Assembly: GCA_000238815.2 (NCBI GenBank)
Contig: AFXB01000010.1
Span: forward strand, 624,501 to 688,500
DNA: 64,000 bases
Source of the DNA: SAR116 cluster alpha proteobacterium HIMB100
GTDB taxonomy: Bacteria; Pseudomonadota; Alphaproteobacteria; Puniceispirillales; Puniceispirillaceae
Reading direction: 5' to 3'
Both the position numbers and the translations under genes were made by a program. Under the pieces are notes generated by a model. That model did not search any database, was not told the DNA's origin, and saw only the letters and a list, made by a program, of their open reading frames with translations. Shown piece after piece: positions 1 through 64,000 of this stretch (position 1 is the first letter of the stretch; every line of letters begins with the position of its first letter).

Positions 1-777
1 ATAGACAGGCACAAGACCGCCACCCTTTTAGGATTTGACAGACCGATGGCAAATGCAATGGATGGTGTCTCCGCACGTGACTTCGCCGTGGAATTTATGT
101 CTGCTGCTGCCATTTGTGCGACGCATCTGTCACGGCTGGCAGAGGAAATTGTGATCTGGTCAACCGACAGATTCGCCTTTATCAGCCTGTCTGATGCTTA
201 TACCACAGGTTCATCTATCATGCCGCAGAAACGAAACCCTGATGCTGCTGAATTGATCCGGGCCAAGCCAGGCCGGATTATTGGCGATCTGGTCAGCCTG
301 CTGACAGTCCTTAAAGGGCTGCCGCTGGCTTATGGCAAAGACATGCAAGAAGACAAAGAGCCTGTATTTGATGCTGAAAAATCGCTTTCAATCAGCCTGA
401 TGGCGATGACCGGCATGATAGAAGATATGACCGCCCATCCAGAGGCCATGCGGCAAGCTTTAAGCAAAGGTCATCCTGCAGCAACTGATCTGGCAGACTA
501 TCTGGTGGCTGAGCTGAATATACCGTTCCGAAATGCGCATCATATTACCGGTTCGCTGGTGGCACTGGCTGATCAGAAGGGATGCGGGCTGGAGGATTTA
601 TCGCTGGCTGAGCTGCAAACTGTTGAACCCCAATTAACAGAACAAGCCAAAGCCGTTCTGCTTATTGACAATGCAGTTGCGGCACGAACAAGCTATGGCG
701 GCACAGCCCCTGATGAGGTAAGGGCCCGTCTGGCTGAGGCAAGAGCCCGGTTTTTAACCACAACCAGCACGCCATAA
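1..777 (+). CDS. argH: Argininosuccinate lyase, C-terminal part (gene starts before the window)
   Basis: Last enzyme of arginine synthesis, splitting argininosuccinate into arginine and fumarate in the cytoplasm. The frame is open from base 1, so the 5' end is missing. The fumarase/aspartase-superfamily signature loop [12 protein letters not shown] is at about codons 71-82 of the visible part and supplies the catalytic serine; the helical C-terminal domain follows and ends normally at TAA 775-777. About 258 residues of a family usually near 460 are present. It is followed after 15 bases by the small lipoprotein gene and then lysA, the usual alphaproteobacterial order. An ATG at 46 is internal and should not be taken as the start. 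Confidence 0.97.
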
Positions 778-792
778 CAGACTTAGGTGAGG

Positions 793-918
793 ATGACAGC
801 TATCATGCGTTTAACAATTTTTCTTCTTTGTGCGTTGGTTTTAACCGGCACGCTGACCGCCTGCGGCAAGCGCGGCGATCCGTTGCGCCCGTCTGAAGTG
901 ACCGAACAACAAAGCTGA
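793..918 (+). CDS. lptM: LptM/YifL-type small lipoprotein
   Basis: A 41-residue lipoprotein between argH and lysA. A short hydrophobic signal (residues 7-22) leads to the lipobox LTAC with Cys24, followed by GKRGDPLRP, the hallmark of the LptM/YifL family. In E. coli, LptM helps LptD mature at the outer membrane; the same role here is inferred from family and position. The start is uncertain: ATG 793 touches the AGGTGAGG run, while ATG 805 lies 12 bases after it and gives a more typical 37-residue precursor. The frame is confirmed by the motif and by the TGA at 916-918, 16 bases before lysA. Confidence 0.85.
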   Translation: MTAIMRLTIFLLCALVLTGTLTACGKRGDPLRPSEVTEQQS

Positions 919-934
919 CACTATCTGAAAAAAC

Positions 935-2194
935 ATGACACAGATTACAAGAGATCAACAAGGCCAGCTGGTCATTGGCGGCCACAAGGCAGCTGAACTG
1001 GCCGAGGCCTATGGCACCCCGCTCTATGTCTATTCAGGAGATGGGTTTGTTGCGCATTTTACAGCTTTTACCGCAGCGGTCTCGCCGCTTGACTGTACCG
1101 TGCATTATGCGGTGAAAGCCAATTCATCACTTGGCGTACTTGGTCTGTTGGCCCGCCAGGGCGCTGGCGCAGATATAGTGTCTGGCGGGGAAATGAAGCG
1201 TGCTCTGGCTGCCGGTATAGCTGCCGAAAAAATCGTGTTTTCAGGAGTCGGTAAAACAGATACTGAAATCAAACAAGCATTGCAGGCGGGTATTGGTCAA
1301 TTTAACGCCGAATCAGCAGCGGAGCTTAATCACATTAGCGCCATTGCTGCTGATTTGGGCGTCACTGCCCCGGTTGCATTGCGGGTGAATGTGAATGTTG
1401 ACCCGGGCAGCCATGCCAAAATTTCCACCGGCCAGCGTTCAACAAAATTCGGCATTCCTGTAGCAGAAGGAGAAGCCGCCGCCCTGTACCGGAAAGTTTG
1501 CGCTGATCCAAATCTAATCCCGCGCGGTCTTGCTGTTCACATCGGCTCACAATTGCGCCAACTGGCCCCGTTCGAGCAAGCCTATCACGAGCTGTTGCAC
1601 CTGGCGGACAGCTTGCGTGCTGAGGGGCTGGATGTGCCCATATTGGATTTAGGCGGCGGTCTGGGGATTGATTACGAAACCGGCACCAAGCCTGATTTTA
1701 CCGCCTATGGTCAGATGGTCACCCGTATTTTTGGGAATCGGGCCTATAAATTGGGATTTGAACCTGGCCGGTCAATTGCAGCAGATAATGGTGTGTTTCT
1801 GACCAGAACAATATTTGTCAAACAAGGTGAAAATAAGCGGTTCATCATTGTTGACGGCGCCATGAATGATTTGATCAGACCAACACTTTATGAAGCCTGG
1901 CACAGGATTGAGCCTGCCGGGCCTGTCCAGCCGGCAACAGGTATTGCAGATATTGTTGGCCCAGTCTGTGAGACAGGCGATTATTTAGGCCAAGGCCGCA
2001 ATATGCCTGACGTCGCTGAAGGCGATATTCTGGCCGTGTTTTCTGCTGGTGCATATGGGGCGGTAATGATGTCAACCTACAACACCCGCCCTGAAGCAGC
2101 AGAGATAATGGTTCATGACGGCGGGGTCCATCTGTTGAGAGCGCGCCGGTCTGTTGAAGATCTTTTGGCTTGTGAAGATAACCCTTTTCAGTGA
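935..2194 (+). CDS. lysA: Diaminopimelate decarboxylase
   Basis: PLP enzyme of 419 residues that decarboxylates meso-diaminopimelate to L-lysine, the last step of lysine synthesis. The PLP lysine is K61 in HYAVKANSS; the phosphate-binding loop appears as GGGLGIDYETG, the EPGRSIAADNG motif follows, and the substrate-side cysteine motif is CETGDYLG. Full length for the family. It ends 11 bases before the convergent zinc-ribbon gene. argH, lptM and lysA read in one direction with short gaps and are probably co-transcribed. dapF, acting earlier in the pathway, is in the same window at 58.6-59.4 kb. Confidence 0.97.
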   Translation: MTQITRDQQGQLVIGGHKAAELAEAYGTPLYVYSGDGFVAHFTAFTAAVSPLDCTVHYAVKANSSLGVLGLLARQGAGADIVSGGEMKRALAAGIAAEKIVFSGVGKTDTEIKQALQAGIGQFNAESAAELNHISAIAADLGVTAPVALRVNVNVDPGSHAKISTGQRSTKFGIPVAEGEAAALYRKVCADPNLIPRGLAVHIGSQLRQLAPFEQAYHELLHLADSLRAEGLDVPILDLGGGLGIDYETGTKPDFTAYGQMVTRIFGNRAYKLGFEPGRSIAADNGVFLTRTIFVKQGENKRFIIVDGAMNDLIRPTLYEAWHRIEPAGPVQPATGIADIVGPVCETGDYLGQGRNMPDVAEGDILAVFSAGAYGAVMMSTYNTRPEAAEIMVHDGGVHLLRARRSVEDLLACEDNPFQ

Positions 2195-2205
2195 GCCTGG
2201 ACTGA

Positions 2206-2808
2206 TCAGAACAGGCGGGGCGGCAATCGTTCAGCAACAGGCTCAACAATAACTTGGGCCTGTGCAGCTCCGTTCACTTCAAATTGCGCAAAAAACGGCA
2301 CAGATGATCCGGTTCCGATGAAATAACCGTCTGGCGTCACTTTCTGCTGGTATAATTCTGTGCCATCTGCATCCAGAACACGCAGCTGAAGCATCGCGGC
2401 ATGTGCCCGGAAATCGCTGGTATTAAACACCGCCCCTCTGACCCTGAGAAGGGGTTCTGTGTACTGCGCTTTCAGATCGCGCACTTCTAATACAGACGGG
2501 TCAGGCATGATGGTAAGGCCAGCCAAATCAAATGAGGATATCAGGGCGGGGAAATGAGCTGTCAGCGGGCCTCGAAAGCTGAATAATCCGCCACTGACAA
2601 GCATCAGGATAGCAATGATAAGTGCTGGATACCGCAGCCCCCTGGCTGTTTCTTTCAACAATCCTGTCTGCGGTCTGTGCACAGGTCTTTTCGGCTCAGC
2701 CCGCCAGACATGTTTACAAACAGAACAGCGCACTCGCTGGCCTTGCGGGGCTATCGCCTTTGCATCTACACGGAAAATAGTCTGACAATTTTCACATGTT
2801 AACAACAT
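2206..2808 (-). CDS. MJ0042-type zinc-ribbon membrane protein (DUF3426-like)
   Basis: 200 residues. The N-terminus is a MJ0042 zinc ribbon with C5-x2-C8 and C28-x2-C31. One predicted membrane segment at about 60-78 follows, then a periplasmic domain with the features of DUF3426. Function is unknown; it would place a cytoplasmic metal-binding head on an inner-membrane anchor. In many alphaproteobacteria this gene lies divergently beside ftsE-ftsX; here the divergent neighbour is the DUF218 gene at 2929, with only about 120 bases between them. Convergent with lysA. Confidence 0.8.
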   Translation of the reverse strand: MLLTCENCQTIFRVDAKAIAPQGQRVRCSVCKHVWRAEPKRPVHRPQTGLLKETARGLRYPALIIAILMLVSGGLFSFRGPLTAHFPALISSFDLAGLTIMPDPSVLEVRDLKAQYTEPLLRVRGAVFNTSDFRAHAAMLQLRVLDADGTELYQQKVTPDGYFIGTGSSVPFFAQFEVNGAAQAQVIVEPVAERLPPRLF

Positions 2809-2928
2809 ATAACTATACTCTGCTCATCTATCTGGTAGCATAATTAGCTTAAACTGCGCACAGAGACCAGACGTTTTTGCCTTCTATTTTTGGTCAGACA
2901 AACGTGCTGAGGAAAACCGGAACACCTT

Positions 2929-3552
2929 GTGACAAAGCCTGAACAAACCAGTCAAAGCCAGCAACTTAAAGCCGGAACACAATTGACGCTTATGCTCAAA
3001 TTAGGCGTGTTTGGCCTTTTATTTGTGCTGGCCTGTCTGCAGCATTTTGCCCTGACCCTGCCTCAGGCTGAAGATAGATTACCTGACAAGACAGACGGGC
3101 TGGTTGTCCCCACAGGAGGTCAGGCCCGTATTCAGGAAGGCCTGCGTCTGCTGCATAATGGAACAGCGCATCGGATGCTGATCACCGGCGTCGGTCAAGA
3201 TGTTTCAAAACAAGTGCTGGCAACTGAGCTGAAACTAAGCCCGGACCATCTGCAGACCTTCAGCTGCTGTGTAGATATTGATAAAGCCGCCCTGGACACC
3301 AAAGGCAATGCAGAAGCTGCGCTGATCTGGGCAAAAACCCGCCAGTTCACAACTTTGCGACTGGTGACAGCAAATTATCATCTGCCGCGGGCGCATCTGG
3401 AATTCTCACGGCTGCTGCCAGATCATACTGTGACCGGATGGCCCGTAACGCCGCCTGATCTTCAGGCCCGGGACTGGTATTGGCATTGGCCGACTGTGCG
3501 GCTGCTCACCCGTGAATATGCGAAATATCTGTTTGCGTTGATCCCGCTTTAA
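2929..3552 (+). CDS. DUF218 (YdcF/SanA-like) membrane protein
   Basis: 207 residues from a GTG start at 2929. A single N-terminal membrane helix lies at about 24-43. The DUF218 fold follows: DGLVVPTGG near 57, an ITGVG strand near 84, and a conserved NAEAALIWA helix before VTANYHLPRAH. The family is poorly understood; members are linked to cell-envelope or cofactor chemistry, so no specific reaction is assigned. GGAA in the leader is 8 bases before the GTG. It is convergent with tyrC 25 bases downstream. A second, less similar DUF218 protein is at 55490. Confidence 0.78.
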   Translation: MTKPEQTSQSQQLKAGTQLTLMLKLGVFGLLFVLACLQHFALTLPQAEDRLPDKTDGLVVPTGGQARIQEGLRLLHNGTAHRMLITGVGQDVSKQVLATELKLSPDHLQTFSCCVDIDKAALDTKGNAEAALIWAKTRQFTTLRLVTANYHLPRAHLEFSRLLPDHTVTGWPVTPPDLQARDWYWHWPTVRLLTREYAKYLFALIPL

Positions 3553-3577
3553 ATCCGCCGTAAAGCACCCGCAGGGC

Positions 3578-4462
3578 TTAATCTTGGCCTGCATCAATAA
3601 TTGAGCGTCTGATATCTCGGGTCCGCGTGAACAAATCAAACAGCTTATCCCCCTCTTTCCAGCGAATAGCCCGTTGCAGATAGCTTAAATCCTCTGAAAA
3701 ACGCTGCAGCATTTCCAGAACAGCTTCATCATTATTCAGAAATACATCACGCCACATCACCGGATCTGACGCGGCTATACGGGTGAAATCGCGAAACCCT
3801 GAGGCCGAATATCTGATCACATCATTTTTTAAATCCTGTTCCAGATCAACAGCTGTCCCCACGATCGTGTAAGCGATGAGATGCGGCAGATGAGATGTGA
3901 TCGCCAGCACCCGATCATGATAATCAGCATCCATATATTCAACCATCGCACCTAAGCCAGACAAAAACGCGGTGATGCCAGCAACCTTATGTTCTGGTGA
4001 ACCGTTGGGCAGTAACAACCAGTAACGCTGCTCAAACAAACTGGCAAACCCAGCTGCCGGACCAGAAAATTCGGTACCTGCCAATGGATGTCCGGGAATA
4101 AAATAACACCCTTCAGGGACAAAGGGATCAACATCACGTATCACAGAGCGCTTGGTTGAACCGGTATCTGTCACCACAGCCCCGGGCTGAAGATGAGGCG
4201 AAATCGCCTTCATCACATCTTCCATGACACCCACAGGAACAGCCAATATGACGAGGTCCGCCTCAGCCACAACCTGTTCCAGGCTGTCACAAACATGGAC
4301 ATGCGGCAAAAGCTGGGAAGCGGTTTTGCGCACATCATCACTATTGTCATAAACAGACAGTTTTACAGGCAAGTCTTTATGTCTGACAGCATGCGCAATT
4401 GATGCCCCAATAAGGCCAATACCAATAATAGCGACATGCGAAAATGAAGCGGGGGCTGACAC
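3578..4462 (-). CDS. tyrC: Prephenate (or arogenate) dehydrogenase
   Basis: NAD(P)-dependent oxidative decarboxylation of prephenate (or arogenate) on the way to tyrosine. The protein is 294 residues from GTG 4462, chosen because AGGGA lies upstream and the Rossmann motif GIGLIG then falls at residues 14-19. Family motifs DTGSTKRSV, GHPLAGTEFSGP and ITSHLPHLIAY (substrate histidines) are intact. A longer in-frame extension to 4576 would overlap the preceding aminotransferase and is unlikely. It starts 23 bases after that gene's stop, and chorismate mutase lies further upstream, so the three genes form an aromatic amino-acid operon. Prephenate versus arogenate preference cannot be read from sequence. 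Confidence 0.92.
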   Translation of the reverse strand: MSAPASFSHVAIIGIGLIGASIAHAVRHKDLPVKLSVYDNSDDVRKTASQLLPHVHVCDSLEQVVAEADLVILAVPVGVMEDVMKAISPHLQPGAVVTDTGSTKRSVIRDVDPFVPEGCYFIPGHPLAGTEFSGPAAGFASLFEQRYWLLLPNGSPEHKVAGITAFLSGLGAMVEYMDADYHDRVLAITSHLPHLIAYTIVGTAVDLEQDLKNDVIRYSASGFRDFTRIAASDPVMWRDVFLNNDEAVLEMLQRFSEDLSYLQRAIRWKEGDKLFDLFTRTRDIRRSIIDAGQD

Positions 4463-4485
4463 CGGTTCTGTCCCTTTCTGAAGCT

Positions 4486-5595
4486 TTATGAAGCAGATGA
4501 GGATTGCATCAGCCGGATGAAGGCGTCTTTCACTACAGCCATTTCTTCGTCTGTGCCAATTGACATGCGTAAACAATCACCAAGGCCATAGGGCTCCATT
4601 GTGCGCAGCAGAATATTTTCTGACGCAAAAAAATCTGAGGCGTGTTGAGCAGATGGCCCTTTCGTCTCATCAAACCGGAATAAAATAAAATTGGTTGATG
4701 AAGGGATAACCTGAAGACCAAGCTGTTCCAGGAACGGCACCATCGCTGCTATCCATTTTTTATTATGTGCAACTGACTGTTCCTGAAAATCACGATCCTG
4801 AACAGCTGCAATCCCTGCAAGAAAAGCGGCTTGATTAACTGAAAACGGGCCGCGAATAGAGGCCAATGTTGTCAGCAAATCAGGCGAACAATATGCCCAC
4901 CCCAGCCGCAATCCGGCCAGACCATGCAGCTTTGAAAAGGTGCGTGTCATCACCACATTATCATAGGCCTCGACCATCCGCGCCGCTTCGTCAGAAAAAG
5001 ACTGGTCCAGATATTCAGCATAAGCCCAGTCCAGGACCAGCAGAATATGCGGCGGCAGATTGGCGTGAAGTCGACGCACCTCATCCATCTCAATCATGGT
5101 TCCGGTCGGATTATTCGGGTTGACCAGAAATAAAATCTTGGTCTTTGGCGTAACCGCCGCCAAAAGATTATCAACATTGGTGACCATGTCGACATCATCA
5201 GCCTGCACCACTATGCCACCTGCAATGCGTGTAGCCTGTGGGATCACCAGAAAGGCATACTGGCTCATCACCACCTCATCACCAGGCTCAAGATAAGCCA
5301 TTGTGATCAGGCTTATCAGCTCATCAGAGCCGTTTGATGACAAAATACGAGAGGCTTCAAGGCCATATCGTTCGGCAATCGCCTGGTTCAGCTGCTGATC
5401 CTGCACCTCAGGATAGCGGAACGGGCTCAGCGCCTGTGCCTGCAAAGCTTCATAAACATGAGGTGATGCCCCCAACGCCCCTTCATTGGCAGATAATCTG
5501 ATCAGACGCCCCTGCTTTGCTTTGCCAAAAGAGGGCCGATATGACAATAGCGAGCGGATTGAGGCTTTGGGTTGCGGTTTTGACGGGTTCATCAT
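4486..5595 (-). CDS. hisC: HisC-type aminotransferase (histidinol-phosphate / aromatic)
   Basis: 369-residue class I/II PLP aminotransferase. The conserved VNPNNPTGT loop is at 158-166 and the PLP-lysine is K222 in TFSKLHGLAGLRLGW. Sequence type is that of histidinol-phosphate aminotransferase. Its position between chorismate mutase and tyrC is typical of alphaproteobacteria and suggests that it also, or mainly, transaminates prephenate or aromatic keto acids; this is inference from context. Two adjacent ATGs (5593-5595 and 5590-5592) could start it. Confidence 0.9.
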   Translation of the reverse strand: MMNPSKPQPKASIRSLLSYRPSFGKAKQGRLIRLSANEGALGASPHVYEALQAQALSPFRYPEVQDQQLNQAIAERYGLEASRILSSNGSDELISLITMAYLEPGDEVVMSQYAFLVIPQATRIAGGIVVQADDVDMVTNVDNLLAAVTPKTKILFLVNPNNPTGTMIEMDEVRRLHANLPPHILLVLDWAYAEYLDQSFSDEAARMVEAYDNVVMTRTFSKLHGLAGLRLGWAYCSPDLLTTLASIRGPFSVNQAAFLAGIAAVQDRDFQEQSVAHNKKWIAAMVPFLEQLGLQVIPSSTNFILFRFDETKGPSAQHASDFFASENILLRTMEPYGLGDCLRMSIGTDEEMAVVKDAFIRLMQSSSAS

Positions 5596-5680
5596 CTGAC
5601 TGCCTGTAGGTTATGCTGTAAATATATCTGATGGCCGCAGACCGCCCGACCCTCTGAACGAGGCGAGTTTAGCCAATAGA

Positions 5681-6325
5681 TCAACAGATGCCAAGCACAG
5701 ACAGATCAGGACAAGCAGCCAGCTGTTCTGCTGTAACCAGCTCTGTCTGGGCGTTGTCTTTATGATACACAAGATACCGATCCTGTTCTGAAGCCTCTGG
5801 CCGAACAGCTGCCAGCACAAATGCCGATGGTGGTTGTGACGATTGTTTGAATAACGGCAGAGCAGCGATAATCTTCACTGGTTTATCCAGTCCAAGTCGC
5901 TGATGCAAAGCCGCCAAATCAGCCGCCTCTATGATGCCTATATCCAGATGTCGCGTTTCAATTTGCTGACATAAATCACCGGGGTCTGCAGCCATCTGTA
6001 TCGCCAGTTGTCCGGCAGCAAATAAGCGGGCTGTGAGCTCACTGCTGGCAATCGCGCCTATTGTGAATTCAGGCTTCTGACGGGCAATTGCTGCGGAAAT
6101 AATGGCCCGCCAAACCGTTTGGATGACTGAATGAAGGCGCGGGTCTGTTTGTTCACACAAACGGGTTAAAAGCTGGGTTTCACGTTCTGGGCGAAATACA
6201 GGTGAGCCATTTTGTTTTGCAGCTGCAACCTGCTCGGCCATCTGCAGCCTGTCGGACAGCAGCGCAAGAATTTGCTGGTCAATCTGGTCAATTTGCGCGC
6301 GCAAACGCGTCAGATCATCATCCAT
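5681..6325 (-). CDS. Chorismate mutase with a C-terminal extension
   Basis: Converts chorismate to prephenate. The first ~85 residues are an AroQ-class all-helical chorismate mutase (LRAQIDQIDQQILALLSDR, then MAEQVAAAK and the FRPERE segment). About 125 more residues follow that are not part of the mutase. They resemble, at the level of pattern only, the periplasmic-binding-like fold of prephenate dehydratase (LDIGIIEAADLAAL sits where that family has its acidic/Gly strand), but the dehydratase TRF motif is absent. The gene is upstream of the aminotransferase and tyrC on the same strand. 214 residues in all. Confidence 0.85.
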   Translation of the reverse strand: MDDDLTRLRAQIDQIDQQILALLSDRLQMAEQVAAAKQNGSPVFRPERETQLLTRLCEQTDPRLHSVIQTVWRAIISAAIARQKPEFTIGAIASSELTARLFAAGQLAIQMAADPGDLCQQIETRHLDIGIIEAADLAALHQRLGLDKPVKIIAALPLFKQSSQPPSAFVLAAVRPEASEQDRYLVYHKDNAQTELVTAEQLAACPDLSVLGIC

Positions 6326-6345
6326 CAGCTACCGCCTTATTCGCT

Positions 6346-7113
6346 TCACAAACCTGTCTTGTTCCTGCGCAGCGGCGTCATCGCCCCGGCAGGCTGTCTA
6401 ACCATAAACTGCCTGACTTTGCGCCGCAATGCATGACTGGGATGTGGATGCGCTGAATAGAGCCGTTTCTTTGCTGTGGCCAGCAACACGCCGCCAAACA
6501 CAGCCCATCCCAGCCGGCCAACATGATGCAGCCGTCTGCGCATGGCCAATGGCAAATGACGGCCAAAGGGGGGCATATACAGGCTGTGTTTTATGCTGAT
6601 GTGATCAAAACCAGCTTGTTCTAATGCAAGTTTTAACTGGCGGCGGCTGAAGGGGGTGCCCTGACCAAAAGGTGTTGTATCGGCCCGTGCCCACAAGCTG
6701 CGCCTGTGTGGCACAACAAGAATAACTTCCCCCTCGCCCTTCAGGCATCTGAACACCTCAGCTAAAAAAGCAGATTTATCAGATACATGCTCCAGCGCAT
6801 GACTGATCAAAATCTGATCGAACATATCTGTTGCACATGGCCAGGATAGGCTGTCGATACAGGCAGTGATCCCCCCAGAGCCGCCCATCCAGGACAAAAC
6901 ACCTGTTTCAGAGAGCATAAAGACAGGTGGGCAATCATCTGGCAGCAGCAAAGGAAACGGATAGCCAACAGCCAGACGGTCTGATGTGTCTGCATCCGGC
7001 CCGGTCACACGCGCACCGCGCAGACCCGTCAAATCAGTAACCAGAATTTCAGCAACAAGCTGACCTTCCGGGGTTCGGTAATATTTATCGGTATCTGTAA
7101 TATCCCAGCTCAT
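6346..7113 (-). CDS. Class I SAM-dependent methyltransferase-like protein
   Basis: 255 residues. The post-I/motif III region is clear: MFDQILISHALEHV followed by LAEVFRCLKGEGEVILVVP, as in class I methyltransferases. The N-terminal glycine motif that binds SAM is atypical (RLAVGYPFPLLL rather than GxGxG), as in a lineage of alphaproteobacterial proteins found beside gloB or the aromatic genes. Substrate unknown; the basic C-terminal tail could interact with nucleic acid or membrane. It lies 20 bases upstream of chorismate mutase on the same strand and may be co-transcribed. Confidence 0.75.
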   Translation of the reverse strand: MSWDITDTDKYYRTPEGQLVAEILVTDLTGLRGARVTGPDADTSDRLAVGYPFPLLLPDDCPPVFMLSETGVLSWMGGSGGITACIDSLSWPCATDMFDQILISHALEHVSDKSAFLAEVFRCLKGEGEVILVVPHRRSLWARADTTPFGQGTPFSRRQLKLALEQAGFDHISIKHSLYMPPFGRHLPLAMRRRLHHVGRLGWAVFGGVLLATAKKRLYSAHPHPSHALRRKVRQFMVRQPAGAMTPLRRNKTGL

Positions 7114-7233
7114 GGTGCGGTGCCTGTTTTCAAAGCGGCTTCAGCCCTTATCAAGACAGTATAACAGGCTGGTGCACAGCCGGAAATGATCAGCTGATCA
7201 AAAAACGGCTCCGGCTGCTGATCTTAAATCAGC

Positions 7234-7602
7234 TCAGCCTGGCAAATCAGATAATTGATAGGCTGCCTCAGCCACATCTTTATAGACATCTGGCTTGGCG
7301 GTGCGCACCCGCGCACCAGTAACAGTTTTCATTGCTCTGACCGCATCGAATACCGTTCTGGCCAAGGTCTCCTGCAAATCAAAATGACGGGATTCAGCTA
7401 TATCCACAACTGTCTGGCGGATTTCATCATAATTTAACGCATCGTCAATATGATCAGCCTCTGGTTCCTGATCTGTTGCCAGCAGGACTTCGACATCGAC
7501 AAGCACCCGTTGTGGGGCGGCCCGTTCAAAATCATGAATACCTATCGAACAGGTGGTCTCTATTCCTGTCAGCAAAAACCGCCTTGTCAGTGCCTCAGCC
7601 AT
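7234..7602 (-). CDS. folB: Dihydroneopterin aldolase
   Basis: 122 residues, full length for FolB, which makes 6-hydroxymethyl-dihydropterin and glycolaldehyde in folate synthesis. Features: GIETTCSIGIHDFERAAPQ near residue 13, the conserved NYDEI (pterin pocket) near 58, and the C-terminal KPDVYKDVAEAA region holding the active-site lysine. It is 30 bases downstream of a pteridine-reductase-like gene on the same strand, so the pair forms a pterin operon. Confidence 0.93.
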   Translation of the reverse strand: MAEALTRRFLLTGIETTCSIGIHDFERAAPQRVLVDVEVLLATDQEPEADHIDDALNYDEIRQTVVDIAESRHFDLQETLARTVFDAVRAMKTVTGARVRTAKPDVYKDVAEAAYQLSDLPG

Positions 7603-7632
7603 TATCCTGCTCCTTCAACAAAACAAGCCTCA

Positions 7633-8385
7633 TCATAAAAACGCAACATCACGTGCAGGCGGCTGCAGATGAGCGCCGCCATCAAGGATGATGACTTCTC
7701 CCGTGATAGAGGCTGTGTCAAGCAGCAACTGCATTGCAGCGACAATTTCTTTTATTTGTGCGCCTTGTCCAAGAAGATTACATTTATGTGAACGGCGAAA
7801 TTCGGCGTCCGTCTGGCCACCAGAAGGCAGCACTATCCCCGGCGCGATCCCATTCACGCGCACGCGTGGCGCATAGGCCTGGGCCGCAATCTGCGTCAAG
7901 GTATGGCAAGCCGCCTTTGACAGCGTGTAGCTGAAATAATCTGGGTTAATGCCAAACAATTTGGCATCCAGCATATTAATGACCGCCCCCTGACGATCCG
8001 GAGGCATCTGGTCAAACAAAGCACGTGTCAACAAAGCTGGTGCTGTGAGGTTGACCGCCATATGCTTATCGATTTGATCAGCAGAAACAGTGCCTGAATC
8101 ATCATAAGAAAACAATGAGGCATTATTGATGATCGCGTCCAAAGGCCCTGTTTTGGTCGCGTGATCCATTAAAGAGGACAAATCTGCAGATTTTGCCAAA
8201 TCAGCCTGAACCAGCTCAACAGACCCGCCTGCCGCAATCAGTTCACGAGACAAATTTTCAGCATCTTCCGCAGCCTGATTATAATGCAGAACCACCTGCC
8301 AACCAGACGCAACCAGAGCACTTGATAGCGCCGCCCCAATCCGTTTTGCGCCACCTGTTACCAGAATTTTTCCCGGCCTTGTCAT
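7633..8385 (-). CDS. folM: Pteridine reductase-like SDR (FolM/PTR1 type)
   Basis: 250-residue short-chain dehydrogenase. The NADP loop is VTGGAKRIGAAL at 9-20 and NNAS is at 87-90. The catalytic set is D140, Y153 and K157, with Asp in place of the usual SDR Ser. The spacings D-13-Y-4-K equal those of trypanosomatid pteridine reductase PTR1. This, and the adjacency to folB, support reduction of dihydropterin or dihydrofolate, as for FolM dihydromonapterin reductase. Whether it replaces FolA here cannot be told from the window. Confidence 0.85.
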   Translation of the reverse strand: MTRPGKILVTGGAKRIGAALSSALVASGWQVVLHYNQAAEDAENLSRELIAAGGSVELVQADLAKSADLSSLMDHATKTGPLDAIINNASLFSYDDSGTVSADQIDKHMAVNLTAPALLTRALFDQMPPDRQGAVINMLDAKLFGINPDYFSYTLSKAACHTLTQIAAQAYAPRVRVNGIAPGIVLPSGGQTDAEFRRSHKCNLLGQGAQIKEIVAAMQLLLDTASITGEVIILDGGAHLQPPARDVAFL

Positions 8386-8485
8386 CTCCAGCTCCTGTTT
8401 GTTCTACCTGTCTGCCAGCACAAGCTGATTGGCAGCTTAACTATTATACAGGGCAGTCAGCAGACTGGATGAAAACTGCTCAGCT

Positions 8486-9475
8486 TCAAATGTATTTGAC
8501 CTGCCAATCCGGGTGAATGCCGGTATCACGACAAAGCTGTTCAGCATCATGATCACGCAATAAGCCATAGCTGGTCACCAATATTGTGCCCAGCCCGCAA
8601 GCTGAACCGCCGAGGATATCCGTATGCGGCGAATCGCCAACCATAGCGATTCGGTGTGCCGGTAACGGGCGTCCGGCAAGATGATTCACCCGATCAATCG
8701 CCAGCTGGAATGCGGGGGCATGGGGTTTGCCAAACCAGCGCGGCCGCAGTTCAGGAACAGCCTTTATTGCTCTGGCCATCCAATAGCCTGGTTCAGCCGA
8801 AAACTGTGACGCATGCGGAGCGCTGACATCAGGATTGCCGACCCATACCGGCCGCTCTTTTCGGGTCAGGCTGGCTTCCAGCTGGTGTTGGTCCTGTGCG
8901 GTCCAGCCCACACTGCCCAGAAAGACAAACCCATCAGCTGTATCAAGCAAGCTGTGCTGGTCCGCACCCATGATCTTCACACCATCAAGAGCAGCTGTGC
9001 TATGGTCAAGCTGCAATAAGCCAGATCGGCGTGACGGGTCAGCAGGCAGAAACGATGCCAGCGCGTCCCGACTAGAGATCACGTCATCAACCGTTACCGG
9101 CAGATCCCATTTCAGATATTTCTGCGCAACTGTATCTGAGGGGTTGCTGGCCCCGTTGGTGAGAATCACAACAGGTTTATTTTTAGCCCTGGCAGCAGCA
9201 AAAAAATCATCGATGCCGGCAATTTTGTCCATACCCACATTGATCACGCCAAACCCATCCAGAATAAACGCATCAAACCTGTCCAGACAATCGATCAAGC
9301 GATCAGCCTGGTGATGAGGCGCTGGCCGAACAGCTGGCAATAGCGGCCGCAGAGCCTGATAAATCTGCAATGTGGCCTCCGCATCCAAATCAGAGGGTTC
9401 AGGAATATGAAGAGACGCAAGATCAGGCAGGTCAGTTATCATCATCAAGTCATTTATTGTTGACGCAAAATACAT
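8486..9475 (-). CDS. HAD-superfamily class IIA hydrolase (TIGR01459-like)
   Basis: About 329 residues. HAD motif I is DAFILDGFGVINVG, motif II is ILTNGAS, and the metal-binding motif III/IV is MVGDSPHTDILGG. The class IIA cap lies between the motifs. The second acidic residue of motif I is replaced, as is usual in this alphaproteobacterial subfamily. Likely a phosphatase of small phosphorylated metabolites; substrate unknown. The start is uncertain: in-frame starts exist at 9520, 9475 and 9445/9442 and none has a good ribosome site. Divergent from the flavoprotein at 9570. Confidence 0.85.
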   Translation of the reverse strand: MYFASTINDLMMITDLPDLASLHIPEPSDLDAEATLQIYQALRPLLPAVRPAPHHQADRLIDCLDRFDAFILDGFGVINVGMDKIAGIDDFFAAARAKNKPVVILTNGASNPSDTVAQKYLKWDLPVTVDDVISSRDALASFLPADPSRRSGLLQLDHSTAALDGVKIMGADQHSLLDTADGFVFLGSVGWTAQDQHQLEASLTRKERPVWVGNPDVSAPHASQFSAEPGYWMARAIKAVPELRPRWFGKPHAPAFQLAIDRVNHLAGRPLPAHRIAMVGDSPHTDILGGSACGLGTILVTSYGLLRDHDAEQLCRDTGIHPDWQVKYI

Positions 9476-9569
9476 GACAGCAAGCTGTTCAGTCTGCTTC
9501 TGCCGCCATCTTGCCCTCATCCTGTTGCTGTCTATCTATATAGTCAAGAGCCGAGAATACACATACAGG

Positions 9570-10574
9570 ATGGCGATTATTCCCATGACAGAGACGATTG
9601 TAATTATTGGTTCCGGCCTTGCCGGACTTAGCGCCGCACGGCGATTGCAACAGGCTGGCCATCAAGCCCTGATTCTTGACAAAGGCCGCCGCATAGGCGG
9701 ACGCATGTCAACCCGGCGCGCAGAGGGATTTCTGTTTAATCATGGTGCTCAATTTGTCACTGCCCGCTCAGAACGCTTTAAAGCTGTTTGTCAGGCTGCA
9801 GTAGATGGGGGCAAATTAGCCAGCTGGCCGCTGGACGGACGCGAACAGGCTTTATCAGGTACACCGGCGATGCGCGGCCTTGCTGAATTCATGGGACAGG
9901 GGTTGCGGATTGAACAGGATGTTGAGGTTGAACATATCATCTGTGCTGCAGATGGGCTGGTCCATCTCAGCCTGTCAAACAAGACACAAATTACCTGCCG
10001 GCATCTGCTTGTTACCTGTCCGGCACCGCAAACAGCCCGGCTGCTGGCCACGGCGGCGCCGCGCCTGGCGGCTGCAGCTGCAGAGGTCAGATATGCCCCG
10101 TGCTGGACCGTGATGGCAGGGTTTTCCGCGCCACTTGCGCTGCCCGCAGCCCCTGTTCAGACGCACACCGGAATAGTGGGCTGGGCTACCTATGAAGGCA
10201 GCCGGCCAGAGGCAAATGGTCATGCTGGCCTTACCCTTCAGGCAAATGCGGATTATTCAACAGCTCATCTTGAAGACCCACATGAACAGATTTGCACTGC
10301 CCTGTTAGCCGCCTTTGAAGCTGAATGTGAGATCAGCCTGCCCGCACCCGCCTATCTGTCAGCACACCGATGGCGTTATGCCAAGGTAGAACGCTCTTGT
10401 ACTGAACAGGATCCGTTCTTTTCACCGCACGAAGGCGGGTCGATCACCGTTGCCGGAGATTGGCACCCTGCTGAAGGTGAGGGCAACAGACGCGGGACCG
10501 GTACACGAGCTGAAGATGCGTTTCTGTCTGGTGAACGTGCCGCGTCCCGGCTTATCGAGACACTAGTTCAATGA
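9570..10574 (+). CDS. FAD-dependent amine-oxidase-like flavoprotein (renalase type)
   Basis: 334 residues from ATG 9570, preceded by CAGG; ATG 9585 is an alternative. The FAD-binding Rossmann motif is IIGSGLAGLSAARRL, followed by the acidic ribose-binding region LDKGRRIGGRMSTRR and NHGAQFVTAR. The C-terminal second FAD contact is VAGDWHPAEGEGNRRGTGT, near which the isoalloxazine sits. This arrangement matches bacterial renalase-like NAD(P)/FAD oxidoreductases; the substrate is unknown. Its last 12 bases overlap the end of the convergent DM13 gene. Confidence 0.85.
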   Translation: MAIIPMTETIVIIGSGLAGLSAARRLQQAGHQALILDKGRRIGGRMSTRRAEGFLFNHGAQFVTARSERFKAVCQAAVDGGKLASWPLDGREQALSGTPAMRGLAEFMGQGLRIEQDVEVEHIICAADGLVHLSLSNKTQITCRHLLVTCPAPQTARLLATAAPRLAAAAAEVRYAPCWTVMAGFSAPLALPAAPVQTHTGIVGWATYEGSRPEANGHAGLTLQANADYSTAHLEDPHEQICTALLAAFEAECEISLPAPAYLSAHRWRYAKVERSCTEQDPFFSPHEGGSITVAGDWHPAEGEGNRRGTGTRAEDAFLSGERAASRLIETLVQ

Positions 10575-11069
10575 TGCAGAGGTGATGAAGGCGCTGAATC
10601 GCTCGCACCAAATAATCACGGCATCATAATCGTCAACAGCCAGCCCTTCTGGCACAGATACAGAAAAATTCTGGAACGCTTTGATCGGGGCAACCTGCAG
10701 GGCCTGATCCTTGACCTCGAGAAACGCCTGCTTTGAGGAAATCTGTCCTTTTGTCAGATAGAGCCGGTAATCCGGGCCAGGTGACACCTCGCCATCCAGC
10801 CAAATTCGGCTGTCTGTGACATGGATTGTCCCTTCCCCCCAATGCAGAAAATCCGAGCCGGGGTTTTTCTTGCTGAATTCACCCGTACGAATCGTTTCTT
10901 GTGCATTTGCTTTCAGCTGGATCAGCTGGGTTGAGCTCAGACCTGACTCTGCTGTGAGAATGGGCAATGTATAAATGCCAATCGCGAAGCCAATGGCCAG
11001 CCCAGCCAGAAATTTTGCCGCCCCGAATAAAATTATATGCTGGCGGGCAAAGGCGATAAGTGTGTTCAT
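10563..11069 (-). CDS. DM13-domain membrane-anchored protein
   Basis: 168 residues from ATG 11069, preceded by AGGGAG. An N-terminal membrane anchor is at about 12-35. The rest is a DM13 domain: a TIRTGEFSK start, a GEGTIHV strand, DYRLYLTKG, and the terminal VIIWCERFSAFITSASL with its single conserved Cys. DM13 domains are proposed to be redox or cytochrome-like; the real function here is unknown. It would sit on the periplasmic face of the inner membrane. Convergent with, and overlapping by 12 bases, the flavoprotein gene. Confidence 0.82.
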   Translation of the reverse strand: MNTLIAFARQHIILFGAAKFLAGLAIGFAIGIYTLPILTAESGLSSTQLIQLKANAQETIRTGEFSKKNPGSDFLHWGEGTIHVTDSRIWLDGEVSPGPDYRLYLTKGQISSKQAFLEVKDQALQVAPIKAFQNFSVSVPEGLAVDDYDAVIIWCERFSAFITSASLN

Positions 11070-11190
11070 GAACAAAGCTCCCTGCCAATGTTAAGCTGAT
11101 GTTAAAGGGACAAATTAACCCGCATTAACCATTTTTTCAAAATGAAATCAAACCAGAAATAAGACATGTTCAGCATCCCGCCTTCATGAA

Positions 11191-11219
11191 TTGACAAGCG
11201 ACAGAGCCCGCTTCAAACT
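11191..11219 (+). promoter_or_regulatory. Candidate promoter for the enolase-superfamily gene
   Basis: A perfect -35 hexamer TTGACA at 11191-11196, a 17-base spacer, and a weak -10 CAAACT at 11214-11219. It lies 57 bases before the ATG at 11276 in the divergent gap with the DM13 gene. The -10 matches only half the consensus. Confidence 0.3.
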
Positions 11220-11275
11220 TTGAGGCGCGATTAATGTCCAGACCACCAATTCACATAAAAAGAGGCACAATTTTC

Positions 11276-12496
11276 ATGAAATTAGAGAGCTGTGAGAGTT
11301 TTGTGGTCGGCAACCCGCCACCTTCTCTGGGTGGGCGATATTTCATTTTTGTGAAGCTGAAAACCGCTTGTGGCATCAATGGATATGGCGAAATTTATGC
11401 AGCCAGCTTTTCACCCCACCTGACGGCAAATTTAGCTGAAGATATGTTTGCCCGCTATTTGGACGGGGCTGATCCGCACCAGATTGAACAGTTTATCCGG
11501 CGCGCCTATGGCAGCGGCTTTACACACAGGCCTGACCCGACTGTGATGGGGGTGGTCAGCGGCCTGGAGATGGCCTGTATGGACATTATTGGCAAAGCCC
11601 ATGACATGCCCTGTTATGATCTGCTTGGCGGGCGTGTTCATGATGATCTGCGTTGTTATACCTATCTCTATCCTGATGAAAATCAGGATGCCGCTGTTTT
11701 TTATGCCGACCCTATGGCCTCTGCTGAACGGGCGGCCGAGAAAGTTGCACAAGGATTTACAGGCGTCAAATTTGACCCGGCAGGCCAATATACTGTGTTT
11801 GACGGGCGGATGCCTGACCGAGAGGCGTTAAGCCGGTCCGCAGCCTTCTGCCGTGATATCCGAGAGGCTGTTGGCGATAAAGCTGATTTGTTGTTTGGCA
11901 CACATGGACAGTTTACAGCTGCCGGGGCCATCCGTCTGGCAGAGCAGATCGCGCCTTATGATCCGCTCTGGTTTGAAGAACCTGTCCCGCCGGATAATCC
12001 AGCTGAAATGGCCAAGGTTGCCCGGGCTTCGTCTGTTCCTGTGGCTACAGGTGAGCGGCTCTGCAGTGCAGCTGAATTTGCCACCATTCTGGACCATGGG
12101 GCAGCAGCCATATTGCAACCTGATCTGGGCCGGGCAGGCGGCCTGCGTGAGGGGGCAAAAATTGCCGCTATGGCGGCTGTTAAACATGTCCAGATTGCGC
12201 CGCATTTATATTGCGGGCCGATAGTGGCTGCCGCCAATATCCAGCTGGCCGCGGCGACATCAAATTTTCTGATTATTGAGATGATTGATCAGATGGACGG
12301 ATTTCATGCCGAGTTGCTGACCCATAAGATAGACATAGACAATGGACGCGTTCTGATCCCCACTGCACCAGGGCTGGGGGTTGAGCTGAATGAGTATGTA
12401 GCACGCGCGAATCCTTATGACGGCGATAAACTGCATCTGGAAATGGGCCAGACCCCGTTTGATCCAGCCCGCAATAAAGATTTTGCCGGAGGGTAG
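11276..12496 (+). CDS. Enolase-superfamily (mandelate racemase/muconate lactonizing) enzyme
   Basis: 406 residues from ATG 11276 (AAAGAGG upstream). The capping domain is N-terminal and the TIM barrel carries the superfamily residues: GVKFDP after strand 2, LLFGTHGQFT after strand 3, WFEEPVPPDN after strand 4, ATGERL after strand 5, QPDLGRAGG after strand 6 and IAPHLYCGP with a histidine near strand 7. The pattern suits a sugar-acid dehydratase, but the substrate cannot be named. It stands alone among core genes with no transporter or regulator near it. Alternative: a racemase or cycloisomerase. Confidence 0.85.
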   Translation: MKLESCESFVVGNPPPSLGGRYFIFVKLKTACGINGYGEIYAASFSPHLTANLAEDMFARYLDGADPHQIEQFIRRAYGSGFTHRPDPTVMGVVSGLEMACMDIIGKAHDMPCYDLLGGRVHDDLRCYTYLYPDENQDAAVFYADPMASAERAAEKVAQGFTGVKFDPAGQYTVFDGRMPDREALSRSAAFCRDIREAVGDKADLLFGTHGQFTAAGAIRLAEQIAPYDPLWFEEPVPPDNPAEMAKVARASSVPVATGERLCSAAEFATILDHGAAAILQPDLGRAGGLREGAKIAAMAAVKHVQIAPHLYCGPIVAAANIQLAAATSNFLIIEMIDQMDGFHAELLTHKIDIDNGRVLIPTAPGLGVELNEYVARANPYDGDKLHLEMGQTPFDPARNKDFAGG

Positions 12497-12560
12497 CCAT
12501 CATCAGCTGCACATGCTTCAGATCAGGACTATATTGTTACGCCTAAACCACAGTTCTGAC

Positions 12561-12589
12561 TTGACATCAGGGGGCAAAGACGTGTATTC
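12561..12589 (+). promoter_or_regulatory. Weak candidate promoter upstream of rplU
   Basis: TTGACA at 12561-12566 with GTATTC 17 bases downstream, in the 208-base gap before rplU. The -35 is perfect and the -10 is poor, so the call rests mainly on position in the only sizeable gap before a ribosomal-protein operon. Confidence 0.25.
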
Positions 12590-12704
12590 CGAGCCCTCAA
12601 TATGGCTTGCTGCCTGAAATTCAACAGTATGGTCAGCAAAAGTTATCTGTGCGGCATTGCAGTACAGGCCAACGTAATTATGAATTAGGAATAGGATGAT
12701 CGCC

Positions 12705-13178
12705 ATGTACGCTGTGGTGAAGACAGGCGGAAAACAGTACCGCGTAGCTAAGGATGACACCATTCTTGTTGAAAAGCTGGATGCAGAAGAAGGACAGAAA
12801 GTTACCCTGTCTGATGTGATGCTGCTGGGTGAAGGCGACAACGTCACTGTTGGCACACCTGTGGTTGCGAACGCGTCTGTTGAAGCACAAGTGGTCAGCC
12901 AGACCCGCGGTCCCAAAATTATTATCTTCCGCCGCAAGCGCCGGAAGAACCATCGCCGCACACAAGGTCACAGACAAGACCTGACCCTGCTGAAGATCAC
13001 AGATATTAACAGCTCAGCGAAAAAAGTAGCTGCTCCAGCAAAGAAAGCAGCAGCTAAGGCTGATGCCGCGCCAGCAGCAGAAAAGAAAGCGCCGGCGAAA
13101 AAAGCGGCTGCAGCCAAGAAAACAGCTGCCAAGAAAGCCGCTGCGCCAAAAAAGGCTGCGGCAAAGAAATCAGATTAA
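12705..13178 (+). CDS. rplU: 50S ribosomal protein L21 with long Lys/Ala tail
   Basis: Large-subunit protein that contacts 23S rRNA near L20. It starts [14 protein letters not shown] at ATG 12705 (TAGG 9 bases upstream; the ATG at 12696 overlaps that site). The L21 core ends at about residue 103, after the [15 protein letters not shown] basic segment. A further ~54 residues are almost only Ala, Lys and Pro, resembling histone H1 tails. Extended L21 proteins occur in alphaproteobacteria, but this one is long and strongly basic. rpmA follows after 18 bases, the usual pair. Confidence 0.95.
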
Positions 13179-13196
13179 AGGTAAGGAGAGGAGAGC

Positions 13197-13466
13197 ATGG
13201 CACATAAAAAAGCAGGCGGTAGCTCCAGAAATGGTCGTGATTCAGCCGGACGCCGGTTAGGCGTAAAGAAATATGGCGGCGAGTCAGTGATTGCAGGCAA
13301 CATCATTGTTCGGCAGCGGGGCACAAAGTTCCATCCGGGTGATAATGTGGGCATGGGCAAGGACCATACCCTGTTCGCCTTATGTGACGGTCATGTCAGC
13401 TTCCGCCAGAGAGCAGGCAAGCGCATGTTTGTATCTGTTCAGGGCCAGGCAAAAGCCGCTGAATAA
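13197..13466 (+). CDS. rpmA: 50S ribosomal protein L27
   Basis: 89 residues, full length. Starts [16 protein letters not shown], the conserved N-terminus that reaches the peptidyl-transferase centre, followed by [12 protein letters not shown] strong ribosome site (AAGGAGAGGAG) precedes the ATG. It ends the rplU-rpmA operon, with an intrinsic terminator about 54 bases after its stop. Confidence 0.97.
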
Positions 13467-13519
13467 ACGCTGAGACGCCGATTACACCAAGCCGTTGCAC
13501 AAACGCACGGCAAGCGAGT

Positions 13520-13560
13520 TAAAAAGGGGATGGCCCATAACAGGGCGAATCCCCTTTTTA
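13520..13560 (+). terminator. Intrinsic terminator after rplU-rpmA
   Basis: A 12-base-pair perfect stem (TAAAAAGGGGAT at 13520-13531 and ATCCCCTTTTTA at 13549-13560). A CCC/GGG pair (13534-13536 with 13543-13545) is nested in the loop. The T-run is part of the stem and the A-run makes the structure symmetric, so it could also stop transcription from the other side. Confidence 0.85.
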
Positions 13561-13622
13561 CATTTTGTTATCTGAAGCCGTAATCTCATCAGCCAGTTTC
13601 CTCTCACCATAGGGCATATGTC

Positions 13623-14672
13623 ATGAAATTTCTGGATCAGGCAAAGATCTTCATTCGCTCTGGGAATGGCGGGCCAGGTTCTGTCAGCTTCCGGCGTGAA
13701 GCCAATGTGCCGATGGGCGGGCCTGATGGCGGTGATGGCGGGCGCGGTGGTGATGTGATTGCCCGTTGTGTTGGCGGTCTGAACACACTGATTGATTATC
13801 GCTATCAGCAGCATTTCAAAGCAGATTCAGGCATTCCAGGTGCAGGCCGCAACCGATCCGGCGGGCGCGGTAAAGATGTCATTTTGAACCTGCCTGTCGG
13901 CACACAAATTATCTCTGATGACGGTGAGGCTGTACTTGCTGATCTGACCAAAGAAGGTCAGGAAGTGATTCTGGCGTCTGGCGGTATTGGTGGTAAGGGA
14001 AATGCCTATTTCAAATCCTCAACGAATCAGGCCCCGCGTCGGGCCCAGCCTGGTGAAAAAGGCAGCGAAATGTGGGTCTGGCTCAGGCTGAAGCTGATTG
14101 CTGATGCTGGTCTGCTTGGCTTGCCAAATGCCGGAAAATCAACCTTTTTGTCTGTAGTGTCTGCGGCACGCCCGAAAATTGCTGATTATCCCTTTACCAC
14201 CCTGCACCCAAATCTGGGTGTGGTCGGGATTGATGGCCAGGAATTTGTTATGGCTGATATCCCCGGGCTGATTGAAGGGGCCCATCAAGGCGCAGGTATA
14301 GGACATAGATTTTTAGGCCATGTAGAGCGGTGCCGTGTATTGCTTCATCTGATCGATGCGTCTGCCTTTGATCCGGTAGAAAGCTGGCGGATTGTGCGCC
14401 GTGAGGTTGAGGCCTATGCCGATGTTCTTGCTGACAAGCCCGAAATTCTGGTCTTGTCGAAATGCGATACAGCCCCGGCAGATTATCTTGATGAAGTTCG
14501 TGATGCGCTGCAAGCTGAAGGGGCGGGCAAAATCCTGTATATGTCTTCTGTCAGCCATGACGGGGTCACCGAGGTGTTGCGCGCCGTTCAGGCGATGATT
14601 ACTGAAAGCAAGGCAGAGGCAGAGCGGGTTGATGCTGGTGTTGTGGCCTGGACGCCACATGAACAGGACTAG
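13623..14672 (+). CDS. obgE: Obg-family GTPase (ribosome assembly / stress)
   Basis: 349 residues. The glycine-rich Obg fold spans about 1-158 ([23 protein letters not shown]). The G domain follows with G1 GLPNAGKS, G3 DIPGLIEGA and G4 LSKCDT. The variable C-terminal OCT domain is lacking, as in many alphaproteobacteria. Binds the 50S particle during late assembly. It follows the rplU-rpmA terminator, has its own start region, and runs into proB after 5 bases. Confidence 0.97.
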
Positions 14673-14677
14673 AGGCT

Positions 14678-15808
14678 ATGACCATGATTCCTGATCGTAT
14701 CGCCAAGGCTAACCGGGTTGTAATCAAAATCGGTTCTGCACTGTTGTTTGATCCGGCGAAAGGAGAAGCCAGAAAGGGCTGGATGAGCGCGCTGGCAAAA
14801 GATGTGGCCAAATTGCGCGACCAAGGTGCACAAGTTGTCCTGATCTCATCAGGGTCGATAGCGCTTGGCAGACGACATCTTGGCCTGACCGCCAGATCCA
14901 TCAGACTGGAAGAAAAACAGGCTGCCGCTGCCACCGGTCAGGTCGAACTGGCGCAGCTCTGGTCAGAAGCGCTGGCAGATGTGGGTTTGCGCGCAGGACA
15001 GATCTTGCTGGCCCCTGACGATACAGAAACACGTCGTCGCCATATCAACGCACGAGCGACGATCCAAACGCTTCTGGATTTAGGTGTGGTACCGGTGGTC
15101 AATGAAAATGATACTGTGACCACCTATGAAATCCGATTCGGAGATAATGACAGGCTGGCTGCCCGTGTCGCCGCAATGATATCTGCTGATCTGTTGATTC
15201 TGCTGTCTGATATAGACGGGCTGTATACCGCCAATCCGCATCGCACAGAAAGCGCCCTGCATATCGCTGACATTCCTGAAATTACGCCAGAAATTCTGGC
15301 TATGGGTGGTAATGCAAATGCCGAATTTGCCTCTGGCGGCATGGCAACCAAACTGGCCGCAGCCCGCATTGCCTCTGCTGCTGGTGTAGGTATGATCATC
15401 TGTAAAGGTGTTGATCCCCAGCCTGTATCTGCGCTGATGACTGGCGCAAAATGCAGCTTTTTTCATCCGCAGACCTCTCTTATAAAGGCCCGGAAAAGCT
15501 GGATCGCTGGAGCACTTGATCCCAAAGGGACCATCAGTGTTGATGCAGGGGCCCAATCCGCCCTGCGGCAGGGAAAATCCCTTCTGCCGGTGGGTATTAC
15601 CAGAATTGCCGGACAATTTGACAGAGGCGATTTGGTTGTTATCGTTGCCGAAACAGGCCAAGAGCTGGGTCATGGACTGGCCGGCCACTCCTCAACAGAG
15701 GCAGAAAAACTTAAAGGCCAGAAAAGCACAGATTTCGCAGCGATACTGGGCTATGAATGCCGGGCAGAACTGATTCACGCAGACGATCTTGTTCTGCATC
15801 ATGAATGA
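14678..15808 (+). CDS. proB: Glutamate 5-kinase
   Basis: 376 residues. Phosphorylates glutamate at the gamma position, the first step of proline synthesis. The amino-acid-kinase domain shows VVIKIGSALL, LISSGSIALGRR, VVNENDTV and FGDNDRLAARVA; a C-terminal PUA domain (about 285-365) is present. Starts 5 bases after obgE, so translational coupling is likely, and proA follows. Confidence 0.96.
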   Translation: MTMIPDRIAKANRVVIKIGSALLFDPAKGEARKGWMSALAKDVAKLRDQGAQVVLISSGSIALGRRHLGLTARSIRLEEKQAAAATGQVELAQLWSEALADVGLRAGQILLAPDDTETRRRHINARATIQTLLDLGVVPVVNENDTVTTYEIRFGDNDRLAARVAAMISADLLILLSDIDGLYTANPHRTESALHIADIPEITPEILAMGGNANAEFASGGMATKLAAARIASAAGVGMIICKGVDPQPVSALMTGAKCSFFHPQTSLIKARKSWIAGALDPKGTISVDAGAQSALRQGKSLLPVGITRIAGQFDRGDLVVIVAETGQELGHGLAGHSSTEAEKLKGQKSTDFAAILGYECRAELIHADDLVLHHE

Positions 15809-15843
15809 ACAGATACTCGATCTAAAATATAAAGGCGTTTGAT

Positions 15844-17145
15844 ATGTCAGACAGTCATCTTCACACCAAAATAGCACCTCTCAGCGCATCTGAAGCTGCG
15901 GTAATGGTCAGCCAGATGGCCACTGAGGCAAGACACAGTCAGGCAATCCTTGGTCAGGCTGAGACTGAACAGCGGAATCAAGCGCTCACGCGGGCAGCAG
16001 ACCTGATTCGCAAAAACAGCAAACAGATCGGGGCTGCCAATCAAATTGATGTGGCGCGTGGCAGACAAACTGGATTAACAGAGGCTTTTATTGACCGGCT
16101 GACCATGACCAAAGACCGGATTGAGGCAATGGCAACAGGTCTAGAGGATATCGCCCGGCTCTCAGATCCGCTGGGGTTGGAGCTAGCCAGATGGACACGT
16201 CCGAACGGCCTGGACATCACCCGCATATCAACTGCGCTGGGCGTTATTGGCGTGATTTACGAATCACGTCCAAATGTGACCATTGATGCAGCAGGCTTAT
16301 GTGTTAAATCTGGCAATGCTGTGATTTTGCGGGGCGGCAGTGATTCGCATGAAACCAGCCAGCTTCTGTCTCGGCTGATGCGCGACGGGCTTACCGCAGC
16401 AGGGCTGCCTGAAAATGCGGTACAGACTGTTCCGTCACCTGATCGGGCTTTGGTTGGCGCGATGCTGGCAGCATCTGGTCAAATTGATGTCATCATTCCG
16501 CGCGGTGGCAAAGGGCTGGTCAGCCGTGTTCAAGATGAAGCCCGCGTCCCTGTTTTTGCGCATCTGGAAGGGATTTGCCATCTATATGTCTCGGCCAAGG
16601 CTGATATGACAACCGCTGCTGAGATTTGTTTCAACGCAAAAATGAGGCGTGTAGGTATCTGTGGGGCAGCAGAAACCCTGTTATTGGACAGTGCGCTATC
16701 TGAAGCTGATATCACAACAATCATCCGCCGGTTACTTGATGGGGGTTGTGAGGTGCGCGGTACCGACGCCATTCTGGCATGTGATAACCGTGTTGTTCGG
16801 GCAGCTGACAGTGACTGGGGATGTGAGTTTCTGGCTCCGGTTATTGCCGTGAAAACCGTACCTGGTCTAAGCGATGCTGTAGAGCATATCCGCACCCATG
16901 GGTCTGGCCATACCGAAAGCATCATTACTGAAGATGAAGATGAAGCAGAGCGGTTTTTGAATGAAGTAGATAGCGCAATTGTTATGGTTAATGCCTCTAC
17001 CCAATTTGCTGATGGCGGTGAATTTGGTATGGGCGCTGAAATTGGAATTGCTACAGGCAGGCTGCATGCCAGAGGGCCTGTTGGCGCAGCGCAATTAACA
17101 AGTTTTAAATATGCTGTGCGCGGCACAGGACAAACACGTGCCTGA
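15844..17145 (+). CDS. proA: Gamma-glutamyl phosphate reductase
   Basis: 433 residues of the aldehyde-dehydrogenase superfamily. Reduces glutamyl-5-phosphate to the semialdehyde with NADPH. Motifs are GVIGVIYESRPNVT, the NADP-side ILRGGSDS, and the catalytic cysteine in RRVGICGAAETLLLD. Full length. Its end overlaps the start of nadD, indicating coupled translation. Confidence 0.96.
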   Translation: MSDSHLHTKIAPLSASEAAVMVSQMATEARHSQAILGQAETEQRNQALTRAADLIRKNSKQIGAANQIDVARGRQTGLTEAFIDRLTMTKDRIEAMATGLEDIARLSDPLGLELARWTRPNGLDITRISTALGVIGVIYESRPNVTIDAAGLCVKSGNAVILRGGSDSHETSQLLSRLMRDGLTAAGLPENAVQTVPSPDRALVGAMLAASGQIDVIIPRGGKGLVSRVQDEARVPVFAHLEGICHLYVSAKADMTTAAEICFNAKMRRVGICGAAETLLLDSALSEADITTIIRRLLDGGCEVRGTDAILACDNRVVRAADSDWGCEFLAPVIAVKTVPGLSDAVEHIRTHGSGHTESIITEDEDEAERFLNEVDSAIVMVNASTQFADGGEFGMGAEIGIATGRLHARGPVGAAQLTSFKYAVRGTGQTRA

Positions 17146-17746
17146 CTTCCGCCCGCCATTATCAGCCGCCTGCCCGCATTACAGCTACCGGCGGCGTATC
17201 GGCATCATGGGAGGATCTTTCAATCCGGCTCATAACGGGCATCTGCATAGTACTGCTCTTGCAAAGCGTGCGGCCCAACTGGATGAAGTGTGGTGGCTGG
17301 TAAGCCCGCAAAATCCTTTGAAGAGCGCTGATGAAATGGCCTCTTTTTCCCGCCGATTCGCCAGTGCGCAAGCTGTGGCCATACCTCATCGCTGGATAAA
17401 AATCCTTGATTTTGAGCAGCGACACGGGCTCAGTTTCACAGCGCACAGCCTGAAAAAGCTGGCCTGCCACTGTCCGCGGGCAGAGTTCGTCTGGATCATG
17501 GGCGCAGATAATCTGATTCAGTTTCCGCACTGGTATCGTGCCTCTGCACTGGCACAGCTGCTTCCGGTACTGGTCATCAACAGACCGACTTATGGCTATC
17601 AGAGCCTGGCGTCTCGCGGGGCGCGCCTGTTAGGATTAAAACGGCGCTCACCACGCCGCTTATCCCGTAAATCAGGTGGGTGGGCCTTTCTGCATGGCGC
17701 AAGCAACCCGTCTTCATCAACTGCAATTCGGCGCGGCTATTCATGA
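17138..17746 (+). CDS. nadD: Nicotinate-nucleotide adenylyltransferase
   Basis: Forms NaAD from nicotinate mononucleotide and ATP in NAD synthesis. 202 residues from GTG 17138 with AGGA 9 bases upstream; ATG 17111 would give a longer form with a deeper overlap with proA. The nucleotidyltransferase motif is GGSFNPAHNGHL and the second signature is SSTAIRRG at the extreme C-terminus. The protein stops just four residues after the ATP-binding ISSTxIR-type motif, shorter than the family norm, where a further helix usually follows. Confidence 0.93.
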   Translation: MPDFRPPLSAACPHYSYRRRIGIMGGSFNPAHNGHLHSTALAKRAAQLDEVWWLVSPQNPLKSADEMASFSRRFASAQAVAIPHRWIKILDFEQRHGLSFTAHSLKKLACHCPRAEFVWIMGADNLIQFPHWYRASALAQLLPVLVINRPTYGYQSLASRGARLLGLKRRSPRRLSRKSGGWAFLHGASNPSSSTAIRRGYS

Positions 17747-17825
17747 TATCTTGCCCCAGAGGCGAAAAAACGATACGCTGAAGTAACGATTCGGTGATCG
17801 GTAGACTAAAATGAGGAGATAAACC

Positions 17826-18209
17826 ATTACCACGGACGTCCTAGCGCACCTTACCCCTGAACAGGTCAAAGATCTGGTGGTGCAATCGCTTGACGATAAT
17901 AAAGGGATCGATATTGTCTCCATTCCCCTGAGCGGTAAATCTTCGATGGCTGACTTCATGGTCATTGCCTCAGGCGGATCTTCGCGCCAGGTTTCAGCTT
18001 TGGCAGAACATCTTGAGGTACGCTTAAAGAAATCCGGCGTATCTATTCTGGGCAAAGAAGGCTTGTCTCAGGCAGACTGGGTCTTGCTGGATACCGCTGA
18101 GGTCATTGTTCACCTGTTCCGCCCTGAAGTGCGCGAATTTTATGCGCTAGAGCGGATGTGGGACAGCGCCGCCCCAACTGATGAAATTGTTCATGTCCAT
18201 GCTGATTAG
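17826..18209 (+). CDS. rsfS: Ribosomal silencing factor RsfS, apparent ATT start
   Basis: Binds L14 of the 50S subunit and blocks subunit joining in starvation. Conserved segments are LDDNKGIDI, GKSSMADFMVIASG, the WVLLD strand and VREFYALERMW. The frame opens after a stop at 17820-17822 and has no ATG, GTG or TTG before GTG 17877. Starting at 17877 would remove the first helix (LTPEQVKDLVVQSL), which family members keep. ATT 17826 lies 7 bases after GAGGAG (17813-17818) and gives a normal 127-residue protein. Between nadD and rlmH, as usual in alphaproteobacteria. Confidence 0.9.
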   Translation: MTTDVLAHLTPEQVKDLVVQSLDDNKGIDIVSIPLSGKSSMADFMVIASGGSSRQVSALAEHLEVRLKKSGVSILGKEGLSQADWVLLDTAEVIVHLFRPEVREFYALERMWDSAAPTDEIVHVHAD

Positions 18210-18230
18210 CACAGGCTGGTTGCCGGTCAG

Positions 18231-18698
18231 ATGAAACTGACCATATTGGCAATCGGAAAAGCCCGCAAAAGCCCTGAGGCTGAATTGTGGGCAGATTGGC
18301 TGAAGCGGTGCCCGTTTCCAGCAACATTGCAAGAATTTGACTCTCGGCTGCCCCCGGGGTCGGCCAGAACAGAAGATGAAAGCCGGAAAATGCTGCATTT
18401 TGTTCAGCAGGCGCAAGGGTCGACGAAGCGGCTGATTGGACTTGATCCAACAGGCATAAATATAAGTTCAGAAGAGCTTTCAGAGATGATTGGCAGATGG
18501 CGGGCTGATGGGGTATCACATTGCTTTTTTGCTGTTGGCGGGGCTGATGGTCACCACCACAATCTGGTGAAGGCGTGTGATAAACTGATTTCTTTTGGCC
18601 GGGTGACCTGGCCACACATGTTGTGCCGTGCAATGTTGGCTGAACAGCTTTACAGAGCAGAAATGATTCTTGCCCGTCACCCCTATCACCGGGCCTGA
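18231..18698 (+). CDS. rlmH: 23S rRNA pseudouridine-1915 N3-methyltransferase
   Basis: 155 residues, the SPOUT-family RlmH. It methylates pseudouridine 1915 in helix 69. The knotted SAM site shows IGLDPTG, FAVGGADGH and the C-terminal LLAEQLYRAEMI-like segment followed by HPYHRA, the conserved end of the family. Starts 21 bases after rsfS. Confidence 0.96.
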   Translation: MKLTILAIGKARKSPEAELWADWLKRCPFPATLQEFDSRLPPGSARTEDESRKMLHFVQQAQGSTKRLIGLDPTGINISSEELSEMIGRWRADGVSHCFFAVGGADGHHHNLVKACDKLISFGRVTWPHMLCRAMLAEQLYRAEMILARHPYHRA

Positions 18699-18795
18699 TG
18701 CAGGTATCAACCTTGACACGTGATATCTTGCTGGAACCTTCGCGCAGCGATATAACCAAATCCAGCGAAATTTCTGCAGCTCAGGACAAATAGTT

Positions 18796-20346
18796 ATGAC
18801 AGCACGACCGCCGGTAATCTTATGTATTATGGATGGTTGGGGCAATTGCTCAGCCGGGGCAGCAAATGCTGTATCACAAGCAAACACGCCTGTATTTGAT
18901 CAGCTGCTTCACAAGTTTCCCAACAGCCAGCTACACGCATCAGAACAAGCTGTGGGCCTGCCGAAAGGGCAGCCAGGTAATTCTGAGGTTGGGCATCTGA
19001 CAATCGGTTCAGGGCGCCTGATTCAACAAGATTTGCCGCGCATATCATCCGCTTGTGAATCCGGTGCGCTCAGCGACCTGGCCCCTTTGGTTCAGCTGGC
19101 TGATCATCTGGCAGAGCATGGCGGCAGCCTGCATCTGACGGGATTAACATCAACTGGCGGTGTTCATGCCCACAGTCAGCACATTATCTCCATTGCAAAC
19201 CTTATGGCTGAAGCAAATGTACCGGTATGGCTGCATATCATAACAGATGGCCGTGACACGCTGCCACAGGCCGCCCGCGAAGAGTTGCCTGCCTTTTTGG
19301 ACAGCTTGCCTGATAACTGCCGCGTGGCCAGCGTAACGGGGCGATATTTTGCCATGGACCGGGACAACAGGTGGGAGAGAACACAAGCTTTTTATGATGT
19401 TATGGTCACCGCACAAGCCCCTTACCATGCTGCAGATGCAATGCAGGCTGTTGAGCTTGCCTATCGCCGCGGCGAGACTGATGAGTTTGTGACCGCCACC
19501 TGTATCGATGGTTATACTGGCCCCAAACCAGATGATGGGTTACTTGTCGCCAATTTTCGAGTAGATCGCATACGGCAAATTCTTCGGGCTGTTGCCACGC
19601 CTGAGCAAACTGGCTGCCAGCTTCCTGATGAAGCCAGAAACGATTTGTTTACGGCCGGCATGCTCAGCCTGACACCTGTGGCAGATGATCTGGCAGATAA
19701 GGTGATGCCGCTGTTTTTACCCCCTGATCTCGGCAACGGCCTGGGTGAGACCATATCCAAAGCAGGGCTGACACAGTTAAGGGTTGCGGAAACAGAGAAA
19801 TATCCACATGTAACGTTCTTTTTCAATGGCGGACGTGAAACCGCCTTTGAAGGTGAAGACAGATATCTTGTTAATTCTCCGCAGGTCGCAACTTACGACT
19901 TACAGCCTGAAATGTCTGCCGAACAGGTTCTGGAGGCTGTCTTGAAGGCAATTCACAACCGCTCGCATGAGCTGATTATTGTGAATTTTGCCAACCCCGA
20001 TATGGTCGGCCATACCGGCGATTTAAACGCCGCCATTACTGCTGTGCAAACAGTTGATCAGGCTGTTGGTCAGATTGTCGATGCGACCCTGAATGCACGT
20101 GGCACATTACTGCTGACCGCAGATCATGGTAATTGTGAAGTGATGTGGGATGAGGCCGCAAATTCGCCACATACAGCCCATACAACCAATCTCGTTCCCT
20201 GTATTTTGATCACAAATACAGACCAAGCAGCGGCACGGAAGTTGCAGGATGGCAGTCTGGCTGATTTAGCGCCAACAATCCTTCATCTGTTAGGAATAGA
20301 CAAGCCTGAAGAGATGACCGGACAGTGCTTGATTCAACCAGCGTGA
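18796..20346 (+). CDS. gpmI: 2,3-bisphosphoglycerate-independent phosphoglycerate mutase
   Basis: 516 residues. Interconverts 3- and 2-phosphoglycerate using two Mn ions. The phosphoserine nucleophile is in GQPGNSEVGHLTIGSGR; metal ligands appear in MDGWG near the N-terminus, NFANPDMVGHTG and TADHGNCE. Full length for the alkaline-phosphatase-superfamily enzyme. Follows rlmH after 97 bases, and is followed directly by ctpA instead of the envC-like gene common in related genomes. Confidence 0.97.
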   Translation: MTARPPVILCIMDGWGNCSAGAANAVSQANTPVFDQLLHKFPNSQLHASEQAVGLPKGQPGNSEVGHLTIGSGRLIQQDLPRISSACESGALSDLAPLVQLADHLAEHGGSLHLTGLTSTGGVHAHSQHIISIANLMAEANVPVWLHIITDGRDTLPQAAREELPAFLDSLPDNCRVASVTGRYFAMDRDNRWERTQAFYDVMVTAQAPYHAADAMQAVELAYRRGETDEFVTATCIDGYTGPKPDDGLLVANFRVDRIRQILRAVATPEQTGCQLPDEARNDLFTAGMLSLTPVADDLADKVMPLFLPPDLGNGLGETISKAGLTQLRVAETEKYPHVTFFFNGGRETAFEGEDRYLVNSPQVATYDLQPEMSAEQVLEAVLKAIHNRSHELIIVNFANPDMVGHTGDLNAAITAVQTVDQAVGQIVDATLNARGTLLLTADHGNCEVMWDEAANSPHTAHTTNLVPCILITNTDQAAARKLQDGSLADLAPTILHLLGIDKPEEMTGQCLIQPA

Positions 20347-20464
20347 GCATAACCGGGCTGTTTTATCGCTGACAGGACAGGGACCAGAGGCTATGATGAC
20401 CAGACCGGCCAGCTATATGCGGATAGTTCAGATAAAACAGCAGCTTTAAAAAGGCCCTTTTTCG

Positions 20465-21769
20465 ATGACTTTCATATCCAGACACCGATTTTTCGTCGTT
20501 TCTTTCTTTATCTGTATTGTGGCGTCAGGGCTATTTTTAGCGGCACCATATACAACACGGGCGCAGTCAAATAATGATGAGACCTATCGCCAGCTCACCC
20601 TGTTCGGTGATGTGTTTCAACGCGTAAGAAGTGATTATGTTGAACAGGTTTCTGATCAAGAGCTCATTGAAGCTGCCATCAACGGAATGCTCACGTCGCT
20701 TGACCCACATTCAGCCTATTTGCCTGATGATAATTTCAAGAAAATGCAGGTACAGACCAAAGGAAAGTTTGGCGGGCTTGGCATTGAAGTGACAATGGAA
20801 AATGGGTTTGTAAAAGTCGTCTCGCCAATTGATGACACACCAGCAGATAAAGCGGGTCTGCAGCCTGAGGATTTGATCATCTCTGTTGACGGGTTCAGTA
20901 TTGTCGGGCTGACCTTGAATGAAGCAGTAGATAAGCTGCGCGGGCCTATTGGCTCTAACGTGAAGATTACTGTACAACGCGCTCAGGATGAACCGTTCGA
21001 AGTTGATATCATCAGAGACGAGATAAAAATCCGGTCAGTGCGTTCACGTCTTTATGACAGTGTAGGATATGTGCGGATCACAACCTTTTCTGAACAGACT
21101 TCACCTGGCCTTCAAAAAGCTCTTGATGATTTGCAAGCTGAATCAGGTGACGGGCTGACCGGCCTTGTGCTCGATTTACGTAACAACCCTGGCGGGTTGC
21201 TGTCAGAAGCCATCAGAGTATCAGACGCCTTCTTGCAAGAAGGTGAGATTGTTTCGACACGCGGGCGCGGGGAAAGTGATATCCAGCATGCCTATGCCCG
21301 CCCGGGCGATATCAGTGACGGGTTGCCCATTGTGGTGTTGATTAATTCTGGGTCCGCATCCGCATCAGAGATTGTGGCTGGTGCATTAAAAGACCACCGC
21401 AGGGCCATAGTGATGGGCACGCGTTCCTTTGGTAAAGGGTCAGTGCAAACCATCACCCCAATGCCTGGACATGGGGCCATGCGGCTGACCACAGCCCGCT
21501 ATTTCACCCCGTCTGGTGTATCTATTCAGGCCAAGGGCATTACCCCTGATATTGAGGTGGCTCTGGCCAGAATTGAAAAGCTTGAGGGCGGACCGGTACG
21601 TGAAGAAGATTTGCGCGGCGCGCTGGACAGTAAGGAAGACAGCTCAGCAACAACAGAAGAGACAACAGAGCCGCCAGCAGATCCGATTGAAGTCGATTAT
21701 CAATTGGCTCGGGCAATTGACCTTCTTCAGGGGCTGACTGTCTTTTCAGCACTCTCGTCAAATTCATAA
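20465..21769 (+). CDS. ctpA: S41 C-terminal processing peptidase
   Basis: 434 residues with an N-terminal signal/anchor (about 9-33, ending TTRAQ). A PDZ domain is at about 95-175 (GKFGGLGIEV). The catalytic serine is S299 in NSGSASASEI, with K324 and Q328 in GKGSVQT; the spacing of 25 and 4 equals the S/K/Q set of B. subtilis CtpB. Periplasmic protease that trims or degrades proteins, often cell-wall hydrolases. There is no Shine-Dalgarno; a short A/T palindrome abuts the ATG. rppH follows 18 bases later. Confidence 0.94.
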   Translation: MTFISRHRFFVVSFFICIVASGLFLAAPYTTRAQSNNDETYRQLTLFGDVFQRVRSDYVEQVSDQELIEAAINGMLTSLDPHSAYLPDDNFKKMQVQTKGKFGGLGIEVTMENGFVKVVSPIDDTPADKAGLQPEDLIISVDGFSIVGLTLNEAVDKLRGPIGSNVKITVQRAQDEPFEVDIIRDEIKIRSVRSRLYDSVGYVRITTFSEQTSPGLQKALDDLQAESGDGLTGLVLDLRNNPGGLLSEAIRVSDAFLQEGEIVSTRGRGESDIQHAYARPGDISDGLPIVVLINSGSASASEIVAGALKDHRRAIVMGTRSFGKGSVQTITPMPGHGAMRLTTARYFTPSGVSIQAKGITPDIEVALARIEKLEGGPVREEDLRGALDSKEDSSATTEETTEPPADPIEVDYQLARAIDLLQGLTVFSALSSNS

Positions 21770-21787
21770 ACCAGGGTATCTGCAAAA

Positions 21788-22288
21788 ATGAAACAGACAA
21801 AGACACCTGCGCTTCGCTATCAGGATCGTCCATACCGGCCGTGTGTTGGGATTATGCTGATTAACGGCCAGGGCTACGTCTTTAGTGGTCAGCGTCTGGA
21901 CAACCGGGCTGAAGCTTGGCAAATGCCGCAAGGCGGCATTGATGAAGGTGAAGATGTACACACCGCTTGTTTCCGTGAAATGCGGGAAGAAATCGGCACA
22001 AACAAAGCCGAAATCCTGCGGCTCCACCCAGACTGGCTGAATTATGATATTCCCAGACCTCTGGCAGACAGCTTGTGGTCAGGGACTTATCGTGGCCAGA
22101 CTCAAAAATGGGTAGCCTTACGCTTCACAGGTGAAGACAGCGACATCAACATTCAAACTGAGGAACCAGAGTTTGCAGCCTGGCAATGGCTCTCGCCTGA
22201 CGAGCTGATCCAACGCGCGGTGCCGTTCAAACGGGATGTTTATTCAAACATAATGGCCGAATTCAGGGACCTGTTGCTTATCCCCTGA
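21788..22288 (+). CDS. rppH: RNA pyrophosphohydrolase (Nudix)
   Basis: 166 residues. Removes pyrophosphate from 5' triphosphate mRNA ends to start decay. The Nudix box is complete: GGIDEGEDVHTACFREMREE followed by IG. The N-terminal YRPCVGIMLIN and C-terminal RDVYSNIMAEFRDLL match alphaproteobacterial RppH/IalA. Convergent with atpC, 48 bases apart. Confidence 0.95.
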   Translation: MKQTKTPALRYQDRPYRPCVGIMLINGQGYVFSGQRLDNRAEAWQMPQGGIDEGEDVHTACFREMREEIGTNKAEILRLHPDWLNYDIPRPLADSLWSGTYRGQTQKWVALRFTGEDSDINIQTEEPEFAAWQWLSPDELIQRAVPFKRDVYSNIMAEFRDLLLIP

Positions 22289-22336
22289 AATCCGGCCAGT
22301 TATGATTTTTTTTAGATTGCGGTTAAAAGCTGCCGA

Positions 22337-22690
22337 TTATAGCGCAGCTTCAACCTCTTTCAGGAAATCAGATTCAGCTTCGCCAGCTGCTTTTACCCGT
22401 TCTGAAATTTCCTGGGCATTTACCTTGCCTAGATCTTCAGCTCTTTCAGTCAGTATAGTCACACCTTCAGGGGTTACATCAGCAATGCCGCCATCGATCA
22501 TCAGCCTGTCGATGACTTTGCCCCCTTCATAGACCTCAACCACACCACGCTGCAGATTGGCCAGCAGGGCCGAATGGCGGGGAAGGACGCCAAAGAATCC
22601 TTCACTGCCCGGAATGACAACCATCTCAACAGACTTGGAGACCAGAACACATCCTGGGGTCACAAGTTCCATCATTGTTGTTTCGGCCAT
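22337..22690 (-). CDS. atpC: ATP synthase F1 epsilon subunit
   Basis: 117 residues, near-complete beta-sandwich domain with SKSVEMVVIPGSEGFFGVLPRH, then a short helical tail. The C-terminal helices are shorter than in E. coli, which is common in this class and bears on how strongly epsilon inhibits hydrolysis. Last gene of the F1 operon atpHAGDC. Confidence 0.95.
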   Translation of the reverse strand: MAETTMMELVTPGCVLVSKSVEMVVIPGSEGFFGVLPRHSALLANLQRGVVEVYEGGKVIDRLMIDGGIADVTPEGVTILTERAEDLGKVNAQEISERVKAAGEAESDFLKEVEAAL

Positions 22691-22744
22691 AGCCCACTCA
22701 CCTTTATCTTTTACGCGCTGGTGCTGCTGTCTGACATGTTAATG

Positions 22745-25088
<2,344 letters not shown>

Positions 25089-25144
25089 CTGGTATGCTCC
25101 TCACATCATGTCAGCCCGCCAAACAGCGCAGCTCACATCTCTCC

Positions 25145-26680
25145 TCAGGCAAAGCTCTTCGCGTAAGACCCGATCAGATCATGAAGTTCTTTGTCAGTCG
25201 TCTCAGAAATGCTTTTATCTTTCTGGATGGCTGCCAAAATCTTCTTACCTGACCCGCGAAGCTGATCCAGAAGTCCGGCTTCGAAGCGGCCAACATCAGC
25301 CAAATCAATGCCGTCCAGGTAGCCCTTCACGCCAGCAAAAATTACCGCTACCTGCTCTTCGACCAACATTGGCGAATATTGAGGCTGTTTCAGCAATTCA
25401 GTCAGACGCGCACCACGCTCCAAAAGCTGTCGTGTTGACGCATCCATGTCTGAGGCGAATTGCGCAAAGGCGGCCATTTCACGATATTGCGCCAGCTCCA
25501 GCTTGATGGTACCCGCAACCTGTTTCATCGCCTTGATCTGCGCAGCTGAACCCACACGAGACACAGACAGACCCACATTCACGGCCGGCCGAATACCTTT
25601 ATAGAACAAATCTGTTTCCAGGAAAATCTGACCATCGGTAATCGAAATCACATTTGTCGGGATAAAGGCTGACACATCGCCGCCCTGAGTTTCAATCACA
25701 GGAAGGGCAGTCAGTGAACCCGCACCATTTTCATCATTCATCTTCGCCGCCCGCTCCAGCAGACGTGAGTGCAGATAGAAAACGTCGCCAGGATAAGCCT
25801 CACGGCCTGGCGGACGACGCAGCAACAAGCTCATCTGGCGGTAAGCCACAGCCTGCTTAGACAAATCGTCAAACACCACCAGTGCATGCATGCCGTTATC
25901 ACGGAAATATTCGCCCATTGCAGCAGCGGTATAAGGTGCCAGGAACTGCATCGGGGCTGGGTCTGAAGCTGTCGCCGCCACCACGATAGAATAGTCCATC
26001 GCGCCATTTTCTTCGAGCGAGCGCACGATTTGCGCAACAGTTGACCGTTTCTGCCCAACAGCAACATAGATACAGAACAGCTTTTTACTGTCATCATCAC
26101 CGGCAGCCTCATTCACGGCTTTCTGGTTGATGAATGTGTCAACAGCAATCGCTGTCTTGCCTGTCTGGCGGTCACCAATAATCAATTCCCGCTGGCCACG
26201 ACCGATTGGGATCAGGCTGTCGATTGCCTTCAGACCTGTCTGCATGGGCTCATGCACAGATTTCCGCGGCATGATTCCAGGGGCTTTTACCTCAACCCGT
26301 GAACGGGTCACATCTTTAATCGGGCCTTTGCCATCAATCGGGTTGCCCAACGCGTCAACAACACGTCCTAACAGGCCTTTGCCAACAGGCGCATCAACAA
26401 TGGATGAGGTCCGGCGAACGGTATCACCTTCTTTAATGCCGCGGTCGCTGCCGAAAATAACGATACCGACATTGTCTGTTTCCAGATTGAGGGCCATCCC
26501 TTTGATGCCCCCGTCAAATTCAACCAACTCACCAGCCTGAACCTGATCAAGACCATATACACGAGCAATACCGTCACCGACTGACAGCACACGCCCCACC
26601 TCAGCAACTTCAGCTTCGCTGCCAAAATTTGAAATTTGATCTTTCAGGATCGCTGAAATTTCAGCGGCACGAATATCCAT
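25145..26680 (-). CDS. atpA: ATP synthase F1 alpha subunit
   Basis: 511 residues from ATG 26680. Walker A is [19 protein letters not shown] and the arginine-finger region [10 protein letters not shown] are intact. The ATG shares its A with the TGA of atpH (TGATG), so translation is coupled; AAGGGTG lies upstream. A GTG at 26683 directly before it is a less likely start. Confidence 0.98.
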
Positions 26681-27234
26681 CACGCTACACCCTTCATTGC
26701 GGCTTCAAGCCGGTTAAGTTTCGTTTTTACAGACGTATCAAACAAACGGGAGCCGATACGCACGACAAGACCGCCCAATAATGAGGGATCAACCTTCATT
26801 TCAAGCGATATATTCTTTGACCCAGCAAGTTTGGCCACAGTGGCTTCAACAGCTTTACGCCGTTTATCATCCAGTAAAACAGCTGAGGTAACCTCGGCTG
26901 ATATCTGGCCATTACGCCGGGCAACTTCTTCAGCAAAGGCTGTAATAATTTGAGGAAGGGCAAACAGGCGACCATTATCAGCAACCGCCCCGAGAAATTT
27001 ATTTGTCAGCTTGTTCGCGCCAGCCTTGTCCATAACAGCCATTATCGCTTTTGACTGGTCAGCGCGCGTATAAACAGGTGAGCTGACGAGAGATTTGAGA
27101 TCATCATTTTCGGCGATCATATCTCTCAGGCTTTTTAAATCTGAAAGAACGGCGTCTGTGGCTTTCGCCTCAACAGCCAAATCGTATAATGCCCCCGCAT
27201 AGCGGCCAGCAAGACCTTTTGCATTTGAACTCAC
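26680..27234 (-). CDS. atpH: ATP synthase F1 delta subunit
   Basis: Links the F1 head to the peripheral stalk. 184 residues from GTG 27234, chosen because GATGAGG lies 8 bases upstream and [19 protein letters not shown] is the normal N-terminus; the open frame to 27333 has no homologous sequence. The conserved C-terminal [21 protein letters not shown] is present. First gene of atpHAGDC, with a 270-base gap to priA. Confidence 0.94.
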
Positions 27235-27472
27235 GACGCTGTCCTCATCGCTTTTAACATACTCTTTGGGCCCTTGACCGCATGCCTGTGCGTTCTGACA
27301 TTTGTCATCGCAAACCGGAATCGTCCCTGTCATACCGGCGCTTGGTCAATTTTCCATGTGGGAGTTATCATACCCCTCAGGGAAAGGCAACTCTGAGACA
27401 GGCAAAAAAACACCCTGCGGCAATAATATACATAACTTTTAGCAACAGAAGCGCAATTCCCCGCAATCAGCC

Positions 27473-27501
27473 CGGCAGCCAGGGCAAGAGCGCGGCTGCC
27501 G
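27473..27501 (-). other. Hairpin just after priA
   Basis: An 8-base-pair GC stem (CGGCAGCC at 27473-27480 and GGCTGCCG at 27494-27501) three bases past the priA stop. It has no T-run, so it may be a weak or Rho-assisted 3' end rather than a classic terminator. The rest of the gap to atpH (27235-27472) must hold the atp promoter; a TATATT box near 27427 on this strand is the only hint. Confidence 0.35.
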
Positions 27502-27504
27502 CGT

Positions 27505-29799
27505 TTACAGAAAACTGTAGGGGTCAATATCACAAACCAGACGAACCCCAGAAGGCAGCTCAGCTTGAGATAGCCACTCATCAACAATTTTTCCGATCGC
27601 CACCTGACGTTCAGTGCGGACCAGAAATCTGATCCTGAACTGTCCTCTTACCCGGCTGAGCGGGGCCTGGGCAGGGCCAAAAATATCGACTTTTGCAAAT
27701 TGAGGTCTGATGTCATTCAAATGCCGCGCAGCCTGTTCCAGCTTGACGATATCACTGGCAGACAGAATCAGCGCTGCCAGACGGCCAAAGGGGGGCATGC
27801 CTGCCGCTTGCCGGGCTTCTGCCTCAGCTTGCATAAATTTGTCCCTGGCTTCATTCGGATTGTCCTGCGGCCCGACAACCAGCGCCTGCATCACCGGATG
27901 GTGCGGCTGAAATGTCTGAATCATAACCTTACCCGGCCGCTCACCTCGACCGCTTCTGCCTGCCACCTGCCATAATAATTGATAGGTTCGCTCTGCTGCC
28001 CGCAAATCTCCGCCGCCCAGCCCTAAATCAGCATCAACAACACCAACCAGAGTGAGAAACGGAAAATGATGGCCTTTGGCGGCCATTTGTGTGCCGATCA
28101 AAATGTCAATTTCACCTGCCTGAATAGCGGCAAACAAAGCATCTGCCGCGCTGGTCTGAACCGTATCACTGGACAGTACAGCGATCCTAGCTTCTGGAAA
28201 TCGTTCGCAGAGTTCTTCATACAGACGTTCAACACCCGGACCTACCGCACGAAGGCCGCCGGTGGTCTCGCAAGAGGGACAGGTCTGTGTAATCGGCTGG
28301 CCAATGCCGCAGAAATGACATTGAACACGTCCAGCCAGCTTATGTGTGACCAGCAACGAATCACATTGATGACAGGTCAGCCTGTGCCCACAGTCACCGC
28401 AAACCGTCATCGGCGCATAGCCACGACGATTTAAAAATAATAAGGACTGCTCTCCTGCCTCTAGCCGTTCAGTCACAGCCTCCATTAATTCAGCAGATAA
28501 CCATTTTCCAGCTTCCGGCTTGGATAAGCGCAAATCAATCAGGCTGACATCAGGCAAATGGGCAGACCCATAGCGGCTTTTCAGAGGCCAATGATACCAG
28601 CCAGTTTGCCCTGCTGCAGTTCGACCTTCAACAGCACTGATAGTTTCACCACATCCAGCATGTGTCCAACTTTCCAATGAAGGTGTCGCGCTGGCCAGCA
28701 GAACCGGAACATCATGTATCTTGGCCCGCAGAATCGCCATGTCACGTGCCTGATAGCTGACGTGATCTTCTTGTTTGTAACTGCCGTCATGTTCTTCATC
28801 GACAATAATAAGACCAGGAGATGAGAACGGCAGAAACAAAGCAGAACGGGCGCCCGCAACAACCATTGGCTGGCCAGAAATAGCTTGCCGCCAGATTGAT
28901 TTGCGCCGCGCCGCTGATACTGATGAATGCCAAATATAAGGCGCATAGCCAAACCATTTTTCAAATCTGGCCTTCCAGGAGGTGGTCAAGGCAATTTCGG
29001 GAAGCAAAATCAACACCTGTTTTCCTGCAGCCACCTGTTTTACAACCTGATCAAAATAAACCTCTGTCTTGCCCGACCCGGTGATGCCGTCAATCAAATG
29101 CACGCTGAAGGCGCCCGCCAGCGTGTCAATGCCATCAGCGATCTGTTGTTGAGCAGAGGTAAGGGTAAATTCAGCACATAAAGCAGAGCCCGGCGGCATC
29201 TCATTTGTACCCGCCGGCGCCAATCGCGGCTGGCTGGACCGGTTAAGCGCCCCGTCATCTGCCAACCCTTTAATAACAGAGGCTGACACGCCAACCTCGC
29301 GCGATAAATCCACCAAGGGCAGCGGCGGAGCCGACTGAAGAAAGCTGAGTACACGCTGGCGTTGCGGCGTTAACCGCAACCCGTCAGGCAGCTGCGCAGA
29401 CAAATGATAAACTGTCTGCTCAGGCGGAGGCAAAAAGGCTGAAGGTGTGTTCAGCATTAGGCGCATGACAGACCCGAATGGGGCAAGAGTCCAGCGGCTC
29501 ACCGCTTGCAGAAATCGAAGCGTCTCGTCTGACAAAGCAGGCACGTCAGCCAGGCTGATAACCGTTTTCAGCTTGGCCGGCGCGATATCAGCTTTTTGGT
29601 CATGGCCAGTGACAACACCCCAAATTTCGCGACCAGCTAAAGGCGCCTTTACAATGCTCCCCACCGCGCAATGCGCAGCCGGACCAGCAATATAATCATA
29701 AATCTGCATCTGGCCCCGCCGGATCGGGACAGGTACAGCGACCTGACACAGAACAGAGCCGCCTGTCATGACATCTGCCTGATCGCTGGGTGTATCCAC
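27505..29799 (-). CDS. priA: Primosomal protein N' (replication-restart helicase PriA)
   Basis: 764 residues. Superfamily 2 helicase that reloads the replisome at repaired forks. The 3'-binding domain is N-terminal. The helicase shows Walker A DGITGSGKTEVYF and box II VDEEHDGSYKQ; the zinc module has eight cysteines from CGDCGHRLTCHQC to CHFCGIG and CPSC. The QAAGRSGR-type motif VI appears as VAGRSGRGERPGKV. Complete. Lies between atpH and fsa, a conserved alphaproteobacterial setting. Confidence 0.96.
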   Translation of the reverse strand: MDTPSDQADVMTGGSVLCQVAVPVPIRRGQMQIYDYIAGPAAHCAVGSIVKAPLAGREIWGVVTGHDQKADIAPAKLKTVISLADVPALSDETLRFLQAVSRWTLAPFGSVMRLMLNTPSAFLPPPEQTVYHLSAQLPDGLRLTPQRQRVLSFLQSAPPLPLVDLSREVGVSASVIKGLADDGALNRSSQPRLAPAGTNEMPPGSALCAEFTLTSAQQQIADGIDTLAGAFSVHLIDGITGSGKTEVYFDQVVKQVAAGKQVLILLPEIALTTSWKARFEKWFGYAPYIWHSSVSAARRKSIWRQAISGQPMVVAGARSALFLPFSSPGLIIVDEEHDGSYKQEDHVSYQARDMAILRAKIHDVPVLLASATPSLESWTHAGCGETISAVEGRTAAGQTGWYHWPLKSRYGSAHLPDVSLIDLRLSKPEAGKWLSAELMEAVTERLEAGEQSLLFLNRRGYAPMTVCGDCGHRLTCHQCDSLLVTHKLAGRVQCHFCGIGQPITQTCPSCETTGGLRAVGPGVERLYEELCERFPEARIAVLSSDTVQTSAADALFAAIQAGEIDILIGTQMAAKGHHFPFLTLVGVVDADLGLGGGDLRAAERTYQLLWQVAGRSGRGERPGKVMIQTFQPHHPVMQALVVGPQDNPNEARDKFMQAEAEARQAAGMPPFGRLAALILSASDIVKLEQAARHLNDIRPQFAKVDIFGPAQAPLSRVRGQFRIRFLVRTERQVAIGKIVDEWLSQAELPSGVRLVCDIDPYSFL

Positions 29800-29830
29800 G
29801 CCGGAAGCTCCTCTTTTTAACTAGAAATAT

Positions 29831-29861
29831 GCCAGATGGCTTTTACCATTGCCATTCTGGC
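29831..29861. other. Inverted repeat in the priA-fsa divergent gap
   Basis: GCCAGATGGC (29831-29840) and GCCATTCTGGC (29851-29861) form an imperfect stem with a 10-base loop, 32 bases before the priA start in the 225-base gap. No T-run follows on either strand. It could be an operator or a leader hairpin for priA. Nothing else was recognised in the gap. Confidence 0.3.
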
Positions 29862-30024
29862 CATGAAGACAGTACATTGAACACCAACAGGCCAAGCCTG
29901 ATCAAGAGGGCTGCTGAGTGTTATGATCATTTGATGCGCAAACAATCATATCAAAACAGCATCAGCCGTTCAGATAAGCCGTGCCGAATGATGATGAAAC
30001 CCGCAATAATGAAAGAGTGGACGC

Positions 30025-30678
30025 ATGAAAATTTTTCTGGACACAGCAGATTGTGATGAGATCCGCGCCCTGTTGCCAACAGGCATGATTGACGGGGTGA
30101 CAACCAACCCCTCATTAATTGCCAAATCCGGCCGCGACATCAAACAGACGATTGCTGAAATTTGCGGGCTTGTTGACGGGCCGGTCAGTGCAGAAGTGAC
30201 CGCGACAGAGTTGAACGGGATGCGCGAAGAAGCAAAAGTCCTGACCGGGTTGGCTGAAAATGTGACCATTAAAGTGCCCTTGACCCAGGACGGGCTGATC
30301 CTCTGCCGTGAATTAGCCGATCAAGGCACGATGGTTAACGTCACCTTGTGTTTTTCAGCTGCTCAGGCCCTGCTGGCGGCGAAAGCTGGTGCTGCTTTTA
30401 TTTCCCCATTTGTCGGGCGATTAGATGACCTTGGATCAGATGGCATGAATTTGATTTCTGATATCTGTTCCATTTATGATAATTATGATTTTTCAACTGA
30501 GGTGCTGGTCGCCTCTGCGCGGCACCCGCAACATGTTGTTGATTCGGCCCTTCTGGGTGCAGATGTGATTACATTGCCGCCAGCAATTCTGGCCCAGCTG
30601 TACAAACATCCGCTGACAGATAAGGGCCTAGCCGCTTTCCTCAGTGACTGGGAAAAAACAGGCCAATCTATCGTTTGA
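30025..30678 (+). CDS. fsa: Fructose-6-phosphate aldolase / small transaldolase
   Basis: 217 residues, the short TalC/FSA type. N-terminal [14 protein letters not shown], the [13 protein letters not shown] loop, Schiff-base lysine in [20 protein letters not shown] and the SPFVGRLDD strand are present. Moves dihydroxyacetone units between sugar phosphates; aldolase versus transaldolase activity cannot be fixed by eye. A close neighbour of priA in many alphaproteobacteria. Confidence 0.93.
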
Positions 30679-30724
30679 TGCACCAGCACCAGAACAGCTG
30701 CAACCCATCTGCCGGAGACAAGAT

Positions 30725-31405
30725 ATGACTGCCCGATTGTCAGATGAACAAATCCTTGCCTATCTGGATGAGCGGCCAGAGCTGATCTCACGATATTTAG
30801 AAACAACCGCCGAAAACGGGGTAGCTGCAGAGCTCCGCCTGTTCGATGCAACCGGAAAAATTGCCGCCAATGCCAGAGCCGAAGCCAGACGTCTGTCAAA
30901 GGCCAATCAATCTCTTCTGGATGCAGCGGCAACGAATATGTTGCATTGGCAGGCCCTGCATCATGCCACCCTCGGATTTCTGGCCTGTAATGATTTGCTC
31001 AGCTTTGCGCAAATGATTGATGAAGAACTGCCTGTTATTTTCGGTCTGGCCGGTGCGCGGCTTCTGATGCCCGCAGAAACAGCTCTTGAACAAGCTGAGG
31101 AGTTGGGCTTTCTGGTGCTGCCGGCAGACCAGATTCAGACGATTTTGTCTGCTGGATCTATCTATCTGGGTCCAGCCAAAGCCAGCGGTTTGTTTTCAGC
31201 CCCGGTTGCCAGTATGGCAGCGATCGCACTGCCTGATCAATTGCCTGTTCCGATTGCCGGGTCGGCCCTGGTTCTCGCAGGACGGGATGAGACCAGCTTT
31301 ACACCAGAACAGGGCCAGACCTTGTTGACCAATCTGGCAGAGATTGCAGGCGTCAGCCTGCTGGCAAAGCTGGAAGCACATGGTTTACTGGCAGATATTG
31401 AATAA
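30725..31405 (+). CDS. DUF484 family protein
   Basis: 226 residues from ATG 30725. The N-terminus holds the DUF484 signature SDEQILAYLDERPELISRY, followed by a coiled stretch and a GAF-like domain (about 100-220). Function unknown. It is immediately upstream of xerC (5-base gap), the standard pairing in proteobacteria, so a link to chromosome-dimer resolution or just co-expression is inferred. Confidence 0.88.
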   Translation: MTARLSDEQILAYLDERPELISRYLETTAENGVAAELRLFDATGKIAANARAEARRLSKANQSLLDAAATNMLHWQALHHATLGFLACNDLLSFAQMIDEELPVIFGLAGARLLMPAETALEQAEELGFLVLPADQIQTILSAGSIYLGPAKASGLFSAPVASMAAIALPDQLPVPIAGSALVLAGRDETSFTPEQGQTLLTNLAEIAGVSLLAKLEAHGLLADIE

Positions 31406-31410
31406 TCAGA

Positions 31411-32322
31411 ATGTCACAAAACGCCAGCACATCACAGCTTACATCCTGGCAGGAAGGCTGGCTGAACTGGCTACGTGCTGAACGTAATTATGCTGATCAT
31501 ACCCTTGATGGCTATGCCCGTGATGTAGAGATATATCTGTCGTTTCTGCACGCCAATGGGGGCACATATACTCCGCCTGACAGACATGATTTCAGAGCGT
31601 TTCTGGCCAGTCAGCAAGCTGATGATTTAGGCCATGCAACCCTGGCCAGGCGGGTTTCTGCGGTACGTAACTTTTATCGTTTTGGCGTCCGGAATGGCTA
31701 CCTTGGCGATACTGATATCAGCTGGATGAAACCGCCGAAACGGCCCCATGTGATCCCGAAGGATCTGCCCCAGACAGATATTAAGGATATTCTGCGAATT
31801 ATCGAAACCAGCGGACAACCAGAATGGCAACAAAAACGTGATATCGGGTTTTTGATGCTGCTTTATGGCTGTGGGCTTCGCCTTTCAGAAGCCTTGAGCC
31901 TGACGGCGGCAGATATTCCTTTGTCAAACTGGCTGCAGATTACGGGCAAAGGCGGCAAAACCCGTGATGTCCCTGTTCTGAAAGCAGTGGCAGACGCGGT
32001 AGAGGATGCTGCAAAGGCCTGTCCGTTTCAGCCAGAAGGAGGCGAGTCGTTCTGGCGGTCGAACCGCGGTGGCCCGTTAAATGCACGGGCAGTACAAAGG
32101 ATGGTTGAGGCAATCAGGCTGAAGCTGGGTCTGCCAGCGCATGTTACACCACACACGCTGCGGCATGCGTTTGCAACTCATCTTTTAGCGGGAGGCGGTG
32201 ATTTACGGGCGATCCAACAGCTTTTAGGCCATGCCAGCCTCTCGACCACACAGCGCTATACCCATGTGGATTCAGACCAGCTTTTGAATGTGCACAAACA
32301 AACTCATCCGCGCGCAAAATAA
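31411..32322 (+). CDS. xerC: Tyrosine recombinase XerC
   Basis: 303 residues. Resolves chromosome dimers at dif with XerD. N-terminal SAM-like core-binding domain (about 12-100), then the catalytic domain. Catalytic residues are visible: R in GCGLRLSEAL, K in GKGGKTRDVPV, H-x-x-R in HTLRHAFATHLL, and LGHASLSTTQRYTH with the nucleophilic tyrosine. Core chromosomal version, not a phage integrase, judging by DUF484 adjacency and length. Convergent with lpd. Confidence 0.95.
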   Translation: MSQNASTSQLTSWQEGWLNWLRAERNYADHTLDGYARDVEIYLSFLHANGGTYTPPDRHDFRAFLASQQADDLGHATLARRVSAVRNFYRFGVRNGYLGDTDISWMKPPKRPHVIPKDLPQTDIKDILRIIETSGQPEWQQKRDIGFLMLLYGCGLRLSEALSLTAADIPLSNWLQITGKGGKTRDVPVLKAVADAVEDAAKACPFQPEGGESFWRSNRGGPLNARAVQRMVEAIRLKLGLPAHVTPHTLRHAFATHLLAGGGDLRAIQQLLGHASLSTTQRYTHVDSDQLLNVHKQTHPRAK

Positions 32323-32341
32323 TCTTTCCTAGGACAAGTCG

Positions 32342-33751
32342 TCAGATGTGGATAGCCCGCCCATCCACAGCCAATGCCGCTTCTTTGACCGCTTCATTCA
32401 TAGTGGGATGACCGTGACAGGTACGTGCAATATCCTCAGAGGACGCCCCAAAGGCCATCGCTGTGGCAACCTCGTGAATTAATGTGCCTGCCTCATGCCC
32501 GATGATGTGACAACCCAGAACCTGGTCGGTTTTCGCATCTGCAAGAAGCTTCACAAAGCCATCTGTATGACCAGTTGCCTTTGCACGGCTGTTGGCCAGG
32601 AACGGGAAAATGCCTTTTTTATACTCAATGCCGGCATCTTTCAGCGCATCTTCGGTTGCCCCTAAGGTTGCAATTTCAGGTGCGGTATAGACAATACCCG
32701 GGACCAAATCATAATCCACATGTCCGGCCTGACCTGCCATAATTTCAACAGCCGCGACCGCATCTTCTTCTGCTTTATGAGCCAGCATCGGGCCGGGGAT
32801 AACATCACCAACCGCAAAAACGCCTTCAATATTGGTTTCGAAATCTGCATCGACCTTAATCTGGCCACGCTCAGTCATTTCCACACCCAGCGTTTCCAGA
32901 CCAAGCCCATCTGTATTTGGCTTGCGGCCGACAGACACAAGTGCGATATCACAGCTCATCTCTGTTTCGTCACCAGTTTTCGCATCAGCCAGCACCAGCT
33001 TCACGCCTGATGCTGTGGCTTTAGCTGATTTCACCGCTGTGTCCAGATGGAAAGACAGACCTTGTTTTGTCATCAGCGCTTTGAACTTATTAGCCACTTC
33101 TGAATCCATACCTGGCAAAATGCGCGGCAGAAATTCAACAACTTCGACTTTTGTTCCCAGCCGAGACCAGACTGTGCCCATTTCAAGACCAATATAACCG
33201 GCACCGATAACCACCATTGATTTTGGCAGCTTATCAAGGGCCAATGCACCAGTTGAAGACACAATTTTTGTCTCGTCAATCTCAACATTTGGCAGTGAGG
33301 TCGGCACCGACCCTGTCGCGATCAAAATGCGTTCAGCTGAATAGGTTTCCGCCTTATTCTTATGGCTGACCTCAACCTTGCCCTCGCCTTGCAGACAGGC
33401 TGCTCCTGTCAGACGGGTGACTTTGTTTTTCTTGAACAAATGGTCGATACCAGCGGTCAGCCCAGAGACAATTTTGTCTTTGCCTGCCATCATTTCCGCC
33501 AAGTCCAGCTTCACTTTGCCTAGCTGAATCCCCAGCCCGGCCAGATGGCCAGAGGCCGCATCCGCAAATTTTTCTGAGGCATTCAACAGCGCTTTAGAGG
33601 GAATACAGCCCACATTCAGGCACGTCCCCCCCAAAGTTTCCCGCTTCTCCACACAGGCAACTGTCATTCCCAGCTGAGCTGCGCGAATCGCTGCCACATA
33701 GCCAGCGGGTCCGCCCCCAATTACAATCAGATCAAATTTTGTATCAGCCAT
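32342..33751 (-). CDS. lpdA: Dihydrolipoamide dehydrogenase (E3)
   Basis: 469 residues. FAD motif IGGGPAGYVAAIRAAQLG, the redox disulfide GGTCLNVGCIPSK, NAD motif VIGAGYIGLEMG and the C-terminal HGHPTMNEAV with the active-site histidine and glutamate are complete. Reoxidises the lipoyl groups of the 2-oxoglutarate complex, and perhaps of other complexes. Last gene of the TCA block. Confidence 0.97.
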   Translation of the reverse strand: MADTKFDLIVIGGGPAGYVAAIRAAQLGMTVACVEKRETLGGTCLNVGCIPSKALLNASEKFADAASGHLAGLGIQLGKVKLDLAEMMAGKDKIVSGLTAGIDHLFKKNKVTRLTGAACLQGEGKVEVSHKNKAETYSAERILIATGSVPTSLPNVEIDETKIVSSTGALALDKLPKSMVVIGAGYIGLEMGTVWSRLGTKVEVVEFLPRILPGMDSEVANKFKALMTKQGLSFHLDTAVKSAKATASGVKLVLADAKTGDETEMSCDIALVSVGRKPNTDGLGLETLGVEMTERGQIKVDADFETNIEGVFAVGDVIPGPMLAHKAEEDAVAAVEIMAGQAGHVDYDLVPGIVYTAPEIATLGATEDALKDAGIEYKKGIFPFLANSRAKATGHTDGFVKLLADAKTDQVLGCHIIGHEAGTLIHEVATAMAFGASSEDIARTCHGHPTMNEAVKEAALAVDGRAIHI

Positions 33752-33800
33752 TTTTATCTCTTCTGCCGGATGTGCCGCCTGAACTCTATTGATTTAGCGC

Positions 33801-35045
33801 TTAAACTCCAAGCAACATACGGCGCGGATCTTCAATCGCTTCTTTTACCTTGACCAGGAAAGAGACAGCCTCACGCCCATCGATGATCCTGTGATCATAG
33901 GATAGGGCCAAATACATCATTGGCCGAATTTCAACCTTATCGCCGATCGCCACGGGCCGCTTTTGAATCTTATGCATCCCCAGAATACCGCTTTGTGGCG
34001 GATTGAGGATCGGTGTTGACATCAAAGAGCCATACACACCACCATTTGAGATCGTAAAGGTCCCGCCTGCCATATCGGTTGGGCTCAACTTCCCATCACG
34101 GGCCCGGATGCCAAAATCACTGATTGTTGTCTCAATTTCTGCCAGAGACAGGGTCTGGGCATCTTTAACAACAGGCACAACAAGACCTTGCGGTGTGCCA
34201 ACAGCTACGCCGATATTATAAAAATTCTTGTAAATGATATCATCTTCAAAAATTTCTGCATTTACCGCCGGATATTCACGTAAGGCAGAAATCACCGCCT
34301 TCACAAAGAAGCCCATGAACCCCAGCCGGGCGCCATAGGTTTTTTCAAAATCATCTTTATATTCTGCGCGCAATGCCATCACCGCACTCATATCCACCTC
34401 ATTAAAGGTGGTCAGCATGGCAGCCGTATTCTGTGCCTCTTTAAGACGGCTGGCGATCAGGCGGCGAAGACGTGACATGGGCACACGCTCTTCGCGATTA
34501 TCAATCTTACGCGGCGCAGCAGGAACACTGGCAGGTGCAGACGCAGCAGGTGCGGCAGCTTTTGAACTGCTTGTTTCGACTGCCTTCAGAACATCTGCCT
34601 TTGTTAACCGGCCATCTTTGCCGGTTGCCGGTATCGCCTTCGGGTCGAGGTTGTTTTCCTCAACCAGCTTTCTGACCGCAGGGGAAAGTGGCATCGCTGC
34701 AGCAGCAGGTGCGGCAGCGGGTACAGAGGCCGCTTTTGTGGCAGGAGCCGTCTCCTCGGCCTTGGCTGGTGCTTCTGGCTGTGCTGTGTCTTTTGCTGAT
34801 GTCGCCGCCCCTTCTTCAACCAACGCAAGCAGCGCATCGACACCAACTGTCGCGCCTTCACCAGCCACAATATCAGATAACACGCCATTCACCGGAGAGG
34901 GCACTTCCAGTGTGACCTTGTCGGTTTCAAGCTCAACAACTGGTTCATCAGCTTTTACAGCTTCACCCGCGGCCTTCATCCATCTGGCTACGGTGGCTTC
35001 AACCACAGATTCGCCCAATACAGGGACCTTTATTTCAACTGACAT
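33801..35045 (-). CDS. sucB: 2-oxoglutarate dehydrogenase E2 (dihydrolipoyl succinyltransferase)
   Basis: 414 residues. A single lipoyl domain (lipoyl lysine in [13 protein letters not shown]), a 50-residue Ala/Pro/Glu linker, the E3-binding domain ([19 protein letters not shown], then [10 protein letters not shown]), a second linker, and the catalytic domain ending [14 protein letters not shown] with the HxxxDG motif. Starts 53 bases after sucA. Confidence 0.97.
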
Positions 35046-35098
35046 ATTCTGATATCCCCCTTTTCGATATCTAATTAATCTGTAGGAACGTCGCCTGC

Positions 35099-37969
35099 TT
35101 ATTCTGCTGCTACGGTCTGTTTACCTTTATCCAGAGCGCTGGCCACCAGAGCCGCCTGTTCTTCACGATGGCGTCCGGCTGAGCCTGTTGCGGGTGAGGC
35201 TGCTTCCCTGCGCCCAACATAAATCGGTCGGCTGGCCTTCATACCTGCTGCAGCCATAGCATCTTCAAGATAGTCCCTGACAAACGTCCAGCTGCCCATA
35301 TTCCGTGGCTCTTCCTGACACCACACCAGCTCGGCATCCTGTGTAGCAGACAAAATCTTTGCCACTGATTTTTCCGGAAACGGGTAAAGCTGTTCCAGGC
35401 GCACCAGCTTAATGTCTTTAAGCCCTTGTTTTTCACGCTCTTCAAGCAGATCATAATAAACCTTGCCTGAACACATCACTACACGTTTAACCTGATTATC
35501 CTCGATGGATTTGTCTGTTTCATCCAATACGCGATGGAACGAGGTATTTTCCGTAAATTCATCCAGGCGCGATACACACATCTTATTTCGCAGCAACGAT
35601 TTTGGTGTCATGATCACCAGTGGTTTACGAAAATCCCTGTTTAACTGGCGCCGCAAAACGTGGAAATAATTGGCCGGTGTTGAACAATAAACAACCTGCA
35701 TATTATCTTCAGCACATAATTGAAGATAGCGTTCCAGACGCGCAGATGAATGTTCCGGGCCCTGGCCTTCATAACCATGCGGCAATAACAAGACCAGACC
35801 GTTCATCCGCAGCCATTTAGCCTCGCCAGAGCTGATGAACTGATCAATCACTACCTGTGCTCCATTGGCGAAATCACCAAATTGAGCTTCCCACATAACC
35901 AGCGCATTAGGTTCTGCCTGGGCAAAGCCATATTCAAAGCCCATCACTGACGCTTCTGACAGCGGTGAGTCAATCACATCAAATTGGCCTTGATCAGCAG
36001 AGAGATTAGCAAGAGGAATATATCTGTCCTCGCTAGCCTGATCGATAAACACAGCATGCCTTTGAGAGAATGTGCCGCGGCAGCTGTCCTGACCAGACAG
36101 GCGCACAACATTCCCTTCTAACAACAGCGCACCAAACGCCAAATGTTCAGCTGTTGCCCAGTCGATATTCTCGCCTGATTCAATGGCTTTACGCCGGGCG
36201 TCGATTACACGCTTCAGCTTGTTATGGACCGTGATGCTGTCTGGGACAGTGGTCATCACTTTGCCGATATGTCTCAGATTATCTTCTGAGCAGGAGGTCT
36301 GTCCACGTCTATCATCACCGTAAGCAGCCTTGAATCCCGCCCACTGACCTTCCAGCCAATCTGCCTTATTCTGCTTAAAGGTTGATCCAGCTTCAAATTC
36401 ATCTGCCAGATAATCCATATGCTGGCTGAAGATGCTTTCTGCTTTTTCAGCCGTCAGCACCCCTTCAGAAATCAGCTGTTTGGCATAAAGCTGGCGCGTT
36501 GTTGCTTGCTCAGCGATTTGTTTATACATCAAAGGCTGGGTAAAGGCTGGCTCATCCCCTTCATTATGGCCAAACCGCCGGTAACAGAACATATCCAGCA
36601 CAACATCACATCCAAATGTCTGGCGGAATTCAACCGCGATCCGGGCTGCGTGAACCACAGCTTCGGGATCATCGCCATTCACATGGAAAATCGGAGACAT
36701 CACCATCTTGGCCACATCCGTGGGATAAGGTGAGGAGCGCGAGAAAGACGGGCTAGTGGTAAAACCAATCTGATTATTCACAATAATATGAATGGTGCCA
36801 CCAGTCCGATATCCCCTGAGGGCAGAAAACGCAAACGTTTCCGCCACAACACCCTGACCGGCAAAAGCAGCGTCTCCGTGCAGAAGCACGCCCAACACCT
36901 CGCGCCGTTCTTCATCAGCAATCTGATCCTGTTTCGCCCGTACCCGGCCGACAACAACAGGGTCAACAATTTCAAGATGAGATGGGTTCGGCGCCAGGCT
37001 GAGATGAATTTCGTTTTCGTCAAACTGGCGGTCAGCAGACGCACCCATATGATATTTCACATCACCTGACCCGCCTGCTTCTTCGGGATTTGACGGGTTG
37101 CCAAGGAATTCTGAGATAATCGCACGAAATGGTTTTGCCATAACATTATGCAGGACATTTAACCGGCCCCGGTGCGGCATGCCGATGACCACTTCACGCA
37201 GGCCCATCTGGCCGCCCCGTTTCAATATCTGCTCAAGGGCTGGAATCAGCGCTTCACCACCATCCAGGCCAAACCGCTTCGTGCCAATATATTTTTTATG
37301 TAAAAACTGCTCAAAACCTTCCGCAGCGACCAGCTTTTCATAAATTGCCTGTTTTCCCTTTTGGGTAAATTCAGTACGATTTCCAATTGCCTCAATACGT
37401 TCTTGTATCCAGGCCTTTTGCGCCGGATCCTGAATATGCATAAATTCCACACCAATTGTTGAGCAATAGGTGCGTCTGACCACATCCAGAATTTCACGCA
37501 AAGTGGCAATTTCAAGTCCCAGAACGTGATTGATGAAAATGGGCCGGTCATAATCTGCTTCAGTAAAGCCATAGGCGGCAGGATCAAGTTCAGGGTGAAT
37601 ATCTTCTTCTGACAATTGTAAGGGGTCGAGCTGCGCCAGCAGATGGCCCCTAATCCGATAGGCCCGGATCAACATAATTGCCCGCAAACTGTCCAATGTG
37701 GCAGACCGCACATCACCCGCCATCAGGTCACGATCCCCGGCAATACCCTTTGCTACAGCCTTTATTGACGCTTCTGGATCATTTGCGCCGACGACCTGGG
37801 ACGGGCCTGAGCCCCACTCTGGCACAGCTTCCTGATCATCAGACAGGCTGCCGATAGAAGAGAACCAATCAGCCCACTGCTGATCAACTGAGGCCGGGTT
37901 ATCTGACCAAGCCCTATGCATTTCAGCAATAAACGTCGCATTAGCCCCTGACAGGAAACTTGTATCCAT
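35099..37969 (-). CDS. sucA: 2-oxoglutarate dehydrogenase E1
   Basis: 956 residues. ThDP-dependent decarboxylase. N-terminal E2-binding region [21 protein letters not shown]-like, ThDP/Mg motif [14 protein letters not shown] and [10 protein letters not shown], substrate histidine region [11 protein letters not shown] and [12 protein letters not shown]. Complete. It begins 129 bases after sucD; this unusually long gap holds a large hairpin. Confidence 0.98.
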
Positions 37970-38037
37970 ACTATCCCCTCCCTACTTCAGCACCATCCAA
38001 CACAACTGATGTCCTGTCGAAAGTATCACCTGTTTTT

Positions 38038-38090
38038 GGGGCGCAGAGCAAGCCGTCTATCTGAAAATCACGGCTCACGCCTTGCGCCCC
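38038..38090 (-). other. Large two-part hairpin between sucD and sucA
   Basis: An outer stem GGGGCGCA (38038-38045) / TGCGCCCC (38083-38090) encloses an inner stem AGCCGT (38051-38056) / ACGGCT (38070-38075). It starts 8 bases past the sucD stop and ends 68 bases before the sucA start on the transcribed strand. No T-run follows in the transcribed direction, so a processing site, attenuator or cis-regulatory RNA is more likely than a simple terminator. Confidence 0.55.
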
Positions 38091-38098
38091 TTCCGTTT

Positions 38099-38977
38099 TT
38101 AAAAGGCTGCAATCGCCTTTGTGATCGCTTCACCAAGTTGAGACGGTGATTGTGACATCACAAAACCAGCCGCTTCCATCGCAGCAATTTTGTCAGACGC
38201 AGCCCCGCTACCCCCTGCAACAATTGCACCAGCATGACCCATGCGGCGGCCTGGTGGAGCCGTTTGACCAGCGATAAAACCGGCAATAGGCTTTTTGTTC
38301 GGATGCGCTGCATAAAATGCGGCTGCCTCTTCTTCAGCTGACCCGCCAATCTCGCCAATCATCATAATGGCTTCAGTCTGGTCATCATCCAAAAACATCT
38401 CAAGGCAATCAATGAAATTGGTTCCATTTACCGGATCACCGCCAATTCCAATACAGGTGGACTGCCCCAGACCAATCGCTGATGTCTGCGCAACAGCCTC
38501 ATAGGTGAGTGTGCCTGAGCGTGAGACGATCCCCACTTTACCGACCTGGTGAATATGGCCAGGCATGATCCCGATTTTACACCCGCCTGGCGTAATAATC
38601 CCCGGACAGTTTGGACCAATAAGGCGGCTGTTTGATGCGGCAAGCGCGCGCTTCACCTCAACCATATCCAGAACCGGAATCCCTTCAGTAATACAGACAA
38701 TCAATGGCATATCTGCTGCAATTGCCTCTAAAATAGAATCAGCCGCAAACGGAGGCGGTACGTAAATGACACTGGCTGTTGCACCGGTTTGTTCACGTGC
38801 CTCAGCCACTGTATTAAATACCGGAAGGCCTAAATGTTCCTGCCCGCCTTTGCCCGGCGTTACCCCACCGACCATCTTGGTACCATATTCGATTGCCTGT
38901 TGGCTGTGGAAGGTCCCTTGCGCACCGGTAAAGCCCTGACAAATTACCTTGGTTGTTGAATCAACAAGAACTGACAT
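38099..38977 (-). CDS. sucD: Succinyl-CoA synthetase alpha subunit
   Basis: 292 residues. N-terminal CoA-binding Rossmann fold ([15 protein letters not shown]), the [11 protein letters not shown] loop and the phosphohistidine in [13 protein letters not shown]. Complete. Starts 4 bases after sucC, so the two subunits are translationally coupled. Confidence 0.98.
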
Positions 38978-38981
38978 CTGT

Positions 38982-40148
38982 TTATGCCCCCTTTACCGCA
39001 GCTACGATCTTCTGTGCTGCATCCCCCAAATTATCTGCTGAAATGATCGCCAGACCAGAATCAGCCATTATCTGTTTCCCCTGTTCGACATTTGTGCCTT
39101 CAAGACGAACCACCAGCGGCTTCGTCAGCCCCAGGGTCCGCGCGGCTTCAACCACACCCTCGGCAATCACATCACAGCGCATAATCCCACCAAAAATATT
39201 CACCAAAATGCCCTCGACATTTGGATCAGATAAGATGATCTTAAAGGCTTCAGTTACACGTTCTGTGGTTGCGCTGCCACCAACATCAAGGAAGTTTGCC
39301 GGCTCGCCGCCTTCCAGCTTGATGATATCCATAGTGGCCATCGCCAGACCCGCACCATTGACCATACAGCCGATAGTGCCATCCAGCTTGATGTAGTTCA
39401 GCTCAAACTCTGATGCTTTGACTTCGCTTTCATCTTCTTCGCTCAAATCGCGCAGAGCCAGCACATCTTTCTGGCGGAACAAAGCGTTATCATCAAAGCC
39501 CATCTTGGCATCAAGGGCCAAAAGATCACCCGAACCTGTAACAACCAGCGGATTAATCTCCATCAGAGATGCATCAAGCTTTATAAATGCTGTGTAAATA
39601 CCCGACAAAAACCCTGAAGCTTGTTTTGCAGTGGCGCCTGTCAAGCCTAATGCATTCGCGATAGAGCGCACATGATGCGGCTTCAGACCAGTGGCAGGAT
39701 CAATCGACACAGTCAGTATTTTTTCAGGCGTTTCGGCTGCAACAGCCTCAATATCCATGCCGCCTTCCGTTGAGGCAATAACGGTAACCTGGCTTGAGGC
39801 CCGGTCAACCAGCATCGACAAATACAGCTCGCGGCCGATATCACAGCCTTGTTCAATATATAAGCGTTGTACCTCTTTACCCGCTGGACCGGTCTGATGT
39901 GTGACAAGGGTCGAGCCCAAAAGCCGTTCGGCTTCTGCCTTTACCTCTGCGACAGACTTCACCACTTTCACCCCGCCAGCCTTGCCGCGGCCACCAGCAT
40001 GAATTTGTGCTTTAACAACTGTTACATCACCGCCCAGCTGTTCTGCGGCGGCTACAGCTTCATCAACAGAAAAAGCCGCTATCCCTTTCGGCACAGCGAC
40101 GCCAAAGTCGCGCAGAAGCTCTTTTGCCTGATGTTCATGAATATTCAT
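38982..40148 (-). CDS. sucC: Succinyl-CoA synthetase beta subunit
   Basis: 388 residues from ATG 40148 ([17 protein letters not shown]), with AAAGGGGAAGATGAG just upstream. ATP-grasp domain with [16 protein letters not shown] and the C-terminal [21 protein letters not shown]. Complete; an in-frame extension to 40190 is not supported. Follows mdh by 65 bases. Confidence 0.97.
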
Positions 40149-40213
40149 CTCATCTTCCCCTTTACCCGATGACTGGCATGTTACAGGCAAAAGCCTGCTT
40201 TAAAAAAACGGGC

Positions 40214-41176
<963 letters not shown>

Positions 41177-41306
41177 TTAAAATTAGCTTTATTTTGATCG
41201 GCTGAGCTGTGCCCTTACAGATTTCGCTTTAAGCCGTCGGTATTGAGATAGTTCCTACAAAATTTAGGCCAAAATCGCAAGCTATATCCTAGCCCTTCGC
41301 AGAGTG

Positions 41307-42425
41307 TTATCTGTCAAAATTAATCCCCCTGAAGCGCGCCATTTCCTGAAGCCGCGAACAGGTCCGGTCAAATTCAAACGCCCATCTCTCACCACGATAT
41401 AACTCACCCACCTGGACTTGTGCCGAAGCGATCATAAATCGGCCTCTGTCATATAATGCATCGACCAGCCACATGAACCGTCTGGCCTCATTTTGCAACG
41501 TATCATCCAAAACCGGAATGTCGCGCAAAATCAGACCAGAAAACCTGTCTGCCATTGCCAGATAATCACGCACACCCAAGGGCTGGCTGCACAGGCTGTC
41601 AAAGTCGGTATCAACCACATCCCCGGCCACCCGGTCAAACCGGAGTGAACGGCCAGAAAAATTCATGGTTTCTGCTGTTATCGCCGTGTTACCTGACAGC
41701 TGCCTAAATATTTCATTCAAGGCGTGATGGATTTTTTGATCCTGCGGGCAGGGCTGCAGATGCCACCCAGATACTGACTGCAGAAACGCCTTGCGCCAGT
41801 CCTGGCCAGAGGCGATGTGTTGCACATTCAGCCGGGTGTTCAAATCATCAATGAAAGGCAGGAAACGTTCTCTGTGAAGGCCATTCAAATAGAGTTGATC
41901 AGGCCGCCTGTTTGACGTTGTGACCAAAACCATCCCTTTATCCCACAAGGACAGAAATAACCGGCGGATAATCATGGCATCGGCAATGTCACGAACTTCC
42001 ATTTCGTCAAAACAAATGACAGAACCAGCCGAAATCAGCTGGTCTGCTGCATGATCGATCGGGTCGGACTTGCCCGCTTGCCGGGCTGCCTGTATCGCAT
42101 TTTGTGCCTGTACCATGAAATCATGGAAATGAAACCGCTGGCTGTGCAGACCTTTAGACACAACAGCAAAGATATCCATCAGCAATGTTTTGCCGCGTCC
42201 GACACCACCATACAGATACAGCCCTTTTGGCGGTGAGGCCGCCGGTGTTTTTGACCGCGAGAAAAACCGGCCAAATCCGGTCTGACGTGGCTGGTTCTGT
42301 CTGGCAGTTAGTGCATGAAACAGATGATCAAGATGGACCATGGCTTCAGCCTGACCCTGATCAGGCTTAAGATCCCCTGATTGCAACCTGGCTTGATAGG
42401 CAGAAAGTGGCGAGGTATCTGTCAT
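41307..42425 (-). CDS. zapE: Cell-division ATPase ZapE (AFG1-like)
   Basis: 372 residues. AAA-type P-loop YLYGGVGRGKT and Walker B VICFDEMEVRD are intact, with a sensor-type LVTTSNRRPDQLY. Family members act at the constricting septum (E. coli ZapE) or in mitochondrial protein quality control. It sits between sdhB and mdh, as in many alphaproteobacteria. Start at ATG 42425 or GTG 42428. Confidence 0.94.
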   Translation of the reverse strand: MTDTSPLSAYQARLQSGDLKPDQGQAEAMVHLDHLFHALTARQNQPRQTGFGRFFSRSKTPAASPPKGLYLYGGVGRGKTLLMDIFAVVSKGLHSQRFHFHDFMVQAQNAIQAARQAGKSDPIDHAADQLISAGSVICFDEMEVRDIADAMIIRRLFLSLWDKGMVLVTTSNRRPDQLYLNGLHRERFLPFIDDLNTRLNVQHIASGQDWRKAFLQSVSGWHLQPCPQDQKIHHALNEIFRQLSGNTAITAETMNFSGRSLRFDRVAGDVVDTDFDSLCSQPLGVRDYLAMADRFSGLILRDIPVLDDTLQNEARRFMWLVDALYDRGRFMIASAQVQVGELYRGERWAFEFDRTCSRLQEMARFRGINFDR

Positions 42426-42455
42426 CACAGCAGCGTTTCTGCCATGCCGGTATCC

Positions 42456-43238
42456 TTAGCCCTGCCGCTGAACCATCAGCTTTTTGATCTCGCCAATCGC
42501 CTTGCCGGGATTGAGGCCTTTCGGGCAGGTTTTGGCACAGTTCATAATCGTATGGCAGCGATATAAACGGAACGGATCCTCCAGCGCATCAAGACGCTCA
42601 CCTTTATATTCATCACGGCTATCAGCGATCCAGCGATACGCCTGCAACAGCACAGCCGGACCCAAATACCGATCACCATTCCACCAATATGACGGACAAG
42701 AGGTTGTGCAGCTGAAACATAAAACACATTCCCACAAGCCATCTATCTGCTCACGCTCTTCAGGAGATTGTTTACGCTCACGCCCTTCCGGTGCAGGTGT
42801 TTCTGATTTCAGCCACGGCTCAACAGAGGTTAATTGCGCATAAGCATGGGTCAGATCAGGAACCAAATCCTTCACTACAGGCATATGAGGCAACGGGTAG
42901 ATTTTCACATCACCTTTGACATCATCAATCGACTTCAGGCAAGCCAGGGTGTTGGTACCATCAATATTCATTGAACAAGACCCGCAGATCCCCTCACGGC
43001 AAGAGCGACGGAAGGTCAGGCTGGAATCCATTTCATTTTTGATTTTGATAAGCGCGTCAAGAACCATCGGGCCGCAATCATCAAGGTCAATTTCAAAACT
43101 GTCCAGGCGCGGATTTTCATCATCTTCAGGAGACCAGCGATAAATGGTGAATGTCCGTGTATTTTTCGCTTCACCAGATGCCGGATGATGTTCGCCTTTA
43201 GTTACTTTTGAATTTTCGGGCAGAGTAAATTGCGCCAT
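42456..43238 (-). CDS. sdhB: Succinate dehydrogenase iron-sulfur subunit
   Basis: 260 residues with all three clusters: [2Fe-2S] [16 protein letters not shown] plus a later Cys, [4Fe-4S] [11 protein letters not shown], and [3Fe-4S] from [17 protein letters not shown]. Passes electrons from SdhA FAD to quinone. Complete. Confidence 0.98.
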
Positions 43239-43300
43239 GTTATCAGGTCCTACTTTTCACCAAAACGTCTGCTGTTTTTCAGTTATCCAGGCTCGACACA

Positions 43301-45091
43301 TCAATATACGCGAGCGACCGGCGGAATTGACTGTACCTCGTTGGTCAGCGTATTCATCGTCACATCACGGTAGCCAGTGGTTGATTTGTTGTTTTCATCC
43401 AGCCACATCACGGTATGTTTCATCCAGTTTTCATCATCACGTTCTGGAAAATCCTCATGCGCGTGCGCGCCACGGGATTCAGTGCGCTGATGCGCTGAAC
43501 GGACAGTGACCAGAGCCTGGCCCATCAGATTTTCCAGCTCCAGAGCCTCAACCAAATCTGTATTCCAGATCAGCGATCTGTCTTTGATGCCGATATCTGC
43601 CATGCCTGAGGCAATGTGATCCATCTTGCGCACACCATCATCAAGAGACGCACCAGACCGGAAAACAGCCGCATATTGCTGCATGGCACGTTGCATATCC
43701 AAACGAAGCGCGCCGACCTGGGTATCGCCTTTGGCATGACGCATACGATCAAGGCGATCAAGTGCCTTATCTGTTGATTCTTTGCTGGCAGGCGCTAATG
43801 CAGCACCTGGTGTCACCGTATCAGCTGCCCGCTTTGCCGCCGCCCGGCCAAACACAACAATATCCAATAATGAATTTGTCCCCAGACGGTTTGCCCCATG
43901 CACAGACACACAAGCCGCCTCGCCAATGGCCATCAAACCCGGAGCAACGCGATTCTGGTCATCAGCAGTGGGCGAGAGCACTTCACCATGATAATTAGTG
44001 GGAATGCCGCCCATGTTGTAATGCACTGTTGGCAACACAGGGATAGGTTCACGTGTCACATCAACACCACAGAAAATTCGTGCTGTCTCTGTGATGCCTG
44101 GCAGGCGTTCATGCAGGGTTTCAGCATCGATATGTTCCAGATGAAGCAGAATATGGTCCTTCATCGGGCCCACACCACGGCCTTCATTAATTTCCATTGT
44201 CATGGCCCGACTGACCACGTCACGGCTGGCCAAATCTTTGGCTGTCGGGGCATAACGCTCCATAAACCGTTCACCTTCTGAATTGGTCAGGTACCCGCCT
44301 TCGCCACGTGCCCCTTCGGTAATCAGAACACCTGCACCATAAACGCCGGTCGGATGAAACTGGACAAATTCCATATCCTGAAGCGGCAGACCTGCACGCA
44401 GGGCCATTGCGTTACCATCTCCGGTACAGGTATGTGCTGAGGTGCAGGAAAAATACACCCGGCCATATCCGCCTGTCGCCAACACCGTGCGCTGGCCCAG
44501 GAACCGGTGAATTGAGCCGTCTTCCATCGATAAGGCCAATACGCCCTGGCAGGCCCCGTTATCATCCATAATCAAATCAATCGCATAATATTCAACAAAG
44601 AATTCTGCCTTGTGACGCAGACATTGCTGATACAGCGTGTGCAAAATCGCATGGCCAGTCCGGTCAGCTGCCGCACAAGCGCGCCGGGCCATGTTTTTAC
44701 CATAGTCAAGGGTATGACCGCCGAACGGACGCTGGTAGATGTTACCCTCTTCGGTGCGTGAGAACGGCACCCCATAATGTTCCAATTCGATCACAGATGG
44801 GATCGCCTCGCGGCACATATATTCGATTGCATCCTGGTCACCCAGCCAGTCTGACCCCTTCACGGTGTCATACATGTGAAACTTCCAGTTATCGCCTTCA
44901 CCCATATTGTTAAGCGCCGCGCCGATACCCCCTTGCGCTGCTACTGTATGAGAGCGTGTTGGGAACACTTTGGTAATACAGGCTGTCCGCAAGCCAGCAG
45001 TCGCCATACCCAAAGTCGCCCGCAAGCCAGCCCCGCCAGCCCCAACAACCACAACATCAAGATGATGATCGGTGATTTCATATGCGCTCAT
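43301..45091 (-). CDS. sdhA: Succinate dehydrogenase flavoprotein subunit
   Basis: 596 residues. FAD motif [14 protein letters not shown], covalent-FAD histidine in [10 protein letters not shown], catalytic region [10 protein letters not shown] and TEGARGEGG, and [13 protein letters not shown] near the C-terminus. Oxidises succinate to fumarate at the inner face of the membrane. Complete. Confidence 0.98.
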
Positions 45092-45226
45092 TCACTCTAC
45101 TCCACATCGAATTGGTTCTTTGCTCAATATAGACCCAATTTCTTCTACGTTCAGTCAGCCGGTCATTTTCGTCTGCCAGATTGCGCTACAATCTGAATAT
45201 TTGCCAAGGCTGATAAGCCTGATTTT

Positions 45227-45613
45227 CTATAATGCGATTTTTAACACGCTGAGGATTGCCAGTACCGCGATTACAGCTGCAACCATTTTTACAGCCAATA
45301 CAGCGATTAAGCGGACGCCCTCATGCGCGACATAATCTTCCAGCACAACCTGCAGACCTAAGCTGGCATGCCAGAGCCCGACCGCCACAAACAGCACCAC
45401 AATGCTGGCATGAGCAGGATGCGCAAGAAGGGCGCGTGCTGTTTGATAATCTGCACCAGCCAAGCTGACCACCAGAAAGATCATCCACGAAACCAGCCCG
45501 ACCATGGCAATGGCACTGACGCGCTGATGCCACCAATGATGCAAACCGGCCTTGGCAGAGCCCAATCCCCGGGCCTGAGCAAGTGGTGTTGACATTGTAT
45601 TTGAACGTTTCAC
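45227..45613 (-). CDS. sdhD: Succinate dehydrogenase membrane anchor SdhD
   Basis: 128 residues from GTG 45613 with GGAG 9 bases upstream. Three membrane helices; the conserved histidine-containing HASLGLQVVLEDYVAHEG lies between helices 2 and 3 and should contribute a haem or quinone-site residue. The 135-base gap to sdhA holds nothing I recognise. Confidence 0.93.
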   Translation of the reverse strand: MKRSNTMSTPLAQARGLGSAKAGLHHWWHQRVSAIAMVGLVSWMIFLVVSLAGADYQTARALLAHPAHASIVVLFVAVGLWHASLGLQVVLEDYVAHEGVRLIAVLAVKMVAAVIAVLAILSVLKIAL

Positions 45614-45637
45614 CTTCAGATTCTCCTTTAGGGCGCG

Positions 45638-46015
45638 TTATACATACAAAACAGCCCAAAACAGAGCTGTCAGCGCAAAAGCGATGCCAAGCGCAACCTG
45701 GCCAGATTTGTAAATTGCCGGAATATTCAGTCCAATAACCGCATCCCAGAACAGATGCCGTACCCCATTACACGCATGATAAAACAGCGCCACACTGTAG
45801 CCGAACAGAATCAGCTGGCCAAAAGGATGGCTCACCACCATTTGTGCCACAGCAAAGCTGTCCTCACCGGCAGCCAGCATCATCAGCCATACAGCCACCA
45901 AAATGGTTCCAGAAGACAGCACCACCCCGGACAGGCGGTGTGAGATAGACATCAGTGCGGGTAAAGGCAGACGATAAATCTGCAGATGAGGAGATAAAGG
46001 ACGCGGTCTGGTCAT
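45638..46015 (-). CDS. sdhC: Succinate dehydrogenase cytochrome b subunit SdhC
   Basis: 125 residues. N-terminal signature RPLSPHLQIYRLP, SISHRLSG with the quinone-site Ser/Arg, and FYHACNGVRHLFWD with the axial haem histidine. Three membrane helices. First gene of sdhCDAB. Confidence 0.95.
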   Translation of the reverse strand: MTRPRPLSPHLQIYRLPLPALMSISHRLSGVVLSSGTILVAVWLMMLAAGEDSFAVAQMVVSHPFGQLILFGYSVALFYHACNGVRHLFWDAVIGLNIPAIYKSGQVALGIAFALTALFWAVLYV

Positions 46016-46076
46016 CGGGTTTGCCCTGTTTAATTTTCAAGCTGAAGACAAATATTCCAGTTTAATAACGAGGTCA

Positions 46077-46105
46077 GTCATAGCGGATCAGGCAAAATTT
46101 ATCAA
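46077..46105 (-). promoter_or_regulatory. Candidate sigma-70 promoter of sdhCDAB
   Basis: On the minus strand, -35 TTGATA (46105-46100), a 17-base spacer, and -10 TATGAC (46082-46077). Five and four of six bases match consensus with ideal spacing. It gives a leader of about 55 bases before sdhC. Confidence 0.5.
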
Positions 46106-46180
46106 TCTTTAGGGTCTGGCTTTTTTTATCTGTTGACGAGGTCTGGCTCTGCAGTCTGTGAGCTTTGCGCTCAGCACAGT

Positions 46181-46210
46181 TTGACAGACCATACAGACGC
46201 CATACATAAC
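46181..46210 (+). promoter_or_regulatory. Candidate promoter of the pyridoxal kinase gene
   Basis: TTGACA at 46181-46186 and CATAAC at 46205-46210, spacer 18, in the divergent gap between sdhC and the kinase. It lies 36 bases before the ATG at 46246. Confidence 0.4.
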
Positions 46211-46245
46211 AAAGACCGATCAGGTTAATTTCATGGACCATAGTT

Positions 46246-47055
46246 ATGACACAACAGGTGATCCTTTCGATTCAGTCGGCAGTTATGCACGGCGCTGTCG
46301 GCAACGAAGCTGCCATGCCTGTTTATCAGCATCTGAAGCAACCGGCAGAACGTCTTGATACTGTCCGGCTTGCCGCTCATCCGGGCTTTGGCACAAGCGC
46401 CATATCCATCACACCGCCGCAAGAGCTGCAAAATTTGCTTAACGATTATTGTCATCTGGCCAATTTTCAGAATCTGGGTGCAGTGCAGACAGGCTATTTC
46501 GGCCTGCCCAGCCAAATTGATCCTGTCGCCCGCTTTATCAGCAGCAGCCGGGCCATGCAGCGCAATCTGATTTATCTTTTGGATCCGGTGTTAGGGGACG
46601 GAGGCCGGCTATATGTGGATCAGGCGATTTCTGATAGGATGAGAGACTATCTGTTACCCCTTGCAGATATCCTTACGCCGAATCAGTTTGAACTTGGCCT
46701 TCTGGCTAATACGCCAATCACCAATGAAACAGACGCCATCAGCGCAGCCCGCAGCCTGATCAAGGGACGGTTACAGACTGTATTTGCTACAGGAATCGTT
46801 ACAGCGGCAGGACAAATTGCAGATATTCTGGTCTGTGCAGACACGCAAACGCTGGTCCCAGCTGAAAAACAATCCAGCGGTGTTTCCGGCAGTGGTGATG
46901 TGTTATCTGCTTTTTTCCTCAGCGCGGTTATGAACGGCAAAACAACCCAAAAAGCCGCTGAAATCGCCAGTTACAGCACGGCACCAATTCTTCGCCGTGC
47001 CGAAACAAGGCTGACCATGCCGGTGCTGCAGTCTGTATGGGAAGGTCTTGTCTGA
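46246..47055 (+). CDS. pdxY: Pyridoxal kinase
   Basis: 269-residue ribokinase-superfamily protein of the PdxY/PdxK group: VILSIQSAVMHGAVGNEAA at the N-terminus, VQTGYFGLP, YLLDPVLGDGGRLYVD, LTPNQFELGLL and the anion-hole/catalytic GVSGSGDVLSAFF. Phosphorylates pyridoxal in B6 salvage. GSGD replaces the more usual GTGD and keeps the catalytic Asp. It ends 10 bases from the convergent asd. Confidence 0.92.
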   Translation: MTQQVILSIQSAVMHGAVGNEAAMPVYQHLKQPAERLDTVRLAAHPGFGTSAISITPPQELQNLLNDYCHLANFQNLGAVQTGYFGLPSQIDPVARFISSSRAMQRNLIYLLDPVLGDGGRLYVDQAISDRMRDYLLPLADILTPNQFELGLLANTPITNETDAISAARSLIKGRLQTVFATGIVTAAGQIADILVCADTQTLVPAEKQSSGVSGSGDVLSAFFLSAVMNGKTTQKAAEIASYSTAPILRRAETRLTMPVLQSVWEGLV

Positions 47056-47065
47056 ACGCCAGCGC

Positions 47066-48100
47066 TCAGCGCCCTGACAGACCGCGTGCCGCCACCAATT
47101 CAGCAATCTGGACAGAATTCAAGGCCGCCCCTTTGCGCAGATTATCTGCCACACACCAGAACACCAGCCCATTTTCAACGCTTGGGTCCTTGCGCAGGCG
47201 GCTGATATAAACCGCATCTTCACCTGCTGCTTCAACCGGAGTGACATAGCCTTCATTTGCCCGGTGATCAATCACAGAAACACCATCTGCCTCACGCAAC
47301 AGAGACCTGGCCTCATTTTCCTCTATTGGCTTGTCTGTCTCAATAAACACCGCCTCACTATGGCCGATGAACACCGGAATCCGCACACAATGCGCAACAA
47401 GCTCTATAGCAGGGTCGAGAATCTTTTTTGTCTCGGCCGTCATTTTCCATTCTTCTTTGGTGAAGCCATCATCCATGAACACATCAATATGCGGAATCGC
47501 ATTAAAAGCGATTTGTTTGGTGAACAACTCAGGCTTCACCTCATCATTCACGAAGATCCCTTTGGTTTGATTGAACAGCTCATCCATCGCCGGACGGCCC
47601 GCCCCTGATGTCGCCTGATAGGTTGACACCACAACACGGCGGACGCTATAGGCTTCATGCAGCGGCTTCAGGGCCACTACAAGCTGGGCTGTTGAACAGT
47701 TCGGATTGGCAATGATGTTGCGGCCACCATTTTCCTTCAGCATGCCCGCGACTGTATCAGGATTCACTTCTGGGACAATCAACGGCACATCGTCATCCAT
47801 GCGGAAGGCAGATGAATTATCAATCACAATACAGCCCGCCTCGCCAGCCTTTGGGGCATAGGCTTTGGCGGTATCGCCGCCAGCCGAAAATAACGCAATA
47901 TCAGCAGAGGAAAAATCAAAGCTGTCAAGCGACTGAACCTTCAGCACATCATCTTCGCCATATGAAATTTCGCGCCCGGCAGAATTGGATGAGGCCAAGG
48001 CATATACCTTTGCCGCTGGAAATTTGCGTTCAGCCAGTGTCTGCAGCATTTCACGGCCAACCGCACCGGTTGCACCAACAACAGCAACATTATAGCTCAT
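47066..48100 (-). CDS. asd: Aspartate-semialdehyde dehydrogenase
   Basis: 344 residues. NADP motif VVGATGAVGREML, catalytic cysteine in NPNCSTAQLV, STYQATSGAGRPAMDEL, and the histidine region CVRIPVFIGHSEAV. Makes aspartate semialdehyde for lysine, threonine and methionine. Last gene of the long minus-strand run from ffh. Confidence 0.97.
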   Translation of the reverse strand: MSYNVAVVGATGAVGREMLQTLAERKFPAAKVYALASSNSAGREISYGEDDVLKVQSLDSFDFSSADIALFSAGGDTAKAYAPKAGEAGCIVIDNSSAFRMDDDVPLIVPEVNPDTVAGMLKENGGRNIIANPNCSTAQLVVALKPLHEAYSVRRVVVSTYQATSGAGRPAMDELFNQTKGIFVNDEVKPELFTKQIAFNAIPHIDVFMDDGFTKEEWKMTAETKKILDPAIELVAHCVRIPVFIGHSEAVFIETDKPIEENEARSLLREADGVSVIDHRANEGYVTPVEAAGEDAVYISRLRKDPSVENGLVFWCVADNLRKGAALNSVQIAELVAARGLSGR

Positions 48101-48120
48101 CTTTTTTCACCTTCTCTGGC

Positions 48121-49236
48121 TTATCGGGCCAGCGCGTCCATTGCATCAAGTACAGCTTTTGTCATGCCGTCTGTACCCACCTGCTCACAGCCCGAAGCCA
48201 TAATATCGCCGGTACGCTTGCCAGAGGCCAGCGCATCAGCCACAGCCTGTTCAACCAAATCCGCTTCAGCAGACTGGCCGAAAGAATAGCGCAGCATCAT
48301 TGCGAAACTGAGGAACTGAGCCAGAGGGTTGGCCAGATTCTGACCTGCAATATCGGGTGCAGACCCATGTACAGGCTCATACATTGCCTTAGGCAGACCT
48401 GTATCAGGATCAGGTGCACCAAGTGAGGCAGACGGCAGCATACCAAGAGAGCCTGTTAACATCGCTGCACAATCCGAGAGCAAATCGCCAAACAGATTAT
48501 CGGTAACAATGACATCAAATTGTTTCGGGTTGCGAACCAGTTGCATGGCGCAATTATCTGCATACATATGGCCTAATTCAACACCAGCACCTTCTGAGGC
48601 ATGCAAACCGGTCATGACTTCGCGCCATAGCACACCTGACATCATCACATTCGACTTTTCAACTGACATCACCCGGCCATCACGCTTACGGGCTAAATCA
48701 AAAGCAACCCGGCCGATTCGTTCAATTTCAGATGTTGAATAAGCGTTTGTATCATAGCCTTTTTTCTGGCCATCCGCCTGAGCATCAATACCACGTGGTT
48801 CAGCAAAATAAGACCCGCCACACAATTCACGCAAAATCATGATATTCAGCCCGGAGACCACATCAGGCTTCAGCGTAGAGGCCTCAACCAACGCATCAAA
48901 AACAATCGCCGGACGCAGATTGGCAAATAAGTCCATTTCCTTACGCAACGCCAACAGACCACGTTCTGGTTTTAATTCAAAAGCCAGATCATCATATTGT
49001 GGGCCGCCGACCGCGCCAAACAAAACCGCGTCACTGGCCATGGCATCTGCCAAGGTTTCATCCCGCAACGGCACCCCATAAGCATCATAAGCCGCACCAC
49101 CGACCTGATCTTCTGAGATATCAAAATCCAGTGACTTATGCTTGGCCAACCAATCGATCAGCTGCAGATTAGCCGCCATAACCTCTGCGCCAATACCATC
49201 ACCTGGCAGGACCATCACTTTTCTGTTTGAGGCCAT
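48121..49236 (-). CDS. leuB: 3-isopropylmalate dehydrogenase
   Basis: 371 residues from ATG 49236 with AAGGAG upstream; an in-frame extension to 49305 is unlikely. N-terminal [13 protein letters not shown], substrate arginine region RLxR-type [14 protein letters not shown], and [12 protein letters not shown] for metal and NAD. Oxidatively decarboxylates 3-isopropylmalate in leucine synthesis. Confidence 0.97.
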
Positions 49237-49267
49237 GCGAACTCTCCTTAGGTTTTCTTCTGTCGGC

Positions 49268-49873
49268 TTACAGCCAGGGCATATCGGCTTTGCGGCCGTC
49301 TTCAAATGTGCTGATTGACGCTTCTTTTTCCATTGTCAGACCGATATCATCCAGCCCATCCAGCAGACATTGTTTGCGAAACGGATCAATTTCAAAAGAA
49401 ATCGCCACACCATTTGGCCGGGAAATCGTCTGGTTGACCAAATCGATTGTCAATTCTGGGTTTTCTGTATCAGAGGCATCTGCCAATAACGCATCCCGCT
49501 CATCAGCGCTGACTTTGATTGGCAAAATCCCGTTTTTGAAACAATTATTATAGAAAATGTCAGCAAAGCTGGTGGAAATCACACAACGAATACCAAAATC
49601 CAACAACGCCCACGGGGCATGCTCACGGCTGGATCCGCACCCAAAATTATCACCAGCCACCAGTATTTCGGCTGAGCGATAAGCTGGCCTGTTCAGAACA
49701 AAGTCAGCATTTTCACCACCATCGTCTGTATAGCGCATTTCGCTGAACAGATTGACCCCCAGTCCGGATCGCTTAATGGTCTTCAGAAACTGCTTCGGGA
49801 TAATCATATCAGTATCGATATTCAGGATATTCAGCGGTGCAGCCACACCGCTCAATTTTTCAAATTTCTGCAT
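49268..49873 (-). CDS. leuD: 3-isopropylmalate dehydratase small subunit
   Basis: 201 residues. [14 protein letters not shown] and the [15 protein letters not shown] substrate-binding loop are intact. Pairs with LeuC to isomerise isopropylmalate. Eighteen bases after leuC. Confidence 0.97.
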
Positions 49874-49891
49874 CAGTCCTGCCCTTTTATC

Positions 49892-51304
49892 CTACAGCTC
49901 ACGCACGTCACAAAGATGACCATTCAAGGCCGCTGCAACAGCCATTTCCGGGCTGACCAGATGGGTGCGGCCCCCGCGGCCCTGGCGGCCTTCGAAATTG
50001 CGATTAGAGGTTGACGCACAACGTTCACCAACATCCAGCTTATCCGCATTCATCGCCAGGCACATTGAACAGCCTGGTTCACGCCATTCAAAACCAGAGT
50101 CAATAAAGATCTGATCAAGGCCTTCTTCTTCCGCCTGTTGTTTGACCAGGCCAGATCCCGGTACAATCATCGCCCGAATGCCGTCTTTGACCTTGCGGCC
50201 TTCGGCGACTGAGGCTGCGGCACGTAAATCTTCAATACGGCTGTTTGTACAGGAGCCAATAAACACAGTATCAATCTTGATATCTGTCAGCTTCATGCCT
50301 GCACTGAGCCCCATATAATCAAGTGCCCGTTCAATTTTTGCCTGTTTCGCAGCATCGCTGATCTTTTTGGGATCAGGCACAGTTGCGGTAATCGGCAAAG
50401 CATCTTCAGGGCTGGTTCCCCAGGTTACTGTTGGGGCGATATCTTCTGCTTTCAGCACAACTTCTGTGTCATATTGTGCGCCTTCATCAGAGGGCAGACT
50501 GCGCCACCAGGCCACAGCCTTGTCCCACGCCTCTCCGGTTGGGGCCATTGGCCGGCCTTCAAGATAGGCAAAGGTCTTTTCGTCAGGGGCGATCATGCCT
50601 GCCCGCGCACCCGCTTCAATCGCCATGTTGCAAACCGTCATCCGGCCTTCCATAGAGAGGCTTTGAATGGCTTCACCTGCAAATTCAATAACATGGCCTG
50701 TGCCGCCTGCTGTGCCGATTTTACCAATAATGGCGAGGATAATGTCTTTGGCTGTGACAGAAGGGTTCAGCTGGCCATCAACTGTAATCCGCATATTTTT
50801 GGCTGGCTGTTGGATCAATGTCTGGGTGGCCAGAACATGTTCCACCTCAGATGTGCCAATGCCAAAGGCAAGCGCCCCAAACGCGCCATGTGTAGCGGTA
50901 TGAGAATCACCACAAACGATGGTCATGCCGGGCTGAGTGAATCCCTGTTCCGGGCCGATAACATGCACGATACCCTGACGAATATCTGTCATACCGAAAT
51001 AAGGCACGCCAAATTCAGCTGCGTTGGTTTCCAGTGCGGCAACCTGAATCCGGCTTTCTTCATCTTCAATACCGGCGGTTCTGTCTGTGGTTGGCACATT
51101 ATGGTCAGCTACAGCCAGCGTCCGTTCCGGGCTGCGCACTATGCGACCCGCAGTGCGCAAACCTTCAAAAGCTTGCGGGCTGGTCACTTCATGAACCAGA
51201 TGCCGGTCAATATAAATCAGGCATGTGCCATCGTTCGCGGCATGCACAAGGTGGGCATCCCAGATTTTGTCAAATAATGTTTTTGGTGCTGGCATGTCTG
51301 CCAT
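49892..51304 (-). CDS. leuC: 3-isopropylmalate dehydratase large subunit
   Basis: 470 residues of the aconitase family. The three [4Fe-4S] cysteines are in [11 protein letters not shown] and [10 protein letters not shown]; the [20 protein letters not shown] stretch is conserved. Complete. First leucine gene after rplS. Confidence 0.98.
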
Positions 51305-51366
51305 CTCCCCCCGTCTGTTCAGTCACATAAAGAAGCGATGCCGATGCACAGCTATCCGGATGCCTG

Positions 51367-51750
51367 CTAGGAAGATGATTGTGCAGATGTCCTGACTGTT
51401 TTTTCGGCAATACGGGCCGCTTTACCGGTGCGGCCACGAAGATAATACAGCTTGGCCCGTCGGACAGCCCCGCGACGCACCACTTCAATCGCCTGGATTT
51501 TTGGCGAATAAAGTGGAAACACCCGTTCAACACCTTCACCATATGAAATCTTGCGAACAGTGAAAGAAGAATTGATGCCACGGTTTGACCGGCCGATGCA
51601 GACGCCTTCAAAAGCCTGAACACGTTCACGCGAACCTTCAACCACTTTCACGCTGATTTTCACGGTGTCACCAGGCCCGAATTCCGGAATTGCCCGCTGT
51701 TCAACAACTGCGTCCATCTGCGCCTGACCGATTTTGTCCAGGATATTCAT
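51367..51750 (-). CDS. rplS: 50S ribosomal protein L19
   Basis: 127 residues. Conserved [48 protein letters not shown] and [20 protein letters not shown]. Sits at the subunit interface. Slight C-terminal extension with Ser/Thr. End of the rpsP-rimM-trmD-rplS cluster, before leuC. Confidence 0.97.
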
Positions 51751-51802
51751 ATTACGTCTCCATAAAGCTGAGCGACACTAAAACAGTATTTTTCAGAAAA
51801 AG

Positions 51803-52555
51803 TCAATCTTTATCGCCTAATTTTGAGCGATTTTTGGCACAAAAGCTGTTCCAGAGATCAGGTCGCCTTTGTTTCGTTTTCATCTCGGCGTTTTGCTGTC
51901 GCCAAATCTCTATTTGCTGATGATGTCCGGACAGCAAAACTGGCGGCACATCCTGCCCTCGCCAGTCACGCGGCTGAGTGTAGTGGTCATGTTCTAAAAG
52001 GCCGGTCTCAAAACTTTCTTGCTGATGGCTTAACTGTTTTCCCATCACCCCAGGTAACAGCCTGACAACAGCATCCAGAATCACAATTGCGGCCTGCTCG
52101 CCACCAGACAGGATATAGTCGCCGATGCTGACCTCAATGAGCTGGTAGTGATCAATCACCCGCTGATCCAGCCCTTCATAACGACCACATAACATGACCA
52201 CCCCTGTTCCTGCCGCAAGCTCTCTGACATAAGCCTGGTCAAGTTGCCGGCCACGCGGCGACGGGTAGAGAAGCGGCGGCCGGTTTGCGTCTGTGTAAGC
52301 ATTCACCACATGATCAAGCGCCGCGCCAGTGACATCAGGACGCATCACCATACCGTGTCCGCCCCCCAAAGGCGGATCATCCACTGTATTGTGCTTATCC
52401 TGCGCAAAATCACGGATGTTATGAACATTCAGATTCCACAACCCGTCTTTCAGGGCACGGCCAGCAATTGACTGGCCCAATGTGCCCGGAAACATATCCG
52501 GAAACAGAGTCAAAATATCTGCTGTCCAGCTTGTGTCTGTTGTAAAATCAGTCAT
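51803..52555 (-). CDS. trmD: tRNA (guanine-37 N1)-methyltransferase
   Basis: 250 residues from ATG 52555; ATGs at 52558 and 52570 are alternatives. SPOUT trefoil-knot enzyme: [38 protein letters not shown], and the knot loop [16 protein letters not shown]. Methylates G37 to prevent frameshifting. Its start overlaps the end of rimM by a few bases. Confidence 0.96.
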
Positions 52556-53066
52556 CATCTTCTGCTTCATCTGATGATGAAGACCCTATCGCCAATGTGA
52601 TCTGGCCTGCACCAAGATCCACATCCAGCAAAAATGGCGGGTAAAACGGATACATTTCTGTCTGGGTTTTCTTTGACCCTGAACCTGCCACTTCTAGGAT
52701 TTCGCCAGCACCAAAATTATGCAGACCAACCACATGGCCAAGTTCTGTGCCATAATCAGTCCTGACCTTCAAGCCGAGCAGATCAGCATGATAATGTTCA
52801 TCCTCTGCCAGGTCTGGCAGCATGCCTCTGTCCACAGACAAAGTCTGGCCGCGCAATGCTTCAGCCGCACTTCTGTCGGCGATCTCCTCTGCTTCACAAA
52901 TCAGCAGATGTTTGGCTGTTGCTTTTACCTTCAGCTTCAGCCAGCGTCCGTCCTCAAGACGAACCGGCCCATAAGCAGCCACATCCTCAGCCACAAAGGT
53001 GAACGGTTTTACCTTGAACTGACCGCGGACACCATGCGCGGATGTCACAGCCCCAATGATGACCAT
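52548..53066 (-). CDS. rimM: 16S rRNA processing protein RimM
   Basis: 172 residues from ATG 53066, with AAGGAGG 8 bases upstream. N-terminal [20 protein letters not shown] and the PRC-barrel [20 protein letters not shown]-like half are present. Assembles the 30S head and binds S19. Very acidic C-terminus (SDEAEDDD). Overlaps trmD. Confidence 0.95.
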
Positions 53067-53153
53067 GAGCTGTGCCTCCTTCTTCTGACGGGGTGTTTGT
53101 CCACCCCTCATCAGAGGTGAGGGCAACGCTGCCGCTGCCCCCGACTTGTTACA

Positions 53154-53648
53154 TTATGACTGAGCTTCGCCGTCAGTCTCTTCTGCTGCAGCTTCGGCTT
53201 CGGCAGGCGCTTCAACTTCGGCAGGCGCTTCATCAGCAGGAGCCGCTTCAGCTTCGGCAGCTTCGGCGGCGGCGGCAGCGGCAGCTTCGGCAGCTTCGGC
53301 GGCGGCAGCAGCGGCAGCTTCGGCAGCTTCAGCTTCACGTTCTGCCCGCTTTTTGCCCGGAGCAGATTTCTTTGGCTGTTCGCGCAGCTTTACAGGCTCA
53401 GCCAAGCTGACAGTTGATAACAGCTTTTGTACACGTTCGGTCGGCTGTGCGCCCAAACCCAGCCAATGTGTGATCCGCTCACCATTTACCACCAGACGCT
53501 GATCATTGTCTTTGGCAACCATAGGGTTGTAATGACCTACGCGCTCAACATAACGGCCATCACGCGGGGCAGATGCCTCAGCGACAACGATACGGTAAAA
53601 CGGGCGTTTTTTTGATCCGCCGCGGGACAGTCTGATTTTCAAAGCCAT
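53154..53648 (-). CDS. rpsP: 30S ribosomal protein S16 with long acidic Ala/Glu tail
   Basis: 164 residues, about twice the usual S16. The core (1-83) begins [20 protein letters not shown] and contains the GHYNPM motif. After a short basic stretch ([13 protein letters not shown], about 92-105) there is a ~57-residue tail of Ala and Glu repeats that ends ETDGEAQS. The tail is visible in the DNA as tandem GCNGA repeats. First gene of rpsP-rimM-trmD-rplS after ffh. Confidence 0.95.
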
Positions 53649-53714
53649 TTTTCATCATTCCTTTTCATTGACAGTGACTTAATTCTTTAAACGAAACACA
53701 AGGCTGTGGATGGT

Positions 53715-55229
53715 TTACTTCTTCCGGCCCGGAAATCCACCTAAACCGGGCAGACTCCCACTTCCGAACGGATTAGGCAGTTTTCCGCCGCCCATACCGC
53801 CAAGCGGGTTCCCTGATTTGCCCATCTGTTGTGATAATTGCTGCATCTGTTCAGCAGACGGCATACCACCCATACCCCCCGAGCCACCCATGCCGCCACC
53901 CAGCATTGCTTTCATCGCGGCTGCCCCGGATTTGGTGCCCATCTTTTTCATCATTCTGGCCATATCCTGATATTGTTTGACCAGTTTATTCACATCCTGA
54001 ACGGACGTGCCTGAACCTGCAGCAATCCGCTTGCGCCGAGACGCATTGAGCAGAGCAACCTGTTTGCGTTCGCGCTTATTCATCGACAAGATAATCGCTT
54101 CTTGACGTTTGATCATGCTGTCATCAACACCCGCAGCGGCAATCTGTTTCTGCATCTTGCCCAGACCCGGCAGCATGCCCAAAAGGCTGCCCAGGCCGCC
54201 CATTTTCTGGAGCTGGCGCAGCTGGGTCAGAAAATCATTCATATCAAATTTGCCAGAGGCCATGCGCTCGGCCATGCGCATTGCTTCTTCTTCTTCAATT
54301 GCCTCAGCTGCTTTTTCGACCAGGGCGACAACATCACCCATATCCAGAATGCGACCTGCCATACGGGAAGGGTCAAACGCTTCCAGCGCATCCAGCTTTT
54401 CCCCGACACCAACCAGCTTTACCGGGCATCCGGTGACATGTGTCATAGACAGCGCCGCGCCGCCTCTGGCATCACCATCAAGGCGGGTTAGCACAATGCC
54501 TGTAACAGACACAGCCTCATTAAAGGCTTCTGCGGTACGCACCGCATCCTGACCAGTCAGGCTATCTGCGACAAGTAAGGTTTCATGCGGGTTCACTGCA
54601 GCCTTAATCTCGCGTAATTCAGCCATAAGAGCTTCATCTATCGCCAGCCGGCCAGCCGTATCGAGAATCAATACATCATAGCCCTGCAGCTGGGCAGATT
54701 TCAGTGCCCTTTTAGCCAGCTGTACCGCTGTTTCAGTATCTGATTCGGGCAGAATCCCCGCTTCAACCTGTTCAGATAAAGCGCGAAGCTGTTCACGCGC
54801 AGCAGGCCGGATCAAATCCAAGCTGGCCAGCATGACCTTTTTTTTCTGTTTGGTCTGCAGATGAAGGGCTAATTTACCTGCGGTAGTTGTTTTACCTGAA
54901 CCCTGAAGACCAGCCATCAAAATGACCGCGGGCGGCGTGACATCCACCATCAGTGGCTTGGCTTCACCACCCAGCATCTCCACCAGACCATCATTGACAA
55001 TCTTTATCACCTGTTGGTCAGGACGGACAGATTTAAGAACTGCTGCCCCCACAGCCTTGTCACGGATGCTGTCCATAAAAGATTTGACAACCGGAAGCGC
55101 AACATCAGCATCCAGCAACGCCAGCCGGACTTCGCGCAGGGCGGCATTCACATCAGCCTCATTCAGCGTGCCCCGCTTACCAAGGCCGGAAAACACCGAT
55201 TGCAGTTTGTCTTTCAGATTGTCAAACAT
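53715..55229 (-). CDS. ffh: Signal recognition particle protein Ffh
   Basis: 504 residues. N domain, then G domain with GLQGSGKTTTAGKLA, DTAGRLAIDEAL, LTRLDGDARGGAAL. The M domain has the GSGTSVQDVNKLVKQY RNA-binding helix. A Gly/Met-rich flexible tail (about 435-504) ends in PGRKK. Delivers nascent membrane proteins to FtsY. Followed by rpsP after 66 bases. Confidence 0.97.
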   Translation of the reverse strand: MFDNLKDKLQSVFSGLGKRGTLNEADVNAALREVRLALLDADVALPVVKSFMDSIRDKAVGAAVLKSVRPDQQVIKIVNDGLVEMLGGEAKPLMVDVTPPAVILMAGLQGSGKTTTAGKLALHLQTKQKKKVMLASLDLIRPAAREQLRALSEQVEAGILPESDTETAVQLAKRALKSAQLQGYDVLILDTAGRLAIDEALMAELREIKAAVNPHETLLVADSLTGQDAVRTAEAFNEAVSVTGIVLTRLDGDARGGAALSMTHVTGCPVKLVGVGEKLDALEAFDPSRMAGRILDMGDVVALVEKAAEAIEEEEAMRMAERMASGKFDMNDFLTQLRQLQKMGGLGSLLGMLPGLGKMQKQIAAAGVDDSMIKRQEAIILSMNKRERKQVALLNASRRKRIAAGSGTSVQDVNKLVKQYQDMARMMKKMGTKSGAAAMKAMLGGGMGGSGGMGGMPSAEQMQQLSQQMGKSGNPLGGMGGGKLPNPFGSGSLPGLGGFPGRKK

Positions 55230-55369
55230 ATGTGCTTTCGTCTTACCTGATGACTGCCTGTTCCGAATTAGCCAAAAGCCAAACCAAAAAGGCGCCTGTG
55301 CTCGAAAACTTCAAGGACAGACGGAACCCGCTAAGGTCGTTAAAGGCTAATGATGCCAATGATGGAAGG

Positions 55370-55399
55370 TTTCTATCCCATTTTTGTGCCATTTGTCAA
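55370..55399 (-). promoter_or_regulatory. Candidate sigma-70 promoter of the ffh operon
   Basis: Minus strand: -35 TTGACA (55399-55394), 18-base spacer, -10 TAGAAA (55375-55370). A perfect -35 and four of six at -10. It predicts a leader of about 135 bases before ffh. Confidence 0.5.
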
Positions 55400-55454
55400 G
55401 TAAAATCTGGCTTCCTGTAGAAATTCCGGTTAGGCAGGTGAAGGGTTTAGGCTG

Positions 55455-55482
55455 TTTACGCTTTCCAGAGTGAGAGGATAAT
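55455..55482 (+). promoter_or_regulatory. Candidate promoter giving a near-leaderless mRNA
   Basis: TTTACG (55455-55460), 16-base spacer and GATAAT (55477-55482). The -10 ends only seven bases before the ATG at 55490, so the transcript would have almost no 5' leader; no clear Shine-Dalgarno is present for this gene. Confidence 0.35.
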
Positions 55483-55489
55483 TGCGGGT

Positions 55490-56266
55490 ATGTTTTTTAT
55501 TCTGAGCAAGGTTCTGGCATTTGTGCTGAACTTTCATCTTCATGGATTTTATTGTCTGGTTGTTGCTGGATTACTTCGGTTTGCTGGTTTCAGAACAGCA
55601 ACCAAGGCGGCACTTATATTAGCAGCTTGTCTTCCTGTAATTTATGGATTTACCTGGATTGGAAACCAGTTGCTGCGACCATTGGAGGATGCTTCCCATC
55701 CGCCTGAACAGGCAGAGTTGGCGGCAGCCGACGGGATAATTGTTCTTGCTGGCTTCACAGGCCGGCCTGTCGTGAGTGCTGAGCGAAACGAGCCACAGAT
55801 AAATTCAGCAGGAGAACGCTTCTTGAAAGCTGTTGAACTCGCCCGTATATATCCAGATAAGCCGGTTTGGTTCGCAGGCTATTCAGGCCAACTCATTCCA
55901 AAGGGGTGGTCAGAAGAGAAAATTACTAAAGCGTTGCTGGACCAGTTAGGCCTAGATATCGAACGATTTTCCTTTGAAGCGGAAAGTCGAAACACTGCTG
56001 AGTCGGCAAAAAATATGTATCGCTTAACCCGGCCCTCAGCTCAGAGCCGTTGGGTTCTGATCACTTCAGCCACGCATATGAAACGGGCGGTTGCCAGCTT
56101 TAAAAAACAAGGCTGGACAAATCTGATTCCCTATCCGGTAGATTTTATTACCCGGCCCCACGCACATGCTGCTGGTTTTAGTTTGTCCGCAGGACCATCG
56201 TTAATCAGAACAGCCTTGTATGAACATATCGGCTATTTCGCCTATTGGCTGACCGGGCGGATTTAA
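55490..56266 (+). CDS. DUF218 (YdcF/ElyC-like) membrane protein
   Basis: 258 residues. Two N-terminal hydrophobic segments (about 1-25 and 33-58), then the DUF218 domain: GIIVLAGFTGRPVVSAERN, ERFLKAVELARIYPDKPV, AGYSG, SRNTAESAKNMYRL, LITSATHMKRAVASF. This is the type linked to envelope polymer metabolism (ElyC); function here is inferred only from family. It is inserted on the plus strand between ffh and ftsY, both minus, with 16 bases to the ftsY stop. Confidence 0.85.
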   Translation: MFFILSKVLAFVLNFHLHGFYCLVVAGLLRFAGFRTATKAALILAACLPVIYGFTWIGNQLLRPLEDASHPPEQAELAAADGIIVLAGFTGRPVVSAERNEPQINSAGERFLKAVELARIYPDKPVWFAGYSGQLIPKGWSEEKITKALLDQLGLDIERFSFEAESRNTAESAKNMYRLTRPSAQSRWVLITSATHMKRAVASFKKQGWTNLIPYPVDFITRPHAHAAGFSLSAGPSLIRTALYEHIGYFAYWLTGRI

Positions 56267-56282
56267 ACCAGCCAGACTTTTG

Positions 56283-57227
56283 TCAGCTTTGTTCGTCATC
56301 ATCAGGCGCCAGGCCGACCAAGGCACGGGCAAAATCCTTTGCAGTAAAGGCTTGCAGATCATCTGCTGCCTCACCCACACCGATCATATGGACAGGCAAG
56401 CCAAATTCCTTGGCAAGTGCAACCACCACACCGCCCTTTGCACTGCCGTCAAGTTTGGTAATAATCAGCCCTGTAAGATCTGCACAAGCCTGAAACGCCT
56501 TTACCTGAGAGAGCGCATTCTGGCCAACCGTTCCGTCAAGAACGATCAGGCTGTCATGAGGGGCGTCAGGGATCAATTTGCGAATCACCCGAATAATTTT
56601 CGCCAGCTCATCCATCAGCTCTTGGCGGTTCTGCAACCGGCCGGCTGTGTCGATGATCAGCACATCTGTACCAGCTGTCTTGGCCTCTTCAATCGCCCGA
56701 TAGGCCAGTGCAGCAGCATCACCGCCACGTTCGCCGGAAATCACCGGGGTGTCTGTGCGCAGACCCCAGCCCGCCAGCTGTTCAATCGCCGCCGCCCGGA
56801 AAGTATCAGCTGCCGCCAACATCACAGACTTGCCTTGCGTCTGGAAGCGGGCGGCCAGCTTTCCTGCTGTGGTGGTTTTGCCAGACCCGTTCACGCCAAC
56901 CATCAAGATAATATGAGGATGATGTTCACCAGTGACAGATAATGGTTGTTCTACGGGGGCCAAAATCTCTGCTAGATGGGTGCTCAGGACCGCCCTAAAG
57001 CTGTCTGGGGTCACGTCTGCCTGCCAGTTATGGCGGCGTAAGGCCTCGGCAATGTCAGCCGCTGCTGCCACACCAATATCTGCCATAATCAGCGCATCTT
57101 CGAGTTCTTCCAGGGAAGCGGCATCTATCTTTTCCTTACCAAACAGGCGAGTCAGTCCAGACAGGTTCAGCGTGACTTTTTCAGATGATTTCCGCAAACC
57201 TGATGTCAGTTTTTTCAGCCAACTCAT
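56283..57227 (-). CDS. ftsY: SRP receptor FtsY
   Basis: 314 residues, essentially the NG core with a short N-terminal amphipathic helix (MSWLKKLTSGLRK) instead of the long acidic A domain of E. coli. GTPase motifs GVNGSGKTTTAGKLA, DTAGRLQNRQELM and ITKLDGSAKGGV. Docks SRP-ribosomes at the membrane. Follows mtaB by 30 bases. Confidence 0.96.
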   Translation of the reverse strand: MSWLKKLTSGLRKSSEKVTLNLSGLTRLFGKEKIDAASLEELEDALIMADIGVAAAADIAEALRRHNWQADVTPDSFRAVLSTHLAEILAPVEQPLSVTGEHHPHIILMVGVNGSGKTTTAGKLAARFQTQGKSVMLAAADTFRAAAIEQLAGWGLRTDTPVISGERGGDAAALAYRAIEEAKTAGTDVLIIDTAGRLQNRQELMDELAKIIRVIRKLIPDAPHDSLIVLDGTVGQNALSQVKAFQACADLTGLIITKLDGSAKGGVVVALAKEFGLPVHMIGVGEAADDLQAFTAKDFARALVGLAPDDDEQS

Positions 57228-57257
57228 CTTCTAACCCTTTTTGCTTCTTAAAACCTG

Positions 57258-58562
57258 TTAAAGCTGATGTTCACAGAGCAGTGGTGAGACATATACAAGG
57301 CTATCTTCGGCTCGGTCTATCTGCACCGCAACAAGCTCACCAGAATTTATCTGACCTGTTGGCCTGCCTGCCTGGCCGGAGGTAAGCCTGGCTTTTTCAT
57401 AGCCAGATAGATAGCCTTTCGCACCAGCTTCAACAAGCAGCATATCGGATGTACCCACGCGCCGGGCCAAATGCGCAGCCAGTTGTTTGTCACCAACGGC
57501 TTTGACCTCTGCCACACGCTGTTTAATCACAGAACGGTCAAGTTGCGGCATATTGGCAGCCGGCGTGCCCTCGCGCGGCGAATATCCAAAAACATGCAAA
57601 TGGGTCAAACCTGCTGTGGTGATCAGCTCAAGGGTATTCTGATGCGCCTGTTCAGTTTCGGTTGGAAAGCCAGCAATCAGATCTGCCCCGAAAACCACAT
57701 CCGGACGGCGACGACGTGCTTCTTCACAGAACCGAAGCACATCACGGGCCAGATGCCGGCGTTTCATACGTTTGAGAATCAAATCATCACCATGCTGAAC
57801 CGATAAATGCAAATGCGGCATCAACCGGGCATGGGCTTCAAGAGCAGACATCAGATAATGATCCGGTTCAGCCGGATCAAGCGAGGACAGGCGCAGACGC
57901 GGTAATTCAGGCACAGCCTGCAAAATCGCTAAGACCAGCTGACCAAGGCGCGGCTGACCAGGCAAATCCTGGCCCCAGCTGGTAATATCCACACCAGACA
58001 GGACAATTTCACGGGTGCCGCCTGCGACCATCTTCTTCACTGCAGCAATCACGTCCTCTGCCAGCACTGAGCGTGAATTGCCCCGTCCATACGGAATAAT
58101 ACAGAACGTACAACGATGATCACAGCCCTGTTGAACCTGCAAAAAGCCACGTGTGTGATCATCAAACCCGTCCAGCAAATGACTGGCAACATCTTCAGCT
58201 TCCATGATTGAACTGACCTGGTGCGGGGCAAGGCGATCGGCGGCAAGGGCAGACCATGTATCCGGCGTCATTTTATCCTGATTACCCAACACGCCGTCCA
58301 CTTCAGGCAGGCTGGCCCACCTGTCGGGGTCAATCTGAACCGCACAACCGGTCGCAATAATCCTTGCATCAGGTCGTTCACGTTTTATCTTCCGGATTTC
58401 CTGACGGGCTTGTTTTTCAGCTTCAGAAGTGACCGCACAGGTATTGACCACCACCACATCATTCAAGCCAGCGGCTTCGGCATGTCTGCGCATTACTTCT
58501 GATTCCCAGATATTAATCCGGCAGCCAAAGGTGCGGATGTCAGGTCTGTTCTGGCGGCTCAC
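57258..58562 (-). CDS. mtaB: tRNA t6A37 methylthiotransferase MtaB
   Basis: 434 residues from GTG 58562 with GGAG 10 bases upstream. UPF0004 domain cysteines appear in RTFGCRINIWES, VVNTCAVTSEAE and ATGCAVQ; the radical-SAM motif is CDHRCTFCIIPYGRG; a C-terminal TRAM-like domain follows. Converts t6A to ms2t6A. Starts 4 bases after dapF, so dapF-mtaB-ftsY is one operon. Confidence 0.94.
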   Translation of the reverse strand: MSRQNRPDIRTFGCRINIWESEVMRRHAEAAGLNDVVVVNTCAVTSEAEKQARQEIRKIKRERPDARIIATGCAVQIDPDRWASLPEVDGVLGNQDKMTPDTWSALAADRLAPHQVSSIMEAEDVASHLLDGFDDHTRGFLQVQQGCDHRCTFCIIPYGRGNSRSVLAEDVIAAVKKMVAGGTREIVLSGVDITSWGQDLPGQPRLGQLVLAILQAVPELPRLRLSSLDPAEPDHYLMSALEAHARLMPHLHLSVQHGDDLILKRMKRRHLARDVLRFCEEARRRRPDVVFGADLIAGFPTETEQAHQNTLELITTAGLTHLHVFGYSPREGTPAANMPQLDRSVIKQRVAEVKAVGDKQLAAHLARRVGTSDMLLVEAGAKGYLSGYEKARLTSGQAGRPTGQINSGELVAVQIDRAEDSLVYVSPLLCEHQL

Positions 58563-58566
58563 CTGT

Positions 58567-59448
58567 TTACGCTCCGGCAGCAAGTGAAGGGGTGTTGAAA
58601 AGTGCGGCAGGCACGATTCCCTGCGCCACATAGCTGGCCGGACCGGTCATTACGACATGGCCGTCACCCCCCCGCCGCCAGCAAATCTGTAGCGCCCCGC
58701 CATCAAGATGGATTATCACCTCATTTTCAGTCAGCCCGCGACGCACAGCAGCCACAGCAGCTGCACAGGCCCCGGACCCGCACGCCATCGTCACCCCGGC
58801 CCCGCGCTCCCACACCCGCATACGGATGGTCTGGCGATCCAGAATTTGAATAAATTCAATATTTGCCCGATCAGCAAACAGTTCATGATGCTCTGCCAGA
58901 GGACCCCATTTTGCAAGATCAACTGCGTCTGCATCATCAACAAAGAAAACCGCATGCGGATTACCAACAGACACTAAGGTCGCGAGGCCAAAATCAGCCA
59001 GTCCCAGATCAACAGACAGCGTGTCCACTCGCTCTGTGGTGGGAATATCGGTCCAGTCAGTGAAAACCGGGCCCATGTCCGCGCTGATGATTTCACTTGC
59101 TTTATCCGCACGCCAACCGGTCAAGTGACCCGCAACTGTCTCAATGCCGATGTGATCAGCACCAGTTTGATCCATCACCAGCCGCGCCACGCAGCGTGTT
59201 CCATTTCCGCATGCTCCGGCTGGGCTGCCATCTGCGTTGAACATATCAAGGCGGATCGTCTGCGGAGTATCAGACCGGCGAATCACCAAAATCTGATCAC
59301 ATCCCAGTCCCAAACGCCGATCCGCCAAAAGGCGCATCTGATCAGCATCTGGCATCAGCTGGCCATCACGGCTGTCCAGTACAATGAAATCATTGCCCAG
59401 CCCGTGCATTTTATAAAAAGACAGATCAGTTCTTGTGGTCATAGTCAC
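58567..59448 (-). CDS. dapF: Diaminopimelate epimerase
   Basis: 293 residues. The two catalytic cysteines are in GACGNGTRCVA and ACGSGACAAA. N-terminal KMHGLGNDFIVLD is diagnostic. Converts LL- to meso-diaminopimelate for peptidoglycan and for LysA. First gene of dapF-mtaB-ftsY. Confidence 0.97.
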   Translation of the reverse strand: MTMTTRTDLSFYKMHGLGNDFIVLDSRDGQLMPDADQMRLLADRRLGLGCDQILVIRRSDTPQTIRLDMFNADGSPAGACGNGTRCVARLVMDQTGADHIGIETVAGHLTGWRADKASEIISADMGPVFTDWTDIPTTERVDTLSVDLGLADFGLATLVSVGNPHAVFFVDDADAVDLAKWGPLAEHHELFADRANIEFIQILDRQTIRMRVWERGAGVTMACGSGACAAAVAAVRRGLTENEVIIHLDGGALQICWRRGGDGHVVMTGPASYVAQGIVPAALFNTPSLAAGA

Positions 59449-59504
59449 TTAAGTTCTGGCAAAAGGTGCCCATATCATAGCAGAAAGTCAGCAAAATAGC
59501 GATA

Positions 59505-60287
59505 TCAGAGCGAGAGGGTCATGGTGAGAGGCACATGATCAGACGGTTTTTCAGCCCCGCGCGCAGCCCGGTCAATCGCCACAGCCTCAACCTTATTCTG
59601 TATATCGGCGCTGACCCAGATATGGTCAAGCCGGCGGCCACGATCAGATGCAGCCCAATCCCGGGCCCGATAAGACCACCAGCTGTAGAGCAGCTGATCC
59701 GGGCCGAAATGAGCCCGAACTGCATCTGACCAGCCACCTTCATCGATCAGAGCCAGCAAAGCTTGGCGTTCGATATCCGTATGCGAGACAACATTTTTCA
59801 GCTGCCGTGTTGACCAGACATCCTCGGCCAGAGGCGCGATATTCAGATCGCCCACCAGAACAGATTTTTGCGGCTGATTCTTGCCAAAATAATTTGTCAT
59901 TTCCGCCAGAAAATCGAGCTTATGGCCGAATTTCGGGTTTTTATCCCGGTCAGGTTCATCCCCGCCAGCAGGAATATAAAAATTATGAATGGTCAGGCCG
60001 CTGATCGTTGCACTGATATGACGGCAATCAGTCCGTCCCGCCCAGTTCATATGGCTGATATCTGTAATCGGCAGGCGAGAGAGAATCGCCACCCCATTAT
60101 AGGATTTCTCTCCACGCATGGCGATATGGGGCCAGCCCGCCTCAGCGATTGCAGCATGTGGGAAATGTTCATCTTGAGTTTTGGTTTCCTGCAGACAGAG
60201 TACGTCACATTGGCTCTCTTTTAGAAACTTCGTAACTAATTGAATTCGCAGTCTAACTGAGTTTATATTCCATGTTGCGATTTTCAT
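59505..60287 (-). CDS. xth: Exodeoxyribonuclease III
   Basis: 260 residues from ATG 60287; GTG 60296 (nine bases upstream, GGGG four bases before it) is also possible. AP-endonuclease motifs MKIATWNINSVRLR, LCLQETKTQD, NGVAILSRLP, VGDLNIAPL, DHIWVS and the terminal PSDHVPL are complete. Repairs abasic and oxidised 3' ends. The sequence right upstream carries a tandem TACCCCAATT motif also found before the WYL regulator. Confidence 0.94.
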   Translation of the reverse strand: MKIATWNINSVRLRIQLVTKFLKESQCDVLCLQETKTQDEHFPHAAIAEAGWPHIAMRGEKSYNGVAILSRLPITDISHMNWAGRTDCRHISATISGLTIHNFYIPAGGDEPDRDKNPKFGHKLDFLAEMTNYFGKNQPQKSVLVGDLNIAPLAEDVWSTRQLKNVVSHTDIERQALLALIDEGGWSDAVRAHFGPDQLLYSWWSYRARDWAASDRGRRLDHIWVSADIQNKVEAVAIDRAARGAEKPSDHVPLTMTLSL

Positions 60288-60298
60288 CGTTTTCACTT

Positions 60299-60320
60299 TA
60301 CCCCAATTTTACCCCAATTA
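60299..60320. repeat. Tandem TACCCCAATT motif upstream of xth
   Basis: TACCCCAATTTT (60299-60310) is followed directly by TACCCCAATTA (60310-60320), abutting the xth start region. The same 12-mer TACCCCAATTTT is at 62075-62086 before the WYL regulator. It could be a regulator-binding site or an arm-type site of a past integration event. Confidence 0.6.
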
Positions 60321-60347
60321 AATGGCTGATTTAGCTCTTATATCCAA

Positions 60348-60509
60348 TCACCAGCTCAATGCGATAATTAAAATCATACAAACAACAAGCAAACTAATAT
60401 ACGCAACAAACGGCTTAGAGAAAAAACTATCAGATTGATGTGTTGCTACTCTCAGATTTTGATTTCTCTCTTTTAAAACCTTTTTGCTAACCTTGCTTTT
60501 GCTTGTCAC
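60348..60509 (-). CDS. Small tail-anchored membrane protein, unrecognised
   Basis: 53 residues from GTG 60509, with GAGGAGG eight bases upstream inside the end of the YbjQ-type gene. The first half is strongly basic (TSKSKVSKKVLKERNQ); the second half is one hydrophobic helix (about 34-51, FVAYISLLVVCMILIIAL) ending in SW. The start overlaps nothing but is 4 bases past the upstream stop, so the two are probably co-translated. No family recognised. The good ribosome site, the amphipathic layout and the coupling support a real gene. Confidence 0.6.
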   Translation of the reverse strand: MTSKSKVSKKVLKERNQNLRVATHQSDSFFSKPFVAYISLLVVCMILIIALSW

Positions 60510-60512
60510 GCA

Positions 60513-61025
60513 TCATTCCTCCTCATACTCAACCAGTTTAACGGCGGTACCCGAAGCAACAACCATCAGCATTCCGTTTTTACCACCACCTGTCACTTCA
60601 TGATAATCTAAAGCAACTCCCACAACCGCATCGCCACCCAATAAATGGGCTTCTTTTCTAAGTTCAGCCATTACTGTTTTTCTCGCATCTTTAAGGGTGG
60701 ATTCCATGGCTTTACTTCTTCCACCAACGATATCACGAACGCCTGAAAATACGTCTTTGAAGAAATGCATTCCATAAACACATTCAGCAGTAACAACTTC
60801 AATTTCGTATTCAATTTCGTTGTTGGCAACATAATAAGATGTTGTGAGCGTTATTTCGCTGCTGGCGTCATGTTTTAATTCCTCTATTTCTTCGCGAGAC
60901 ATTTCAGATGTGGTTAACGTTCGGGACCCCCTTACGCTTTTCACTCCCATGGCGGCTGAACAGTTCTCACAGTAACCATCAAATAAAGTCTCAACTTCGG
61001 AACTACACCAATCACATTTGGGCAT
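60513..61025 (-). CDS. YbjQ/UPF0145-type protein with N-terminal zinc ribbon
   Basis: 170 residues from ATG 61025 (GGAGG seven bases upstream). A short treble-clef-like Cys pair set, C4-x2-C7 and C19-x2-C22 (PKCDWCSS and YCENCSAA), precedes the YbjQ-like domain: ITLTTSYYV, VTAECVYGMHFFKD, IVGGRSKAMESTLKDARK, LLGGDAVVGVALDYHEV and TAVKLVEYEE. The YbjQ family forms pentamers and is called heavy-metal-binding by fold; real function is unknown. The zinc ribbon is an addition to the usual ~105-residue protein. It follows the WYL regulator by 21 bases. Confidence 0.8.
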   Translation of the reverse strand: MPKCDWCSSEVETLFDGYCENCSAAMGVKSVRGSRTLTTSEMSREEIEELKHDASSEITLTTSYYVANNEIEYEIEVVTAECVYGMHFFKDVFSGVRDIVGGRSKAMESTLKDARKTVMAELRKEAHLLGGDAVVGVALDYHEVTGGGKNGMLMVVASGTAVKLVEYEEE

Positions 61026-61046
61026 TAGCACGCCTCCAAAAAATAA

Positions 61047-62033
61047 CTAAATTAACGCCAATTTTGCTCTCTCAAGCTGCCCTAAATACTCTTCCTGAAG
61101 TCGCTCTGGGCTTTCTATTTTTACGTTCCCCAGCCAATCAGGATGAAGCAATTCCCAAATAAGTTCTCGATGTCCTCTACATTTCAAAAACATGATAAGC
61201 GAACCGTCTTTCTGCTTAACCATTTTTTGTGATGCATGGAACTGAACTTTTTCAGCTCTGTCTGCGACTTCTTTGGAAAATCTGATTTTGATACCCCATA
61301 ACGCATCGCCATGAAAAACACCAAAACTTTCTGCCGCCCAATCTTTGAAACTAAACCCTTCTTTTGGGTTAAAATCCTCTTTCGTGATTTCAAGGTCTGT
61401 GATGAGGTCTGCTCTATACGGAATTGGGGCTCTGTTGCCCGTAGAAGCCACTACGTAGGTAAATCTGCCAAATAGTATGCCCAACGGTCTAACTTGACGC
61501 TGAACGGCTTTCTGCGCCTTCTGGGAGCGATATTTGAACTTTACCTCATAAAACCCCTCAATGGCTCTTTCCATTGTTCGCATCTGGGTGTCGTCTAAGC
61601 GTGTTCTGGGTGCAACATTACCAGTGTGTCTTGTTCGGTCTATTACTTCACTCAAATTAGAAGTCGCAGAAACGGACAACGGGTCTGCATCTGCAAGAAT
61701 TTTAGTTAAAGCTCTCGCCTCAACCCCTTCTTGCATTCCTCTCAACATTTGTTCTAATGCTGCCTTTTCGTTGCTTGCAAGAACCATGAGCTCACGAGGC
61801 AAAGACCTAATTTTCCAGCGTTTCGTTAGATGATGGTCACTGTCGAGAACATATTGCTCCACCTCAAAGCCCAACTCCTCAATTCCATACATCATTCTCT
61901 TTACAGTTTTCAGCGAAACTGGCTGTCCACGTTCAGCGATTTTGTCGCCCATTTCCTTGAAAGTAAGACCAATCGAAGACGCCTGAAGGTCTTGAGCAAG
62001 CAGAACTAACTCTCTCAGTTTCGTGTAAGCCAT
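61047..62033 (-). CDS. HTH-WYL-WCX transcriptional regulator (DriD/PafBC-like)
   Basis: 328 residues from ATG 62033 with GGGAG nine bases upstream. N-terminal winged HTH (about 1-65: LTFKEMGDKIAE, SLKTVKRMM), a linker, the WYL domain at about 165-235 (VRPLGILFGRFTYVVAST then YRADLITDLEI), and a C-terminal WCX region (RGHRELIWELLHP). Length and layout match DriD of Caulobacter, an activator that senses single-stranded DNA; WYL regulators also control phage-defence loci. Target here is unknown. First gene of a minus-strand run with the YbjQ-type and small membrane genes. Confidence 0.85.
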   Translation of the reverse strand: MAYTKLRELVLLAQDLQASSIGLTFKEMGDKIAERGQPVSLKTVKRMMYGIEELGFEVEQYVLDSDHHLTKRWKIRSLPRELMVLASNEKAALEQMLRGMQEGVEARALTKILADADPLSVSATSNLSEVIDRTRHTGNVAPRTRLDDTQMRTMERAIEGFYEVKFKYRSQKAQKAVQRQVRPLGILFGRFTYVVASTGNRAPIPYRADLITDLEITKEDFNPKEGFSFKDWAAESFGVFHGDALWGIKIRFSKEVADRAEKVQFHASQKMVKQKDGSLIMFLKCRGHRELIWELLHPDWLGNVKIESPERLQEEYLGQLERAKLALI

Positions 62034-62074
62034 CAAACAAACTCCCGTAACCCAACGCATGTATCAACCTTTTA

Positions 62075-62086
62075 TACCCCAATTTT
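62075..62086. repeat. Third copy of the TACCCCAATTTT motif
   Basis: Exact 12-base match to 60299-60310, in the same orientation, 42 bases before the WYL-regulator start and abutting a possible -35 (TTGTCT, 62086-62091) for the divergent small gene. Confidence 0.6.
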
Positions 62087-62088
62087 TG

Positions 62089-62104
62089 TCTCATTAAAAT
62101 GAGA
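62089..62104. promoter_or_regulatory. Inverted repeat, candidate operator
   Basis: TCTCATT-AA-AATGAGA: 7-base arms with a 2-base centre, in the divergent gap between the WYL regulator and the 31-codon gene. It overlaps a weak promoter for the plus strand (TTGTCT 62086-62091, TAATTT 62108-62113, spacer 16), a position suited to repression. Confidence 0.45.
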
Positions 62105-62147
62105 TATTAATTTTATCGAAGGAACGAAAAACAACTTGGAGATTAAA

Positions 62148-62243
62148 ATGACAAAGACAATCAAATTCACAAAGCGGAACAAAGTCACAATCACTCGCAA
62201 CGCAAAAGGACAGGTCGTTTCTATAACTCTTGAGCCTTGGTAG
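62148..62243 (+). CDS. 31-residue basic peptide gene, unrecognised
   Basis: ATG 62148 follows GGAG by six bases and the frame ends at TAG 62241-62243. The peptide is basic, with alternating beta-like sequence (MTKTIKFTKRNKVTITRNAK, then GQVVSITLEPW). It is divergent from the WYL regulator and ends 44 bases before a strong terminator, so promoter-region, ribosome site, frame and terminator form a complete small transcription unit. No homologue recognised. A small regulatory RNA overlapping the same stretch is an alternative. Confidence 0.5.
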   Translation: MTKTIKFTKRNKVTITRNAKGQVVSITLEPW

Positions 62244-62287
62244 CCTCGCACTGAACAAGGCAGAAAACTGTTCGGAAAGAAACATAT

Positions 62288-62316
62288 AATAGGGAGCTTT
62301 TCGCTCCCTATTTTTT
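62288..62316 (+). terminator. Strong intrinsic terminator after the 31-codon gene
   Basis: A 10-base-pair stem (AATAGGGAGC 62288-62297, GCTCCCTATT 62303-62312), a 5-base loop and T's to 62316. Canonical Rho-independent form on the plus strand. Confidence 0.9.
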
Positions 62317-62318
62317 GA

Positions 62319-62378
62319 CGGAATGGTGCTTCTGGGAAGCTACATTCAAAGCAGTTTGTTCACAAGCTATTGAGCTGA
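62319..62378 (+). pseudogene. Recombinase-HTH 3'-end remnant, copy 1
   Basis: Following an in-frame stop (62316-62318) the frame reads RNGASGKLHSKQFVHKLLS and stops at TGA 62376-62378. No start codon. Sixteen codons to the stop (62328-62378) align with copy 2 without gaps, and most differences are synonymous. The pattern G-K-x-x-S-x-x-x-V-x-K-L-L is that of the helix-turn-helix at the end of serine-recombinase-like proteins. Confidence 0.5.
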
Positions 62379-62392
62379 TTATTTTAGTCTGA
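62328..62392 (+). repeat. Direct repeat, copy 1
   Basis: The last 41 bases (62352-62392) match 62881-62921 with one mismatch, and similarity extends left to 62328 and weakly right. The two copies are 529 bases apart and bracket the two-helix membrane-protein gene. Confidence 0.85.
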
Positions 62393-62489
62393 CGCCTCTG
62401 AAAAAAATTGACTTTTCGTTGAGAACATTTTTAGTTTTTGAATTAAGGTTCAAGGAAATTAAAGTTTTTGGAAGAAGTGAGACAAACAA

Positions 62490-62777
62490 ATGAATCAATG
62501 GATTGCTGATATTTTCGGACGATTGCTGACTGTCCTTCATGTTATTGTATTTATTGGATTGGCGTTGTTTTGGTCAAGCTCACTTGATAACTACGATACA
62601 ACGACGCCCACTTTAATCACTCTTGGTTTATTAATCATCTACGTGTTATTTGTTGGAACAATAGCAACATTTATTTCCATCCATGAAACCCTTCAGAGAA
62701 TTGAGAAGTTGCAAAGAAGGGAAAGCAACAACAGCGCTCCTGATTTACCCACCGCTCTCACAAAAAAGCGGAATTAA
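62490..62777 (+). CDS. Small two-helix membrane protein, unrecognised
   Basis: 95 residues. Two hydrophobic helices at about 11-29 and 42-65, separated by a polar SSSLDNYDTTTP loop, then a charged, probably cytoplasmic tail rich in Arg/Lys (QRIEKLQRRES, TKKRN). The ribosome site is weak. A TTGACT at 62408 is a possible -35. Bracketed by two copies of a direct repeat. No family recognised. Confidence 0.65.
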   Translation: MNQWIADIFGRLLTVLHVIVFIGLALFWSSSLDNYDTTTPTLITLGLLIIYVLFVGTIATFISIHETLQRIEKLQRRESNNSAPDLPTALTKKRN

Positions 62778-62814
62778 AGCACTCAAAAAAATCGCTTTCT
62801 TTAGATTTATTTAA

Positions 62815-62907
62815 AAGAGGACTGCACAAGAGCTCTATCTGGAAGGATTCATGACTGCTTCTGGTAAGCCATACTCGAAACAGTTTGTTCACAAGCTATT
62901 GAGCTGA
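62815..62907 (+). pseudogene. Recombinase-HTH 3'-end remnant, copy 2
   Basis: Open after TAA 62812-62814 and ending at TGA 62905-62907. It reads KRTAQELYLEGFMTASGK followed by PYSKQFVHKLLS. The E-L-x-x-E-G-F-x-T-x-S-G-K-x-x-S pattern resembles the C-terminal HTH of serine recombinases and of small recombinase-like proteins. ATG 62851 (GGAAGG upstream) could make an 18-residue peptide, but the homologous frame begins earlier, so a truncated gene end is more likely. Confidence 0.5.
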
Positions 62908-62921
62908 TAATTTTAGTCTGA
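62857..62921 (+). repeat. Direct repeat, copy 2
   Basis: Second copy of the repeat at 62328-62392. The near-perfect core is 62881-62921; similarity fades into an A-rich stretch after about 62940. Confidence 0.85.
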
Positions 62922-63194
62922 TGACTTAGGGAAAAATTTCACTGAACAGTTGGGATTTTTTGAAAAGTTGCCATCACAAACAACTCGATAAATCTGGGTT
63001 GTATAAATATCTACAACAATTGCCAACTAGCCTCATCCTTGAAAGAGTGATAAAGTATACCACCGATCTCAACAGCTGCTAATCACGATTTCGTTGCCTT
63101 ATCATCGAAATCACTCTTAAGTTTTTCCTTTAATCCCTGTAAATGAGAGACAACAAAAAAGATTAGTCAAACAAGAAAAAAGTGGTTTCTTATT
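62922..63194. other. AT-rich stretch without a recognisable gene
   Basis: With the bases before it, this is the longest non-coding part of the window (62778-63194). It holds a short inverted repeat GTTGTA/TACAAC near 62998-63017. On the minus strand a 27-codon open segment at 63083-63166 (ending KEKLKSDFDDKATKS) has no start codon. I see no promoter or RNA that I can support. Confidence 0.5.
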
Positions 63195-63932
63195 CTATAG
63201 ATTACACAATTTTACAGCAGCCTCTCTGGCAAGCCAAATACCACTAGAGTATGTCTCTTCAGTAAGAGTTTCCTTTACAAAACCTTTTGAACTAGCAACG
63301 AAGCGCTCTTCTGTATTTACCCGAACTTTCGGCTTTACGCGTAGTCTTTTTTTGGATGCTTGGGAAACATTCCTAATCATTAGATCAACCAATTCAACTT
63401 GGTTATCAAGATTGAATCTCGGAAACACCTCTATGATATAATTAGCATTCTCTTCCAAAATCTGTGTCAACAATAAAGCGTAGTCGTTTTCTTCTTTGTT
63501 AAGCAATTTTAATTCATTAAATTTCTTTCGAATTGCTAACTCTGTATCGACGATTGTTGTTCCGCACTCCGACAACACATATTCTAACTCGATAAAAAAT
63601 TCGTCATAAGGAATTTCATTTAATTCCGTTCTAGATACAGTTAATTGATCTTTATCCTCGCGAGAAAGACTACTGTTTGATGTGTTACCGCTTTGTGAAC
63701 TGCTTTTAATTTTTTCTGAAGCAACAGATATGCGGCTCATAGGGACATAATCAGAGAAGCTCGAAACGAATTTTTCGTTAACTAAAATCACGTGTTTTGG
63801 GACTTTTTTTAAAATCTCAGAGTTCTCAAAAGCTGTATCGCTATAAATTCTCTGATACTGTTCGCCCGCAAAACAAAAATTTGGGGCTAGCAAGAGAACA
63901 ATCAGCATCAAAATTTTATTGGTAAATGACAT
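63195..63932 (-). CDS. Exported protein of unknown function
   Basis: 245 residues from ATG 63932 (a TTG at 63953 opens the frame but adds only seven basic residues). A clear Sec signal peptide at 1-22 (MSFTNKILMLIVLLLAPNF, then CFA|GEQ). The mature part is charged, with a Ser/Asn-rich low-complexity stretch at about 75-92, a helical central region (DTELAIRKKFNELKLLNKEE) and a beta-like C-terminus ending REAAVKLCNL. No domain recognised. AT-rich codon use sets it apart from the core genes. Its 5' region and any neighbour are cut by the window end. Confidence 0.7.
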   Translation of the reverse strand: MSFTNKILMLIVLLLAPNFCFAGEQYQRIYSDTAFENSEILKKVPKHVILVNEKFVSSFSDYVPMSRISVASEKIKSSSQSGNTSNSSLSREDKDQLTVSRTELNEIPYDEFFIELEYVLSECGTTIVDTELAIRKKFNELKLLNKEENDYALLLTQILEENANYIIEVFPRFNLDNQVELVDLMIRNVSQASKKRLRVKPKVRVNTEERFVASSKGFVKETLTEETYSSGIWLAREAAVKLCNL

Positions 63933-64000
63933 TTTGAGCGCCCGTTTTCTCAAAAGAATAAATGTTCGACCACACCACCTCAGAGGACACGAGGTCTATA

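Follow-up and report, generated by a model that had tools for sequence, protein, structure and literature searches.

In the SAR116 alphaproteobacterium HIMB100, translation of rsfS very probably starts at an ATT codon, judging from the placement of that codon behind a strong Shine-Dalgarno sequence (SD) and from its retention in relatives. The explanation that we favour as a whole, with a probability of roughly 0.7, combines an AUU start, a near-cognate codon kept in the lineage, gating of this start by initiation factor 3 (IF3) and a joint response with infC, the gene for IF3. Coordinates refer to the window, i.e. the whole stretch of 64,000 nucleotides that was analysed, and the parts of rsfS and rlmH placed by coordinate lie on its plus strand.

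The window carries the gene order nadD - rsfS - rlmH, as judged by open reading frame (ORF) position and translated similarity. Among 195 rsfS loci, rlmH was found in 168 and nadD in 162, in counts that include short loci and repeats of one place. In the window, nadD occupies 17111-17746, and the end of proA extends over its first ATG. The rsfS coding sequence (17826..18209) has 127 codons and a TAG stop, and its product matches the PF02410 domain with 107.2 bits against a curated cut-off of 21.6 (E 8.8e-31) as well as solved RsfS relatives, the best being 3ups, 'Iojap-like protein' (E 5.8e-35). The original prediction had stated that the frame is closed upstream by an in-frame stop at 17820-17822 and contains no ATG, GTG or TTG before GTG 17877, and direct reading of the window confirmed both points: TAA at 17820-17822 is followed by ACC at 17823 and then by ATT at 17826-17828, the inferred start codon. 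It had also pointed to a good SD, GAGGAG (17813-17818), seven bases ahead of ATT 17826, and this too was borne out. Read as AGGAGA (17814..17819), the SD lies six bases ahead of the ATT. At normal spacing the SD match is 5 bases for the ATT, 3 for CTG 17874, 3 for GTG 17877 and 2 for GTG 17880. RNA structure around the start was not unusual in this one sequence, being looser than in shuffles (z +1.83), and a simple scan of 17650-17900 found no sigma-70 promoter or terminator.

The start region was then compared across the order, i.e. the SAR116 group, whose families are labelled f1, f2, f3 and f4. rsfS was found in 7/8 genomes of the genus, 55/61 of the family and 67/72 order genomes that are at least 80% complete. 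After duplicate removal, 74 distinct 5' ends were compared, the window among them; the counts leave out G020, whose rsfS is cut at its N-terminus, the second match of G033 and that of G080, and a number of other genomes from f3 and f4 (e.g. G068, G072, G073, G076-G078, G087). All 64 distinct sequences from f1, f2 and f4, window included, have an in-frame ATT (56), ATC (5) or ATA (3) behind GGAG, and in none of the 64 is an ATG, GTG or TTG similarly placed behind an SD 10-22 codons ahead of residue 17. When the test was relaxed to any run of four contiguous SD bases over 150 nt, a single TTG was added (1/64), that of L041, which lies 12 codons upstream of the ATT and has a 4-base SD match. In 19/64 sequences the frame is free of canonical codons over the whole interval that begins 150 nt upstream, or at the nearest stop, and ends at residue 17; the remaining 45 contain some in-frame canonical codon, but at other spacings. 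ATG stands immediately after the SD in L066 and L068, and three codons downstream of the ATT in most members of genus g9. When the strongest SD of each gene was used to call the start, ATT, ATC or ATA was called in 63/64 order sequences, and the exception, L014, also carries ATT behind TGGAGA. The third base of the start codon changed at least five times on the RsfS tree, which is weakly resolved, with few columns and many unresolved forks, and it is never G in f1, f2 or f4. Family f3 differs, as an SD-anchored start codon is absent at the site in 10/10 sequences, and its rsfS seems to use ATG. The comparison of relatives' 5' ends, by which the prediction was to be judged, therefore gave ATH (ATT, ATC or ATA) with no equivalently placed ATG in three of the four families.

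These relatives leave a sequencing or assembly error, in which an ATG was read as ATT, with a negligible probability: ATH occurs in 64/64 distinct sequences of three families, some of them from single-contig genomes, and ATT in the single-contig genomes G014, G019, G083 and G093, among others, excludes one bad base call. We regard this reading as refuted. A start further downstream, at GTG 17877..17879 or at CTG 17874, would make RsfS about 17 residues shorter and has in its favour that the GTG is the first canonical codon in the rsfS frame. The GTG has an SD match of only 3 bases, it encodes a conserved V/I (residue 18), and the residues just before it are conserved as protein. The conserved part begins with codons 9-17 (17850..17876), which would be absent from a product started at the GTG; in 53 f1 sequences residue 11 is P/A, residue 12 mostly D/E, residue 13 Q/E, residue 14 I/V/L and residue 17 L in 48/53. 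Over codons 9-16 of the same sequences, pairwise differences are 0.26 at the second base and 0.60 at the third, and residues 2-8 are variable, with no codon periodicity (0.46, 0.50, 0.55), so that codons 9-16 look protein-coding although they lie upstream of GTG 17877. Since the 53 sequences were selected by ATH and GGAG, their 100% AT at the start is by construction, and the unselected counts are those of the 64/64 set. Alignments to 13 solved sequences begin at window residues 9-13 in 8, the others at residues 4, 16 (three) and 28. Four relatives (L013, L016, L021, L025) have zero canonical codons in that N-terminal part. We rejected the GTG start, which is very unlikely, on its weak SD, the protein conservation upstream of it and the solved-sequence alignments. 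The prediction that it would cut the conserved part of the protein thus holds, and conservation in the order, together with protein-level conservation upstream of the GTG, speaks strongly for the ATT start. One part of the original prediction was not supported, namely that a three-codon ORF, ATG AGG AGA TAA (17811..17822), might add control over rsfS; translational coupling and SD occupancy were considered as ways for it to do so. The ORF does overlap the SD, with just three bases separating its stop from the ATT; yet the exact ORF is present in 1/64 sequences, that of the window, and any mini-ORF at this place in 12/64. We judge it incidental, being not conserved, and a controlling role for it highly improbable.

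Chance controls point the same way as the conservation of the ATT. Out-of-frame reading (+1 and +2) behind the same SDs gave near-cognate codons in 3/64 and 0/64 sequences, respectively, and no canonical codons. The SD of rsfS is stronger than those of the two neighbouring genes: at least four contiguous SD matches were present in 64/64 rsfS sequences of the order, 25/52 of rlmH, for which the stretch searched was shorter, and 15/47 of nadD. The SD search stretch varies by gene and that of nadD is nearest to that of rsfS, so nadD is the fairer control for chance. For rlmH (18231..18698, ATG start), ATG is found in 50/50 distinct order sequences aligned to residue 1 or 2. A near-cognate codon with SD and no canonical codon with SD was seen at gpmI in 1/52 order sequences, 0/10 in f3 and none of 37 class sequences.

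Beyond the order, rsfS was found in 371/388 genomes of the class that were searched. The class sample was made up of the 30 best-scoring loci, 46 family-spread loci picked blind to their start codons and four more. Class and order together gave 154 distinct rsfS sequences in 55 families, of which 117 have a near-cognate codon with SD only, 6 have both kinds of site, 2 have a canonical codon with SD only, 3 have ATG with a long spacer, 23 have a canonical codon without SD and 3 have none. Near-cognate codons with SD, and no canonical codon with SD, form the family majority in 35/55 families for rsfS, 0/49 for rlmH (p 1e-13) and 7/47 for nadD (Fisher p 7e-7), and at the sequence level they were seen in 2/136 rlmH and 14/117 nadD sequences. 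Outside the window's order, the corresponding family counts are 32/51 for rsfS, 0/45 for rlmH and 6/43 for nadD. Both kinds of site occur in 5/80 class sequences, and a canonical codon with SD only in 2/80. As inferred from these sequences, most of the families sampled in the class show a near-cognate rsfS start. The original prediction had treated the ATT as a rare case; ATT does stand at rsfS, but as one form of a class pattern that includes ATC, ATA and CTG rather than as a rarity of a single gene.

Named records, of which 79 of 80 were scored, gave ATA in 12, CTG in 11, ATT in 10, ATC in 3, TTG in 16, GTG in 1 and other arrangements in 26. The last group includes Novosphingobium and Erythrobacteraceae (L225, L231, L232, L267-L269, L290), in which the ATG follows the SD after an unusually long spacer of about 13-14 nt. 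Several Sphingomonas rsfS genes have a TTG start. CTG stands behind AGGAGG in three named Rhodobacteraceae records (L274, L275, L293) and behind AGGAGG-like SDs in 7/7 members of family f17. An out-of-frame ATG lies between the SD (AGGAGG or CGGAGG) and the CTG in L096, L101, L173 and L182 of f17 and in L274, L275 and L293. This ATG was rejected as the start in f17 and Rhodobacteraceae, being missing in the f17 members L086, L100 and L194. On the start codons read here, the codon drifts among ATT, ATC, ATA and CTG and the predicted weak state persists over many families. The near-cognate pattern was not found in 20 distinct sequences from outside the class, comprising E. coli and the best-scoring loci of the same phylum (ATG 7, TTG 4, CTG 1, other 8). 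The rsfS gene of E. coli is annotated with TTG.

The closest parallel lies in the same genomes. infC was matched in 19/21 order relatives, the two without a match being incomplete genomes, and all 19 matched genomes, including the window genome and two of f3, carry ATA behind an SD when read by eye. In the window genome, infC (L208; G000:C6, ~54502) has ATA behind AAGGAG at the expected start. The recovery of ATA at infC indicates that our approach detects the classical near-cognate case, and autoregulation from such a start, as is usual for IF3 genes, is probable in the SAR116 lineage too. Like infC genes, the window rsfS has no canonical codon usable at its translation start, a good SD at normal spacing (AGGAGA, gap 6) and a near-cognate state that is kept in relatives (64/64 in f1, f2 and f4; 0/10 in f3). 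Both genes thus have a near-cognate ATH behind an SD, both are present in the window genome, and both encode ribosome anti-association factors. They differ in that RsfS works on the 50S side, so a loop would need IF3 and would not be simple autoregulation. We know of no role for RsfS in checking start codons. In f3, rsfS has no SD-anchored codon (loci L153-L161 and L172), while the infC ATA is retained in 2/2 genomes. Since f3 rsfS does without the gate although f3 infC keeps ATA, the gate would be dispensable.

Other genes with near-cognate starts offer partial precedents. In E. coli, pcnB reportedly has an AUU start that limits its expression (a finding ascribed to Binns and Masters, 2002). 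It resembles rsfS as a chromosomal gene whose AUU start restrains expression, and differs in that its product is not known to be a ribosome factor, whereas RsfS is one. The pcnB AUU is also mentioned together with infC in excerpts of PMC4245954. The Streptomyces sigR gene has a GTC start that was experimentally shown to be repressed by IF3, according to the portion of PMC5472188 consulted. In that portion sigR is like rsfS in its non-canonical codon, its strong conserved ribosome binding site, the change of its codon (GTT in 2/34 species) and a start that misled annotation; it is unlike rsfS in codon and pathway, and its authors see there no evidence in other named actinobacterial genera (PMC5472188). 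In S. aureus, infC (AUA), ccpN (AUA) and cvfC1 (AUU) have strong SDs, and near-cognate starts with a strong SD lower expression, with reporters weaker than ATG, as excerpts of PMC13009471 report. ccpN and cvfC1 share with rsfS a conserved near-cognate codon and a strong SD, but they are other genes, and cvfC1 is conserved in Staphylococci whereas rsfS keeps its codon across many families of the class (PMC13009471, in part). RsfS is known from E. coli and S. aureus to bind uL14 and to keep the subunits from joining (PMC3400551, PMC7125091, both in part). E. coli lacking rimM has elevated levels of both IF3 and RsfS, which the authors suggest guard against premature subunit joining; deletion of rsfS in that study did not shorten the delayed recovery, and the paper nowhere uses the term 'start codon' (PMC13246957). 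Given the annotated TTG start of E. coli rsfS, an ATH codon does not explain its rise together with IF3. Among the matches listed from openly licensed papers, we found no report of an unusual rsfS start. Within the main-text portions that we drew on, PMC3305630 contains 'iojap' 0 times and gives start codons as ATG, GTG and TTG, and PMC7566282 contains 'rsfS' 0 times.

Selection seems to favour weak initiation of rsfS, and gating of its start by IF3 is likely, as far as sequence comparison can tell. The strong SD would draw 30S subunits to the rsfS start, where AUU would mispair partly with the initiator tRNA and IF3 would reject most complexes. RsfS would then be kept low in growing cells, and its synthesis would depend on how much IF3 is free. 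When IF3 is taken up by free 30S subunits or assembly intermediates, initiation at AUU, AUC and AUA would increase, and rsfS would presumably rise as free IF3 drops. We hypothesise a joint response, in which infC (AUA) and rsfS would rise together and add anti-association on the 30S side through IF3 and on the 50S side through RsfS via uL14. That RsfS synthesis is sensitive to initiation fidelity, with possible feedback, is plausible by analogy, given the infC ATA in the same genomes and IF3-repressed starts elsewhere (PMC5472188, in part).

The rival to such gating is that the near-cognate codon only sets dosage, fixing RsfS at a low, constant level with no physiological response to IF3, as has been reported of E. 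coli pcnB. We give it somewhat less than an even chance. It gains from other alphaproteobacterial lineages, which apparently weaken initiation by TTG, by a long-spacer ATG or by ATG without SD, so that selection may act on weak initiation itself; the TTG of Sphingomonas and the long-spacer ATG of Novosphingobium and Erythrobacteraceae fit general weak initiation rather than IF3 gating. If dosage were all, a weak SD with ATG would do, yet three families retain a near-cognate codon behind a strong SD, and infC of the same genomes shares the start architecture of rsfS. The strength of the SD favours a fidelity gate over mere low dosage, though neither this nor the infC likeness is decisive. Gating by IF3 could extend further, such that in Alphaproteobacteria rsfS and infC make up a regulon of two genes with IF3 itself as the readout. 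Through the near-cognate codons, the balance between free IF3 and 30S subunits would then set the synthesis of both factors and provide subunit-joining homeostasis without a dedicated regulator; we consider this extension possible but rather unlikely.

Few bacterial genes with conserved near-cognate starts are known, and rsfS would add one that is kept over many families and whose product acts at the step governed by initiation factors. In many members of the class, gene finders limited to ATG, GTG and TTG would put the RsfS start in the wrong place. The proposed link between IF3 and RsfS, two anti-association factors, becomes directly testable.
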